Shown here in pieces: positions 1 to 42,116 of a stretch of 42,116 nucleotides of DNA. Every line of letters begins with the position of its first letter. The stretch's first letter is position 1. Position numbers and translations under genes: made by a program. The notes below the pieces were generated by a model. That model had not been told where the DNA came from. It made no database searches and worked only from the letters and a program-made list of their open reading frames with translations. This DNA is from an uncultured Erysipelotrichaceae bacterium (GTDB lineage: Bacteria > Bacillota_I > Bacilli_A > Erysipelotrichales > Erysipelotrichaceae). Location: positions 1-42,116 of the forward strand of contig CAMNFS010000012.1 in NCBI GenBank assembly GCA_946537255.1, in the 5' to 3' direction.

Positions 1-182
1 ATCTTCAGATTTCGATTCCGGATATGAGTGACTACTCCTTCGGGTATCAGTGCTCCTGGTTCTTCACCGCAACAGCGATGACCTGCTATATGCTCGGAAT
101 CAATCCGTTTGATCAGCCGGGAGTTGAGGTCTATAAGAAGAACATGTTCCGTCTGCTCGGCAAGCCGGGTTACGAAAAATAA
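1..182 (+). CDS. pgi: Glucose-6-phosphate isomerase, 3' end (partial)
   Basis: Only the last 59 codons are present; the reading frame enters from the left edge and stops at TAA 180-182. The peptide has the Firmicute Pgi C-terminus: a helix with [10 protein letters not shown], then the hallmark [16 protein letters not shown] and a tail ending LLGKPGYEK. The enzyme interconverts glucose-6-phosphate and fructose-6-phosphate in the cytoplasmic glycolytic pathway. The catalytic residues lie upstream of the window and cannot be checked. A terminator follows at once, so this is probably the last gene of its transcript. Identity is secure from the NPFDQPGVE block. Confidence 0.93.
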
Positions 183-194
183 TCATCCCGATTC

Positions 195-226
195 AGGTAT
201 CTGCAGTGCATGCGGATACCTTTTTT
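195..226 (+). terminator. Intrinsic terminator of pgi
   Basis: AGGTATC (195-201) pairs with GATACCT (215-221) and is followed by a run of six T. It starts 12 bases after the pgi stop codon. Confidence 0.75.
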
Positions 227-230
227 ATAA

Positions 231-265
231 GCAAAACAGCTCCCATCCATATCCAAGCTGTTTTG
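231..265. terminator. Perfect 11-bp inverted repeat between convergent genes
   Basis: GCAAAACAGCT (231-241) is repeated inverted as AGCTGTTTTGC (255-265) with a 13-base loop. The A/T ends of the stem give a short TTTT on either strand. It lies between pgi and the convergent gene remnant at 290-1109, so it probably acts as a bidirectional terminator. Neither strand has a long T tract beyond the stem. Confidence 0.5.
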
Positions 266-289
266 CGTGCATGTATTAAGGGACGGGAA

Positions 290-1109
290 TCAGGAAAAGA
301 TATTTTTTTCTCTGAACCGTTTCAGAATCACCAGTCCGATGACAAGAACTGCAGCAGAAGCTCCCAGTGCCGTCCACTTTACAGTGTCACTGACAGCAGA
401 AGTCACAGCCGTTTCTTCCTCTTTGGCTTTCTGATCCTTTCCCTGTCCGTGAATCATTCCCATCCCGCTTTCACCATTCTGATCCTGCCGCATGGATGGT
501 TCGCTTCCATCTGTTTCTGCGGCGGGATCTTCATTCCGGGTCTGCGAATTGTTTTCCGGAAATCCTTCTGAACGATCTTCCGGAGCCAACAATGGTGAAT
601 TGCCATGATCGGATTCACTGCTGTTTTCTGCTTCACCGTCTGAAGAACCAGTGGTTTCCTGACGGCTGTCTGGATGTCTGCCGGGGGTTTCCATGTCATG
701 ATCCATTCCATGACTGCCGCTTTCCATATCCGGCATTTCACCTGCCGGGGCAGTTCACCCATCTGCGGATAATCTCCTGATTCCGGGAAGTCATCCGCTC
801 CTTCGCTTGTCCCATCAAGGCTCTCTGAATCCTCCCGTCGGCGCATTCCGCCGAAATTCATCGTGCCTTCGAATCCGGAACTCTGCGCATCGCCGAAGGA
901 AGAACTGATTTTCTCAAGGGTGATGCCTTATCATACAGATTGTCGAAGCAGAGACTGCGGATGAAGTATTTTCCGTCGATCGCATGAGGATCCGGCTCCA
1001 TCACCGCTCTCAGACGCTGCCGGATTGCGAGAAGATCCGCATCATTCAATTCATGTTTCCATTCATGCCTGTAATGTTCCAGGGTTTCTCCTTCTGCATG
1101 AATGCATGA
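290..1109 (-). pseudogene. Frameshifted C-terminal remnant of a membrane-anchored surface protein (possibly CotH-like)
   Basis: Three overlapping minus-strand frames join into one plausible protein tail if two frameshifts are repaired. One is near 921-931, where the frame reading up to CFDNLYDK would continue as GITLEKISSSFG. The other is at the run of four G at 747-750, where MGELP would continue as PAGEMPDMESGSHG. The joined protein has a charged helical part, a long acidic Gly/Met/His/Ser-rich low-complexity region, one hydrophobic helix (roughly VLVIGLVILKRF) and a short basic end, which is the layout of a secreted protein anchored by its C-terminus. An in-frame stop lies at 1110-1112 and no upstream part is present, so the gene is also 5'-truncated. 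Gut Firmicute CotH-like proteins end this way, but the kinase-like core is missing, so that name is a guess. Confidence 0.55.
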
Positions 1110-1170
1110 TCAGCCGGGAATATGAATGCAATCTGAACACTTTTTGAAAAATAAGGAAAAACCGTGTCAG

Positions 1171-1192
1171 AAAAAAACCGCTTCCCGCGGTT
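1171..1192 (-). terminator. Terminator of the apbE-exporter-channel operon
   Basis: Read on the minus strand, AACCGC and GCGGTT (1187-1192 and 1176-1181) form a hairpin with a 5-base loop, followed by a run of T. It abuts the stop codon of the channel gene. Confidence 0.8.
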
Positions 1193-2157
1193 CAGAGACT
1201 CATTGGTTTCTGACTGAACGTCAGAAGGGAATCCTTCAGTTTTATGACAAGATCCGGATCCGGTTTGATCAGCACGTCATCCCGTTTCAGAACCGCCACC
1301 TGGAGATGGCTTTCCTGTTCGATCTCGGCAATGGTTTTGTCAAGCCATTTGGAGTCTATGTCAATAATGACGGTATTGGTATGTACATTCAGCGCATCCG
1401 GATCAATCTGTGCCTTGTTGATCTGCTCAACAAAGCCGGCGGAGATGATACCGGTGGGAATCGCGACTGCGCATACTCCCAGAAAGGAAATGATGATCGC
1501 GATGATTTTGCCGGTTATTGTGATCGGATAGATATCGCCATAGCCGACGGTAAGCAGAGCGGAGACACTCCACCAGATCCCTGAGAAGGCGTTTCTGAAT
1601 GCCTGCGGCTGAGCTCCATGCTCAACGGAATACATGCAGATGGAACTTGCGAGCATCAGGACGAAGATGATGAAGAAGGAACTCGCCAGCTGATTCTTTT
1701 TTTCAGAAATGACGGAAGCGATGACATTGAAACTGTCCACGGTGTTATTGATGCGGAAGAGCCGGAAGATTCTTACGACTCTGAGCATCCGGAACACGAC
1801 AAACCCGGTCAGGAAGTACAGCGGCAGAATGGTGAGCAGTTCGATGATTCCGTCCAGTGAAAAGATGAATGCGATCATCGCATCTTTTTTTGACTTGCCG
1901 GGATACAGAAGATCGCTGGTCCACAGCCTCAGCAGGTATTCGATAATGAAAAAGACGACGGAAATGAGTTCGATTGCGTTGAAAAGAGGTTTCAGAAAGG
2001 CCAGTTCCTCAAAGGTTTCCATGAACTGGACAGCCACATTCACAACAATCGTGACGGCCAGAATCACATCAAAAAGCCGGCTTTTCTCATCATTGATGTT
2101 TCCGATTTCGATGATTTTAAAAACATGTCGTTTGAATTCGGGAGAATTGAGTTTCAT
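1192..2157 (-). CDS. Voltage-gated potassium channel-like protein
   Basis: The 321-residue protein has the full six-helix voltage-gated channel plan. Helices S1-S3 lie within residues 28-118. The S4 sensor at 122-136 has arginines at 123, 126, 129, 132 and 135, exactly every third position. S5 is around 158-176, the pore helix around 190-202, the selectivity filter TVGYGD at 203-208, and S6 at 215-235. The last ~70 residues are soluble and end in a segment resembling an RCK/TrkA C-terminal ligand domain (VIKLKDSLLTFSQ). It should pass K+ across the cytoplasmic membrane under voltage control. The start is 9 bases after the stop of the exporter gene; no good ribosome site is visible, so it may be translationally coupled. 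Potassium selectivity is inferred from the filter. Confidence 0.9.
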   Translation of the reverse strand: MKLNSPEFKRHVFKIIEIGNINDEKSRLFDVILAVTIVVNVAVQFMETFEELAFLKPLFNAIELISVVFFIIEYLLRLWTSDLLYPGKSKKDAMIAFIFSLDGIIELLTILPLYFLTGFVVFRMLRVVRIFRLFRINNTVDSFNVIASVISEKKNQLASSFFIIFVLMLASSICMYSVEHGAQPQAFRNAFSGIWWSVSALLTVGYGDIYPITITGKIIAIIISFLGVCAVAIPTGIISAGFVEQINKAQIDPDALNVHTNTVIIDIDSKWLDKTIAEIEQESHLQVAVLKRDDVLIKPDPDLVIKLKDSLLTFSQKPMSL

Positions 2158-2166
2158 ACCAGAGAA

Positions 2167-3015
2167 TTATAACAGGCCTGGGAAGAGAAAATGCAGTATA
2201 AATCCAGACGCAATGGAAACTGCCAGAATATAGAGGACAATCTTGATGTTGTTTTTCCAGTTTGGATTCACCCGGAACAGAACCATGATGCCGACTCCGG
2301 CATTGGCCAGAAGTCCGGCAATGACCCCGGCAAAGCTGATCACATGATCAAGATAAAGGGAAGAAAGAAGGACCGAGCTGGCACAGCTTGGAATCAGCCC
2401 GACAAGGGCACAGGATATGATTTCAGAGCCGCGGTTGGCAGTGAGAAAAGACCGTACGGCATCTTCTCCGACTGCCGTCATGAATGCGTTGATCAGAAAT
2501 GTGACAACCAGCAGCCAGAAGGTGATCTTCAGGGTGTGTTTGACGGCGGATTTCAGGATCCCGTCATCGCATTCACAGTTTTCCCTTTCACAGAAGCTTT
2601 CGATATCCGGTTTGCGGTGATCACTGAAGCGATCCGCAATCAGTCCGGCAATGCAGGAAACGATGAACTTGACCGCAAGAATGCGGAATATCACATCCAG
2701 TCCTGCCTGACGGGAAATCAGAATCGGGATCATTTCATCACTGGTACTGAGAAACACCGCGATCAGGGTTCCTGCGGAAATGACACCGGTGGCATACAGA
2801 CTGCCGGCAGCGCTGGAAAAACCGCATTCCGGCACGAGACCGAACAGACTTGCGAAAACCGGCGCGAACCGGCGGTGCTTTTCCAGAAAGGACTCAAACG
2901 CACCGTCGGTCGTATGTTCCATCCATTCCATCAGCAGATAGGTGACAAACAAAAACGGAATCAGTCTGCCGACGTCCATCAGGGTATCAAGAATAATATC
3001 TACGAGAGTTTCCAT
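2167..3015 (-). CDS. Putative heavy-metal/arsenic exporter, ArsP_2 family
   Basis: This is a 282-residue polytopic membrane protein of two related halves. Each half carries a membrane-embedded P-x-C motif: VPECGFSSAAG near residues 61-71 and LIPSCASS near 208-215. This is the arrangement of the ArsP_2 (formerly DUF2899) family, often labelled 'putative arsenic efflux' or 'putative manganese transporter'. The central hydrophilic loop (about 130-155) holds three close cysteines at 142, 147 and 149 with acidic neighbours, a plausible metal site. The start has GGAGGG nine bases upstream and overlaps the end of apbE by 16 bp, so the genes are one transcript. The substrate cannot be decided from sequence. 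Confidence 0.75.
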   Translation of the reverse strand: METLVDIILDTLMDVGRLIPFLFVTYLLMEWMEHTTDGAFESFLEKHRRFAPVFASLFGLVPECGFSSAAGSLYATGVISAGTLIAVFLSTSDEMIPILISRQAGLDVIFRILAVKFIVSCIAGLIADRFSDHRKPDIESFCERENCECDDGILKSAVKHTLKITFWLLVVTFLINAFMTAVGEDAVRSFLTANRGSEIISCALVGLIPSCASSVLLSSLYLDHVISFAGVIAGLLANAGVGIMVLFRVNPNWKNNIKIVLYILAVSIASGFILHFLFPGLL

Positions 3016-4139
3016 GTGATTCTGCCCTCCAGTCCTTCTGTATATACGGCAAACAGGGATCCGAGTTCCCTGGAAAAAGCGGAAGTTTCCGGTTTTCTGG
3101 AGGCGTCGATCAGCCAGACGGCCTCCGCGTCTTTGCCGCTGTCCCTTCGATAGGTTTCCAGCAGTTTCTTTCCATCCTCCAGGGAAAGATTGAACAGGGA
3201 GGTGGAAAGACAGTCCGCATCCGCGCTGTCAGGCGTGATGACAGTGACCGAACGGTAGCGGTCAGACGGCATCCGGGTTGCGGGATCGATAATGTGGTGA
3301 TAGCGGTTTCCATCCCCGGCGATGTAGAAGCGTTCGTAGTCACCGCTTGTGACAAAGCTTCCGGTACCGTCCATATGAAGAACGAGGACCGATCCTTCCC
3401 CGTCAGGATTCTGTATCCCGACATTCCAGGGTGTTCCATCCGTTTTTTCTCCTATGGTGCGGTTGTTTCCGCCGGCATTGACCGCGGCGTGTGTGCAGCC
3501 AAGTGACTCGAGAAGCAGAGCGGTTTTTTCCGTCGCGAAGCCCTTGGCGATTCCTCCGGCATCAATGGAGATATCCGGGTCATCAATGAATACGGTATTT
3601 GCGCTGCGGTCGATGACAATATGATCATAACCGCGGTGCTCTCCGGCTTCCTTCAAAGCGCGGCTGTCCGGTACGGTTCCAAAGCCGCCGTTTTCATTGG
3701 CGGCGATTCCTTCCGTGCGGTATTCATGCCACAGCTGAAGCAGACTGCCCATGGTGATGTCAAAGGACTGATCACTGTGAGAGGAGAAATACTTTGCCCT
3801 GTCAATCAGTTCAATCAGCTCCGGATCGGTTTTGACCGGCTGAATGCCGGCATTGTCATTGACGGTTTTGAGATTGTTGATTCCATCATAGGTATGATAG
3901 ATATCAAACAGCTGATTATAATGCGTAAAACTGTCACACATGGCTTTGAAATGCGCCTGAAACTGTTCCTGATCATCTGTCTGTTCCACCAGAGTGATAA
4001 CCGTGTCAAATCCGGAATCCAGCGTCACATTGGTAAAGGTGCGCACTTCCTTATTTCCTTGAAACGTTTCTGCCTTCGGCCCGCAGCCTGAAAGCCATGC
4101 GGTCATAAGACATGCGATCAGCGTTATTCTTGGTTTCAT
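3000..4139 (-). CDS. apbE: FAD:protein FMN transferase, lipoprotein
   Basis: ApbE attaches FMN covalently to Thr/Ser of target motifs, notably in RnfG and RnfD. The protein is 379 residues from the chosen start, which begins a lipoprotein signal (MKPRITLIACLMTAWLSGC, with the lipobox Cys at residue 19), so it works on the outer face of the membrane. An in-frame ATG 42 bases upstream would put 14 unrelated residues before the signal and is rejected. The family signature DAGGIAKGFATEK is present, along with an N-A-G-G-N segment and a C-terminal D-A-D-C-L-S-T-S motif. It is divergent from the RNF operon, whose products carry at least four candidate flavinylation motifs, so they are the likely substrates. 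No strong Shine-Dalgarno is visible. Confidence 0.95.
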   Translation of the reverse strand: MKPRITLIACLMTAWLSGCGPKAETFQGNKEVRTFTNVTLDSGFDTVITLVEQTDDQEQFQAHFKAMCDSFTHYNQLFDIYHTYDGINNLKTVNDNAGIQPVKTDPELIELIDRAKYFSSHSDQSFDITMGSLLQLWHEYRTEGIAANENGGFGTVPDSRALKEAGEHRGYDHIVIDRSANTVFIDDPDISIDAGGIAKGFATEKTALLLESLGCTHAAVNAGGNNRTIGEKTDGTPWNVGIQNPDGEGSVLVLHMDGTGSFVTSGDYERFYIAGDGNRYHHIIDPATRMPSDRYRSVTVITPDSADADCLSTSLFNLSLEDGKKLLETYRRDSGKDAEAVWLIDASRKPETSAFSRELGSLFAVYTEGLEGRITWKLS

Positions 4140-4207
4140 AGGATGTATTTTACCATGTCCGGGGTGCTTTCCTGTGCCCATTTAGGAAATACAGGATAAA
4201 ACATACA

Positions 4208-4216
4208 TGATATAAT
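4208..4216 (+). promoter_or_regulatory. Extended -10 promoter of the RNF operon
   Basis: TGA-TATAAT forms a perfect extended -10 about 35 bases upstream of the rnfC start. No convincing -35 is seen. The apbE start codon lies about 70 bases away on the other strand, so the two operons share this control region. Confidence 0.65.
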
Positions 4217-4251
4217 AGGGTTGTTTTTTAACAAGGGAAGGGAAGAACATT

Positions 4252-5538
4252 ATGTCAATCTTAACAGGACCGATGCGCTTTCATCTCGATGGTCATAAGG
4301 AACTGACTGCACATAAGGAAGTCCTTTTCATGCAGGAGCCTGATGATCTTTTTATTCCGCTGGTGAACGGGCGTGCATCCTGCAAGCCACTGGTGAAAGA
4401 AGGAGATGAAGTCAGAGTCGGACAGAAAATCGGGGAACCCACCGATCCTTTCTGGTATGTTCCGATTTTTTCTCCGGTTTCAGGAACGGTTGTCGGCGTA
4501 GAAAAACGGATGACCGCCATGCTGAAACCAGGGGAACATCTGCATATCAGAAATGATCATAAAGGGACCTCAGTGCAGCCGTTTCAGAAACTTGATTATG
4601 AGAAGGCATCCAGAGAAGAACTCCTGGAGTTTGTGAAGCAGGCCGGCATGGCAGGCCTTGGAGGTGCCGGATTTCCGACATTCAATAAATATACAAAACC
4701 GGAAGGAATTGATCTGTTCATAGTCAATGCGGTGGAGTGCGAACCATATCTCACAGCGGATTATGCCAACTCAATGGCAAATGCGAAGCTGATGCGGACA
4801 GGTGTGCTGGCGCTGCTGAAGCTTTCCTGCGCTCCGAAGGGAAAGATCGCGGTCAAAGAGGATAAGAAGGATCTGATTGCCGTGCTTCATGAACAGTTTG
4901 ACGGAACACCGGTGGAAGTTGCGGAAGTGCCGGATATCTATCCGGCTGGCTGGGAACGGACTCTGATCCATATGCTGACGGGAAAGCGATACGACCGTCT
5001 GCCCGCGGAAGCCGGCTGTATTCTGAACAATGTCAGCACGGCGATCGCACTTGGCAACGCTCTTGAAAACGGGATGCCGATTACCAGAAAATATCTTACG
5101 GTTTCCGGCGATGGGGTCGTGAATCCTCAGAACGTGGTTGTGCCGGTCGGAACCCCGGCCAGTGAAGTAGTCAGACAGTGCGGCGGCTACAAGGGGGATG
5201 ACTGCCTTCTGATCGCCGGCGGTCCGATGATGGGCCGCACGATTCCGAATGATCAGTTTGTGATCGGTATCGCCAACAACGGCCTTACCATTCTGCAGCA
5301 CCGGGAACCGTTTTCGGTAAAATGCCTGCGCTGCGGCAAGTGTACGGAAACCTGTCCGAGCGGTCTTGTGCCGGTGCGCATTAATATGTGCGAACAGATC
5401 AAGGATATTGACAGCCTGAAGAAACTCAGCATCATGGACTGCATTGAATGCGGACTCTGTACTTATATCTGCCCGTCCAAACTGGATGTGACAGAAGGAA
5501 TCCGACGCGCCAAGAGATATATGGCGCTTGTGAAATAG
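4252..5538 (+). CDS. rnfC: RNF complex subunit RnfC (NAD-linked electron entry/exit subunit)
   Basis: RnfC is the peripheral cytoplasmic subunit that exchanges electrons with NAD(H). The 428-residue protein has an N-terminal barrel-sandwich segment (about 35-95). A flavin/NADH-binding core follows, with GLGGAGFPT at 135-143 and VNAVECEPYLTAD at 158-170. Then comes an SLBB-like part (about 255-340), and two ferredoxin-type [4Fe-4S] motifs at C358/C361/C364/C368 and C397/C400/C403/C407. Length and motifs are complete. The start is preceded by GGAAGGGAAG. It is the first gene of the operon; rnfD begins 16 bases after its stop. Confidence 0.96.
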   Translation: MSILTGPMRFHLDGHKELTAHKEVLFMQEPDDLFIPLVNGRASCKPLVKEGDEVRVGQKIGEPTDPFWYVPIFSPVSGTVVGVEKRMTAMLKPGEHLHIRNDHKGTSVQPFQKLDYEKASREELLEFVKQAGMAGLGGAGFPTFNKYTKPEGIDLFIVNAVECEPYLTADYANSMANAKLMRTGVLALLKLSCAPKGKIAVKEDKKDLIAVLHEQFDGTPVEVAEVPDIYPAGWERTLIHMLTGKRYDRLPAEAGCILNNVSTAIALGNALENGMPITRKYLTVSGDGVVNPQNVVVPVGTPASEVVRQCGGYKGDDCLLIAGGPMMGRTIPNDQFVIGIANNGLTILQHREPFSVKCLRCGKCTETCPSGLVPVRINMCEQIKDIDSLKKLSIMDCIECGLCTYICPSKLDVTEGIRRAKRYMALVK

Positions 5539-5554
5539 GGGAGGGAAAGGAAAA

Positions 5555-7486
5555 ATGAAATTCACATTCAAACCCTCGCCGAACTACCGCACCAGTCAGT
5601 CGACCTCCGGCATCATGCGGGATCTCACGCTGTGTCTTCTGGCGGTTCTGCTCTATGCGATCATCTACTATTCCGTCACCTACGGTATCGCGCATGGACT
5701 GCGGGCAGCGGGGCTTGCGGCGGTTTCGGTCATCTCTGCACTTGGCACGGACGCTGTCTATTTCAAGGTCATGAAGAAGAATGTCAGAACCGGTATCCTC
5801 TCTTCCTTTTCGTGGGTTACCGCTCTGATTCTGGTACTGATCTCAAGAATTGACACCGCTTACTATGCCATGGCGATCGCGACCATCATTGCCGTATTCT
5901 TCGGAAAACTGGTATTCGGCGGTTTCGGTCAGAATATCTTCAACCCGGCAGCGCTTGGTGCAGCGATCATCATGTCCAATTTCGCCGGAAGCTACAGCGC
6001 TGACTTTACAACCGGGGCAACCCCGACCGTGGCTGCCAAGGCGATCGGATGGATGATTCCTTCCGGAGAATTCTCTTCTTTCATTACCGGATACGGAAGC
6101 CTTGGAAAGATGTTTCTGGGGCAGTATTCCAGTACGATCGGCAGTACCTGCGCGCTTTTGATTCTGCTGTGCGGGGCCTTTCTCATCTGGTGCAGAGATA
6201 TCGACTGGCAGCTGCCTGTCTTCTATATCGGAACCGTTTTTGTGGAAGCGCTTCTGATCGGATTCATGCATGGAGCAGGGATTGAATACGCTCTGTTCTC
6301 TGTGCTTGCAGGCGGAGTGATCTTCGGCGGTGTATTCATGGTCACCGATCCGGTCACCACACCGGTTACCATTCCGGGAAGGGTTCTGTGGGCGATCGGC
6401 GCGGCCAGCCTGACGCTGATTATCCGTGACAAGTCCAACCTCAGTGACGGTGTACTCTTCGCAATTCTTCTGATGAACATGCTGACACCGGCGATCGACA
6501 AGCTGTTTGACGGCAACCAGATCAAGGATGCGGTGAAGTTCCGCAGAACTGTTCTGGCTGGCGGAGCTGCCTTTGCGGCAGTCACCCTGCTGGTGGGAAC
6601 CGCTGTCACATACAAAGCCCCCGCTGCCCAGGCGCCTGCCGCCGGCAGTGGTACTGCTTCCGCGGCACCGGCAGCCCCGACCTTCGGGGAGCCGCTTGCG
6701 ATGAGCTACAACTTCAACGCGAATAAGACAGAGTGCTCTCTGGAAAGCCAGGAAGGAACAACCGAAACCTATGCGTGTACTGCCAAGGGATTCGGTCTTG
6801 TGACCAACGCGGAAGGAAGCTATTCCCGAAATGAAGCTAAGGTCAGGATCGACAAGGCGGCGCATCGGGTCATCTCCGTTGAAGTGACAAACTTCGGGGA
6901 TACCACCGGTGTCGGTGATGCGGCGACAGGTGAAGAAGCTCTGAAGCAGTTTGAAGGAAAAGGACTTGAGGATGAGGTCAGCCTTGTGACCGGAGCGACT
7001 TTTACAACAAGATCCATCGCGTCCATGGTTCAGAAGGCACTGAAGATTTCGGATGGTTCGGCTGAGGCATCCGGTTCTGCGGCGGCTGCCGAATTTGGTG
7101 ATACGCTGCCGATGAGTTACAACTTCAACGCCAACCGGAGTGAATGCACCCTGGATGGCAGGGAAGGAGATACCTTCCGGTATGCCTGCACTGCCAAGGG
7201 ATTCGGCCTTGTGACCAACGCGGAAGGGACCTATTCCAATAATGAGGCAATGATTACGGTTGATGGAAGCACCGGCAAAGTCGTCAGTATCAGTATCATT
7301 CATTTCGGAGATACCGCCGGTGTCGGAGACAAAGCAGTCAGCGAAGAAGCGCTGAAGCAGTTTGAAGGCAAGACGATCAATGATGAAGTGAATCTTGTCA
7401 GCGGCGCGTCCTTTACGACCAGATCCATTGCATCCATGGTGCAGGCAGCGCTTAAGGAGGCTGCGGCAGAGGAGGGAAGTGAATGA
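5555..7486 (+). CDS. rnfD: RnfD fused to two tandem FMN-binding domains
   Basis: Residues 1-352 are a complete RnfD: a multi-helix membrane subunit with NIFNPAALG, the flavinylation motif TGATPT (acceptor Thr156, codon 6020-6022) and MVTDPVTTP. An Ala/Pro linker (353-375) leads to two extra FMN_bind domains at about 377-497 and 514-634. These are about two-thirds identical and exactly 137 residues apart. Each has a paired Cys (394/408 and 531/545) and its own flavinylation motif: TGATFT (Thr482) in the first and SGASFT (Ser619) in the second. Ordinary RnfD is about 310-350 residues and ends after the membrane part. The protein would therefore carry up to three covalent FMN, two of them on outward-facing domains. 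No frameshift is needed. GGGAGGGAAAGGA precedes the start, and the stop overlaps rnfG by 4 bp. Confidence 0.93.
   Translation: MKFTFKPSPNYRTSQSTSGIMRDLTLCLLAVLLYAIIYYSVTYGIAHGLRAAGLAAVSVISALGTDAVYFKVMKKNVRTGILSSFSWVTALILVLISRIDTAYYAMAIATIIAVFFGKLVFGGFGQNIFNPAALGAAIIMSNFAGSYSADFTTGATPTVAAKAIGWMIPSGEFSSFITGYGSLGKMFLGQYSSTIGSTCALLILLCGAFLIWCRDIDWQLPVFYIGTVFVEALLIGFMHGAGIEYALFSVLAGGVIFGGVFMVTDPVTTPVTIPGRVLWAIGAASLTLIIRDKSNLSDGVLFAILLMNMLTPAIDKLFDGNQIKDAVKFRRTVLAGGAAFAAVTLLVGTAVTYKAPAAQAPAAGSGTASAAPAAPTFGEPLAMSYNFNANKTECSLESQEGTTETYACTAKGFGLVTNAEGSYSRNEAKVRIDKAAHRVISVEVTNFGDTTGVGDAATGEEALKQFEGKGLEDEVSLVTGATFTTRSIASMVQKALKISDGSAEASGSAAAAEFGDTLPMSYNFNANRSECTLDGREGDTFRYACTAKGFGLVTNAEGTYSNNEAMITVDGSTGKVVSISIIHFGDTAGVGDKAVSEEALKQFEGKTINDEVNLVSGASFTTRSIASMVQAALKEAAAEEGSE
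6683..7456 (+). repeat. In-frame tandem duplication of an FMN-binding domain
   Basis: Two 121-codon units (6683-7045 and 7094-7456) are separated by a 16-codon Ala/Ser linker, giving a period of 411 bp. About 81 of 121 residues match, with identical blocks such as YACTAKGFGLVTNAEG and FTTRSIASMVQ. The high identity suggests a fairly recent duplication inside rnfD. Confidence 0.9.
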
Positions 7487-7992
7487 ACAGGGAAGGAACG
7501 TTATACAAGGTCGTTCTGCTTGGCGCTCTCTGCGCGATATGCGGACTTCTGCTGGGCGGAGTCAACTCGGTTACGGCACCGATCATCGAGGAGGCTGCCA
7601 TTGCGAATGAGAAGGCAAATCTGGAACTGATCTATCCGGGGGCCACCTTCGCTGTGCAGGACTTCAAAGATGACAGCGGCTACATTCAGGGAGTGTACAG
7701 CGCGGAAGGCAAAGGCATGATCTACAAGATTCATGCGGTCGGATACAACTCGGAAGGCTTCACATTCCTGCTGGCATTCAACAACGACGGCACGGTAGGC
7801 GGCTATCAGGTGCTGGAGGAAAATGAAACCAGCGGATTCGGAAAACGGTGCTTCGAGGATGAATATGTATCATCCATCAAAGGACTCACCAGTAATGACA
7901 GCGCTCCGCTTCTTTCCGGAGCGAGTCTGACATCCACAGCAATTCAGAAGGGGTTTGACGCCGCAAAAGCCCTCTTCAATGCCGGAAAGTGA
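7483..7992 (+). CDS. rnfG: RNF complex subunit RnfG (FMN-carrying)
   Basis: RnfG is a membrane-anchored periplasm-side (outer-face) subunit carrying a covalent FMN. The 169-residue protein has one N-terminal transmembrane helix (about 8-28) and an FMN_bind domain with the family's ETSGFG block at 115-120. The flavinylation motif at 145-150 reads SGASLT, so the expected acceptor residue (148, codon 7924-7926) is Ser rather than the usual Thr. It overlaps the rnfD stop by 4 bp (ATGA). The gene is slightly shorter than many RnfG proteins but complete. Confidence 0.94.
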   Translation: MNREGTLYKVVLLGALCAICGLLLGGVNSVTAPIIEEAAIANEKANLELIYPGATFAVQDFKDDSGYIQGVYSAEGKGMIYKIHAVGYNSEGFTFLLAFNNDGTVGGYQVLEENETSGFGKRCFEDEYVSSIKGLTSNDSAPLLSGASLTSTAIQKGFDAAKALFNAGK

Positions 7993-8000
7993 GGAAGGGT

Positions 8001-8720
8001 ATGAGTACTACTGAAAAGAAACGCGGCTTCTGGTCGGAGATGATATACAACAATCCGGTATTCGGACTGTATCTCGGCATCTGTTCCACGCTCGCGATCA
8101 CAACCACCCTCAACAACGCGATCGGCATGGGCGTAGCGGTGATTGCGGTACTGACGCTGTCCAATATTGTGATTTCGCTGATCGCGCCTCTGACACCGGA
8201 TGAAATTCACATCCCGGTCTACATTGTCGTTATCGCAACGCTTGTCACCGTAGTCGGCATGCTGATGCAGGCGTATACACCGGAGCTCTACAGCACGCTT
8301 GGCACGTTCATTGATCTCATTGTCGTCAACTGTATTATTCTTGGCAGAGCCGAGGCATACGCAAGTTCTCACAACGTAGCCGAAAGCGCAAGAGACGGCC
8401 TGATGATGGGACTCTCCTATACCTTCTCGCTGATTGCGATGAGTCTTATCCGTCAGCTTCTCGGAACCGGAGTTCTTGAATTTTCAAATCCGATGAATAA
8501 TCAGCTGATCTTTTCGGTCCGCCTGATTCCGGAAAGCTTTGTCATTCCGGTATTCACAACGCAGACCGGCGCGTTCCTGACCTTTGCGATTCTTGCGGCT
8601 GCCATATCCGCCATCAAGAACAATGACGCAAAGAAAGCGGCGGATGCTGCCAAGGCCAGGGCAGACAAAGAGAAAGCTGCCGCGGCAAAGGCTGTCAAGC
8701 CGGCAAAGGAGGCTGCGTAA
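8001..8720 (+). CDS. rnfE: RNF complex membrane subunit RnfE
   Basis: RnfE is one of the two paired six-helix membrane subunits that house a membrane-embedded Fe-S centre. The sequence has the expected NPVFGLYLGIC-STLAITTTL start, a conserved NCIILGRAEAYAS block and an RnfE-type C-terminal helix. The ATG at 8001 is chosen because the family begins just before the NPVF block and AGGAAGGG lies directly upstream, though the spacing is very short. A GTG at 7989 overlapping rnfG is the alternative. The last ~35 residues are an unusual Ala/Lys-rich charged tail, probably cytoplasmic. It is followed three bases later by rnfA. Confidence 0.93.
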   Translation: MSTTEKKRGFWSEMIYNNPVFGLYLGICSTLAITTTLNNAIGMGVAVIAVLTLSNIVISLIAPLTPDEIHIPVYIVVIATLVTVVGMLMQAYTPELYSTLGTFIDLIVVNCIILGRAEAYASSHNVAESARDGLMMGLSYTFSLIAMSLIRQLLGTGVLEFSNPMNNQLIFSVRLIPESFVIPVFTTQTGAFLTFAILAAAISAIKNNDAKKAADAAKARADKEKAAAAKAVKPAKEAA

Positions 8721-8723
8721 CTT

Positions 8724-9296
8724 ATGAATCTGCTTACACTGTTTCTTTCCGCACTTCTGATCAACAACGTCATTCTGTCGAAGTTCATCGGAATGTGCCC
8801 GTTCATGGGTGTTTCCACCAAGCTCAGTTCCGCGATCGGCATGGGCGTTGCGGTAATCTTCGTCATCTTTGGCGCATCGGTGCTTTCCTGGGCACTTTAC
8901 TACTATGCTCTTGTACCGCTGGGACTCGAGTATATGAAGCTGATCTGCTTCATCCTGCTGATTGCGGCATTTGTACAGTTTGTGGAAATGTTCATCAAGA
9001 AGAACTCCCCGGCTCTTTATAAGTCCCTGGGTATCTATCTTCCGCTGATCACCACCAACTGCGCGGTGCTCTATGTTGCCCTCGACAACATCACCCAGAA
9101 GTACAATCTGATCGAAACCATGGTGAACTCCATCGCGGTTTCTGCCGGATTCATGCTTGTTCTGGTCATCTTTGCCACGATCCGGGAGCGTCTTGCGGCA
9201 AGCGATGTTCCGGAGGCCTGGAAGGGAAATCCGATTGCCTTCGTTGTGGCCGCCATCATGGCGATTGCCTTCTCGGCATTTGCAGGTCTTGTATAG
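8724..9296 (+). CDS. rnfA: RNF complex membrane subunit RnfA
   Basis: The 190-residue polytopic protein carries the RnfA signature: INNVILSKFIGMCPFMGVS near residues 13-31 and TTNCAVLYVAL near 109-119. The Cys in each half are the known ligands of the intramembrane Fe-S centre shared with RnfE in this family. The length is normal. GGAGG lies about 12 bases upstream of the ATG, inside the end of rnfE. The next gene starts immediately after the TAG stop. Confidence 0.96.
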   Translation: MNLLTLFLSALLINNVILSKFIGMCPFMGVSTKLSSAIGMGVAVIFVIFGASVLSWALYYYALVPLGLEYMKLICFILLIAAFVQFVEMFIKKNSPALYKSLGIYLPLITTNCAVLYVALDNITQKYNLIETMVNSIAVSAGFMLVLVIFATIRERLAASDVPEAWKGNPIAFVVAAIMAIAFSAFAGLV

Positions 9297-9482
9297 ATGA
9301 AAATTCTGTTTGCGATACTGATTGCCGGAAGTCTGCTCGGACTCAATGTCTGGCTGTACAAGGCAAATAAAAATACGCCGGTTCCGGAAGGCTGCGAGAA
9401 TCTGAAGCCTGACTGTCATGGCTGCGGGATTACAGACTGTTCGCTGCGCAGAACAGAAGAAATCAGGGAGGATACAAAATGA
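9297..9482 (+). CDS. Small membrane-anchored four-cysteine protein in the RNF operon
   Basis: This 61-residue protein is of unnamed family. Residues 1-20 are a hydrophobic helix. A short hydrophilic tail carries four cysteines at 33, 40, 43 and 48. The spacing C-x2-C-x4-C of the last three equals that of the Fe-S domain of the adjacent RnfB (C46/C49/C54), so the tail could bind an Fe-S cluster. The gene fits exactly between rnfA (starts at the base after its stop) and rnfB (ATGA overlap), so it is co-translated and real despite its size. It might be an accessory subunit, a split-off piece of RnfB, or a cluster-loading factor; the sequence does not decide. Confidence 0.8.
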   Translation: MKILFAILIAGSLLGLNVWLYKANKNTPVPEGCENLKPDCHGCGITDCSLRRTEEIREDTK

Positions 9483-9760
9483 TCAAAGCACTGTTACTGA
9501 TGCTTGTGCTCGGCGGTCTGGTTGGACTGGTGCTGGGAATCGCATCCATCAAATTTCATGTCGAACCGGATCACAGGGAAGAAGAACTGCTCGGGATGCT
9601 GCCGGGATACAACTGCGGCGGCTGCGGATATCCGGGATGCTCCGGCATGGCGGCTGCGCTGGCGGACGGGTCCGGTGATGTCGACCGCTGCAAACCATCC
9701 AAACCGGATGTGAAAGCTGCGATCAAGCAGTACCTGAAGGATCATCCAAAGGAAGCGTAA
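9479..9760 (+). CDS. rnfB: Short RnfB: membrane anchor plus single [4Fe-4S] domain
   Basis: The 93-residue protein matches only the N-terminal third of RnfB: a transmembrane helix (about 4-24), then the Fes domain with GYNCGGCGYPGC and ligands C46, C49, C54 and C71. Standard RnfB (about 190-330 residues) continues with ferredoxin-type domains that receive electrons from ferredoxin; these are absent. The frame ends at a clean TAA, and the next 30 bases form a terminator, so this is not an interrupted longer gene within the window. GGGAGG sits seven bases before the ATG. It closes the operon. Confidence 0.88.
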   Translation: MIKALLLMLVLGGLVGLVLGIASIKFHVEPDHREEELLGMLPGYNCGGCGYPGCSGMAAALADGSGDVDRCKPSKPDVKAAIKQYLKDHPKEA

Positions 9761-9767
9761 CGTACAG

Positions 9768-9797
9768 GAAGTACTGTCAGTGGACAGTGCTTCTTTT
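9768..9797 (+). terminator. Terminator of the RNF operon
   Basis: GAAGTACTGTC (9768-9778) pairs with GACAGTGCTTC (9783-9793) around a four-base loop (one G-T pair), followed by TTTT. It starts seven bases after the rnfB stop codon. Confidence 0.85.
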
Positions 9798-9850
9798 GTT
9801 TCGGAGAGAATCCGGATTCCGGGATATGAGAATAATGGAGGATCATGAAT

Positions 9851-10606
9851 ATGAAAAAAGTAATTATTCTCAAAAGCGCCATGGCTGTCATTCTGAGTAT
9901 TGTCCTGATCTGGCTGATGATAGCCGCCATCAATCTGCGGTCCGTACAGCTGCTTCATCTCAAACCCACCTGGATCGCAAGTCATGATATCCCGCCCCGC
10001 ACCAGAATCAGTGAAGAGGATCTGATGGAGGTACAGATTCCTGCCGCCTACATGCTTGATTACACGCTGTCTGACAAAAAGGATATTCTGGGAAAATACA
10101 CGGATATTCAGGGAAAGATTCCCGCCGGGTCTGCCTTCTACAAGGATATGCTGATAAAGGAAGAGGATCTTCCGGATTATCCCAGTGCTCAGCTGAGGGA
10201 AGGGCAGAGTGCATATACGCTGGAAACGGATCTCGCAAAGCTGGGCGGGGTCGTGGTCCCGGGACAGAGAACAGATATCTATGCGTCTTTCAACACCAGA
10301 GACGGCAGTACCGTCAGCGGATGCATTATTGAAAATGCCAGAGTAATCGCAGTCAAGGATCACAAGGGCCTGGATCTGGATGATCCGGAGTCCTCCGGAA
10401 CCCCGTATCTTGCGATTCTGGCGGTAAACCGTGAAGATCTGCCGATCCTTTCGGCGGCGGAAACCGCCGGAAACGTCCGTCTGATAGCCTCCAGCGGCAC
10501 CTACGACAGCGGCACGGAGGCGGAACTTGTGGAAAACACGGATGTCCTTGCATATATCAAGGCAATTACAAATCGGGAAGAAAGTATGCAGGAATCGGAA
10601 ATATGA
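9851..10606 (+). CDS. SAF-domain protein resembling pilus assembly factor CpaB/RcpC
   Basis: The 251-residue protein starts with one transmembrane helix. A SAF domain follows (about 38-105, with the DIPPRTRISEEDLMEVQIP pattern), then a CpaB-like domain around GGVVVPGQRTDIYASF. CpaB stabilises the secretin channel of Flp/Tad pili in Gram-negatives; Gram-positive versions occur in Tad loci and alone. No pilin, ATPase or other Tad gene is near, and it sits tightly before a transglycosylase gene. The second ATG is chosen because GGAGG lies nine bases before it; the ATG six bases upstream has only three bases of spacing. The role here is unknown. Confidence 0.75.
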   Translation: MKKVIILKSAMAVILSIVLIWLMIAAINLRSVQLLHLKPTWIASHDIPPRTRISEEDLMEVQIPAAYMLDYTLSDKKDILGKYTDIQGKIPAGSAFYKDMLIKEEDLPDYPSAQLREGQSAYTLETDLAKLGGVVVPGQRTDIYASFNTRDGSTVSGCIIENARVIAVKDHKGLDLDDPESSGTPYLAILAVNREDLPILSAAETAGNVRLIASSGTYDSGTEAELVENTDVLAYIKAITNREESMQESEI

Positions 10607-10622
10607 AAGATAATAATGACGT

Positions 10623-11375
10623 ATGCTGAAACTATTGCGCAGGCTTCTGATTCTGACAGCAGTGATTCTGTTTGTCTGTGTCGGATCCATTCTCAATACC
10701 GGATGGGCCAGATACCGCCGGGCCATAGAAGAGATGCCTCTGAAAACAGCAGTTGACGCGGTGAGGGCAAGCCGGAACTATGTTCCGTTTGATCAGATTG
10801 ACAGAGACTATGTCAATGCTGTGGTTGCGGTGGAGGATAAGCGGTTTTTCAGCCGGAGCGGTTTTGACTATGCGGCGCTTGTAAGAGCGATGATCAACAA
10901 TTTCCGTCAGGGGAAAGCCATCGAAGGCGGATCAACCATTCCCCAGCAGACCGCAAAGAATCTTTACTTCATAGGCAGAGGGAAAACCCGCGGAGTTCCG
11001 GAAAAGGTGGCCGAGGTTTTTCTGATGTATGATATGGAGGAACAGTATACGAAGCAGGATATTCTCGCTCTGTATGCGGCCCTGAACTATTATGGCGATG
11101 GGTACTGGGGACTTGATCATGCCAGCCGGGGATATTATGGAGTTCCCAGTTCTGATCTGACCATTGCCCAGTCCGCCATGCTTGCGGGAATTCCGAATGC
11201 GCCGTCTGTCTATCAGCTCAGCAGCGGATATGATCTTGCTTTGAGCCGGCAGCGGCGGGTGCTTTCCAATATGCGGCGGGAAGGATATCTCAGCGAGGAG
11301 GATTACCAGGAAGCGCTGAATGAGGATGTACACGCACGAAGCGGGGAGGAGTCATCTGATGCATTACTGCAGTAA
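10623..11375 (+). CDS. mtgA: Monofunctional peptidoglycan glycosyltransferase (GT51)
   Basis: This enzyme polymerises lipid II into glycan strands on the outer face of the membrane. The 250-residue protein has an N-terminal signal-anchor helix (about 7-25) and the GT51 motifs in order: VAVEDKRFFSRSGFD (catalytic Glu), EGGSTIPQQTAKNLY, and the KVAEVFLMYDMEEQYTKQDILALY block with its second acidic residue. The expected His of the first motif (E-D-x-x-F-x-x-H) is Ser or Arg here. There is no transpeptidase domain, unlike class A penicillin-binding proteins. The ATG has no clear ribosome site and lies 16 bases after the SAF gene, suggesting coupling. The end overlaps the next gene by 17 bp. Confidence 0.9.
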   Translation: MLKLLRRLLILTAVILFVCVGSILNTGWARYRRAIEEMPLKTAVDAVRASRNYVPFDQIDRDYVNAVVAVEDKRFFSRSGFDYAALVRAMINNFRQGKAIEGGSTIPQQTAKNLYFIGRGKTRGVPEKVAEVFLMYDMEEQYTKQDILALYAALNYYGDGYWGLDHASRGYYGVPSSDLTIAQSAMLAGIPNAPSVYQLSSGYDLALSRQRRVLSNMRREGYLSEEDYQEALNEDVHARSGEESSDALLQ

Positions 11376-12024
11376 TGGTGTCCGGCTGTATTATGAAACG
11401 GTCGGAAGCGGGAAGCCGCTGGTTCTGATCCATGGAAACGGCGAAGACCATGCGATCTTTGATCAGGCGGTCAGGGTGCTCTCCAGGCGTTATACCTGCT
11501 ATCTTCCGGATTCAAGGGGGCATGGGGCCAGTGACAGAGTGGAAGAGCTGCATTATAAGGATATGGCGGATGATCTGATCTGTTTTCTGGAAACACTGGA
11601 TCTGAAGGAAACAGCGGTCTATGGATTTTCTGACGGGGGAATTATCGGTCTGCTTGCCGCCATGCGAACTGAGCGGATCACACGACTTGCGGTGAGCGGT
11701 GTCAACTGCACCCCGCAGGGAGTTGTTTTCTCTCTGCGCGCGATGATCGCTTTCCTGCATGCGCTGAAACCGGATCCGAAGCTTCGGCTGATGCTGGAGG
11801 AGCCATGGATCACTTCGGATGAGCTTGGCACAGTACAGGCAGAGACCCTGATTCTGGCTGGCTCAGAGGACGCGGTGCGCAAGCAGGAAACGGAACTGAT
11901 CCACGCGTCTGTTCCCCGCAGCGAAATGCGGATTCTCGCAGGAGAAACCCATGGCAGTTATATTGTTCATAACCGGAAGATCGGCGACATCCTGTTTGCC
12001 TGGCTCAGCCGGACACATTACTGA
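11359..12024 (+). CDS. Alpha/beta hydrolase
   Basis: The 221-residue protein has the alpha/beta hydrolase fold markers. These are an oxyanion-side HGNGEDH near residue 26, the strand-turn DSRGHGASD, the nucleophile elbow GFSDGG (catalytic Ser), an acid in AGSEDAV and the catalytic His in GETHGSY near the C-terminus. The triad is therefore intact; the substrate is unknown. The start at 11359 is chosen because GGGGAGGAG lies seven bases upstream; an in-frame ATG at 11320 would extend far into the previous gene. It lies in a tight cluster with mtgA and pyrR. Confidence 0.85.
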   Translation: MHYCSNGVRLYYETVGSGKPLVLIHGNGEDHAIFDQAVRVLSRRYTCYLPDSRGHGASDRVEELHYKDMADDLICFLETLDLKETAVYGFSDGGIIGLLAAMRTERITRLAVSGVNCTPQGVVFSLRAMIAFLHALKPDPKLRLMLEEPWITSDELGTVQAETLILAGSEDAVRKQETELIHASVPRSEMRILAGETHGSYIVHNRKIGDILFAWLSRTHY

Positions 12025-12038
12025 GGAGATTGAGGTGT

Positions 12039-12581
12039 ATGAAATTTAAGGCAAATGTGATGGATGAAGCGCAGCTGGATCGGTCGCTTGCCAGAATTGC
12101 GCATGAAATCATTGAGAAGAACAACGGTGCGGAAACAATCTGTCTGCTTGGAATCAAGCGCCGGGGCATACCGCTGGCCCAGAAACTTCATGACAATATT
12201 CTGCGGTTTGAGGGAGCGGATGTGCCGGTGGGACATATCGATATTTCTCTGTACCGGGATGACCTTTCGGAAATCAACGAGATGCCCGAAACCGGCGGCT
12301 GTCTGATACCGGTGGATCTGAAGGAATACACGGTGATCCTGGTGGATGATGTGCTCTATACCGGACGTACGGTGCGGGCGGCGATCGAAGCCATCTTTTC
12401 CCATGGAAGACCGAGGGCGATTCAGCTTGCGGTGCTGATTGACCGCGGACACCGGGAACTTCCGATCCGACCGGACTATGTCGGCAAAAACATCCCTACC
12501 TCAAGATCGGAGCTTGTTTCCGTCAAGGTAAAATCCATTGATGGAGAGACAGGGGCAGACCTTTATGAGATAGAAGCGTGA
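12039..12581 (+). CDS. pyrR: PyrR, pyrimidine operon regulator / uracil phosphoribosyltransferase
   Basis: PyrR binds pyr mRNA in response to UMP and has weak uracil phosphoribosyltransferase activity. The 180-residue protein has the typical start (M-K-F-K-A, then DEAQLDRSLARIAHEI), LLGIKRRGIPLAQKL, and the PRPP-binding loop VILVDDVLYTGRTVRAA at about residues 103-119. The ATG at 12039 is preferred over a TTG nine bases upstream; GAGGTG and AGGAG precede it. No pyrimidine genes follow and no PyrR-binding leader was recognised in the window, so its targets must be elsewhere. Confidence 0.93.
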   Translation: MKFKANVMDEAQLDRSLARIAHEIIEKNNGAETICLLGIKRRGIPLAQKLHDNILRFEGADVPVGHIDISLYRDDLSEINEMPETGGCLIPVDLKEYTVILVDDVLYTGRTVRAAIEAIFSHGRPRAIQLAVLIDRGHRELPIRPDYVGKNIPTSRSELVSVKVKSIDGETGADLYEIEA

Positions 12582-12595
12582 GGAGAGATCAGTCT

Positions 12596-13456
12596 ATGAA
12601 ACCATGTATTCTTCTGCAGTCGGATTATTCGCTTACCTGGGGTGCGGTTGCCATGCTGAAAGGGGTAATCAAACAGGTGGATCCGGAATTGGAAATTCAT
12701 GATCTGTGCCATGAGATCCGCTCCTTTGATCCCTGGGCAGCGAGTCTTTCACTTGCCTCATGTGAACCCTTCTGGCCAAAAGGGACGATTATTGTTTCGG
12801 TCGTGGACCCGGGAGTCGGGACTTCCCGGAAAGCATCCTGTGCTCTGCTCCGTGACGGCGTTATTGTGATCTCGCCAGATAATGGATCTCTGACACATAT
12901 GAAAGAAAACCCTGGGATAGAAGAGATCCGGGAGATTGATGAGAAGTACAGACTGCATCCGGAGAAGTCATCCGGAGTATTTGACGGACGTGATCTGTTC
13001 AGCCACTGTGCGGCACTTCTTGCGTCCGGGCAGATTACCTTTGCCGAGACAGGCCCTGCCTACCCGGTGGAATCGGTAGTGGAATGTGAAGAATTCCATA
13101 TGATTCCGGAAACAGGAGATCATTCCGCCAGAGGATTCATCATGGCAGATCTTCCGCATTTCGGAGGCATTCAGACCAATATCACGAATGATGCCTGGCG
13201 GAAAACCGGATTTCAGGAAGGAAATCTTGTTCATACGGTTGTTTTTCATTCACGGATTCCGGTTTTTGAACAGGACATTCCTTTTGTGCATTCCTTTGGA
13301 TTTGTTGAAAAAGGAAAGCCGCTGATCTACTGCGGGTCATCCGGCTTTGTTTCTCTTGACTGCAATCAGGCGAGTTTCATGTCCCGATATGGAATCCGCT
13401 CCGGAAAGGACTGGCTGATTGAATTCGGAATTGCGAATGCGGAAAAAAATCAGTAA
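12596..13456 (+). CDS. SAM hydroxide adenosyltransferase (DUF62 / SAM hydrolase family)
   Basis: Members of this family split S-adenosylmethionine with water (or halide) to give adenosine and methionine. The 286-residue protein shows the family landmarks: an N-terminal QSDYSLTWGAVAMLKGVI, the P-x-G-T block ending VSVVDPGVG, PDNGSLTH, and GRDLFSHCAA, with a second small C-terminal domain containing FGGIQTNITND. It is most likely a hydrolase, since halogenases are rare. The ATG at 12596 follows GAGGAGAG by about ten bases; a GTG at 12578 overlapping pyrR is the alternative. It is the last gene of the cluster. Confidence 0.88.
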   Translation: MKPCILLQSDYSLTWGAVAMLKGVIKQVDPELEIHDLCHEIRSFDPWAASLSLASCEPFWPKGTIIVSVVDPGVGTSRKASCALLRDGVIVISPDNGSLTHMKENPGIEEIREIDEKYRLHPEKSSGVFDGRDLFSHCAALLASGQITFAETGPAYPVESVVECEEFHMIPETGDHSARGFIMADLPHFGGIQTNITNDAWRKTGFQEGNLVHTVVFHSRIPVFEQDIPFVHSFGFVEKGKPLIYCGSSGFVSLDCNQASFMSRYGIRSGKDWLIEFGIANAEKNQ

Positions 13457-13661
13457 ATCTTGAAAATCACATAATTTTACATAAATCTGACATAATTCTG
13501 AAACTTTCGGGATTTAAGATGTAGACAATCAAGGAAGGACATAATCCTTGTGAAAGACCGGACTCCCTTTCCCGGTCAGATAAATCCCCTTTGTAAATGA
13601 TGAGAATAAGAGTGAAGCCTGGATGTGTTCCGGGCTTTTCTCATTTTCAGACAAATCAGAA
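13457..13661 (+). other. Gene-free stretch with three hairpins (candidate small RNA or 3' region)
   Basis: This 205-base gap begins AT-rich with repeated CATAA elements. Then come CAAGGA/TCCTTG (13530-13535 with 13545-13550), GACCGG/CCGGTC (13556-13561 with 13572-13577) and a terminator-like hairpin ending in T. No open frame of note is present. It could be the structured 3' end of the upstream transcript or an independent small RNA; no clear promoter was found. Confidence 0.4.
13616..13640 (+). terminator. Terminator downstream of the SAM hydrolase gene
   Basis: AGCCTGG (13616-13622) pairs with CCGGGCT (13630-13636), one G-T pair, seven-base loop, then TTTTC. Confidence 0.65.
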
Positions 13662-13682
13662 AAGAGACCCTGACGGTCTCTT
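13655..13682 (-). terminator. Terminator of the STAS-kinase gene
   Basis: AAGAGACC (13662-13669) and GGTCTCTT (13675-13682) form a perfect 8-bp stem with a 5-base loop. On the minus strand it is followed by TTTCTGATT, seven bases after the gene's stop codon. Confidence 0.8.
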
Positions 13683-13688
13683 GATGAT

Positions 13689-14879
13689 TCAATAAGTGAT
13701 TCCGGAAGAAAGATCGGTGAGTTCCGGAAGAAGATTTCTGATATATCCGGTAAACAAAGTGATCGCTTTTTCCTTATGTTTTTCAGGCATATGCTTTCCG
13801 GTTGCGCAGTAGAACAGCATGCGGACTGAGGAAATCAGCTGCTGCTTCTTGAGAATGGATTCCGGATCCGCGTTTTTTTCATGGCAGTATCTGAACAGGA
13901 TCTTCTCAAACAGGGACTTCAGATCCTCCGCCGGGATTCCGAAGAAGTGCATGGAGTCTTCCGGATCCAGCTCTGAAAACGCAAGATAGGAAATATACAG
14001 GCCGGAGAATTCAAAGACCGGATCCCCGGTACAGAGCGTATCCATGTCGATCAAAAGACTTTCGCCGTCCTGAACCATGACATTCTTAATGTGGAGATCG
14101 CCGTGAAGCATATGTCTGTTTTCCGGCAGGGCTTCATACAGACTGCGGATTTTCTGATACTCTTCCTCTGAAAGATATTGCCGGGCATGTTCCAGCTGGT
14201 CCAGACTGATCTTTGCCTTGGAAGGAAGCAGTCCGGGTTTTGGTGTGGTGCTGTGTACGATTTTCAGAAGATCAACACTCATTTCCGCAATCTCATCGAT
14301 GGTTTTCTGCCCGGTCAGAAGCAGGTGATGGTAGCTGTTCGCATTGAGAAGTTCAAAAACCGCTCCATATCTGCCGTCATCGACCTGAACGATATCATAG
14401 GAGATTGCGGTCGGTACCCCGAGTACAAATGCAGTACGGGCAAGTTCACGCTCGCGTTCAATCTCCGGAAGAGCATCCGGGGCTTTGAATACCTTGACGA
14501 TGGTATCGTCATCATACCGGTATACCGTACCGTTGGCCCCGGATCCGATTACCGAACAGCCTTCGATTGAAATCTTGCGGAAGGCTTTGCGGACATTGAT
14601 CATCTCTGTAAATCCGGTCAGCTCCAGAATGTTGTAGATCTGATCACTGGTATTGATGATCGTCATATCCGGAACCAGTTTTTTTGTTTTCAGAAGAATT
14701 CTGAGGCCGGCACTGGAAATATATTCAAGATCAGAACAGTCAACCTCTGCGGAAGTGACAGAATCCAATTGTTTCAGAACGCACTGTTCCGTTTCCTGCG
14801 CGTTGGAACTGTCAATCCTTCCGTGCAGGCTGATCACGAGATGATTATCATTTCTGCTGAAAGAAGCGATTTCTTCCAT
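13689..14879 (-). CDS. STAS domain fused to an aminoglycoside-phosphotransferase-like kinase
   Basis: The 396-residue protein has two parts. Residues 1-~100 are a STAS (anti-anti-sigma-like) domain with the conserved DCSDLEYISSAGLRILL segment, including the serine that is phosphorylated in SpoIIAA-type proteins. Residues ~110-396 form a small-molecule kinase of the APH/choline-kinase fold: a glycine-rich loop (IGSGANGTVYRY), the lysine strand IVKVFK, the catalytic HGDLHIKNVM and the metal-binding LIDMDTL. Such kinases modify a small molecule or a protein, and the target is unknown. The start is set at the second ATG because GGAGG lies five bases before it. It has its own promoter and terminator, so it is monocistronic. 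Confidence 0.85.
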   Translation of the reverse strand: MEEIASFSRNDNHLVISLHGRIDSSNAQETEQCVLKQLDSVTSAEVDCSDLEYISSAGLRILLKTKKLVPDMTIINTSDQIYNILELTGFTEMINVRKAFRKISIEGCSVIGSGANGTVYRYDDDTIVKVFKAPDALPEIERERELARTAFVLGVPTAISYDIVQVDDGRYGAVFELLNANSYHHLLLTGQKTIDEIAEMSVDLLKIVHSTTPKPGLLPSKAKISLDQLEHARQYLSEEEYQKIRSLYEALPENRHMLHGDLHIKNVMVQDGESLLIDMDTLCTGDPVFEFSGLYISYLAFSELDPEDSMHFFGIPAEDLKSLFEKILFRYCHEKNADPESILKKQQLISSVRMLFYCATGKHMPEKHKEKAITLFTGYIRNLLPELTDLSSGITY

Positions 14880-14920
14880 ACGATCCTCCATCAGGCAGTT
14901 TTACTGCGGTTTCCATAAAG

Positions 14921-14929
14921 ATTATAGCA
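14921..14929 (-). promoter_or_regulatory. Extended -10 promoter of the STAS-kinase gene
   Basis: On the minus strand this reads TGC-TATAAT, a perfect extended -10, about 40 bases before the chosen start. No strong -35 is visible. Confidence 0.6.
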
Positions 14930-15007
14930 CTGCGCTTCCTGTTTATTGTGCTGAGGGGAAGAGAATATGGTCCTCATTCTCCTCTGATACAGGAAAGGTT
15001 CTCTTTT

Positions 15008-16150
15008 TTACTCTGAATCCGAACCTGACCGCGCGACAGGCAGACTGCCTTCCTCACAGAGTCGGTAGAGTGACTCTGTGAGCTCGTTTGCGAAGCGGTC
15101 CTTTTCCCAGATTCCATAGGAAATCCAGTTCCTTATGCTGTCATAAAGGTAATCCGGGGAGAACATCGGATACACCTGATGAATGATTTCATCCGAACAG
15201 TCAAACTGGGGAATTCTTTTTCTGAAGATTCCGCTTTTGCGGCTCATGTAAAACGCAACGAATGGATAGAACCAGTTATCAGGATTCTCAATTCCCACTT
15301 TCAGAAGATGAGAATAGATGCGGTAGAAATCCTGAAGGGAGTGTGTGAGGGCAAGCAGATTATGGGTTTTTTCAGGACCCTCTTCGGTATGATCCGGAAC
15401 CTGACTATCGGAAGCGAAGAGCTTCAGAATGCCTTTCTCCTGCTGAATGAGGTAATCTTTATAAGATGTGGAATTCCATTTTCTTTCACTGATCAGACTG
15501 TGGAGGATCTTTTCGAAATCCGGGACATAGTAAATGGATCTGGCAACGGTTTTTCCCTTCAGCATGTGATACATGAGAAGATCATCCTTCATGGTATGGA
15601 TCATATAATCCTCGTTGGTGACAATGATCGTACTGAAATTCCGGTTCTCACAGTATTCATTGATCGCGCCCATCATTTCGATCGGATTGATTTTGGACCG
15701 CTCCAGATCATCGAATACAAGAATGACTCTCTTGGTCTTCTTTTCCCGGATGTCTTCGATCTCTGTTTCAACTGTAAGCATTTCCAGAAGGTTCATCGAA
15801 ACCATCAGGTCTGCGGCTCTTCCGGCAGTTGGATTCAGGCCTTTCAGAATTGCGTTGAGGGCGTTGATCAGCCCGCGGTTCTGGCTGACCTGTTCCTGAT
15901 CCTTCGCAATTCTTCCAAGAAGAGGAGAACAGGCATAGACCCATTTTTCCTTGACTGCGGAATGAAGCTCCTTGACACTGCTCATGCCGTAAAGAGAAAC
16001 ACGTACGATAACATGTGAGTGAGCCAGTGCCTTTGTCAGTTCTTTTTCAATGAGATGTGTTTTTCCGATGCCCCATTCGCCATTGAGCATGAATGCGCCC
16101 GTTGGGGTTTCAATGCCGCAGTAATATATCAGTTCGTCGAGAGTTGACAT
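15008..16150 (-). CDS. KAP-type P-loop NTPase
   Basis: The 380-residue protein resembles the KAP P-loop NTPase family. It has Walker A GEWGIGKT (24-31), Walker B RVILVFDDLE (141-150) with a DD pair, and a sensor-1-like strand TIIVTNE (174-180). The C-terminal half is helical and unassigned. There is no obvious membrane insertion between Walker A and B, unlike the classical KAP proteins. KAP NTPases occur in phage exclusion and other conflict systems, as in PifA of plasmid F; that role here is only inferred. AGGAGG precedes the start by about six bases. The gene stands alone next to tRNA-His, and the predicted -35 region of its promoter is covered by a 14-bp palindrome. Confidence 0.75.
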   Translation of the reverse strand: MSTLDELIYYCGIETPTGAFMLNGEWGIGKTHLIEKELTKALAHSHVIVRVSLYGMSSVKELHSAVKEKWVYACSPLLGRIAKDQEQVSQNRGLINALNAILKGLNPTAGRAADLMVSMNLLEMLTVETEIEDIREKKTKRVILVFDDLERSKINPIEMMGAINEYCENRNFSTIIVTNEDYMIHTMKDDLLMYHMLKGKTVARSIYYVPDFEKILHSLISERKWNSTSYKDYLIQQEKGILKLFASDSQVPDHTEEGPEKTHNLLALTHSLQDFYRIYSHLLKVGIENPDNWFYPFVAFYMSRKSGIFRKRIPQFDCSDEIIHQVYPMFSPDYLYDSIRNWISYGIWEKDRFANELTESLYRLCEEGSLPVARSGSDSE

Positions 16151-16203
16151 GCCGAGCCTCCTGTCAAATTAAAAATGATCCGTATGCAGTCAGATGATTT
16201 TAT

Positions 16204-16237
16204 TTTATAACATTTCTTTCCCTGCCGCCATGGCGGC
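16204..16237 (-). promoter_or_regulatory. Possible promoter with palindromic operator for the KAP NTPase
   Basis: GCCGCCATGGCGGC (16224-16237) is a perfect 14-bp dyad. A minus-strand TATAAA lies at 16204-16209, and a -35 at 17-bp spacing would fall inside the dyad, where there is no -35 consensus. This suggests a dimeric regulator site, but no promoter is proven. Confidence 0.35.
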
Positions 16238-16328
16238 TGAGCTCGGAAGAAGGAGGGATCCTTCCGGCACTGATTGTCAGGATTCTGGGTACAGAAGAAT
16301 GAAAAGACTGCCGGACAATAAAAAAAGG

Positions 16329-16404
16329 GGCGACTGATGGGACTCGAACCCACGAAATGCTGGAGCCACAATCCAGTGTGTTGACCAACTTCACCACAGT
16401 CGCC
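16329..16404 (-). tRNA. tRNA-His (anticodon GTG)
   Basis: On the minus strand a full cloverleaf is seen: acceptor GCGACTG pairing with CAGTCGC, an anticodon stem CTGGA/TCCAG with loop TTGTGGC (anticodon GTG), and a T arm with the GGTTCGAGTCC core. An extra G precedes the acceptor stem and faces C73, the encoded G-1 identity element of bacterial tRNA-His. CCA is not encoded. A run of T directly follows the 3' end and serves as terminator. Confidence 0.96.
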
Positions 16405-16417
16405 GTAAGCATTCTCG

Positions 16418-16446
16418 ATTATAGACTAAACCATCTCTGCCCGCAA
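16418..16446 (-). promoter_or_regulatory. Promoter of tRNA-His
   Basis: On the minus strand TTGCGG (16441-16446) and TATAAT (16418-16423) are spaced by 17 bp, and the -10 ends 13 bases before the tRNA. Confidence 0.8.
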
Positions 16447-16589
16447 GTCCTATCTTTCCTGGATCTTGGAAAATAAAGGAATCAGGGACAGAACGGGCGT
16501 ATGGAAAAGCACTTCTTTTTTCATGAAGGGAAAGGATTCAGCCCTAATGAAAGAACTGGTAAGATGAAGGAAAGAAAGGATGAACCGTT

Positions 16590-16985
16590 ATGACGCCGGA
16601 AGAAGCCATGAGGCGGCTGAGCCGATCCAGATTCCGTTCTTCTTTTCATCTGAAGGAAGAACAGCGGCAGTATATCAGAGAAAAGGGTCTGGATACCATC
16701 GAACGTCACTGCCGGGATTTTGTGAAAGGGCGTCTGGCTGATGCGGATCCGGTGAATGATGGAAAGCAGACTCCGATGAAAGGACATCCGGTGTTTATTG
16801 CCATGCACGCCTGCGGGTGCTGCTGCAGAGGGTGTCTCGAAAAATGGTACCGGGTTCCAAGACACGTTCCACTGACGAAACAGCAGCAGGAAAAAATAGT
16901 CCGGTTTCTGATGTTATGGATTGTCAGGGAGTATAAAAAAGACCTGAAGGATCAGGTCAGTGAATCAGAAAGTAGACGGCCATGA
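16590..16985 (+). CDS. DUF4186 family protein
   Basis: This 131-residue cytoplasmic protein of unknown function matches the DUF4186 pattern: RSRFRSSFHL near the N-terminus, GLDTIERHCRDFV, DGKQTPMKGHPVFIAMHA, and a cysteine cluster C-G-C-C-C-R-G-C-L-E-K-W around residue 75-86. The dense Cys/His cluster suggests a metal or redox site, but no activity is known to me. AAAGGA lies about nine bases upstream of the ATG. Its 3' end overlaps the convergent gene by 29 bp and contains that gene's terminator. Confidence 0.8.
   Translation: MTPEEAMRRLSRSRFRSSFHLKEEQRQYIREKGLDTIERHCRDFVKGRLADADPVNDGKQTPMKGHPVFIAMHACGCCCRGCLEKWYRVPRHVPLTKQQQEKIVRFLMLWIVREYKKDLKDQVSESESRRP
16935..16958 (-). terminator. Terminator of the small membrane protein gene, inside DUF4186
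   Basis: GACCTG (16941-16946) and CAGGTC (16953-16958) form a perfect stem. On the minus strand it is followed by TTTTTT. It lies within the DUF4186 coding sequence. Confidence 0.75.
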
Positions 16986-17295
16986 CCGTACACAGGATCA
17001 GCCCGACATAGGATTCATATCCGTCTTCTCTGCGGATTCTTGCAAAGATGCCGAGCCCCAGTCCGAATATGGCAAATCCCAGCAGAAAATACCGGACATA
17101 CTCCAGAATATAATTCCAGACTTCCATCTCCATGGCAATAAAATCCGATACGGTGGAGGCGCTTCCCTTTCCGAAAATGGAATACAGGAAGGCACCGAAG
17201 GCGACCGCCGCCAGACTTGCCGGAATCAGAGCCTCCAGAAGTCCCGCGAACATGGAGAGATTTGAAAAAGTGCGATGTTTTACCGTTTTTTCCAT
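16957..17295 (-). CDS. Small membrane protein of unknown function
   Basis: The 112-residue protein is not recognised. It has three likely transmembrane helices: about 20-42 (ending AFLYSIFG), about 65-83 (LGFAIFGLGLGIF) and about 93-111 (the C-terminus). A short basic loop (ARIRREDGYES) sits between the last two, and the N-terminus is presumably cytoplasmic. No Shine-Dalgarno is visible before the ATG; a TATACT lies about 12 bases upstream, so the message may have a very short leader. It is convergent with, and overlaps, the DUF4186 gene. Confidence 0.6.
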   Translation of the reverse strand: MEKTVKHRTFSNLSMFAGLLEALIPASLAAVAFGAFLYSIFGKGSASTVSDFIAMEMEVWNYILEYVRYFLLGFAIFGLGLGIFARIRREDGYESYVGLILCTVMAVYFLIH

Positions 17296-17333
17296 AACTG
17301 TTAATAAGTATAATCCGAATCCGTCAGAATGGA

Positions 17334-17362
17334 AAAGAAAGAGAAGCAGAGGATTCTGCTTC
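17334..17362 (-). terminator. Terminator of the cyclophilin gene
   Basis: GAAGCAGA (17343-17350) and TCTGCTTC (17355-17362) form a perfect 8-bp stem with a 4-base loop. The minus strand continues CTCTTTCTTTTCC. It lies seven bases after the cyclophilin stop. Confidence 0.75.
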
Positions 17363-17368
17363 TGCCAT

Positions 17369-17842
17369 TCATTCTTCGATATAAACGCGCTTCATGACGA
17401 CCGGTGTAACCGGGCGGTCCTGGAATCCGGTTTTCACGGATGCGATTTCATCCACTGCATCCATTCCCTCTGTGACCTTTCCGAATGCGGCATAGCTGCC
17501 GTCCAGGTGAGGGGCATCCGCATGCATGATAAAGAACTGGCTGCTGGCACTGTCAGGGTCCATGGCTCTTGCCATGGAGATGACGCCGCGGGTATGCTTC
17601 AGGGGATTGTTGTATCCGTTGACGGCAAATTCACCACGGATGGTTTCCTTGCTTCCGCCGGTGCCGTTTCCCTTCGGGTCGCCGCCCTGAATCATGAATC
17701 CGGGAATGATGCGGTGAAAGGTCAGTCCGTCATAGAAGCCTTCGCGCACGAGCTTTTCGAAATTCGCGCAGGTCAGCGGTGCGGCTTTGGGGTCGAGCTC
17801 AATTTTGATTACCCGTCCGTTATCCATTTCAATTACTACCAT
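17369..17842 (-). CDS. Peptidyl-prolyl cis-trans isomerase, cyclophilin type
   Basis: This 157-residue single-domain cyclophilin has no signal peptide, so it is cytoplasmic and catalyses proline isomerisation in folding proteins. The family core is intact: LTFHRIIPGFMIQGGDPKG with the catalytic Arg, MARAMDPDSASSQFFIM, and the AAFGKVTEGMDAVD strand. The usual Trp of the cyclosporin site is replaced (LDGSYAAFG), as in many bacterial forms. AAGGAGG lies about nine bases upstream. It follows the small membrane gene by 30 bases and is probably in the thr transcript. Confidence 0.94.
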   Translation of the reverse strand: MVVIEMDNGRVIKIELDPKAAPLTCANFEKLVREGFYDGLTFHRIIPGFMIQGGDPKGNGTGGSKETIRGEFAVNGYNNPLKHTRGVISMARAMDPDSASSQFFIMHADAPHLDGSYAAFGKVTEGMDAVDEIASVKTGFQDRPVTPVVMKRVYIEE

Positions 17843-17872
17843 CTGTATTTTCCTCCTTGGTATTTACGGAAA

Positions 17873-18235
17873 TCAGCCATGCATGGACTGATTTCTTTCT
17901 TCCTGCCGGGCCGTAAGCACATCCGACAGATCATCCTCTTCCTCTGTTTCAGCGGTTCTTCTCCGTTCTTTTGGTCTGCGGCGCAGCTGATTCCACTGGG
18001 TGTTTACTTCCCGCAGGCGCTGATTGTCGGAAAGCAGACTCTGCTCTACTTTTTCCCGGTGCTTCAGTGCCCGGATATAGTCAATGGTCAGATAGATATC
18101 CACACCCAGAAACAACAGCATCAGTCCGCCGATAAACGGCATGTCTTCCATCATCAGAGCAAAGGCAACGAGCGCCATGAAAAGGTCACCGAAAATCATA
18201 ATAATGGAAAGAATCTGTTTGTTTTTCAGTTTCAT
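17873..18235 (-). CDS. Small membrane protein with a charged coiled C-terminus
   Basis: The 120-residue protein is not recognised. Two transmembrane helices (about 8-28 and 33-51) form an N-terminal hairpin. A cytoplasmic tail with heptad-like LRE/EKVEQSLLSDNQRL follows, and then an Arg/Glu-rich stretch. The start is the ATG about ten bases after AAGGAGG; an upstream in-frame extension would read through thrR and is rejected. It sits 35 bases after thrR and 30 before the cyclophilin gene on the same strand. Confidence 0.65.
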   Translation of the reverse strand: MKLKNKQILSIIMIFGDLFMALVAFALMMEDMPFIGGLMLLFLGVDIYLTIDYIRALKHREKVEQSLLSDNQRLREVNTQWNQLRRRPKERRRTAETEEEDDLSDVLTARQEERNQSMHG

Positions 18236-18270
18236 TCCTGATGAACCTCCTTCGAACATAGTAACATAAC

Positions 18271-18708
18271 TTACTCCATCGAGTTCAGATGTACGGAAGA
18301 TACCTGGGGGATTTTCTTGAGCTGTGTGATCAGCACATCCACCGTTTTCCGCATGTCCTTTGTACTGATGGTCAGAAGTACCGCGGCTTTGTCGGCGACC
18401 GGTGCCGACTGGGAAATCGTAATAATACTGGCGTTGCACTCGGTCAGAGCGCTCAGCACCCGGCCCAGACTGCCCGGTTCATCCTGAAGGATCAGAGAAA
18501 TACTGGCCTTGCGGCCGGGGCTCTCTTCATTCAGTCGGAAGATGTAATCCTTGTATTTATAATAGGTATTTCTGGAGATACCGGCTTTCGCGACTGCTTC
18601 GGTTACCGTTGCGGCTTCATGGGACGCAAGAAGCTCCCGGGCTTCTATGACCTGCTCGAGATAATCCGGAAGAATTCTCTTGTGAACAATCAGATAATTT
18701 CCTGCCAT
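18271..18708 (-). CDS. thrR: ThrR/PheB-type ACT-domain repressor of threonine synthesis
   Basis: The 145-residue protein has an N-terminal helix-turn-helix-like part (EAVAKAGISRNTYYKYKDYIF at about 39-59) and a C-terminal ACT domain (about 68-145, with DEPGSLGRVLSALTE). This is the layout of the UPF0735/PheB family, whose Bacillus member ThrR represses hom-thrCB. Its place directly after thrB and opposite hom fits the same job, with an amino acid probably sensed by the ACT domain. The ATG follows AGGAGG by four bases and overlaps the thrB end by 19 bp. Confidence 0.85.
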   Translation of the reverse strand: MAGNYLIVHKRILPDYLEQVIEARELLASHEAATVTEAVAKAGISRNTYYKYKDYIFRLNEESPGRKASISLILQDEPGSLGRVLSALTECNASIITISQSAPVADKAAVLLTISTKDMRKTVDVLITQLKKIPQVSSVHLNSME

Positions 18709-19565
18709 TCTGCCTCCTGGACTGCTTCCGCGCCGGAGCCGACACTCAGGCGCCTGACCTCCCATCCGCCGGGAAGTGCTTTCAGATTCTGTTCGCACTG
18801 CTCACTGAGCCAGTTCCTGCTGATAAAAAGACATGCCGATCCGCTTCCGCTGATAACCATGGCACCCTCTGCGTCCTGGGTTACCGTTTCCGCAAGCCTC
18901 TCATATTCTGGAATCAGCGGTTTTCGGAAGGGCTCGTGCATGCAGTCCTTCGCCGCTTCTTTGAGCAGGGGAATATCACCTGCCGCAAGCGCCTGCGTCA
19001 TGAGAACCGCGCGGGCGGAATTCTCTGAAGCCGCGCGATGAGCGACGCAGTCCGGCAGCGCGTTTCTGGCCGCATCTGTTTCCACCCGGCATCCGGGAAT
19101 CATTACCGTAAAGCGAAGACTGTCCGCAAGGGGAAGACTTCTTGTGATACAGAAACCGTCTTTCATCAGGCTCGCTGTCAGACCGCCGTATACCGCAGGT
19201 GCGGCATTGTCCGGATGACCTTCCAGAAGACAGCACAGTTCAAACAGATGTTTTCTGCTGAAAGTTCCGTTTTGCATCATTGCGGTCATCGCGCCGCCGA
19301 CAAGGAAGGACGCACTGCTTCCAAGACCTCTTGAAACGGGAATCTGCGAATGGATGCGCAGGTGAAGCCCGCCGGTGCCGCCGGCTGCCCGGAAGGCTTT
19401 CACAAACAGATTGTCTTCATTCTGATACTGTGGGGAAACTCCTTCGATGATCAGCCGGTCACATGGGCTGCTTTCAAAGGTGCTGTACAGATTCAGCGCC
19501 AGGCCAAGACAGTCATATCCCGGGCCGAGATTTGCTGAAGTGGCCGGAACCCTGACCCTAATCAT
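18690..19565 (-). CDS. thrB: Homoserine kinase
   Basis: ThrB phosphorylates homoserine with ATP. The 291-residue GHMP kinase starts M-I-R-V-R-V-P-A-T-S-A-N-L-G-P-G-Y-D, the standard ThrB N-terminus. It contains the GHMP motif PVSRGLGSSAS (ATP loop), a GHPDNAAPAVYGG motif and the late glycine-rich ISGSGSACLF. The true start overlaps the thrC stop by eight bases; a longer upstream reading into thrC is rejected. No separate ribosome site is seen, so translation is probably coupled to thrC. Confidence 0.95.
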   Translation of the reverse strand: MIRVRVPATSANLGPGYDCLGLALNLYSTFESSPCDRLIIEGVSPQYQNEDNLFVKAFRAAGGTGGLHLRIHSQIPVSRGLGSSASFLVGGAMTAMMQNGTFSRKHLFELCCLLEGHPDNAAPAVYGGLTASLMKDGFCITRSLPLADSLRFTVMIPGCRVETDAARNALPDCVAHRAASENSARAVLMTQALAAGDIPLLKEAAKDCMHEPFRKPLIPEYERLAETVTQDAEGAMVISGSGSACLFISRNWLSEQCEQNLKALPGGWEVRRLSVGSGAEAVQEAEWQEII

Positions 19566-21042
19566 CCGACAGTTCGCGCATTTTCGCGGCGATGGTTTCA
19601 ATACCCTGGTTTTTTTCAATAACGGTATGGAACCGTTCCTCGAGCATTTCCAGCTCGGCAAGTCCGGCCGGTATCCGTCTTCCGGTGATTTCCGCAAGCT
19701 GATGCATGGCATCGAAGTCATCTTCCGGTTCATATGCGGAAATGCAGCTGAGAACGTCTCTTGAGAATTTGAAAGGACTTGCGGTGGAAAGTACCGCCGC
19801 GTATTCGCTGTTTCCTTCGGCGCGGTACTGGCGCAGGGCATTGCGGGCGACAGCCGTATGGGGATCGATCAGAATCTGCTCTTCTTCCCAAAGGGCCCGT
19901 ATTTCCTTACGGCAGTCTTCCTCGGTGCACCAGAAGCCTCTGAAGGTATTCTGTATGGAGTCAAGAAGGCTCGCGGGAACCGTGTATTCTCCTTTTTCAT
20001 CCAGCTGCTTCATGAGTGTGCTTACGAGCCCGGAATCATTTCCGGATTCGAGAAACAGCAGCCGCTCAAGGTTGCTGGAGACAAGAATATCCATGCTCGG
20101 GGAGATCGTTTCATGAAACGGCCGGTTGCGGGAATAGGTCCCGGTTTTCAGAAAGTCCGTCAGGACATTGTTGGAGTTGCTGGCGACAATGAGTCGGTGA
20201 ATCGGGAGCCCGGATTTCTTTGCGAGATATCCGGCCAGAACATCACCAAAATTACCGGTCGGAACAACGAATGTCACTTCGTCATTCATTTTGATCCGTC
20301 CTTTCTCCACGAGATTCAGATAGGTGGAGTAATAATAGACAATCTGCGGAACAAGCCGGCCGATGTTGATGGAATTGGCGGAACTCAGAGTGACGCCGCG
20401 GCAGGCGTTTTTCACGTATTCACTGGCAAAGGCTTCCTTCACGGTACGCTGGCAGTCATCAAAGTTTCCGTTGACGCCGATGACACAGACATTTGCGCCG
20501 CGGCTGGTTTTCATCTGTTTTTTCTGAATCGCGGATACACCGTTTTCCGGATAGAAAACCGTCACATAGGTGTTTTCGACATCCGCGAAGCCGCTGAGAG
20601 CCGCTTTGCCGGTATCGCCGCTGGTGGCGGTAAGAATCGCGATTTTTCCTGTCTTTCCGATTCCCTGATAGGAAGCGGTCAGAAGATAGGGCATGATGGT
20701 CAGGGCAAGATCCTTGAAGGCGCTGGTCGGACCATGCCAGAGGTCGGTAAAGACCCCGTCGCTGAATCCGGTCAGCGGAACAATCTGCGGATCATCGAAT
20801 TTTTCGCTGCAGTATGCGGAAGTGACACAGCGCTGAATGGTTTCTGTGGAAAAATCAGACAGATATTCCTTCAGGATGGTTTCCGCGATCTTCTGATAGG
20901 ACATACCCCGAAGGGCTTCGGGGCTGACTTTCACATTCAGATCCGCCGGCGCGTAAAGACCGCCGTCACTGCACAGACCCTGCACAATGGCTTCCTGGCT
21001 CGGGCAGGTGGAATTTTTGGAACGAGTACTGGTATACAACAT
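19558..21042 (-). CDS. thrC: Threonine synthase
   Basis: ThrC converts O-phosphohomoserine to threonine with PLP. The 494-residue protein is of the long (yeast/E. coli-like) class: an N-terminal STRSKN and GLCSDGGLYAP segment, the PLP-lysine motif WHGPTSAFKDLAL, ATSGDTGKAAL for phosphate binding, and VPTGNFGDVLAGYLAK. The ATG at 21042 is chosen because AAGGAG lies eight bases before it; an in-frame upstream ATG would use promoter DNA. First gene of the leftward thrC-thrB-thrR transcript. Confidence 0.95.
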   Translation of the reverse strand: MLYTSTRSKNSTCPSQEAIVQGLCSDGGLYAPADLNVKVSPEALRGMSYQKIAETILKEYLSDFSTETIQRCVTSAYCSEKFDDPQIVPLTGFSDGVFTDLWHGPTSAFKDLALTIMPYLLTASYQGIGKTGKIAILTATSGDTGKAALSGFADVENTYVTVFYPENGVSAIQKKQMKTSRGANVCVIGVNGNFDDCQRTVKEAFASEYVKNACRGVTLSSANSINIGRLVPQIVYYYSTYLNLVEKGRIKMNDEVTFVVPTGNFGDVLAGYLAKKSGLPIHRLIVASNSNNVLTDFLKTGTYSRNRPFHETISPSMDILVSSNLERLLFLESGNDSGLVSTLMKQLDEKGEYTVPASLLDSIQNTFRGFWCTEEDCRKEIRALWEEEQILIDPHTAVARNALRQYRAEGNSEYAAVLSTASPFKFSRDVLSCISAYEPEDDFDAMHQLAEITGRRIPAGLAELEMLEERFHTVIEKNQGIETIAAKMRELSDD

Positions 21043-21073
21043 AATATCTTCTCCTTGTGGGAATGCCTCTGTC

Positions 21074-21102
21074 ATGATACTATGTTCGTGTTTTGAAAAC
21101 AA
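21074..21102 (-). promoter_or_regulatory. thrC promoter with overlapping palindrome (possible ThrR operator)
   Basis: On the minus strand TTGTTT (21097-21102) and TATCAT (21074-21079) are spaced by exactly 17 bp, about 30 bases before the thrC start. TGTTTTGAAAACA (21089-21101), a perfect 13-base dyad, covers most of the -35 and lies 34 bases from the hom start on the other strand, so one bound dimer could affect both operons. The operator role is inferred from position. Confidence 0.55.
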
Positions 21103-21134
21103 CTGTACTTGAAATGCAAACAGGAGGATAGAGT

Positions 21135-22280
21135 ATGAAGATCGGATTACTGGGGCATGGAGTTGTCGGCAGCGGTGTTACAAAGATCACGGATTCCTGC
21201 AAGGTCAAGAAAGTCAGAAGACTGGAAGTGACCCGGATTCTTGTCAAGGATGAGTCGGAAATGACGGATCAGAGATGCACGATGGATGTGGAGGATATTC
21301 TGTCCGATCCTGAAATCGAAGTAGTTGCGGAATGCATGGGCGGCGTGGAGCCGGCACACACGTTCTGTGCCAGGGCGCTTGAAGCCGGCAAACATGTAGT
21401 GACAAGCAACAAAAAGATGTTTGCGGAATATGCCCGGGAGCTTCTGGAACTTGCGAAGGAAAACAGCGTAAGCGTACGGTACGAAGCCTCCTGCGGCGGC
21501 GGCATTCCATGGATGTCCAATCTCGAACGGATCGGACGCCTGGAACAGGTGAACGGTTTCCGGGGAATCTTCAATGGAACGACCAATTATATTATTTCCA
21601 GAATGGAAGAAACCGGCGCGGGGTTTGAGGAAAGCCTTGCACAGGCGCAGTCCCTTGGATATGCAGAGAGGGATCCGTCAGACGATATCGACGGATTTGA
21701 TGTCCGTTATAAGACCACACTGAGCGCGCTGAAGGCGTTCAGTATCTATGTGAAGCCATCTGAGATTCCGGTTTACGGCATTCGCGGCATCCGGCCTGAG
21801 GACTTTGTCTATGCGAAGAAGAATCATCTGGCCATCCGTCTGTTCGGAACCGGGCAGCTGTACAGTGACTGCGCGGAGCTGTGGGTCATGCCGGTCATGA
21901 TTACGGACATGGATGTATTTGCGGACGTAAGGTCCAACTTCAATGCCCTGGAAAGCAGCTCGGCAACCCTTGGCAGAGCGGTATTCATCGGTCAGGGAGC
22001 GGGTTCGCTTCCGACTGCTCATGCGGTTGTGCAGGATCTGCTGGATATCTATCAGGGACAGGACAGTCTGATTCCTGAGCTCCGCAGGATTCCCGTGAAT
22101 AACGATGTGACACCGATGCGCTTCTATATCCGCACCGAAAAACCGGAATTCTTCGCGGGGATTTCGGAAAGCGTCGAAGGCAATGTCATTCTTACGAAAG
22201 AAATTACAGTCGCAAAGATGGATGACATGATGAAGGCATGCGGAGATGAATCCGCGTTTGCGGCGGTGGTGATGAAATGA
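21135..22280 (+). CDS. hom: Homoserine dehydrogenase
   Basis: This enzyme reduces aspartate semialdehyde to homoserine with NAD(P)H. The 381-residue protein has the Rossmann start IGLLGHGVVGSGV and VTSNKKMFAEY (the catalytic-side Lys). It also has FRGIFNGTTNYIISRM and the signature LGYAERDPSDDIDGFDVRYK. Homologues with a full regulatory ACT domain are about 430 residues. Here the last ~65 residues (from MRFYIRTEKPEFFAGI) look like a shortened ACT-like segment, so feedback control may be altered. CAGGAGG precedes the ATG by seven bases, and lysC overlaps the stop by four. Confidence 0.95.
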   Translation: MKIGLLGHGVVGSGVTKITDSCKVKKVRRLEVTRILVKDESEMTDQRCTMDVEDILSDPEIEVVAECMGGVEPAHTFCARALEAGKHVVTSNKKMFAEYARELLELAKENSVSVRYEASCGGGIPWMSNLERIGRLEQVNGFRGIFNGTTNYIISRMEETGAGFEESLAQAQSLGYAERDPSDDIDGFDVRYKTTLSALKAFSIYVKPSEIPVYGIRGIRPEDFVYAKKNHLAIRLFGTGQLYSDCAELWVMPVMITDMDVFADVRSNFNALESSSATLGRAVFIGQGAGSLPTAHAVVQDLLDIYQGQDSLIPELRRIPVNNDVTPMRFYIRTEKPEFFAGISESVEGNVILTKEITVAKMDDMMKACGDESAFAAVVMK

Positions 22281-23611
22281 TAAAGGTAGCGAAATTCGGA
22301 GGCTCCAGTGTTGCCAACGCGGAACAGTTCCGCAAGGTAAAGGCAATTATTGAGGCAGACAGTTCCCGCCGCTTTGTGGTATCCTCCGCCTGCGGCAAGG
22401 AATCCAATGAGGATCATAAAGTCACCGACCTTCTGTATCTGTGCGAAGCGCATGTGCGTTTCGGAGTATCCTATGAGCCGATCTTCGAACAGATCGAAAA
22501 AAAATACCGCCGCATCAGGGATGAACTGAATCTGAAACTGGATCTCGAAAAGGAATTCGCGGCGATCCGCAAGGTCATGAAGCGGGGCATGAGCACCGAC
22601 TACCTTGTCAGCCGCGGTGAGTATCTCACCTCCAAGCTTCTGGCGGAATATCTGGGTTTTGATTTTGCCGATGCGGCCGATGTCATTGCTTTCCGGTATG
22701 ACGGCGAAGTGGACATGGCGAAAACCGAGAAGCTGATTGAATCAAGAATTCAGGACCGCGGGCTGGTCATTCCAGGATTCTACGGAGCGCTGCCGAATGG
22801 GGTCATCCGGGTCATGAGCCGAGGCGGAAGTGATATTACCGGCGCAATTGTCGCCAATGTGGTCGGCGCCGATATATACGAGAACTGGACGGATGTCAGC
22901 GGCTTTCTGGTCGCGGATCCGCGCATCGTCAAAAAACCGCTTGCGATTCCGTGCATCAACTACAATGAGCTGAGGGAAATGTCCTACATGGGCGCCAATG
23001 TTCTTCACGATGACGCGATTTTCCCGGTCAAGAAAAAGAACATTCCCATCAATGTGCGGAATACGAATGAACCGGAAAATCCCGGCACCCTGATCATGGC
23101 GGACTGTTCGGAAGCGGACGCGGTCAATCCACCGCACTTCATCACCGGCATTACCGGCCGCAAGGATTTCACGGTCATTACCCTGATCAAGATGCACGCG
23201 TCTGCCGAGGTCGGCTTCCTGCGGCGGATTCTGTCAATATTCGAAGAATACCATGTTTCCATTGAATCCGTTCCAAGCACGGTGGATACCTTCTCCGTCA
23301 TCGTCGCAAGCAAGCAGGTTGAGCACTGCCTGTATGACATTGTCGGCCGGCTGAAGGAAGAGATCAGACCGGATGATCTGCGGATTGAGGATCATCTTGC
23401 CCTGATTGCGGTCGTAGGCCGGGCGATGAAGGATCAGCCGGGCATGTCAGGAAGACTTCTGTCGGAATTCGGATCCAATGAGATCAACATCAAGGTCATC
23501 AACCAGAGCTGTGATGAGCTCAGTATCGTGGTTGGTGTTCATAACCGGGATTTTGAAAAAGCAATCAACTGTATCTACGAAAGGTTTATTGCAGAGGAAA
23601 AGGAGAATTGA
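22277..23611 (+). CDS. lysC: Aspartokinase
   Basis: This enzyme phosphorylates aspartate, the first step to lysine, threonine and methionine. The 444-residue protein has the amino-acid kinase motif KFGGSSVANAEQF, a catalytic-domain stretch SRGEYLTSKLLAEYL, SRGGSDITGAIVA and ENWTDVSGFLVADPRI. Two C-terminal ACT domains follow (about 310-375 and 385-440) with FSVIVASKQ and EINIKVINQSCDELSIVVG. The length and VSSACGKESNEDHKVTDLL insertion match the YclM-like (class III) type, which is often threonine- or lysine-sensitive; which one cannot be read from sequence. ATGA overlap with hom implies coupling. Confidence 0.95.
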   Translation: MIKVAKFGGSSVANAEQFRKVKAIIEADSSRRFVVSSACGKESNEDHKVTDLLYLCEAHVRFGVSYEPIFEQIEKKYRRIRDELNLKLDLEKEFAAIRKVMKRGMSTDYLVSRGEYLTSKLLAEYLGFDFADAADVIAFRYDGEVDMAKTEKLIESRIQDRGLVIPGFYGALPNGVIRVMSRGGSDITGAIVANVVGADIYENWTDVSGFLVADPRIVKKPLAIPCINYNELREMSYMGANVLHDDAIFPVKKKNIPINVRNTNEPENPGTLIMADCSEADAVNPPHFITGITGRKDFTVITLIKMHASAEVGFLRRILSIFEEYHVSIESVPSTVDTFSVIVASKQVEHCLYDIVGRLKEEIRPDDLRIEDHLALIAVVGRAMKDQPGMSGRLLSEFGSNEINIKVINQSCDELSIVVGVHNRDFEKAINCIYERFIAEEKEN

Positions 23612-23613
23612 GT

Positions 23614-24594
23614 ATGAAAATCGGTATCTTGGGGGCGACTGGCGCGGTAGGAAAGCAGATGCTTCAGTGTCTGGAGGAGCGCCATATTGAATGCGGGGAA
23701 CTGAGACTCCTTGCCAGCGCACGCTCGGCTGGCAAAACGGTTCCATTCATGGGAAGAGAAATCACGATTCAGGAGACAACAGAAAACAGCTTTGAGGGAC
23801 TGGACTATGTTCTTGGAGCAGTGGAAGCGGATGTCTCCAGAGAGATGGCACCGTTCATCACGAAAGCCGGAGCGGTCTTTATTGATAATTCCAGTGCCTT
23901 CCGCATGGAAAAGGATGTACCGCTGGTTGTTCCGGAAATCAACGGGGAGGATGCCCTGAGCCACCATGGCATCATTGCCAATCCGAACTGTTCCACCATT
24001 ATCACCATGATGGCGATTGCCCCGATTCACCGGGTTTCCAGAATTACGCATCTTGTGACCAGTACCTATCAGGCAGTTTCCGGCGCCGGAATCAACGGCA
24101 TGCGGGAACTGACGGAGGAAGTGGAAGCGATCCGAAAAGGAGAGGAAGTCCATCCGAAGGTGTTCCCGGCCCAGATTGCCTACAACTGTATTCCGTGGAT
24201 CGGCTCTGACACCGGAAACGGAGTGACAACCGAAGAGGCCAAGATGGGCAATGAAGGCCGCAAGATTCTTCACAATCCGGATATGAAGGTGACCTGTACC
24301 TGCGTACGGGTGCCGGTGTACCGGTCCCATTCCATTTCCGCGTCTCTTGTATGTGAGCGCCCGGTATCGATTGAAGAGGCCAAAGCCGCAATCCGCAGTG
24401 CGGAAGGCGTGAGACTTGTGGAAGATGGATATCCGATGCCGCTGGATACCTCCGATCAGGACACTGTGTTTGCCGGCAGAATCCGCTATGATGAAGCGAT
24501 GGATGGCCTGACGGTATGGTGCTGCGGCGATCAGATCCGCAAAGGCGCGGCGACCAACGCGGTTGAGATTCTGGAGTATATTCTTTCCCGGTGA
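23614..24594 (+). CDS. asd: Aspartate-semialdehyde dehydrogenase
   Basis: Asd reduces aspartyl phosphate to aspartate semialdehyde. The 326-residue protein begins with the NADP-binding GILGATGAVGKQML. It has the anion-binding FIDNSSAFRM, VVPEINGED, the active-site Cys in IANPNCSTI, and the GAGINGMREL and RVPVYRSHS motifs, all intact. The ATG two codons after an in-frame TTG is chosen; AAAGGAG lies about nine bases upstream. It starts three bases after the lysC stop and completes the hom-lysC-asd operon. Confidence 0.95.
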   Translation: MKIGILGATGAVGKQMLQCLEERHIECGELRLLASARSAGKTVPFMGREITIQETTENSFEGLDYVLGAVEADVSREMAPFITKAGAVFIDNSSAFRMEKDVPLVVPEINGEDALSHHGIIANPNCSTIITMMAIAPIHRVSRITHLVTSTYQAVSGAGINGMRELTEEVEAIRKGEEVHPKVFPAQIAYNCIPWIGSDTGNGVTTEEAKMGNEGRKILHNPDMKVTCTCVRVPVYRSHSISASLVCERPVSIEEAKAAIRSAEGVRLVEDGYPMPLDTSDQDTVFAGRIRYDEAMDGLTVWCCGDQIRKGAATNAVEILEYILSR

Positions 24595-24597
24595 ATT

Positions 24598-24607
24598 ATG
24601 GTAGAAT
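24598..24607 (+). promoter_or_regulatory. Extended -10 promoter
   Basis: TATGG-TAGAAT contains TGG followed by a near-consensus -10, 32 bases before the ATG of the next gene; no clear -35. Confidence 0.45.
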
Positions 24608-24639
24608 AATCCCAATTAATGAGTGAGGTAGACCAGAAT

Positions 24640-25170
24640 ATGTTTAGAAGATGGCTTGGCGCAGCGATTGTGGCCGGGGCTGCGATCGGAATTGTGGCTG
24701 CGGTTAAACTCCTGATGCAGGAAGACGAAGAAGAGGATGAGAAACAGGATGAGAGTGAAGTCCGTTTCATCTCTCTGAATGATGAACCTGAAATCAGTGA
24801 TGAAGCGGATAAGGCAGTTGAAGAGTATACTGCTGAAGTTCTTGAGATTGCAGAGCTTTATCCGTATCTGGATGTGAAGTTTGTTGCGGAGCAGTTCGCA
24901 AGAAACGACGCGTTCAATGAGCAGTATCCGGAGGACAGCCTGATTACCATTACCCACAAGGCGAAGTTCGAGGATGAAGAGACCCGGAACGCTTTTGTAA
25001 AGATCGGAGAGGACAACGGCTACACCTCGGAAACCCTGAATGACACGGAGGTTACCATTTCCCGCAAGATGTTCACGGAAGACGGTGCGATTCTTTCCGA
25101 CATCTACAATGTCGCAAATCAGGTTGCCTGCCTGAAGGGAACCTACGAGGGCTACAATATCGAGCTCTGA
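24640..25170 (+). CDS. Membrane-anchored protein with an RraB-like domain
   Basis: The 176-residue protein has an N-terminal transmembrane helix (about 4-24), a strongly acidic linker (EDEEEDEKQDESE) and a soluble C-terminal domain. The end of that domain (about 95-176, from DSLITITHKAKFEDEETR) resembles the RNase E inhibitor RraB fold: an ITHKAKF strand, a helix leading to NGY, and VTISRKMFTEDGAILS. The match is from memory of the family pattern and is moderate. Firmicutes of this kind usually lack RNase E, so the role is open. The second in-frame ATG is chosen because GAGGT lies about ten bases upstream of it, while the first ATG has no ribosome site. Confidence 0.6.
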   Translation: MFRRWLGAAIVAGAAIGIVAAVKLLMQEDEEEDEKQDESEVRFISLNDEPEISDEADKAVEEYTAEVLEIAELYPYLDVKFVAEQFARNDAFNEQYPEDSLITITHKAKFEDEETRNAFVKIGEDNGYTSETLNDTEVTISRKMFTEDGAILSDIYNVANQVACLKGTYEGYNIEL

Positions 25171-25196
25171 TCCTGTAAAACAGAGAATCAGAAATG

Positions 25197-25223
25197 AAGG
25201 GGGTTGTTTCGAACCTCCTTTTT
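25197..25223 (+). terminator. Intrinsic terminator after the RraB-like gene
   Basis: AAGGGGGTT (25197-25205) pairs with AACCTCCTT (25212-25220), one G-T pair, six-base loop, then more T. Confidence 0.85.
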
Positions 25224-25283
25224 CTGCATATCAGTTGACAGCCGCCGGCAAATCCATTTATCTCTCATATCGGAGGTATTGCT

Positions 25284-26093
25284 ATGTTGTTTTCAGCCAA
25301 AGAAATGATTTTGAAGCGGAAAAGTGTAAGAACCTTTGACGGAAAGGGTCTTTCTGATGATGATCTGGCGTTTCTTGAAGAGACGATACGGAATCTGAGC
25401 GTTCCGTTTTCCGTACAGCCGCAGTTTCGGATTCTGAATGCGAAGGAGTATGGACTTTCCAGCCCGGTGGTTGTCGGGGAGGAGTGGTATCTGCTTGGAA
25501 AGATTGAAAAGAAGGCTCAGTGGGAACTCAGTTACGGCTATGCCCTGGAGTACCTGTGTCTTGCGGCGCTCTCACGGAAGATCGGGACGGTGATCATTGC
25601 CGGAACACTGAACCGGCCGGTATTTGAGAAGGCAATTGATGTGAAGGATCATGAAATCATGCCTGCTGTCACACCGCTCGGCATCCCGGCAGAAAAACGC
25701 TCGCTTCGGGAAATCCTGATGCGGAAGGGAATTCATGCGGATGATCGCATTCCCTATGAGTCGATGGTCGGGTATGAGCCGGACTGTGTACTGACGGAAG
25801 CGGATGCGGCTCTTTTCCGGGAAGCTCTGGAAATGGCGCGGCTTGCGCCAAGCGCTGTCAACCGCCAGCCGGCAAGGGCTGTAATCAATGGGAATACAGT
25901 GGATTTCTATGAGGAAAAATCCCTGAAGGAAAACGAACTTGGAGATATTCAGAAGGTTGACCTTGGAGCTGCCGTCTGCCACTTTGATCTTGTCATGCAG
26001 GAAAACGGCGCTTCCGGAAGATTTGAATATGATCCGGAAAAAGCAGGGAATCCTTTTGAAAGAGAATACATCATTTCCTGGAAAAAGGACTGA
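25284..26093 (+). CDS. Nitroreductase family protein
   Basis: The 269-residue FMN-dependent oxidoreductase is of the nitroreductase fold, resembling the TM1586-type subfamily. It has the N-terminal FMN phosphate motif RKSVRTFDGKGLS (about 12-24), a central ALEYLCLAALSRKIGT helix, and an internal second half with EMARLAPSAVNRQPARA. The C-terminus has an LGAAVCHFDL helix. Such enzymes reduce nitro compounds, quinones or flavins; the substrate here is unknown. GGAGG lies about seven bases upstream. It is flanked by a terminator before and a promoter after, so it is probably monocistronic. Confidence 0.88.
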   Translation: MLFSAKEMILKRKSVRTFDGKGLSDDDLAFLEETIRNLSVPFSVQPQFRILNAKEYGLSSPVVVGEEWYLLGKIEKKAQWELSYGYALEYLCLAALSRKIGTVIIAGTLNRPVFEKAIDVKDHEIMPAVTPLGIPAEKRSLREILMRKGIHADDRIPYESMVGYEPDCVLTEADAALFREALEMARLAPSAVNRQPARAVINGNTVDFYEEKSLKENELGDIQKVDLGAAVCHFDLVMQENGASGRFEYDPEKAGNPFEREYIISWKKD

Positions 26094-26141
26094 ACCCTTC
26101 GGAAGGAACGTGAAACTGACTGCGTGAAAATGATATTCCGT

Positions 26142-26150
26142 TGGTATAAT
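26142..26150 (+). promoter_or_regulatory. Extended -10 promoter of the ecfA-ecfA-ecfT-truA operon
   Basis: TGG-TATAAT, 26 bases before the first ATG; no consensus -35. Confidence 0.6.
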
Positions 26151-26176
26151 AAGAGGGATTTTTTGGGAAGACGGAT

Positions 26177-26989
26177 ATGAAAGCAGTAGAAGTAGAAAAC
26201 CTTACATTTTCTTATGACCTGGAAGTCAACGCGATTGACGGTGTTTCCTTTTCGATCGAATCGGGAAGCTACACGACAGTCATCGGCCACAACGGCAGCG
26301 GGAAATCCACACTTGCCAAGCTGATTGCGGGACTTCTGGAAAAGAAAAGCGGAAAGATTACAATTGATGGCTTTGAGCTCAATGAAGAGAATCTGAGAGA
26401 AATCCGCAACCGGGTCGGAATTGTGTTCCAGAACCCGGACAATCAGTTCATCGGATCCACCGTGCGGGATGACATTGCCTTCGGGCTTGAGAATCACTGT
26501 GTTCCCCGCGAGGAAATGGATGACATCATCAACCGGTACGCGGAGCAGGTGCGCATGACAAAATATCTGGACCATGAGCCGACCCTGCTGTCGGGCGGTC
26601 AGAAGCAGCGGGTTGCGATTGCCGGCATTCTGGCGATGAAGCCGGATATTCTGATTTTTGATGAGGCAACCTCGATGCTTGATCCTAAGGGCAAGGACGA
26701 GATCAAGCGGGTCATCCGGGATCTTCACAGGGAAAGCAGTATGACCATCATTTCCATTACGCATGACATAGAGGAGGTTACGACCGCTGATAATGTTGTG
26801 GCGATGTATAAGGGAAAGGTCGCGATGTGCGGAACCCCCGAGCAGTTTTTCGCTGATCCATCCCAGGTCAGAAAGATTCACCTGGAACTTCCTTTTGCGA
26901 TGCAGATGGAGGAGGAACTGGCCAAACAGGGACTGAAGCTTGACAGAACAATAACGATGGAAGGATTGGTGGAACAGCTGTGCCGATAA
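26177..26989 (+). CDS. ecfA1: ECF transporter ATPase EcfA1
   Basis: This is one of two ATPases that power energy-coupling-factor vitamin/metal transporters. The 270-residue ABC protein has Walker A GHNGSGKS, the Q-loop VGIVFQNPDNQF, the signature LSGGQKQRVAIAG, Walker B ILIFDEATSMLDP and the switch His in SITHDIEEV. The DNQFIGSTVRDDIAFGLEN segment is typical of EcfA1 (CbiO1). A GGGAAGA lies upstream. The 3' end overlaps ecfA2 by ten bases. Confidence 0.95.
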   Translation: MKAVEVENLTFSYDLEVNAIDGVSFSIESGSYTTVIGHNGSGKSTLAKLIAGLLEKKSGKITIDGFELNEENLREIRNRVGIVFQNPDNQFIGSTVRDDIAFGLENHCVPREEMDDIINRYAEQVRMTKYLDHEPTLLSGGQKQRVAIAGILAMKPDILIFDEATSMLDPKGKDEIKRVIRDLHRESSMTIISITHDIEEVTTADNVVAMYKGKVAMCGTPEQFFADPSQVRKIHLELPFAMQMEEELAKQGLKLDRTITMEGLVEQLCR

Positions 26990-27837
26990 AGTTTGAACAT
27001 GTAAGTCATACCTATGGAGAAGGAACACCGTTCTGCTATAACGCGCTGAATGATGTGAATCTGGAACTGAAAGAAGGAAAGTTCACTGCCATCATCGGTC
27101 AGACAGGATCCGGAAAGAGCACTCTGATTCAGCATCTCAATGCCCTTCTGCTTCCTACGGCAGGAACGGTTTATGTTCTGGACCGAAAGATCACTGCCGG
27201 CCATCAGCCGAAAAAACTGAAGTCTCTCCGTCAGGATGTCGGACTGGTATTTCAGTTTCCGGAATATCAGCTGTTTGAGGAAACGGTGCTGAAGGATGTT
27301 GCCTTCGGACCGAAGAATTTCGGAGCGAGTGAAGAGGAGGCGAATCAGAAGGCAAGAGCGGCGCTGCGCAAGACCGGTCTTGACGCGGAATATGAGGAGC
27401 GTTCTCCGCTTGAGCTTTCCGGCGGCCAGAAGCGCCGGGTCGCCATCGCCGGTATTCTTGCGATGGATCCGAAGATTCTGGTGCTGGATGAGCCGACGGC
27501 CGGACTGGATCCGCAGGGAGCCGCGAAGATGATGGAACTGTTTGACTCTCTTAACAGGGAAGGCAAGACGGTTCTGATGGTCACGCATGATATGGAACAG
27601 GTATTCCGGTACTGCGATGAGGTGGTGGTGCTGGAAAACGGAAAGCAGAAGATTCAGATGGATGTGAAATCCTTTTTCAAGGATCCGGAGCTGTGCCGTC
27701 AGCTGCACATTCTTCCGCCGGCTCTGATCCGGATGAAGGAAATGCTGGAGAAAAAGGGTTTTGAGTTCGATGAGGATATCATGGATCTCAGATCATTTTC
27801 AAAGGAAGTCGCAAGGCAGGTGAAGAAGAATGGGTAA
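26980..27837 (+). CDS. ecfA2: ECF transporter ATPase EcfA2
   Basis: This is the second ATPase of the ECF module. The 285-residue protein starts at GTG and has Walker A GQTGSGKS, Q-loop VGLVFQFPEYQLFEETV (the EcfA2-type FQFPEYQLF), signature LSGGQKRRVAIAG, Walker B ILVLDEPTAGLDP and switch His VTHDMEQV. It lies in the conserved ecfA1-ecfA2-ecfT order and overlaps both neighbours by a few bases, so the three are translated as a unit. Confidence 0.95.
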   Translation: MPIKFEHVSHTYGEGTPFCYNALNDVNLELKEGKFTAIIGQTGSGKSTLIQHLNALLLPTAGTVYVLDRKITAGHQPKKLKSLRQDVGLVFQFPEYQLFEETVLKDVAFGPKNFGASEEEANQKARAALRKTGLDAEYEERSPLELSGGQKRRVAIAGILAMDPKILVLDEPTAGLDPQGAAKMMELFDSLNREGKTVLMVTHDMEQVFRYCDEVVVLENGKQKIQMDVKSFFKDPELCRQLHILPPALIRMKEMLEKKGFEFDEDIMDLRSFSKEVARQVKKNG

Positions 27838-28630
27838 TGTGACACTCGGGCGGTACATTCCGCTGGATTCCCCGGTTCACCGGCTGGATCCCCGTTCCAA
27901 GATTCTCGCGATGATCATGATGCTGGTAGCGATCTTCTTTCCATCCGGATGGATCGGATACGCAATCCTGTTTGCGGTTGTCAGCTTTATGATTATTCTC
28001 TCAAAACTCAGCTTTGGATTTATCTGGAAGTCCATGAAGCCGATGCTTGTGATGCTTCTGTTTCTGCTGGTTATCAATATTCTGGTAATCCATACCGGCC
28101 CGGTGCTTGCGACGATCGGTCCGGTAACGATATATACCGACGCAATCATGCAGACGCTCTATATTGTTGTAAGACTGCTTCTGATGATCATGATTACCAC
28201 CTGTGTGACTGCTACAACCAAGCCGCTTGACATGACCCTCGGCATTGAGGATCTCCTGCAGCCGTTTGAAAAAATCGGTGTGCCGAGTCATGAGATCGCA
28301 ATGCTGATCTCGATTGCTCTGCGGTTCATTCCGGATCTGATTGATGAAACCAACCGGATCATAAAAGCGCAGGCTTCCCGTGGAGTGGATCTCAAGGAAG
28401 GGAAAATCATGGAGCGCATCATGGCGATTCTGTCTCTGATTGTGCCGCTGTTTGTCAGTGCGTTTCAAAGGGCGGAGGATCTTGCCAATGCGATGGAGGC
28501 ACGCGGGTATCAGCCGGGGGAGCGCCGTACCAGATATAAGGTTCTGAAATTCAAGACAGGGGACTATGTGCTGCTTGCCTGCTCGGCAGCTCTGGTCGTG
28601 TGCATGATCTGGCTTGCATATTTTCGATGA
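27830..28630 (+). CDS. ecfT: ECF transporter transmembrane protein EcfT
   Basis: EcfT is the membrane scaffold linking the EcfA pair to exchangeable substrate-binding S components. The 266-residue protein begins with the family's LGRYIPLDSPVHRLDPRSKI and has four to five hydrophobic helices. The two coupling motifs are present (QASRGVDL and MEARGYQP), each with the A-R-G core that touches an ATPase. No S component is encoded nearby, as is usual for group II ECF systems. The stop overlaps truA by four bases. Confidence 0.95.
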   Translation: MGNVTLGRYIPLDSPVHRLDPRSKILAMIMMLVAIFFPSGWIGYAILFAVVSFMIILSKLSFGFIWKSMKPMLVMLLFLLVINILVIHTGPVLATIGPVTIYTDAIMQTLYIVVRLLLMIMITTCVTATTKPLDMTLGIEDLLQPFEKIGVPSHEIAMLISIALRFIPDLIDETNRIIKAQASRGVDLKEGKIMERIMAILSLIVPLFVSAFQRAEDLANAMEARGYQPGERRTRYKVLKFKTGDYVLLACSAALVVCMIWLAYFR

Positions 28631-29736
28631 TCCGTTATAAATGCACGGTTGCCTATATCGGCAGCCTTTACTGTGGATGGCAGACTCAGAAACACGGAGA
28701 TTCCGTTCAGGAACAGATCGAAGCTGCCATCAGCCATATTGCGAAGAAACCTGTCTCTGTTCTGGCTTCCGGAAGGACCGACGCAGGCGTCAGTGCCCGG
28801 GGACAGGTTTTTCAGTTTGATTCCGATCTGGATATGTCAGAACGGAAAATGATGGGCGCGCTGAATGGATTTCTGCCTTCTTCGATTCATATTCTGAAGG
28901 TGGAAAAAATGAACCGGATGTTTCATGTGCGTTACTGCGTCCGGAAAAAAAGATATGACTACTGCATTCACCGCGGTCCCTATGACGTCTTTTCAAGAGA
29001 ATATGCGTATCAGTGCCCGTATCCTCTGGATGTGGAAAAGATGAAGGAAGCGGCGCAGTATCTGATCGGTACCCATGACTTTACTTCTTTCAATTCCACA
29101 CCTTTGAAAGAAACACCGGATCAGGTACGGACCATCTATTCCATAATGTTCAGGGAGGAAGGGCCGTTTCTGACCATTTCCTATACCGGAAGAGGCTTTC
29201 TGCGCTATATGGTGCGGATGATGACTGCCCAGCTGCTGGAAGCTGGCCGGGGAAGAATTGAGCCGGAAGAGGTGAAGCGGATTCTTGAGGCAAAATCCAA
29301 AACCGTTTCCCGCCGCAATGCCCATCCGGAAGGGCTGACGCTTGCGGAAGTGGATTATTTTGAAGTCCTTGCCCTTACGGATACTCTGACGGTGCGGGAA
29401 TACCTTCCGGAGGATGAGCGGAAGGAAGAGCCGCCGCTTTCCCGGCTGGAAGAAGAGGTGAAGGAGCGGGCGCTGCCAAGGCGGTATGCGCTGGCGGACC
29501 GGCACAGCGATATTGTTTACGGGATGTATACGATCAGTGCCTATGGCGGAGTTCTGGGAATCATGAAGCAGGTTCCGGAAGGGGAACTGAAGGAGATCAT
29601 TTCTCAATTGAAAGAATATCAGAGAGAACAGAAAATCCGGCCGCGGCTTGTCATCTGGGGAGGGAAAGAGCGGAATCCTCTGCGGAATTCAGAAGGAAAT
29701 AGCAGAAATCAGGATTCTCCTGCAGAAAATGATTGA
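28627..29736 (+). CDS. truA: tRNA pseudouridine synthase A with a C-terminal extension
   Basis: TruA makes pseudouridine at tRNA positions 38-40. Residues 1-~246 are a complete TruA: AYIGSLYCGWQTQ, the catalytic Asp52 in GRTDAGVSARGQV, DFTSFNST and GRGFLRYMVRMM. The protein continues to residue 369, while TruA is normally about 245-270 long. The extra ~120 residues hold a charged linker (EDERKEEPPLSRLEEEVKE), then a segment with ADRHSDIVYGMYTISAYGG and RPRLVIWGG, and a polar tail. I do not recognise this domain. The ATG at 28627 overlaps the ecfT stop (ATGA). Confidence 0.92.
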   Translation: MIRYKCTVAYIGSLYCGWQTQKHGDSVQEQIEAAISHIAKKPVSVLASGRTDAGVSARGQVFQFDSDLDMSERKMMGALNGFLPSSIHILKVEKMNRMFHVRYCVRKKRYDYCIHRGPYDVFSREYAYQCPYPLDVEKMKEAAQYLIGTHDFTSFNSTPLKETPDQVRTIYSIMFREEGPFLTISYTGRGFLRYMVRMMTAQLLEAGRGRIEPEEVKRILEAKSKTVSRRNAHPEGLTLAEVDYFEVLALTDTLTVREYLPEDERKEEPPLSRLEEEVKERALPRRYALADRHSDIVYGMYTISAYGGVLGIMKQVPEGELKEIISQLKEYQREQKIRPRLVIWGGKERNPLRNSEGNSRNQDSPAEND

Positions 29737-29761
29737 CTCGCCTGCCCTCGTTGCCTAAAAT
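29733..29761 (+). promoter_or_regulatory. Strong promoter of rplM-rpsI
   Basis: TTGACT (29733-29738), 17-bp spacer, TAAAAT (29756-29761). It overlaps the truA stop codon and is the best sigma-A match in the window. Confidence 0.85.
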
Positions 29762-29766
29762 GAAAC

Positions 29767-29820
29767 TTGGCTCTTTTCAGCCAAATGTGGCCCCGGTAAA
29801 ACCACAGGAGGAAAAATTGA
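29767..29820 (+). promoter_or_regulatory. Probable ribosomal protein L13 leader
   Basis: Between promoter and ribosome site the short leader folds into TTGGCT/AGCCAA (29767-29772 with 29779-29784) and TGTGG/CCACA (29786-29790 with 29802-29806), the second reaching the AGGAGG. This size and place match the L13 leaders known in Firmicutes, which likely bind an L13-operon protein for autoregulation. Not checked against a covariance model. Confidence 0.55.
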
Positions 29821-29821
29821 A

Positions 29822-30262
29822 ATGATGCGTCAGACAACGATGATCAAACCGAGTGAAGTCAAGCGCACATGGTATGTCGTGGATGCGACAGACTGCACTC
29901 TGGGACGACTCGCAGCTCAGGTGGCAAGTGTTCTTCGCGGTAAGAACAAGCCGACCTTCACTCCGCATGTAGACTGCGGTGACTATGTGATTGTAGTCAA
30001 TGCGGACAAGGTAAAGATTTCCGGCGATCAGGACGGAAAGAAATTCTACTACAGCCATTCCATGTATCCGGGTGGACTCCGCGTGCGTTCCACAAAGGAA
30101 ATGCGTGAAAAGTACACTGTCGAATGGGTGGAAAAGGCAATCAAGGGAATGCTTCCGCACAACAAGCTTGGAAATGAGATGCGCCGTCATGTCTTCGTTT
30201 ACGAAGGCCCGGATCATCCGCATGCAGCTCAGAAGCCTGTAGAGCTGAAAATCAAAGACTAA
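29822..30262 (+). CDS. rplM: 50S ribosomal protein L13
   Basis: L13 is an early-assembly protein of the large ribosomal subunit. The 146-residue protein has the full family sequence: RTWYVVDATDCTLGRLA, the HVDCGDYVIVVNA strand, YYSHSMYPGGLR, and VEKAIKGMLPHNKLG, ending HPHAAQKPVEL. AGGAGG lies ten bases before the first ATG; the next codon is also ATG, so the start may be three bases later. It is followed by rpsI after a 19-base gap. Confidence 0.97.
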   Translation: MMRQTTMIKPSEVKRTWYVVDATDCTLGRLAAQVASVLRGKNKPTFTPHVDCGDYVIVVNADKVKISGDQDGKKFYYSHSMYPGGLRVRSTKEMREKYTVEWVEKAIKGMLPHNKLGNEMRRHVFVYEGPDHPHAAQKPVELKIKD

Positions 30263-30281
30263 GGAAGGGAGATAACAGACA

Positions 30282-30689
30282 ATGGCAACGAAGAAGAAAG
30301 CGGCAGTTACCTATAACGGAACAGGACGCCGCAAACAGTCAATCGCGCGTGTCTTTATGACTCCTGGCACAGGCACGATTACAGTCAACGGAAAGTCTCT
30401 GGAAGAATATCTTCCTCAGGCAACGCTGCGCATGATCGTTAACAGCCCGCTCGTAACAACGGAGACACAGGGACAGTTCGACATCAAGATCAACGTCTTA
30501 GGCGGAGGCTATGCCGGACAGGCAGGTGCGATGCGCCACGGTATCGCACGTGCACTGCTTGAGGCAAGCGAAGACTACAGACCTGTTCTGAAGGCGGCAG
30601 GATTCCTGACCCGTGATGCTCGTGCAAAGGAACGGAAGAAGTACGGCCTGAAAGGCGCAAGACGCGCTCCGCAGTACTCCAAGCGTTAA
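30282..30689 (+). CDS. rpsI: 30S ribosomal protein S9
   Basis: S9 binds near the ribosomal P site. The 135-residue protein contains [17 protein letters not shown] near the N-terminus, [20 protein letters not shown] in the middle and the C-terminal [18 protein letters not shown]. The last Lys-Arg tail contacts P-site tRNA in the family. AAGGAAGGGAG precedes the ATG. It ends the rplM-rpsI operon before a terminator. Confidence 0.97.
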
Positions 30690-30703
30690 TTATCGGCTGA
30701 AGA

Positions 30704-30735
30704 AAACACTGGTAAAACCTACCGGTGTTTTTTTT
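30704..30735 (+). terminator. Terminator of rplM-rpsI
   Basis: AAACACTGGT (30704-30713) pairs with ACCGGTGTTT (30721-30730), one T-G pair, seven-base loop, then a long T run. Confidence 0.9.
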
Positions 30736-30833
30736 GTTTTTTTCGGAAGATTGCACATTCTCATTCGGAAACAGAAAGAAAAAACGAGAAAACTCCTTCC
30801 CGATGACTAATTAGAAAGAGAAGGAGGCGGTAT

Positions 30834-33800
30834 ATGAGACGACTCAGAAATCTATGTTTTGCATGTCTGTTCAGTTTCTCTCTGTTTACGGTTCCGCTTG
30901 TTTCAGAGGAAACGGAGCCTGAAGCGTCAGAGACAGCAGTGGAAGAAAGAGAAGCGGATCCGGAAGAAATGACGGAGGAAAGTGAGGGACCCGCAGAATC
31001 CGAAGAAGATGAATCAACCCACATGAAGGAAGAGACTCCGGAGGAAACTGCCGAACTCATTCTGCCTGAGGAATCAGAATGCAAGGAAGAACCTGTGGAA
31101 GAACCTCCTTCTGAAACGGAGGAAGTCCCATCGGGCCTGATTCTGAATGCTATGGAGGAAGCGGATTACGGAGAAACAGATTCGATTGATCTTCATGAGA
31201 CCACGGCCCATGCGGCGGCCCGGATTCTGAAACAGGAGCTTTCAGAAGATGATTCTCTGATTCAGACGGATTCAGGCATGCTGGAATCACGGGGAAAAAT
31301 CGCTTCGTTTGATTCTGTGATCAATGAGGGATATACGGAATTCATCAAGCTGTATTTCATTCATGACCGTCCCGTGTACTGTGTGCAGCCGGAAGTGAAT
31401 CTGAAGCTGGTCAATGGAAAAGGAGGAGAGTATCAGGGCAGAACCTGGGACAGCATTGATACCGAGACAAGAACGCTGCTGAAGCGGATTTCCTACTTCG
31501 GATATGGATTTGAACCGATCGGTACCAGCAATGAAGCTTACGCCGGCACACAGCTTCTGATCTGGAAGGCAGTCTCTCCGCAGTACTTTGATTCCATCAA
31601 TCGGAGCCTGCATATGTGCCCCGGCATCCAGGCGGGGTTCAGCGCCTGCACCGTTGATCGGTCCGAACTGGATTCCATGATGAGCCGGATTATGCAGTAT
31701 GTGGAAAGCTATGATACGGTGCCGTCTTTTACGGAAACGGATGGGAGTCCGAAGTGTTATTCACTTTCCTGGAATGAGACTCTGGATCTTGAGGACAGCA
31801 AAGGGGTGCTTTCGTGGTTTGAAGAGGACAGTGAGGAAAGCCATGAGGGTATGGAACTCGAGGTCAGGGACAGCCATCTTCTGGCGCGGATTACTTCGCT
31901 TTCCTGTGACGGTAAGGAACAGGAAAACGGGAAGGTGCTGACCTTCCGCAGAAAAAAGGAACAATGGGAGAACATGCAGAACGGACTGCTTCTGTATGAG
32001 CAGAAAGATCAGCAGAAGCTGATGGCCGCAACCGGAGAGGACCCGGTTCCCCTGTACCGGATCGCGCTTCGTCTGAAAACCGGAGATGTACGTATTCTCA
32101 AGATGGATGAATATGGAAACAGCAGAGACGGGATGAAGGGGACCTCATTTGTGCTTGGCTGGAGAGAGGATCCGGAGGGAAGAATGGGTCCGGATCCGGA
32201 TGGGACCAGCGGGCCGTCAGAAACCTACGGGCTCCGCTATCCTCTGTGTAAAGACAACGGCGAGATCCGTGTTTTTGAGACAGACGCGGATGGATTCGTC
32301 CGCATTGAAGGACTTCCGGCGGAAACGGAGTGGTGGCTGAAAGAGATCACGGCCGGAGAAGGCTGTCAGAAGGAGACGTCTTCCAGTCTTCTGAAAGTCG
32401 GAGAAGACGGACAGTGTCTGGAATACTCTTTTGTCAACCGGCTGAGGAATCTGAACCTGGAGATTTCCAAGCAGGATGAGGAAACTGCCGGTGAGAAATT
32501 AAACGAGGCCGCCTTTGTCATCTATGAAACCGGAGAGAATCTGAACCTTTCAAAGAGATTCTTGGAAACCGGCCTGTCGCTCAGAAAGCAGGAAGAGGGT
32601 CCGGATCTTTCTTTCAGACAGCTGAAGGAATACAGCAGCCTGAAGGAAGGGGACAGGTTTGCGTTCGATGGATGGATCTTTGAAATCGATGAGATCCGCG
32701 GGGATACGTTCTTTCTCACCGCCCACCGGAAAGAGGATCCGCCTTCCTGTGTCTTCAGCCGCTACAGCCTTCCGAAGGATCTGAAGACAGGCGCGCAGCG
32801 TACCATTGTCATGACAGAACACATGCACGCAGGTAATGCCGACACCGAAGAGGTTCTCCTGAGGGTCGATGACATAAAACCAGCAGATGAAAAGACGACT
32901 GTCAAAGTAACATGGCAGTCCGCCGGGCAGAAAGGAAGTCAGACCGTGGATCTTTCGGAAGCTGCCCCGGTTTATTCTGATATTCCGGATGCGGCGCGTC
33001 TGAAGGAAGGGGATACCTTCACACTGTTTTATCCAAGATGGAATGAGGAAGGAAAGCCGGAAACCGGTGAGCAGACTTTCCGCATGATTACAAATGGCCC
33101 GCATATGGTAAAGGCGGAAAGTGAAGGAAAGGAGTATCTGATTGCGGCTCCGGATTGGATATCAGAACCGGATCTGCCTGAAAAAGGTTATTCCGACCGT
33201 TCGGTTCAATTGCTTTCCACGGCATCTTCCGTGTATGAAATCAGCGACTCCCGCGGCAACAGATACCGGTTGAGCAAGGAAGGAACAGAGGTTCTCGAAG
33301 ACAGCGATCATGCCGCGTCCAGGGATCTTTGCTGGGGGGATCTTTCGGAAAACGGGCACGAGGCAGAAAGATGGAAGCCGGGAGAGACTTTTGAAAAAAC
33401 AGTGATGGAATCTGTTTCCATCCCATATGAAGGAGTCCAGCTGGCGGACCTCAGCGAAAAGGAACGTCTCAGTACGGCAGGTACAGTGATAGAACGGAAG
33501 GAAGCTCAGTATGCAGTCCTGCAGAATGACGGTATTTCCATCCGGATCGCCTTTGTGAAAGACGGCATTCCGTATGAAGCGGAACTGACGGATGCGCCGG
33601 TTTCAGAGGCTTATGCCCAAATCGGGACGGAAGTGCGGTTTACAGTGGAATCCTGTCTTCCGGGAACCATTCATGTGCTGGAAGACGACGGCCGATCCCG
33701 GCTGCTGTCCGTGTCGGATTCTTCCCCGATTGTGGAACAGTATCTGAATTGGAAAAAGGAAATGGTACCGGAAGAGGCGGAGAGGGAAAACTTTTCAGCG

Positions 33801-36629
33801 GAAGAGGAACATGATCTGAGGGCAGGGGATTCCTTTGAGCGGAATGGAAGGACGTATGCAGTACTTGAGAAAGGGGAAGAAACCGTCCTGATCTATCCAT
33901 GGGAAGAAGACGCTCCGCTTTCCCCTCAGCAGATCAGAAATCTTTCCGAAACCATGCCGGAATGGACAGAAAGAAAGGAATCCATGCCGGGGTATACCGC
34001 CTGGAAGATCTCCGACGGCGAAAAAACATGGACCTATATCGAGGAACGGATTACTTCTGATTCAGAGCATTCAAAGAGCCTGCGTATGAGTGTCAGAAAA
34101 CCCTCAGAAGTGCTCTATGAAGAAGTTGATGCGGCTAGATACGGACCGAAGAAGCCTGGTCAGCATGTTTCCCTGGATGGAAAGCAGTATGAAATTGTTC
34201 AAATGCGGCAGACAGAAAGCGGACCGGAATATGAGATAAGGAACAAAGAAGGAACAGTATTCCGGATTCCGGATGAAAACGGGCTGCAGATTCCGCTGAC
34301 GATTGAGCAGATCGAGTCGCTTCCCTGCGATCTGTGTCCGGGCGATATTCTTTTCATTCAGAAGGAAGCCTATCAGATCCTGCAGGTACAGACAGAAAAG
34401 GGCTATGGGCAGGTCCTGCAGCTTCTGCGGCAGAAGGATCAGAAAAGGATGACTGTTTCTGAGCATCCGGATCCTGGCCGGATGGAAACCGAAACCATTC
34501 TTGTGATCCGTACCGGGGAAATCCGGAATCTGAACCCTGCTGAAGGCGGCAGTTACCGTCTCCGCACGCCGAATCCCCATGTAAGTCTTCAGTCGGAAAA
34601 CGGCGGCTGGACGATCCGGTCGGATGCCAATACCTGCGCAGTCCTTGAGGAGCGGGACAGAGAAGGTGAGATGACTGCCAGTCGCCGCATTGTTTTCTCA
34701 GAGTCAGAACAGGAAGGAGAATGGAACGTCCTTCCGGTATTTGCCGGCAGAACAGGACATCCGTATCTTCGGTTAGAAGGAAGGACCCGTTCCCTTCTGC
34801 CGATGGCGGGAGCGGAGGTGATTCTGTACAGCGATGAGGCCATGCGGAAAGAGGTTCTGAAAAAAACAAGTGACAGCTATGGAAGTGTGGATCTTTCGGA
34901 ACTGGAAAGCGGAACGTACTGGTATCTCGATCCTGAAAGCCTTGAAAAGCGCACGGTCAGTGTGGAGAGTGAATCGCTTCGAAAAGGAATCCTGCGGATG
35001 GAAGGGCTGAAATGGGGCAGAACCTATCTTGCGCTTGAGACCGAACTTCCGGATGGATATGACTATGGAAACGGGGAGGCAATGCATCTTGTTTCATTGA
35101 CTCCGGAAAAAGAAACAGAAACCGTGCATAAGGTGATCGGCAACCAGCTGAGAAGACTTACCGTCTCAGTTCTGAAAGTGGACCAGGACCAGCATCGGAT
35201 CCCTCTGAGCAACGCGTGGTTTACGGCGGAAGATGTGACGGATCTGGAAATGCGGGAAATAGATAGAGAGGATCATCCGGATTCATACCCGGTGACGCTT
35301 GAGGATATTCCAACCGGACTCCGTGCGGGGGACACGTTTGCGGTCTGGCCGGACAAAGTGAATGGAAGAAGGAACCACTGGCGGATTGAAACCGTGTCAG
35401 AGGAAGGAGCGGTGATATCGCTGATGGAGGATGGAGCGTTTGAGAGACGGTTCACTGTGCCGGTTCAGGGATATTCCGAGCATTCCCCCATGCTTTACAT
35501 CGACATCGTTCATGCCGTGGGAACACCGAAAGAGAAGACGGTTTTTGAGACAGTGGAAAAGGAGGATCCCTCCTCCATCCGGTTCTATCGGATCCTTTCC
35601 ATGGAAACCGGTCCGGTACAGGATGTTTTCGGACATCCGACAGAAGAAACAGGAATCATCCGAGCGGCGGTTGAGGATATCACTGACAGCAGTCATATTC
35701 CGATCATCCTGAAGGAACATGATCCCGCAGATCCGGTCGGAAACAGACTCATCGGTGAATATCTTTCCGGAGGACTGATTGTCCGCAAGGACAAGGAGGC
35801 ATCTCAGCTTCCAGTCAGTTTTGAGCAGCTGCTTGCGGCGGGAATCAGAGAAAAAGGAGAAACGATCCGGGTGCCGATGCGGCATATTGCGGACATGCCG
35901 GATTACGGCATGGTGCGCAAGGCGGCGGACAGCGGCCGAAGCGAACTGACCTATGGGATCGTATGGAATATTTCAAAAGAAGAGGATGGGTCCTGCTGGA
36001 TTGAAGCGAAGGGACAGAGTTTCTGGATCATGAAAGGAACGAGACCGGGAGCGATCGAGTGGATGGAAGAGGGTCTGCTGAAGGTGATTTCCTGTGAGAA
36101 GGAAGCTGGTCAGGTGAAGGCATACACGCTGGCGGATCCGAATGGCAATACCTGGTTTGTTTCCGGAGAGACAGCCCGTAAAACGGTGCGCACAGGAAGA
36201 TGCGGTGTGGAAGTGACAGTGACGTCCAGGGACAGCGGGATGGTGTTTCATGGATACACCGGAAGGGATGGAAGAGTGGTTTTCAGGGATCTGCCGGATG
36301 GAGATTACACGATTGAATCAGAAGGAACTGTTTCCGCTGCTCATACCGAGAAAGGAATGATCTTTCTCTCATCCGTTCCATATGGACATCTGATCCGGAT
36401 CTGTGAAACCAAATCACCGCTTGGGTATCTGCGCGGCAATGCCTGCGCAGTTCTTCAGCCAATGAGTGAATACGGAACGGATACAGTGACAAATACCCGC
36501 ACAAACAAAAAGACGACTGCCAGGGAAGAGGAGGTGCGAAGAATAGTGAAAATCAGAAAAATGGGAGATTCGATTCCGATCCGCTGGCTGATTTTTGATG
36601 AAGAAATGAATCGGAGGATGACCGTATGA
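30834..36629 (+). CDS. Giant secreted thioester-domain adhesin with SpaA-like and novel 'GD-x-F' modules
   Basis: The 1931-residue protein has a signal peptide (about 1-23) and a Glu-rich spacer (about 24-100). An N-terminal thioester domain follows, with Cys183 in VYCVQPEV and Gln240 in AGTQLLIWKA; such domains bind host proteins covalently. SpaA/CNA-B-like folds are seen around 415-505, 540-565, 1311-1402, 1443-1466 and 1790-1870. Between them are at least six beta-rich modules with a core like L-K/R-x-G-D-x-F followed by a Y/W-x-I/V strand, starting near 603, 723, 849, 996, 1107 and 1496. I do not recognise this module. The C-terminus reads IRKMGDSIPIRWLIF then a charged end: no LPXTG and no membrane helix. 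AAGGAGG precedes the ATG by six bases. The sortase gene overlaps the stop. Confidence 0.85.
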   Translation: MRRLRNLCFACLFSFSLFTVPLVSEETEPEASETAVEEREADPEEMTEESEGPAESEEDESTHMKEETPEETAELILPEESECKEEPVEEPPSETEEVPSGLILNAMEEADYGETDSIDLHETTAHAAARILKQELSEDDSLIQTDSGMLESRGKIASFDSVINEGYTEFIKLYFIHDRPVYCVQPEVNLKLVNGKGGEYQGRTWDSIDTETRTLLKRISYFGYGFEPIGTSNEAYAGTQLLIWKAVSPQYFDSINRSLHMCPGIQAGFSACTVDRSELDSMMSRIMQYVESYDTVPSFTETDGSPKCYSLSWNETLDLEDSKGVLSWFEEDSEESHEGMELEVRDSHLLARITSLSCDGKEQENGKVLTFRRKKEQWENMQNGLLLYEQKDQQKLMAATGEDPVPLYRIALRLKTGDVRILKMDEYGNSRDGMKGTSFVLGWREDPEGRMGPDPDGTSGPSETYGLRYPLCKDNGEIRVFETDADGFVRIEGLPAETEWWLKEITAGEGCQKETSSSLLKVGEDGQCLEYSFVNRLRNLNLEISKQDEETAGEKLNEAAFVIYETGENLNLSKRFLETGLSLRKQEEGPDLSFRQLKEYSSLKEGDRFAFDGWIFEIDEIRGDTFFLTAHRKEDPPSCVFSRYSLPKDLKTGAQRTIVMTEHMHAGNADTEEVLLRVDDIKPADEKTTVKVTWQSAGQKGSQTVDLSEAAPVYSDIPDAARLKEGDTFTLFYPRWNEEGKPETGEQTFRMITNGPHMVKAESEGKEYLIAAPDWISEPDLPEKGYSDRSVQLLSTASSVYEISDSRGNRYRLSKEGTEVLEDSDHAASRDLCWGDLSENGHEAERWKPGETFEKTVMESVSIPYEGVQLADLSEKERLSTAGTVIERKEAQYAVLQNDGISIRIAFVKDGIPYEAELTDAPVSEAYAQIGTEVRFTVESCLPGTIHVLEDDGRSRLLSVSDSSPIVEQYLNWKKEMVPEEAERENFSAEEEHDLRAGDSFERNGRTYAVLEKGEETVLIYPWEEDAPLSPQQIRNLSETMPEWTERKESMPGYTAWKISDGEKTWTYIEERITSDSEHSKSLRMSVRKPSEVLYEEVDAARYGPKKPGQHVSLDGKQYEIVQMRQTESGPEYEIRNKEGTVFRIPDENGLQIPLTIEQIESLPCDLCPGDILFIQKEAYQILQVQTEKGYGQVLQLLRQKDQKRMTVSEHPDPGRMETETILVIRTGEIRNLNPAEGGSYRLRTPNPHVSLQSENGGWTIRSDANTCAVLEERDREGEMTASRRIVFSESEQEGEWNVLPVFAGRTGHPYLRLEGRTRSLLPMAGAEVILYSDEAMRKEVLKKTSDSYGSVDLSELESGTYWYLDPESLEKRTVSVESESLRKGILRMEGLKWGRTYLALETELPDGYDYGNGEAMHLVSLTPEKETETVHKVIGNQLRRLTVSVLKVDQDQHRIPLSNAWFTAEDVTDLEMREIDREDHPDSYPVTLEDIPTGLRAGDTFAVWPDKVNGRRNHWRIETVSEEGAVISLMEDGAFERRFTVPVQGYSEHSPMLYIDIVHAVGTPKEKTVFETVEKEDPSSIRFYRILSMETGPVQDVFGHPTEETGIIRAAVEDITDSSHIPIILKEHDPADPVGNRLIGEYLSGGLIVRKDKEASQLPVSFEQLLAAGIREKGETIRVPMRHIADMPDYGMVRKAADSGRSELTYGIVWNISKEEDGSCWIEAKGQSFWIMKGTRPGAIEWMEEGLLKVISCEKEAGQVKAYTLADPNGNTWFVSGETARKTVRTGRCGVEVTVTSRDSGMVFHGYTGRDGRVVFRDLPDGDYTIESEGTVSAAHTEKGMIFLSSVPYGHLIRICETKSPLGYLRGNACAVLQPMSEYGTDTVTNTRTNKKTTAREEEVRRIVKIRKMGDSIPIRWLIFDEEMNRRMTV

Positions 36630-37342
36630 AGCGGATGATTCCTGTCTTCGCGGTGAGTGGAGCGGTTCTTGCGGCGGCGATCATCTTCGGCCTGATGAAA
36701 CAGCCTGGGCCGGCGGCGGAACTTGTGCACGCGGAAGTAAGCCGTTCCCAGGAATATGTCAGTGAACTGCAGGAGGAGGCAATGAATCTGAAGGCATGGC
36801 AGAAAATCAATCCGGATGTGAAGTATGTTCTGACCTTTCCGGATGAGGAGAGAAAACGAACGATCCCGGTGCTTGCGACACCGTCGGTATCCTACGTCAT
36901 GAAACACAATATCCGCAATGAGTATGACACGATGGGTTCGGTATTCTGTGACCCATCCTTCGATGAACCGGAAAATCTAGTGATCTATGGGCACTCGAGT
37001 CAGACGAAAGACTGGAATTTCACATTTTTCCGAAACTATGCGGATCCGCAGTACTATCGCAGTCATCCTTCGATTCTTCTGGAAAGTGAAAGCGGAATCT
37101 GTCCATGCCGGATTGTGTCTCTGGCCAGTTATGACATGGAAAAGGATGAGTATCTCGGCTGGGCGGACAGTACGCTTTCCGGCACGGAGGAGATCGCTGC
37201 GATGTTTCAGAACACGGTGGAAAACCTGATTCAGCATACCGACGGATTTGTATATCACGGCGGCGGAATCGTGACGCTGGTTACCTGTGATATGAATCAG
37301 AATGATACCCGGTATGTGATTCAGGCGATGAGGGAAATGTGA
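36626..37342 (+). CDS. srtB: Class B sortase
   Basis: Sortases are membrane transpeptidases that link surface proteins to the cell wall or to each other. The 238-residue protein has an N-terminal signal anchor (about 5-24). The sortase triad is present: His123 in VIYGHSS, Cys221 in TLVTCDMNQNDTR and Arg229. The long helix before the barrel and the GHSS and TLxTC-x7-R forms point to class B. GGAGG lies eight bases upstream. The ATGA overlap with the adhesin gene makes that protein the likely partner, though it has no classical signal. Next gene begins 14 bases after the stop. Confidence 0.93.
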   Translation: MKRMIPVFAVSGAVLAAAIIFGLMKQPGPAAELVHAEVSRSQEYVSELQEEAMNLKAWQKINPDVKYVLTFPDEERKRTIPVLATPSVSYVMKHNIRNEYDTMGSVFCDPSFDEPENLVIYGHSSQTKDWNFTFFRNYADPQYYRSHPSILLESESGICPCRIVSLASYDMEKDEYLGWADSTLSGTEEIAAMFQNTVENLIQHTDGFVYHGGGIVTLVTCDMNQNDTRYVIQAMREM

Positions 37343-37356
37343 TGGAGGAACTGTAC

Positions 37357-38424
37357 ATGAACGGTCCGACCTTCCTTCAGAAAAAAGAGGTTGAGGAAGG
37401 AAAAAAAGCAGGACTGCGGCCGGATCAGATTGCGGTATACTCCCGGCCGGGACTGAATTTCAAGCAGATGAAGGTACTGCGGGAGGCGATGGCGGATGGA
37501 CTCAGTACAGCGGATGCTGCTATGATCGGGCATCCATGGATCAGCGCAGAGACAATGAAGGAACTGATCGCGGAGATGAAAAGCGGGAAAAAGATCACTG
37601 TTCCGAAAAAGAAGAGACAATGGCGGAACTGGCTTCTTCCTGTCATGGCGTTTCTGTCCGTAACTGCCGCGGCTGTCTTTCTGATTCTGGAACAGCCGCC
37701 TTCCGTTCCGGTTCTGTCATTAAAGGCACGGGAAATCCGGATCCCGTGCGGGATGCCGTTTGAACCCGGACAGTATGTGCAGACTGTTCCGACCGAAGGA
37801 TTTGAGCTGATTCTACCTGATTCCTTTGTGTGCAGAAAGCCGGAGACACGGCTGGTGATGTATGAACTGAAGGGGAAGAACTGTTCTGTCAGAAAGATCA
37901 TGCGGGTTGAGGCTGTGGATGACTCCGCTCCTGTCATAACACTCGCAAGGGATCGGACCGAGCTGCTGAAGGCGGCGAAATTCTCATGTCATGCTTTTGT
38001 GATGGCGGCGACAGACAATGTGGACGGGGATATCACCGGACGGGTTTCCTGCAGTGATGTTCTGGCGGATACGGAATCTCAGAAAGTGATCTACACCGTA
38101 AAGGATCGGGCCGGCAACACGGCAGAAGCCTTTCTTACGGTGCATTACGCAGACTATGGATCCGATACGACCGAACAGAAAGAAGAAGATGACAATCAGG
38201 AAGAAGTACAGAGAGAAAGCGGGAAAAAGAACAGGGAACCGGAAGTCATGCGGGCGCTGCCGGATGTTCCTTCTCCTTCTGAGCCAGTCTGGAATCAGCA
38301 GGAGTCTTTGAATGAAACGGAAGAGGAGTATGAGGAAGTTGTGTATACCGAAACGGTAGTTCAGGAACAGCCCGCGGGAGATGGCAGTACCTTGGTGGAA
38401 CACCATATCTCATCCTCTTCCTGA
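37357..38424 (+). CDS. Membrane protein with cytoplasmic helical repeats and an extracellular Ig-like domain
   Basis: The 355-residue protein has a cytoplasmic part (1-~88) with two related helical units (FKQMKVLREAMADGLS and AETMKELIAEMKSG), a type seen repeated in other gut Firmicute proteins. One transmembrane helix spans about 92-112. The extracellular part contains a DUF5011/HYR-like Ig fold (about 185-264) with ATDNVDGDITGRV and YTVKDRAGNTAEAF. An acidic low-complexity tail ends in SSSS. The second Met is used because GGAGG lies eight bases upstream of it. It shares a transcript with the adhesin and sortase and may hold or present the adhesin; that is inference. Confidence 0.75.
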   Translation: MNGPTFLQKKEVEEGKKAGLRPDQIAVYSRPGLNFKQMKVLREAMADGLSTADAAMIGHPWISAETMKELIAEMKSGKKITVPKKKRQWRNWLLPVMAFLSVTAAAVFLILEQPPSVPVLSLKAREIRIPCGMPFEPGQYVQTVPTEGFELILPDSFVCRKPETRLVMYELKGKNCSVRKIMRVEAVDDSAPVITLARDRTELLKAAKFSCHAFVMAATDNVDGDITGRVSCSDVLADTESQKVIYTVKDRAGNTAEAFLTVHYADYGSDTTEQKEEDDNQEEVQRESGKKNREPEVMRALPDVPSPSEPVWNQQESLNETEEEYEEVVYTETVVQEQPAGDGSTLVEHHISSSS

Positions 38425-38440
38425 AAACATGCAGGATTCT

Positions 38441-38465
38441 GAGGCGGAAATATTCCGTCTCTTTT
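38441..38465 (+). terminator. Terminator of the adhesin-sortase operon
   Basis: GAGGCGGAA (38441-38449) pairs with TTCCGTCTC (38453-38461), one G-T pair, three-base loop, then TTTT. Confidence 0.8.
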
Positions 38466-38471
38466 ATTCGA

Positions 38472-38498
38472 ACGAAAAAAGAGAGCCGGGCTCTCTTT
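38472..38498 (-). terminator. Terminator of trmD-P1 peptidase
   Basis: AAAGAGAGC (38478-38486) and GCTCTCTTT (38490-38498) form a 9-bp stem with a 3-base loop; the minus strand continues with T. It lies 13 bases after the peptidase stop. Confidence 0.8.
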
Positions 38499-38511
38499 GA
38501 AGAAGGAATAT

Positions 38512-39474
38512 TTACTTTGAGGCAAGGCCGGGGAGACCGAAAGCGGATTCGGCGTGGCGGGCCGCTCTTACGATCGCACGGGCAGTTACAAGAGATGCCA
38601 GTACTCCGACCGCGTTGATGTCCGTTCTGACTTTTCCGGAACTGACTGCGTAGATGGAATCGCCGTCAAACATGGTGTGCACGGGCCGGATTGCGCGGGC
38701 ATAGCCATTGTGTGCCATTCCGGCAATTTTGGTCAGCTCTGTCTTGGTGAAAATTCCATTGGTCAGAACCGCAGCGATCGTGGTGTTTTTCTGAAAGGAG
38801 TATACAGAGGACGAATCCGCTCCGGCAATGAAGATGTCCTCTTCATCGACGAAGGTTCCGTCCGGTCCCCGCATCCCGGCAACGATGGTTCCATCGTCCG
38901 GATCTGTGATATTTCCGAGCGGATTTGCGGCGACAACAGCTCCGACCTTCAGACTGCCGATCTGAACGGCAAAGGCACCGATTCCGGATTTCATGGCGGT
39001 TTCAATTCCGCCAAGCTTTCCGCAGCTTGCGCCGGTTCCTGCGCCATGATTTCCCTCACGGAAGTTTCCTGCATTCATGCATGCCTGATATCCGAGCGCT
39101 GCGTCCGGCCGGACATGTCTGTCTCCGACCGGAAGATCAAACAGACAGCTTGTGCATACGATTGGAACCGGTCCGTAATCCGTTGGGAATCCGATGTTTC
39201 TTTCTTCCAGATAGTTCATGACTCCATCCGCTGCCGCAAGCCCAAAAGCACTTCCGCCGCTCAGTAGTACGGCGTTGACGGCGTCATTTGCGGCGAGGGG
39301 ATTGAGGAGTGCCGATTCCCTGCTGGCCGGACCGCCGCCTCTTACATCAAGCCCGGCGGGACAGGGGGGATCCATCAGGATGACGGTACATCCGCTGCTT
39401 TCATATTCCGCGTTTCCAATTGAAAATCCTTCAATGTCCGTGATCGGGATTTCTTTCCAAGGTCTCTTTTTCAT
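38512..39474 (-). CDS. P1 family peptidase (DmpA/NylC-like)
   Basis: The 320-residue protein is of the P1 (S58) N-terminal-nucleophile family, whose members cleave themselves and act as aminopeptidases or oligoamide hydrolases. It has CPAGLDVRGGGPASRE, the glycine-rich LSGGSAFGLAAADGV, GAGTGASCGKLGG and the self-cleavage/nucleophile segment KNTTIAAVLTN (about 242-252). The nucleophile is probably a Thr of the TT pair. No signal peptide, so cytoplasmic. GAGGAG lies seven bases before the ATG. The start overlaps the end of trmD by 44 bp. The physiological substrate is unknown. Confidence 0.9.
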   Translation of the reverse strand: MKKRPWKEIPITDIEGFSIGNAEYESSGCTVILMDPPCPAGLDVRGGGPASRESALLNPLAANDAVNAVLLSGGSAFGLAAADGVMNYLEERNIGFPTDYGPVPIVCTSCLFDLPVGDRHVRPDAALGYQACMNAGNFREGNHGAGTGASCGKLGGIETAMKSGIGAFAVQIGSLKVGAVVAANPLGNITDPDDGTIVAGMRGPDGTFVDEEDIFIAGADSSSVYSFQKNTTIAAVLTNGIFTKTELTKIAGMAHNGYARAIRPVHTMFDGDSIYAVSSGKVRTDINAVGVLASLVTARAIVRAARHAESAFGLPGLASK

Positions 39475-40183
39475 TTCTGATCTCCTCTAAAATCGTTTTT
39501 TCTTCTTCCGTGAAAGTCCTTCCCTCCAAAAGGTCAGGCCGTACGGAAAGGGTCAGACGGAGCGATTCTCTGAGTTTCCATTTCCGGATCAGTTCCGCGT
39601 TTCCGCTGAGCAGAACATCCGGTACCTTTCGGCCGCGGAAGGTGCGCGGACGGGTGTACTGAGGGTATTCGAGAAGGCTGTTTTCAAACGACTCTTCCAT
39701 GGTGCTTTCAGAACGGATCGTTCCATCTAGAAGCCGCACAACAGAATCGATCACTGTCATGGCCGGAAGTTCTCCGCCGCTGAGCACGTAGTCACCGACG
39801 GAAATCACTTCATCTGCTTCATCAATAATCCGCTGGTCAAATCCTTCATAATGCCCGCAGAGCAGAATGATATCTTTCATCCCGGCAAGTTCCTTGGCCT
39901 TTGCCTGAGTGTAAGGAATGCCGGAAGGGGTCAGAGCTATGACGCGGCTGAGGGGACTTCGCACTTTGTCGAGGCATTGAAACACTGGCTCACAGCGAAT
40001 GATCATTCCCGGTCCGCCGCCGCAGGGGCTTTCATCAATATGTCGGAAACTGCCGTCCGCATACGCTCTGAAATCGATGATATTCAGCTCCAGAAGGTCT
40101 TTCTGAACCGCCCGCTTTACCAGCGGATGCAGGAAGAAGCTTTCAAACATCTCCGGAACCATGGTCAGTACAGTGATGATCAT
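39431..40183 (-). CDS. trmD: tRNA (guanine37-N1)-methyltransferase
   Basis: TrmD methylates G37 next to the anticodon with SAM, preventing frameshifts. The 250-residue protein shows the SPOUT/trefoil-knot landmarks: an N-terminal TVLTMVPEMFESF, DESPCGGGPGMII, LLCGHYEGFDQRI and SVGDYVLSGGELPAM, then a C-terminal helical domain with RPRTFRGRKVPDVLLSG. The ATG at 40183 is chosen because it aligns with the family start; an in-frame ATG 18 bases upstream exists and neither has a good ribosome site. Its usual partners rpsP, rimM and rplS are absent here; it is paired with a peptidase gene. Confidence 0.95.
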   Translation of the reverse strand: MIITVLTMVPEMFESFFLHPLVKRAVQKDLLELNIIDFRAYADGSFRHIDESPCGGGPGMIIRCEPVFQCLDKVRSPLSRVIALTPSGIPYTQAKAKELAGMKDIILLCGHYEGFDQRIIDEADEVISVGDYVLSGGELPAMTVIDSVVRLLDGTIRSESTMEESFENSLLEYPQYTRPRTFRGRKVPDVLLSGNAELIRKWKLRESLRLTLSVRPDLLEGRTFTEEEKTILEEIRNEKETLERNPDHGH

Positions 40184-40250
40184 GAGAAAATTATGATTCA
40201 TTTCGAGTGATTTGTCATGCGGATATGAGGAAACGCGGTGTACGGATGCC

Positions 40251-40298
40251 GGCAGAAGGAATTTTTCGCTGTCTCAGCGGAATGGATTCCTGTCTGCT
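40251..40298. other. Long two-part hairpin between trmD and trpB
   Basis: GCAGAAGGAAT and ATTCCTGTCTGC (outer, one bulge) enclose CGCTG/CAGCG (inner, three-base loop). It lies about 70 bases before the trmD start on the minus strand and about 115 before trpB on the plus strand. No T run follows, so a leader RNA element is more likely than a terminator. The remaining bases of this 229-base gap hold no gene. Confidence 0.4.
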
Positions 40299-40375
40299 GT
40301 TTGATGGAAACAAAGAAATGTTCATATGTATTTTCGATTTTGCAATGACAGTAGGAAATGAAGTGCCTTTTCTTA

Positions 40376-40381
40376 TATAAT
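40376..40381 (+). promoter_or_regulatory. -10 element of the trpB promoter
   Basis: TATAAT 31 bases before the GTG start; the -35 region is poor (AGGAAA or TAGGAA at about 17-18 bp). Confidence 0.5.
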
Positions 40382-40412
40382 TCATAGGAAACAGAAAAGG
40401 CGGGACAGAATT

Positions 40413-41669
40413 GTGAACAAATACAGGGATTATGACAATTATCTGAAGGAGTATCCGAGTGAAAAAGGGTATTTCGGAAAATATGGAGGTAACTATCTGA
40501 AGGATCCGGAGCTGATCAAGGCATTCAATGAGTATGCGGAAGCCTATCATACCATTGCCCAGTCGGCCCAGTTCATTTCTGAACTGCGGCGGATCCGCAG
40601 AGATTTTCAGGGAAGACCTACGCCGGTCTATCATTGCCAGAATCTATCCAATCTTCTTGGCAGAACCCAGATTTATCTGAAGCGGGAGGATCTGAATCAT
40701 ACCGGAGCGCATAAACTGAATCACTGCATGGGTGAAGGCCTTCTGGCCAAATACATGGGGAAGAAGAAGCTGATTGCGGAAACCGGCGCTGGCCAGCATG
40801 GGGTGGCGCTTGCGACTGCGGCTGCCTATTTCGGAATGGAATGCGACATCTATATGGGAGAGGTGGATATTGCCAAACAGGCGCCCAATGTCACAAGAAT
40901 GAAGCTGCTGGGGGCACGTGTGATTCCGGTTACTGCCGGGCTCAAAACACTGAAGGAAGCGGTGGACGCCGCGTTTGAAGCATACGGGAAGGAATACCGG
41001 GATGCCGTATACTGCATCGGTACTGCCGCGGGACCGCATCCGTTCCCGCTTATGGTGAGGGATTTTCAGTATGTGGTCGGAGAAGAGGCGAAGGAACAGT
41101 TTGTGTCGATGACCGGACATCTTCCCGACAGAGTGACTGCCTGTGTGGGCGGCGGTTCCAATTCCATCGGAATGTTCACGCCGTTTCTTGCGGATCCGGT
41201 GGAACTGATCGGCGTAGAGCCGCTTGGAAGAGGACCGAAGCTGGGGGATCACGCGGCTTCCATTACCTACGGGACAGAGGGAATCATGCATGGATTCAAC
41301 AGCATCATGCTGGCGGATGAAAACGGAAATCCCGCTCCTGTGTATTCCAATGCGAGCGGTCTGGATTATCCGGCAGCCGGCCCGGAACATGCGATGCTGC
41401 ATGATATGGGAAGAGTGCGGTATGAGACCGTCGGGGATGAGGACGCGATTGAAGCCCTGTTCCTGCTCTGCCGTCACGAGGGAATCATTCCGGCGATTGA
41501 GAGTTCTCATGCCCTGGCATACGCGATCCGGCTGGCCAGAACCGGCATGACCGGCTCGGTACTTGTGAATCTGTCCGGACGGGGTGACAAGGATCTGGAC
41601 TATGTGGTTGAAAAGTATGGCTACGGGCCGGATTTTCTGAAAAAGATGGAGAAAAAACGGAAAAAATAA
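40413..41669 (+). CDS. trpB: Tryptophan synthase beta chain (stand-alone)
   Basis: TrpB condenses indole with serine using PLP. The 418-residue protein has the TrpB1-type start [23 protein letters not shown], the PLP-lysine motif [18 protein letters not shown], the [14 protein letters not shown] block with the catalytic Glu, [12 protein letters not shown] for the PLP phosphate, and the C-terminal [12 protein letters not shown]. Everything needed for catalysis is present. There is no trpA or other trp gene in the window; a lone TrpB can make tryptophan from external indole. The start is GTG with a weak AAAGGCGGG upstream. Confidence 0.93.
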
Positions 41670-42019
41670 CAGAGACAGCAGTCTTCGGACGAACTGCCTG
41701 AGTGAAACAGTTTCCCGTTTTTGCTGAGAGGTGAAAACCCATGGTGCCATCCGGCGGAAGTTTCTGACAACGGGTTCCGGGAAAAACCATGACGAAGGCA
41801 GTAAAAGGTGGTCAGGGGCGTTTGAAAGAGCGGAATACCAGTGCTTCCCGGCGCCCTTTTTCTGTCGTATCAGCCGCGTGCATTCCGGTTGAGGAAATGA
41901 GGGCAGGATGCTGACAGGGACATTCATTCAGGAATGGATTGCAAAAAGACGAAAATGATTAAATTGCCCCTCATCTGAATACGATTTACGAATAAAAAGA
42001 AACAAAGGGGATTCAGGCC
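41670..42019 (+). ncRNA. 350-base gene-free stretch, probably a structured RNA
   Basis: No coding frame is convincing on either strand. The plus strand holds GAACTG/CAGTTT (around 41691-41712), a long-range CCCGT/ACGGG pair, a GAAA-looped GGT/ACC and an ATGG/CCAT hairpin. It ends with a GGGGCG...CGCCC pairing followed by TTTTT at about 41856-41860, which looks like a terminator. Layout suggests a riboswitch-like leader or a small RNA after trpB. I tried TPP, FMN, SAM, lysine, cobalamin and T-box consensus by eye and none fits. From 41880 on, only a CATTCC/GGAATG inverted repeat and the next gene's ribosome site are seen. Confidence 0.35.
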
Positions 42020-42116
42020 ATGAGTAAACCGATGCAGAAAAAACATGACGAAAGTCCGAAGTTTTGGATTATTCTCTGCTCGATTGCGGCAGCAATGCTG
42101 TTTCTGTTTTTCATCC
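42020..42116 (+). CDS. Membrane protein, 5' end (partial)
   Basis: Thirty-two codons run to the window edge. The peptide has a short basic N-terminus (MSKPMQKKHDESPKFW) followed by a hydrophobic segment, so it is a signal peptide or first transmembrane helix. AAAGGGG lies upstream. The function cannot be seen. Confidence 0.6.
   Translation, partial: MSKPMQKKHDESPKFWIILCSIAAAMLFLFFI

Follow-up and report, generated by a model that had tools for sequence, protein, structure and literature searches.

An RNF-type operon of an uncultured Erysipelotrichaceae bacterium with two predicted extracytosolic FMN domains fused to RnfD

Introduction

The canonical RNF complexes of Clostridium tetanomorphum (7zc6) and Acetobacterium woodii (9eri) comprise the subunits C, D, G, E, A and B. 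In solved RNF complexes RnfD has ten transmembrane (TM) helices, both of its termini are cytoplasmic and its C-terminal arm binds RnfC (PMC9588780, PMC11889175), and in characterised RNFs three to eight clusters are held by RnfB (PMC11889175). Multi-flavinylated RnfG was proposed by Meheust et al. 2021, together with a bifurcated electron transfer in such RNFs that also reaches outside acceptors (PMC8238504). Extracellular proteins carrying three and four covalent FMN have been shown (SaFMN3 and CbFMN4, PMC10339131), in which FMN_bind domains stand in tandem and are joined by linkers of small residues. In NQR/RNF-like two-gene systems an RnfD/NqrB-type membrane domain is C-terminally fused to a redox module, and outward electron transfer has been proposed (PMC8238504, PMC11334425).

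Here we analyze a stretch of 42,116 nucleotides (the window) from an uncultured Erysipelotrichaceae bacterium, in which RnfD continues into two FMN_bind domains. The window shares with the canonical complexes all six subunits, the FMN site T156 and the RnfC domains, and its RnfD core fold matches theirs (Z 30-33), but its RnfD adds an eleventh TM helix (TM11) and the two FMN_bind domains, and its RnfB has one FeS domain only. As in the multi-flavinylated RnfG complexes, additional FMN_bind domains are predicted to be extracytosolic, but here they sit on RnfD behind the added helix and RnfG has a single domain. The tandem domains and small-residue linkers resemble SaFMN3 and CbFMN4, which are separate secreted proteins, whereas the window tail belongs to an ion pump. 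The two-gene systems differ from the window in that their membrane domain is joined to a cytosolic NAD-binding domain and they lack the remaining RNF subunits. A multi-flavinylated RNF is an already known kind of complex. For an RnfD-borne FMN tail with its own TM helix, for tail exchange involving rnfD and rnfG, and for a one-cluster RnfB, we found no description in the open-licence literature (papers without their supplements), and given this coverage 'undescribed' is provisional. The reading we favor, with a probability of about one half, is that the RNF has acquired a flavin outlet on the extracytosolic side, which may supply electrons to secreted flavin reductases.

Results

The rnfCDGEAB genes form an intact operon (4252-9760) in which all six subunits are recognized by Pfam, with apbE divergent. 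The features are as follows.

3000..4181, minus strand: apbE, FAD:protein FMN transferase, 393 aa (Pfam ApbE, E 3.9e-70), divergent from rnfC
4252..5538, plus strand: rnfC, 428 aa, with RnfC_N, Complex1_51K, SLBB and 4Fe-4S (Fer4) domains; NAD module intact (Pfam)
5555..7486, plus strand: rnfD fused to two FMN_bind domains, 643 aa (ORF, Pfam, AlphaFold)
5555..6514, plus strand: RnfD core, residues 1-320, 10 TM helices; FMN acceptor T156, codon 6020-6022 (motif, structure comparison)
6530..6604, plus strand: added TM helix 11, residues 326-350 (hydropathy 2.06; AlphaFold block, pLDDT 87-96; absent from solved RnfDs)
6605..6682, plus strand: Ala/Pro linker, residues 351-376 (sequence; partly pLDDT <50)
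6683..7051, plus strand: FMN_bind domain D1, residues 377-499; predicted acceptor T482, codon 6998-7000 (Pfam, AlphaFold, motif)
7094..7480, plus strand: FMN_bind domain D2, residues 514-642; predicted acceptor S619, codon 7409-7411 (Pfam, AlphaFold, motif)
7483..7992, plus strand: rnfG, 169 aa, one FMN_bind domain; SGAS ending at residue 148
7989..8720, plus strand: rnfE (Pfam Rnf-Nqr, E 2e-55)
8724..9296, plus strand: rnfA (Pfam Rnf-Nqr, E 2.1e-55)
9479..9760, plus strand: minimal rnfB, 93 aa; TM anchor with a single FeS shuttle domain (4 Cys), FdII/FdIII module absent

The locus has the marks of an RNF: six subunits in one operon, the NADH/FMN domain and 4Fe-4S sites of RnfC, and flavinylation motifs in RnfD and RnfG. 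ApbE begins with a lipoprotein-like signal, LIACLMTAWLSGC, as read from the sequence, and its gene lies divergent next to rnfC in most of the family's relatives. A putative ArsP_2 family permease (2167-3015) adjoins apbE.

The sequence-only reading had described a complete RnfD, an Ala/Pro linker and two FMN_bind domains in a single frame. The ORF is indeed uninterrupted (643 aa, 67.3 kDa), and Pfam assigns NQR2_RnfD_RnfE to residues 5-321 (E 1.5e-66) and FMN_bind to two stretches (E 2.3e-16). Model residues 11-328 align structurally with RnfD/NqrB structures at Z 27-33. For D1 and D2, compared within the full-length model, Foldseek gave NqrC no better than E 0.05-0.25 and the VIA-align rows spanned the RnfD core only; D2 matches domain 1 of CbFMN4 (8p2b, E 0.002). 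The two domains, said to be about two-thirds identical, share 64% of residues over 128 aa (DNA 72% over about 340 bp; dN/dS 0.15). Multi-flavinylated proteins carry at least two FMN_bind domains on one extracytosolic protein, and the fused RnfD has two by Pfam, placed outside by TM count.

Motifs of the form [ST]GA[ST] end at T156 in the RnfD core (TGAT), at T482 in D1 and at S619 in D2, one for each added domain as had been reported, and the gene that follows is, likewise as reported, a normal rnfG with a single domain and SGAS. With residue 148 of RnfG, the motifs predict up to four covalent FMN per complex, the number that had been proposed. 'Four-flavin' here counts covalent FMN alone; an RNF has in addition a riboflavin within RnfD and a further FMN within RnfC. 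At the position of the motif's usual first Asp, D1 has Ser, D2 has Asn and RnfG has Pro, which is probably tolerable because an Asp-to-Ala change in a fumarate reductase model affected flavinylation only slightly (PMC12052999). Ser is a weaker flavinylation acceptor than Thr (PMC12052999), and the Ser acceptor of D2 counts against the outlet reading.

Because the C-terminus of canonical RnfD is cytoplasmic, a plain C-terminal fusion would point inward. The solved RnfDs reach only to about residue 316-330 of the window protein, which past that point adds the Lys/Arg-rich KDAVKFRR and then the hydrophobic helix 326-350. With this helix, six TM helices lie between T156, which is outside, and D1, so that D1 and D2 come to lie on the side of T156; without it they would be cytoplasmic. 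By predicted topology both domains are thus apparently extracytosolic, as an outlet requires. That the extra domains face outward had already been claimed, and the claim stands, but solely thanks to TM11, which had been missed. A cytoplasmic location was rejected on topology, namely the hydropathy and AlphaFold model of TM11 and the ends of the solved RnfDs. A TM11-like helix is found in 68 of 68 scorable short-RnfB loci (some genomes counted twice), which further favors an outlet, and also in relatives whose RnfD has no fused FMN domain.

Misassembly of the repeat at 6683-7456, named earlier as a possible artefact, was tested and ruled out: separate genomes share the architecture (G033, G023 and the Solobacterium MAG RGIG568), D2 is orthologous in G033, with which it groups at 100/99, and D1 and D2 differ at 36% of residues. 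The closest relatives are ruminant-gut MAGs labelled Solobacterium and other Erysipelotrichaceae. Within the window's genus FMN domains number 0 to 2 on RnfD and 1 to 5 on RnfG, compared with 0-3 added domains on RnfD and 0-4 extra on RnfG among Erysipelotrichales relatives; RnfDs with three occur outside the genus (L072, L093). RnfDs extended by FMN domains occur as well in Dielma fastidiosa, Massilimicrobiota sp. An134, Candidatus Stoquefichus massiliensis and Proteiniclasticum aestuarii, and 296 sampled genomes of the class include RnfD frames >450 aa in several families (selected by length, FMN content checked in part). The impression that the fusion is a rarity was therefore not borne out, given these long RnfDs and the proposal of multi-flavinylated RNF in 2021. 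Two further loci (L121, L123) have RnfDs of 535-541 aa whose C-terminal extension is unmatched by the FMN profile, yet has TGAS/TSAS-like motifs at its end. In Dielma and Traorella (L101, L112, L115) FMN_bind and the RnfA/E model both hit a single ORF of 354-381 aa, possibly an FMN_bind-RnfE fusion.

Domain turnover is fast: the number of fused domains changed at least 27 times on the RnfD tree (rows without long RnfB), and in eight close genomes the tandem copies originated several times or were homogenised. The added FMN domains of RnfD and RnfG intermix as one pool, separate from most RnfG first domains. In two loci the 3' tails of rnfD and rnfG are near-identical at the DNA level across the last 370-410 bp or so (96.6% in L042, 99.7% in L043), which suggests recent domain copying between the neighboring genes, although a local assembly error in both MAGs may account for it. 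The several separate duplications and the tail identity would also fit neutral accretion, in which recombination gains and loses tandem copies that do nothing important. Against this, the fused domains are under purifying selection (dN/dS 0.05-0.16) and most copies retain the flavinylation motif (55/69 RnfD-fused domains standing beside an rnfG), and we consider neutral accretion distinctly improbable; the same constraint speaks for an outlet.

Tethered domains could also act as a spare or second RnfG, aiding or replacing it between RnfA/E and RnfD. Some Bacilli operons have no rnfG gene and carry FMN_bind only as an RnfD fusion (L118-L120, L122, L124, L125, L128, L131), and two genomes of the window's genus have a true RnfD-RnfG fusion (G031 and G004; loci L074 and L075), both of which would suit such a shuttle. 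In the window rnfG is intact and D1 and D2 belong to the tail-domain pool, apart from RnfG first domains, making this role unlikely here. The RNF of G031 and G004 is a different one, with a long RnfB of 272-286 aa, and stands far from that of their own genus on the RnfD tree.

The 93-aa RnfB, like TM11, had gone unnoticed in the sequence-only reading. Its single FeS domain, with 4 Cys in the whole protein, corresponds to FdI/B8, which in characterised RnfBs is the mobile shuttle, and the FdII/FdIII part is the presumed docking place of ferredoxin. As no multi-cluster ferredoxin-accepting module was found, we call the complex RNF-type with a minimal RnfB and treat ferredoxin as its presumed donor. 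All RnfBs found within the 95-row RnfD clade (support 99) have 87-131 aa, compared with 271-296 aa in all found outside. A TM segment with a single FeS domain is seen throughout this Erysipelotrichales/Bacilli clade (window 9479-9760; L036-L073, L077-L148), and because RnfB is short clade-wide, truncation of the window copy by a local frameshift or assembly error was rejected. In a survey of 120 genomes of the class, with frames picked by length rather than operon context, RnfB-size FeS frames mostly have about 90-135 aa, a few, carrying two FeS domains, have 183-194 aa, and a single frame has 268 aa. In the 183-194 aa frames of G088, G100, G110 and G119 an FeS (PF04060) domain occurs twice in tandem, which may reflect duplication of the RnfB shuttle domain. 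The one-cluster RnfB of the clade raises the question of what the ferredoxin-docking part of RNF is for.

The window genome also encodes, outside the rnf operon, a lipoprotein of 1212 aa in which two flavin-reductase units, each FMN_bind/FAD_binding_2, stand in tandem (L076:7686-11324; genome G000, contig C23). Across 31 genomes of the genus, hand counts among the matches listed, which are approximate, give a mean of 3.1 reductase units per genome with at least one extra RNF FMN domain and 0.5 without (p = 0.001; p = 0.02 in genomes at least 90% complete). With kinship controlled, 2-3 independent contrasts are left, each of which is neutral or points the expected way, and significance is unattainable at such numbers; within the set of genomes that have extras, reductase number does not track domain number (rho 0.04). 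The correlation was rejected as proof of an outlet, since the independent contrasts are too few. A redox buffer, in which flavins tethered at the outer face would store electrons and even out one- and two-electron transfers between RnfG and RnfD, no external acceptor being involved, does not by itself predict more secreted reductases alongside extra domains. D1 and D2 do adjoin the RnfG/RnfD pair, and their number varies freely among close relatives, as expected of a capacity rather than a fixed path; we judge a pure buffer somewhat unlikely.

Discussion

In the outlet reading, ApbE would attach FMN to RnfD at T156, T482 and S619 and to RnfG at Ser148. Reduced ferredoxin (or NADH, in reverse) would supply electrons to the outer-face RnfG/RnfD FMN pair as in an ordinary RNF, and from there they would pass either back inward to RnfC and NAD or, hopping through the tethered tail, on to an external acceptor. 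The flavin wire suggested by the sequence-only reading is plausible in this sense. A pump with such extra outward flavins may therefore deliver electrons also to targets outside the cell, and the secreted two-unit lipoprotein of the same genome is a candidate acceptor. Topology, constraint and the excess of reductase units argue for an outlet, as do two precedents, the bifurcation proposal (PMC8238504) and the proteins with three and four covalent FMN (PMC10339131). The few independent contrasts, the flat relation within genomes that have extras and the location of the reductase gene count against it, and several close relatives of the window genome do without any extra domain.

More tentatively, and with doubts outweighing our confidence, the RNF of Erysipelotrichales and wider Bacilli could be a distinct sub-type, with input through a one-cluster RnfB, a TM11 on which interchangeable flavin tails dock, and a branch donating to secreted flavin reductases, in a ferredoxin-driven anaerobic respiration on external organic acceptors. 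To our knowledge, the electron supply to the secreted flavin reductases of fermenting gut bacteria is known only in part. An RnfD with outward flavins would link the ferredoxin pool to extracellular respiration directly and with energy conservation, and cultured relatives that share this architecture, among them Dielma fastidiosa and Massilimicrobiota sp. An134, would allow the link to be tested.

Other conduits are at hand in the window genome, which also counts against the outlet: a NusG_II/Gx-transporter-like pair resembles EetA/EetB (L157) and a further gene is a Fer4_5/thioredoxin-like fusion (L158). Hence the idea of RNF as the sole possible conduit was not sustained. Ferric_reduct (MsrQ-type) gave no match in nine genomes. 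Farther along the window lies a gene for a 1931-aa surface protein with thioester and SpaA-like domains (30834-36629), directly followed by an ORF that by eye looks like a sortase (36626-37342).
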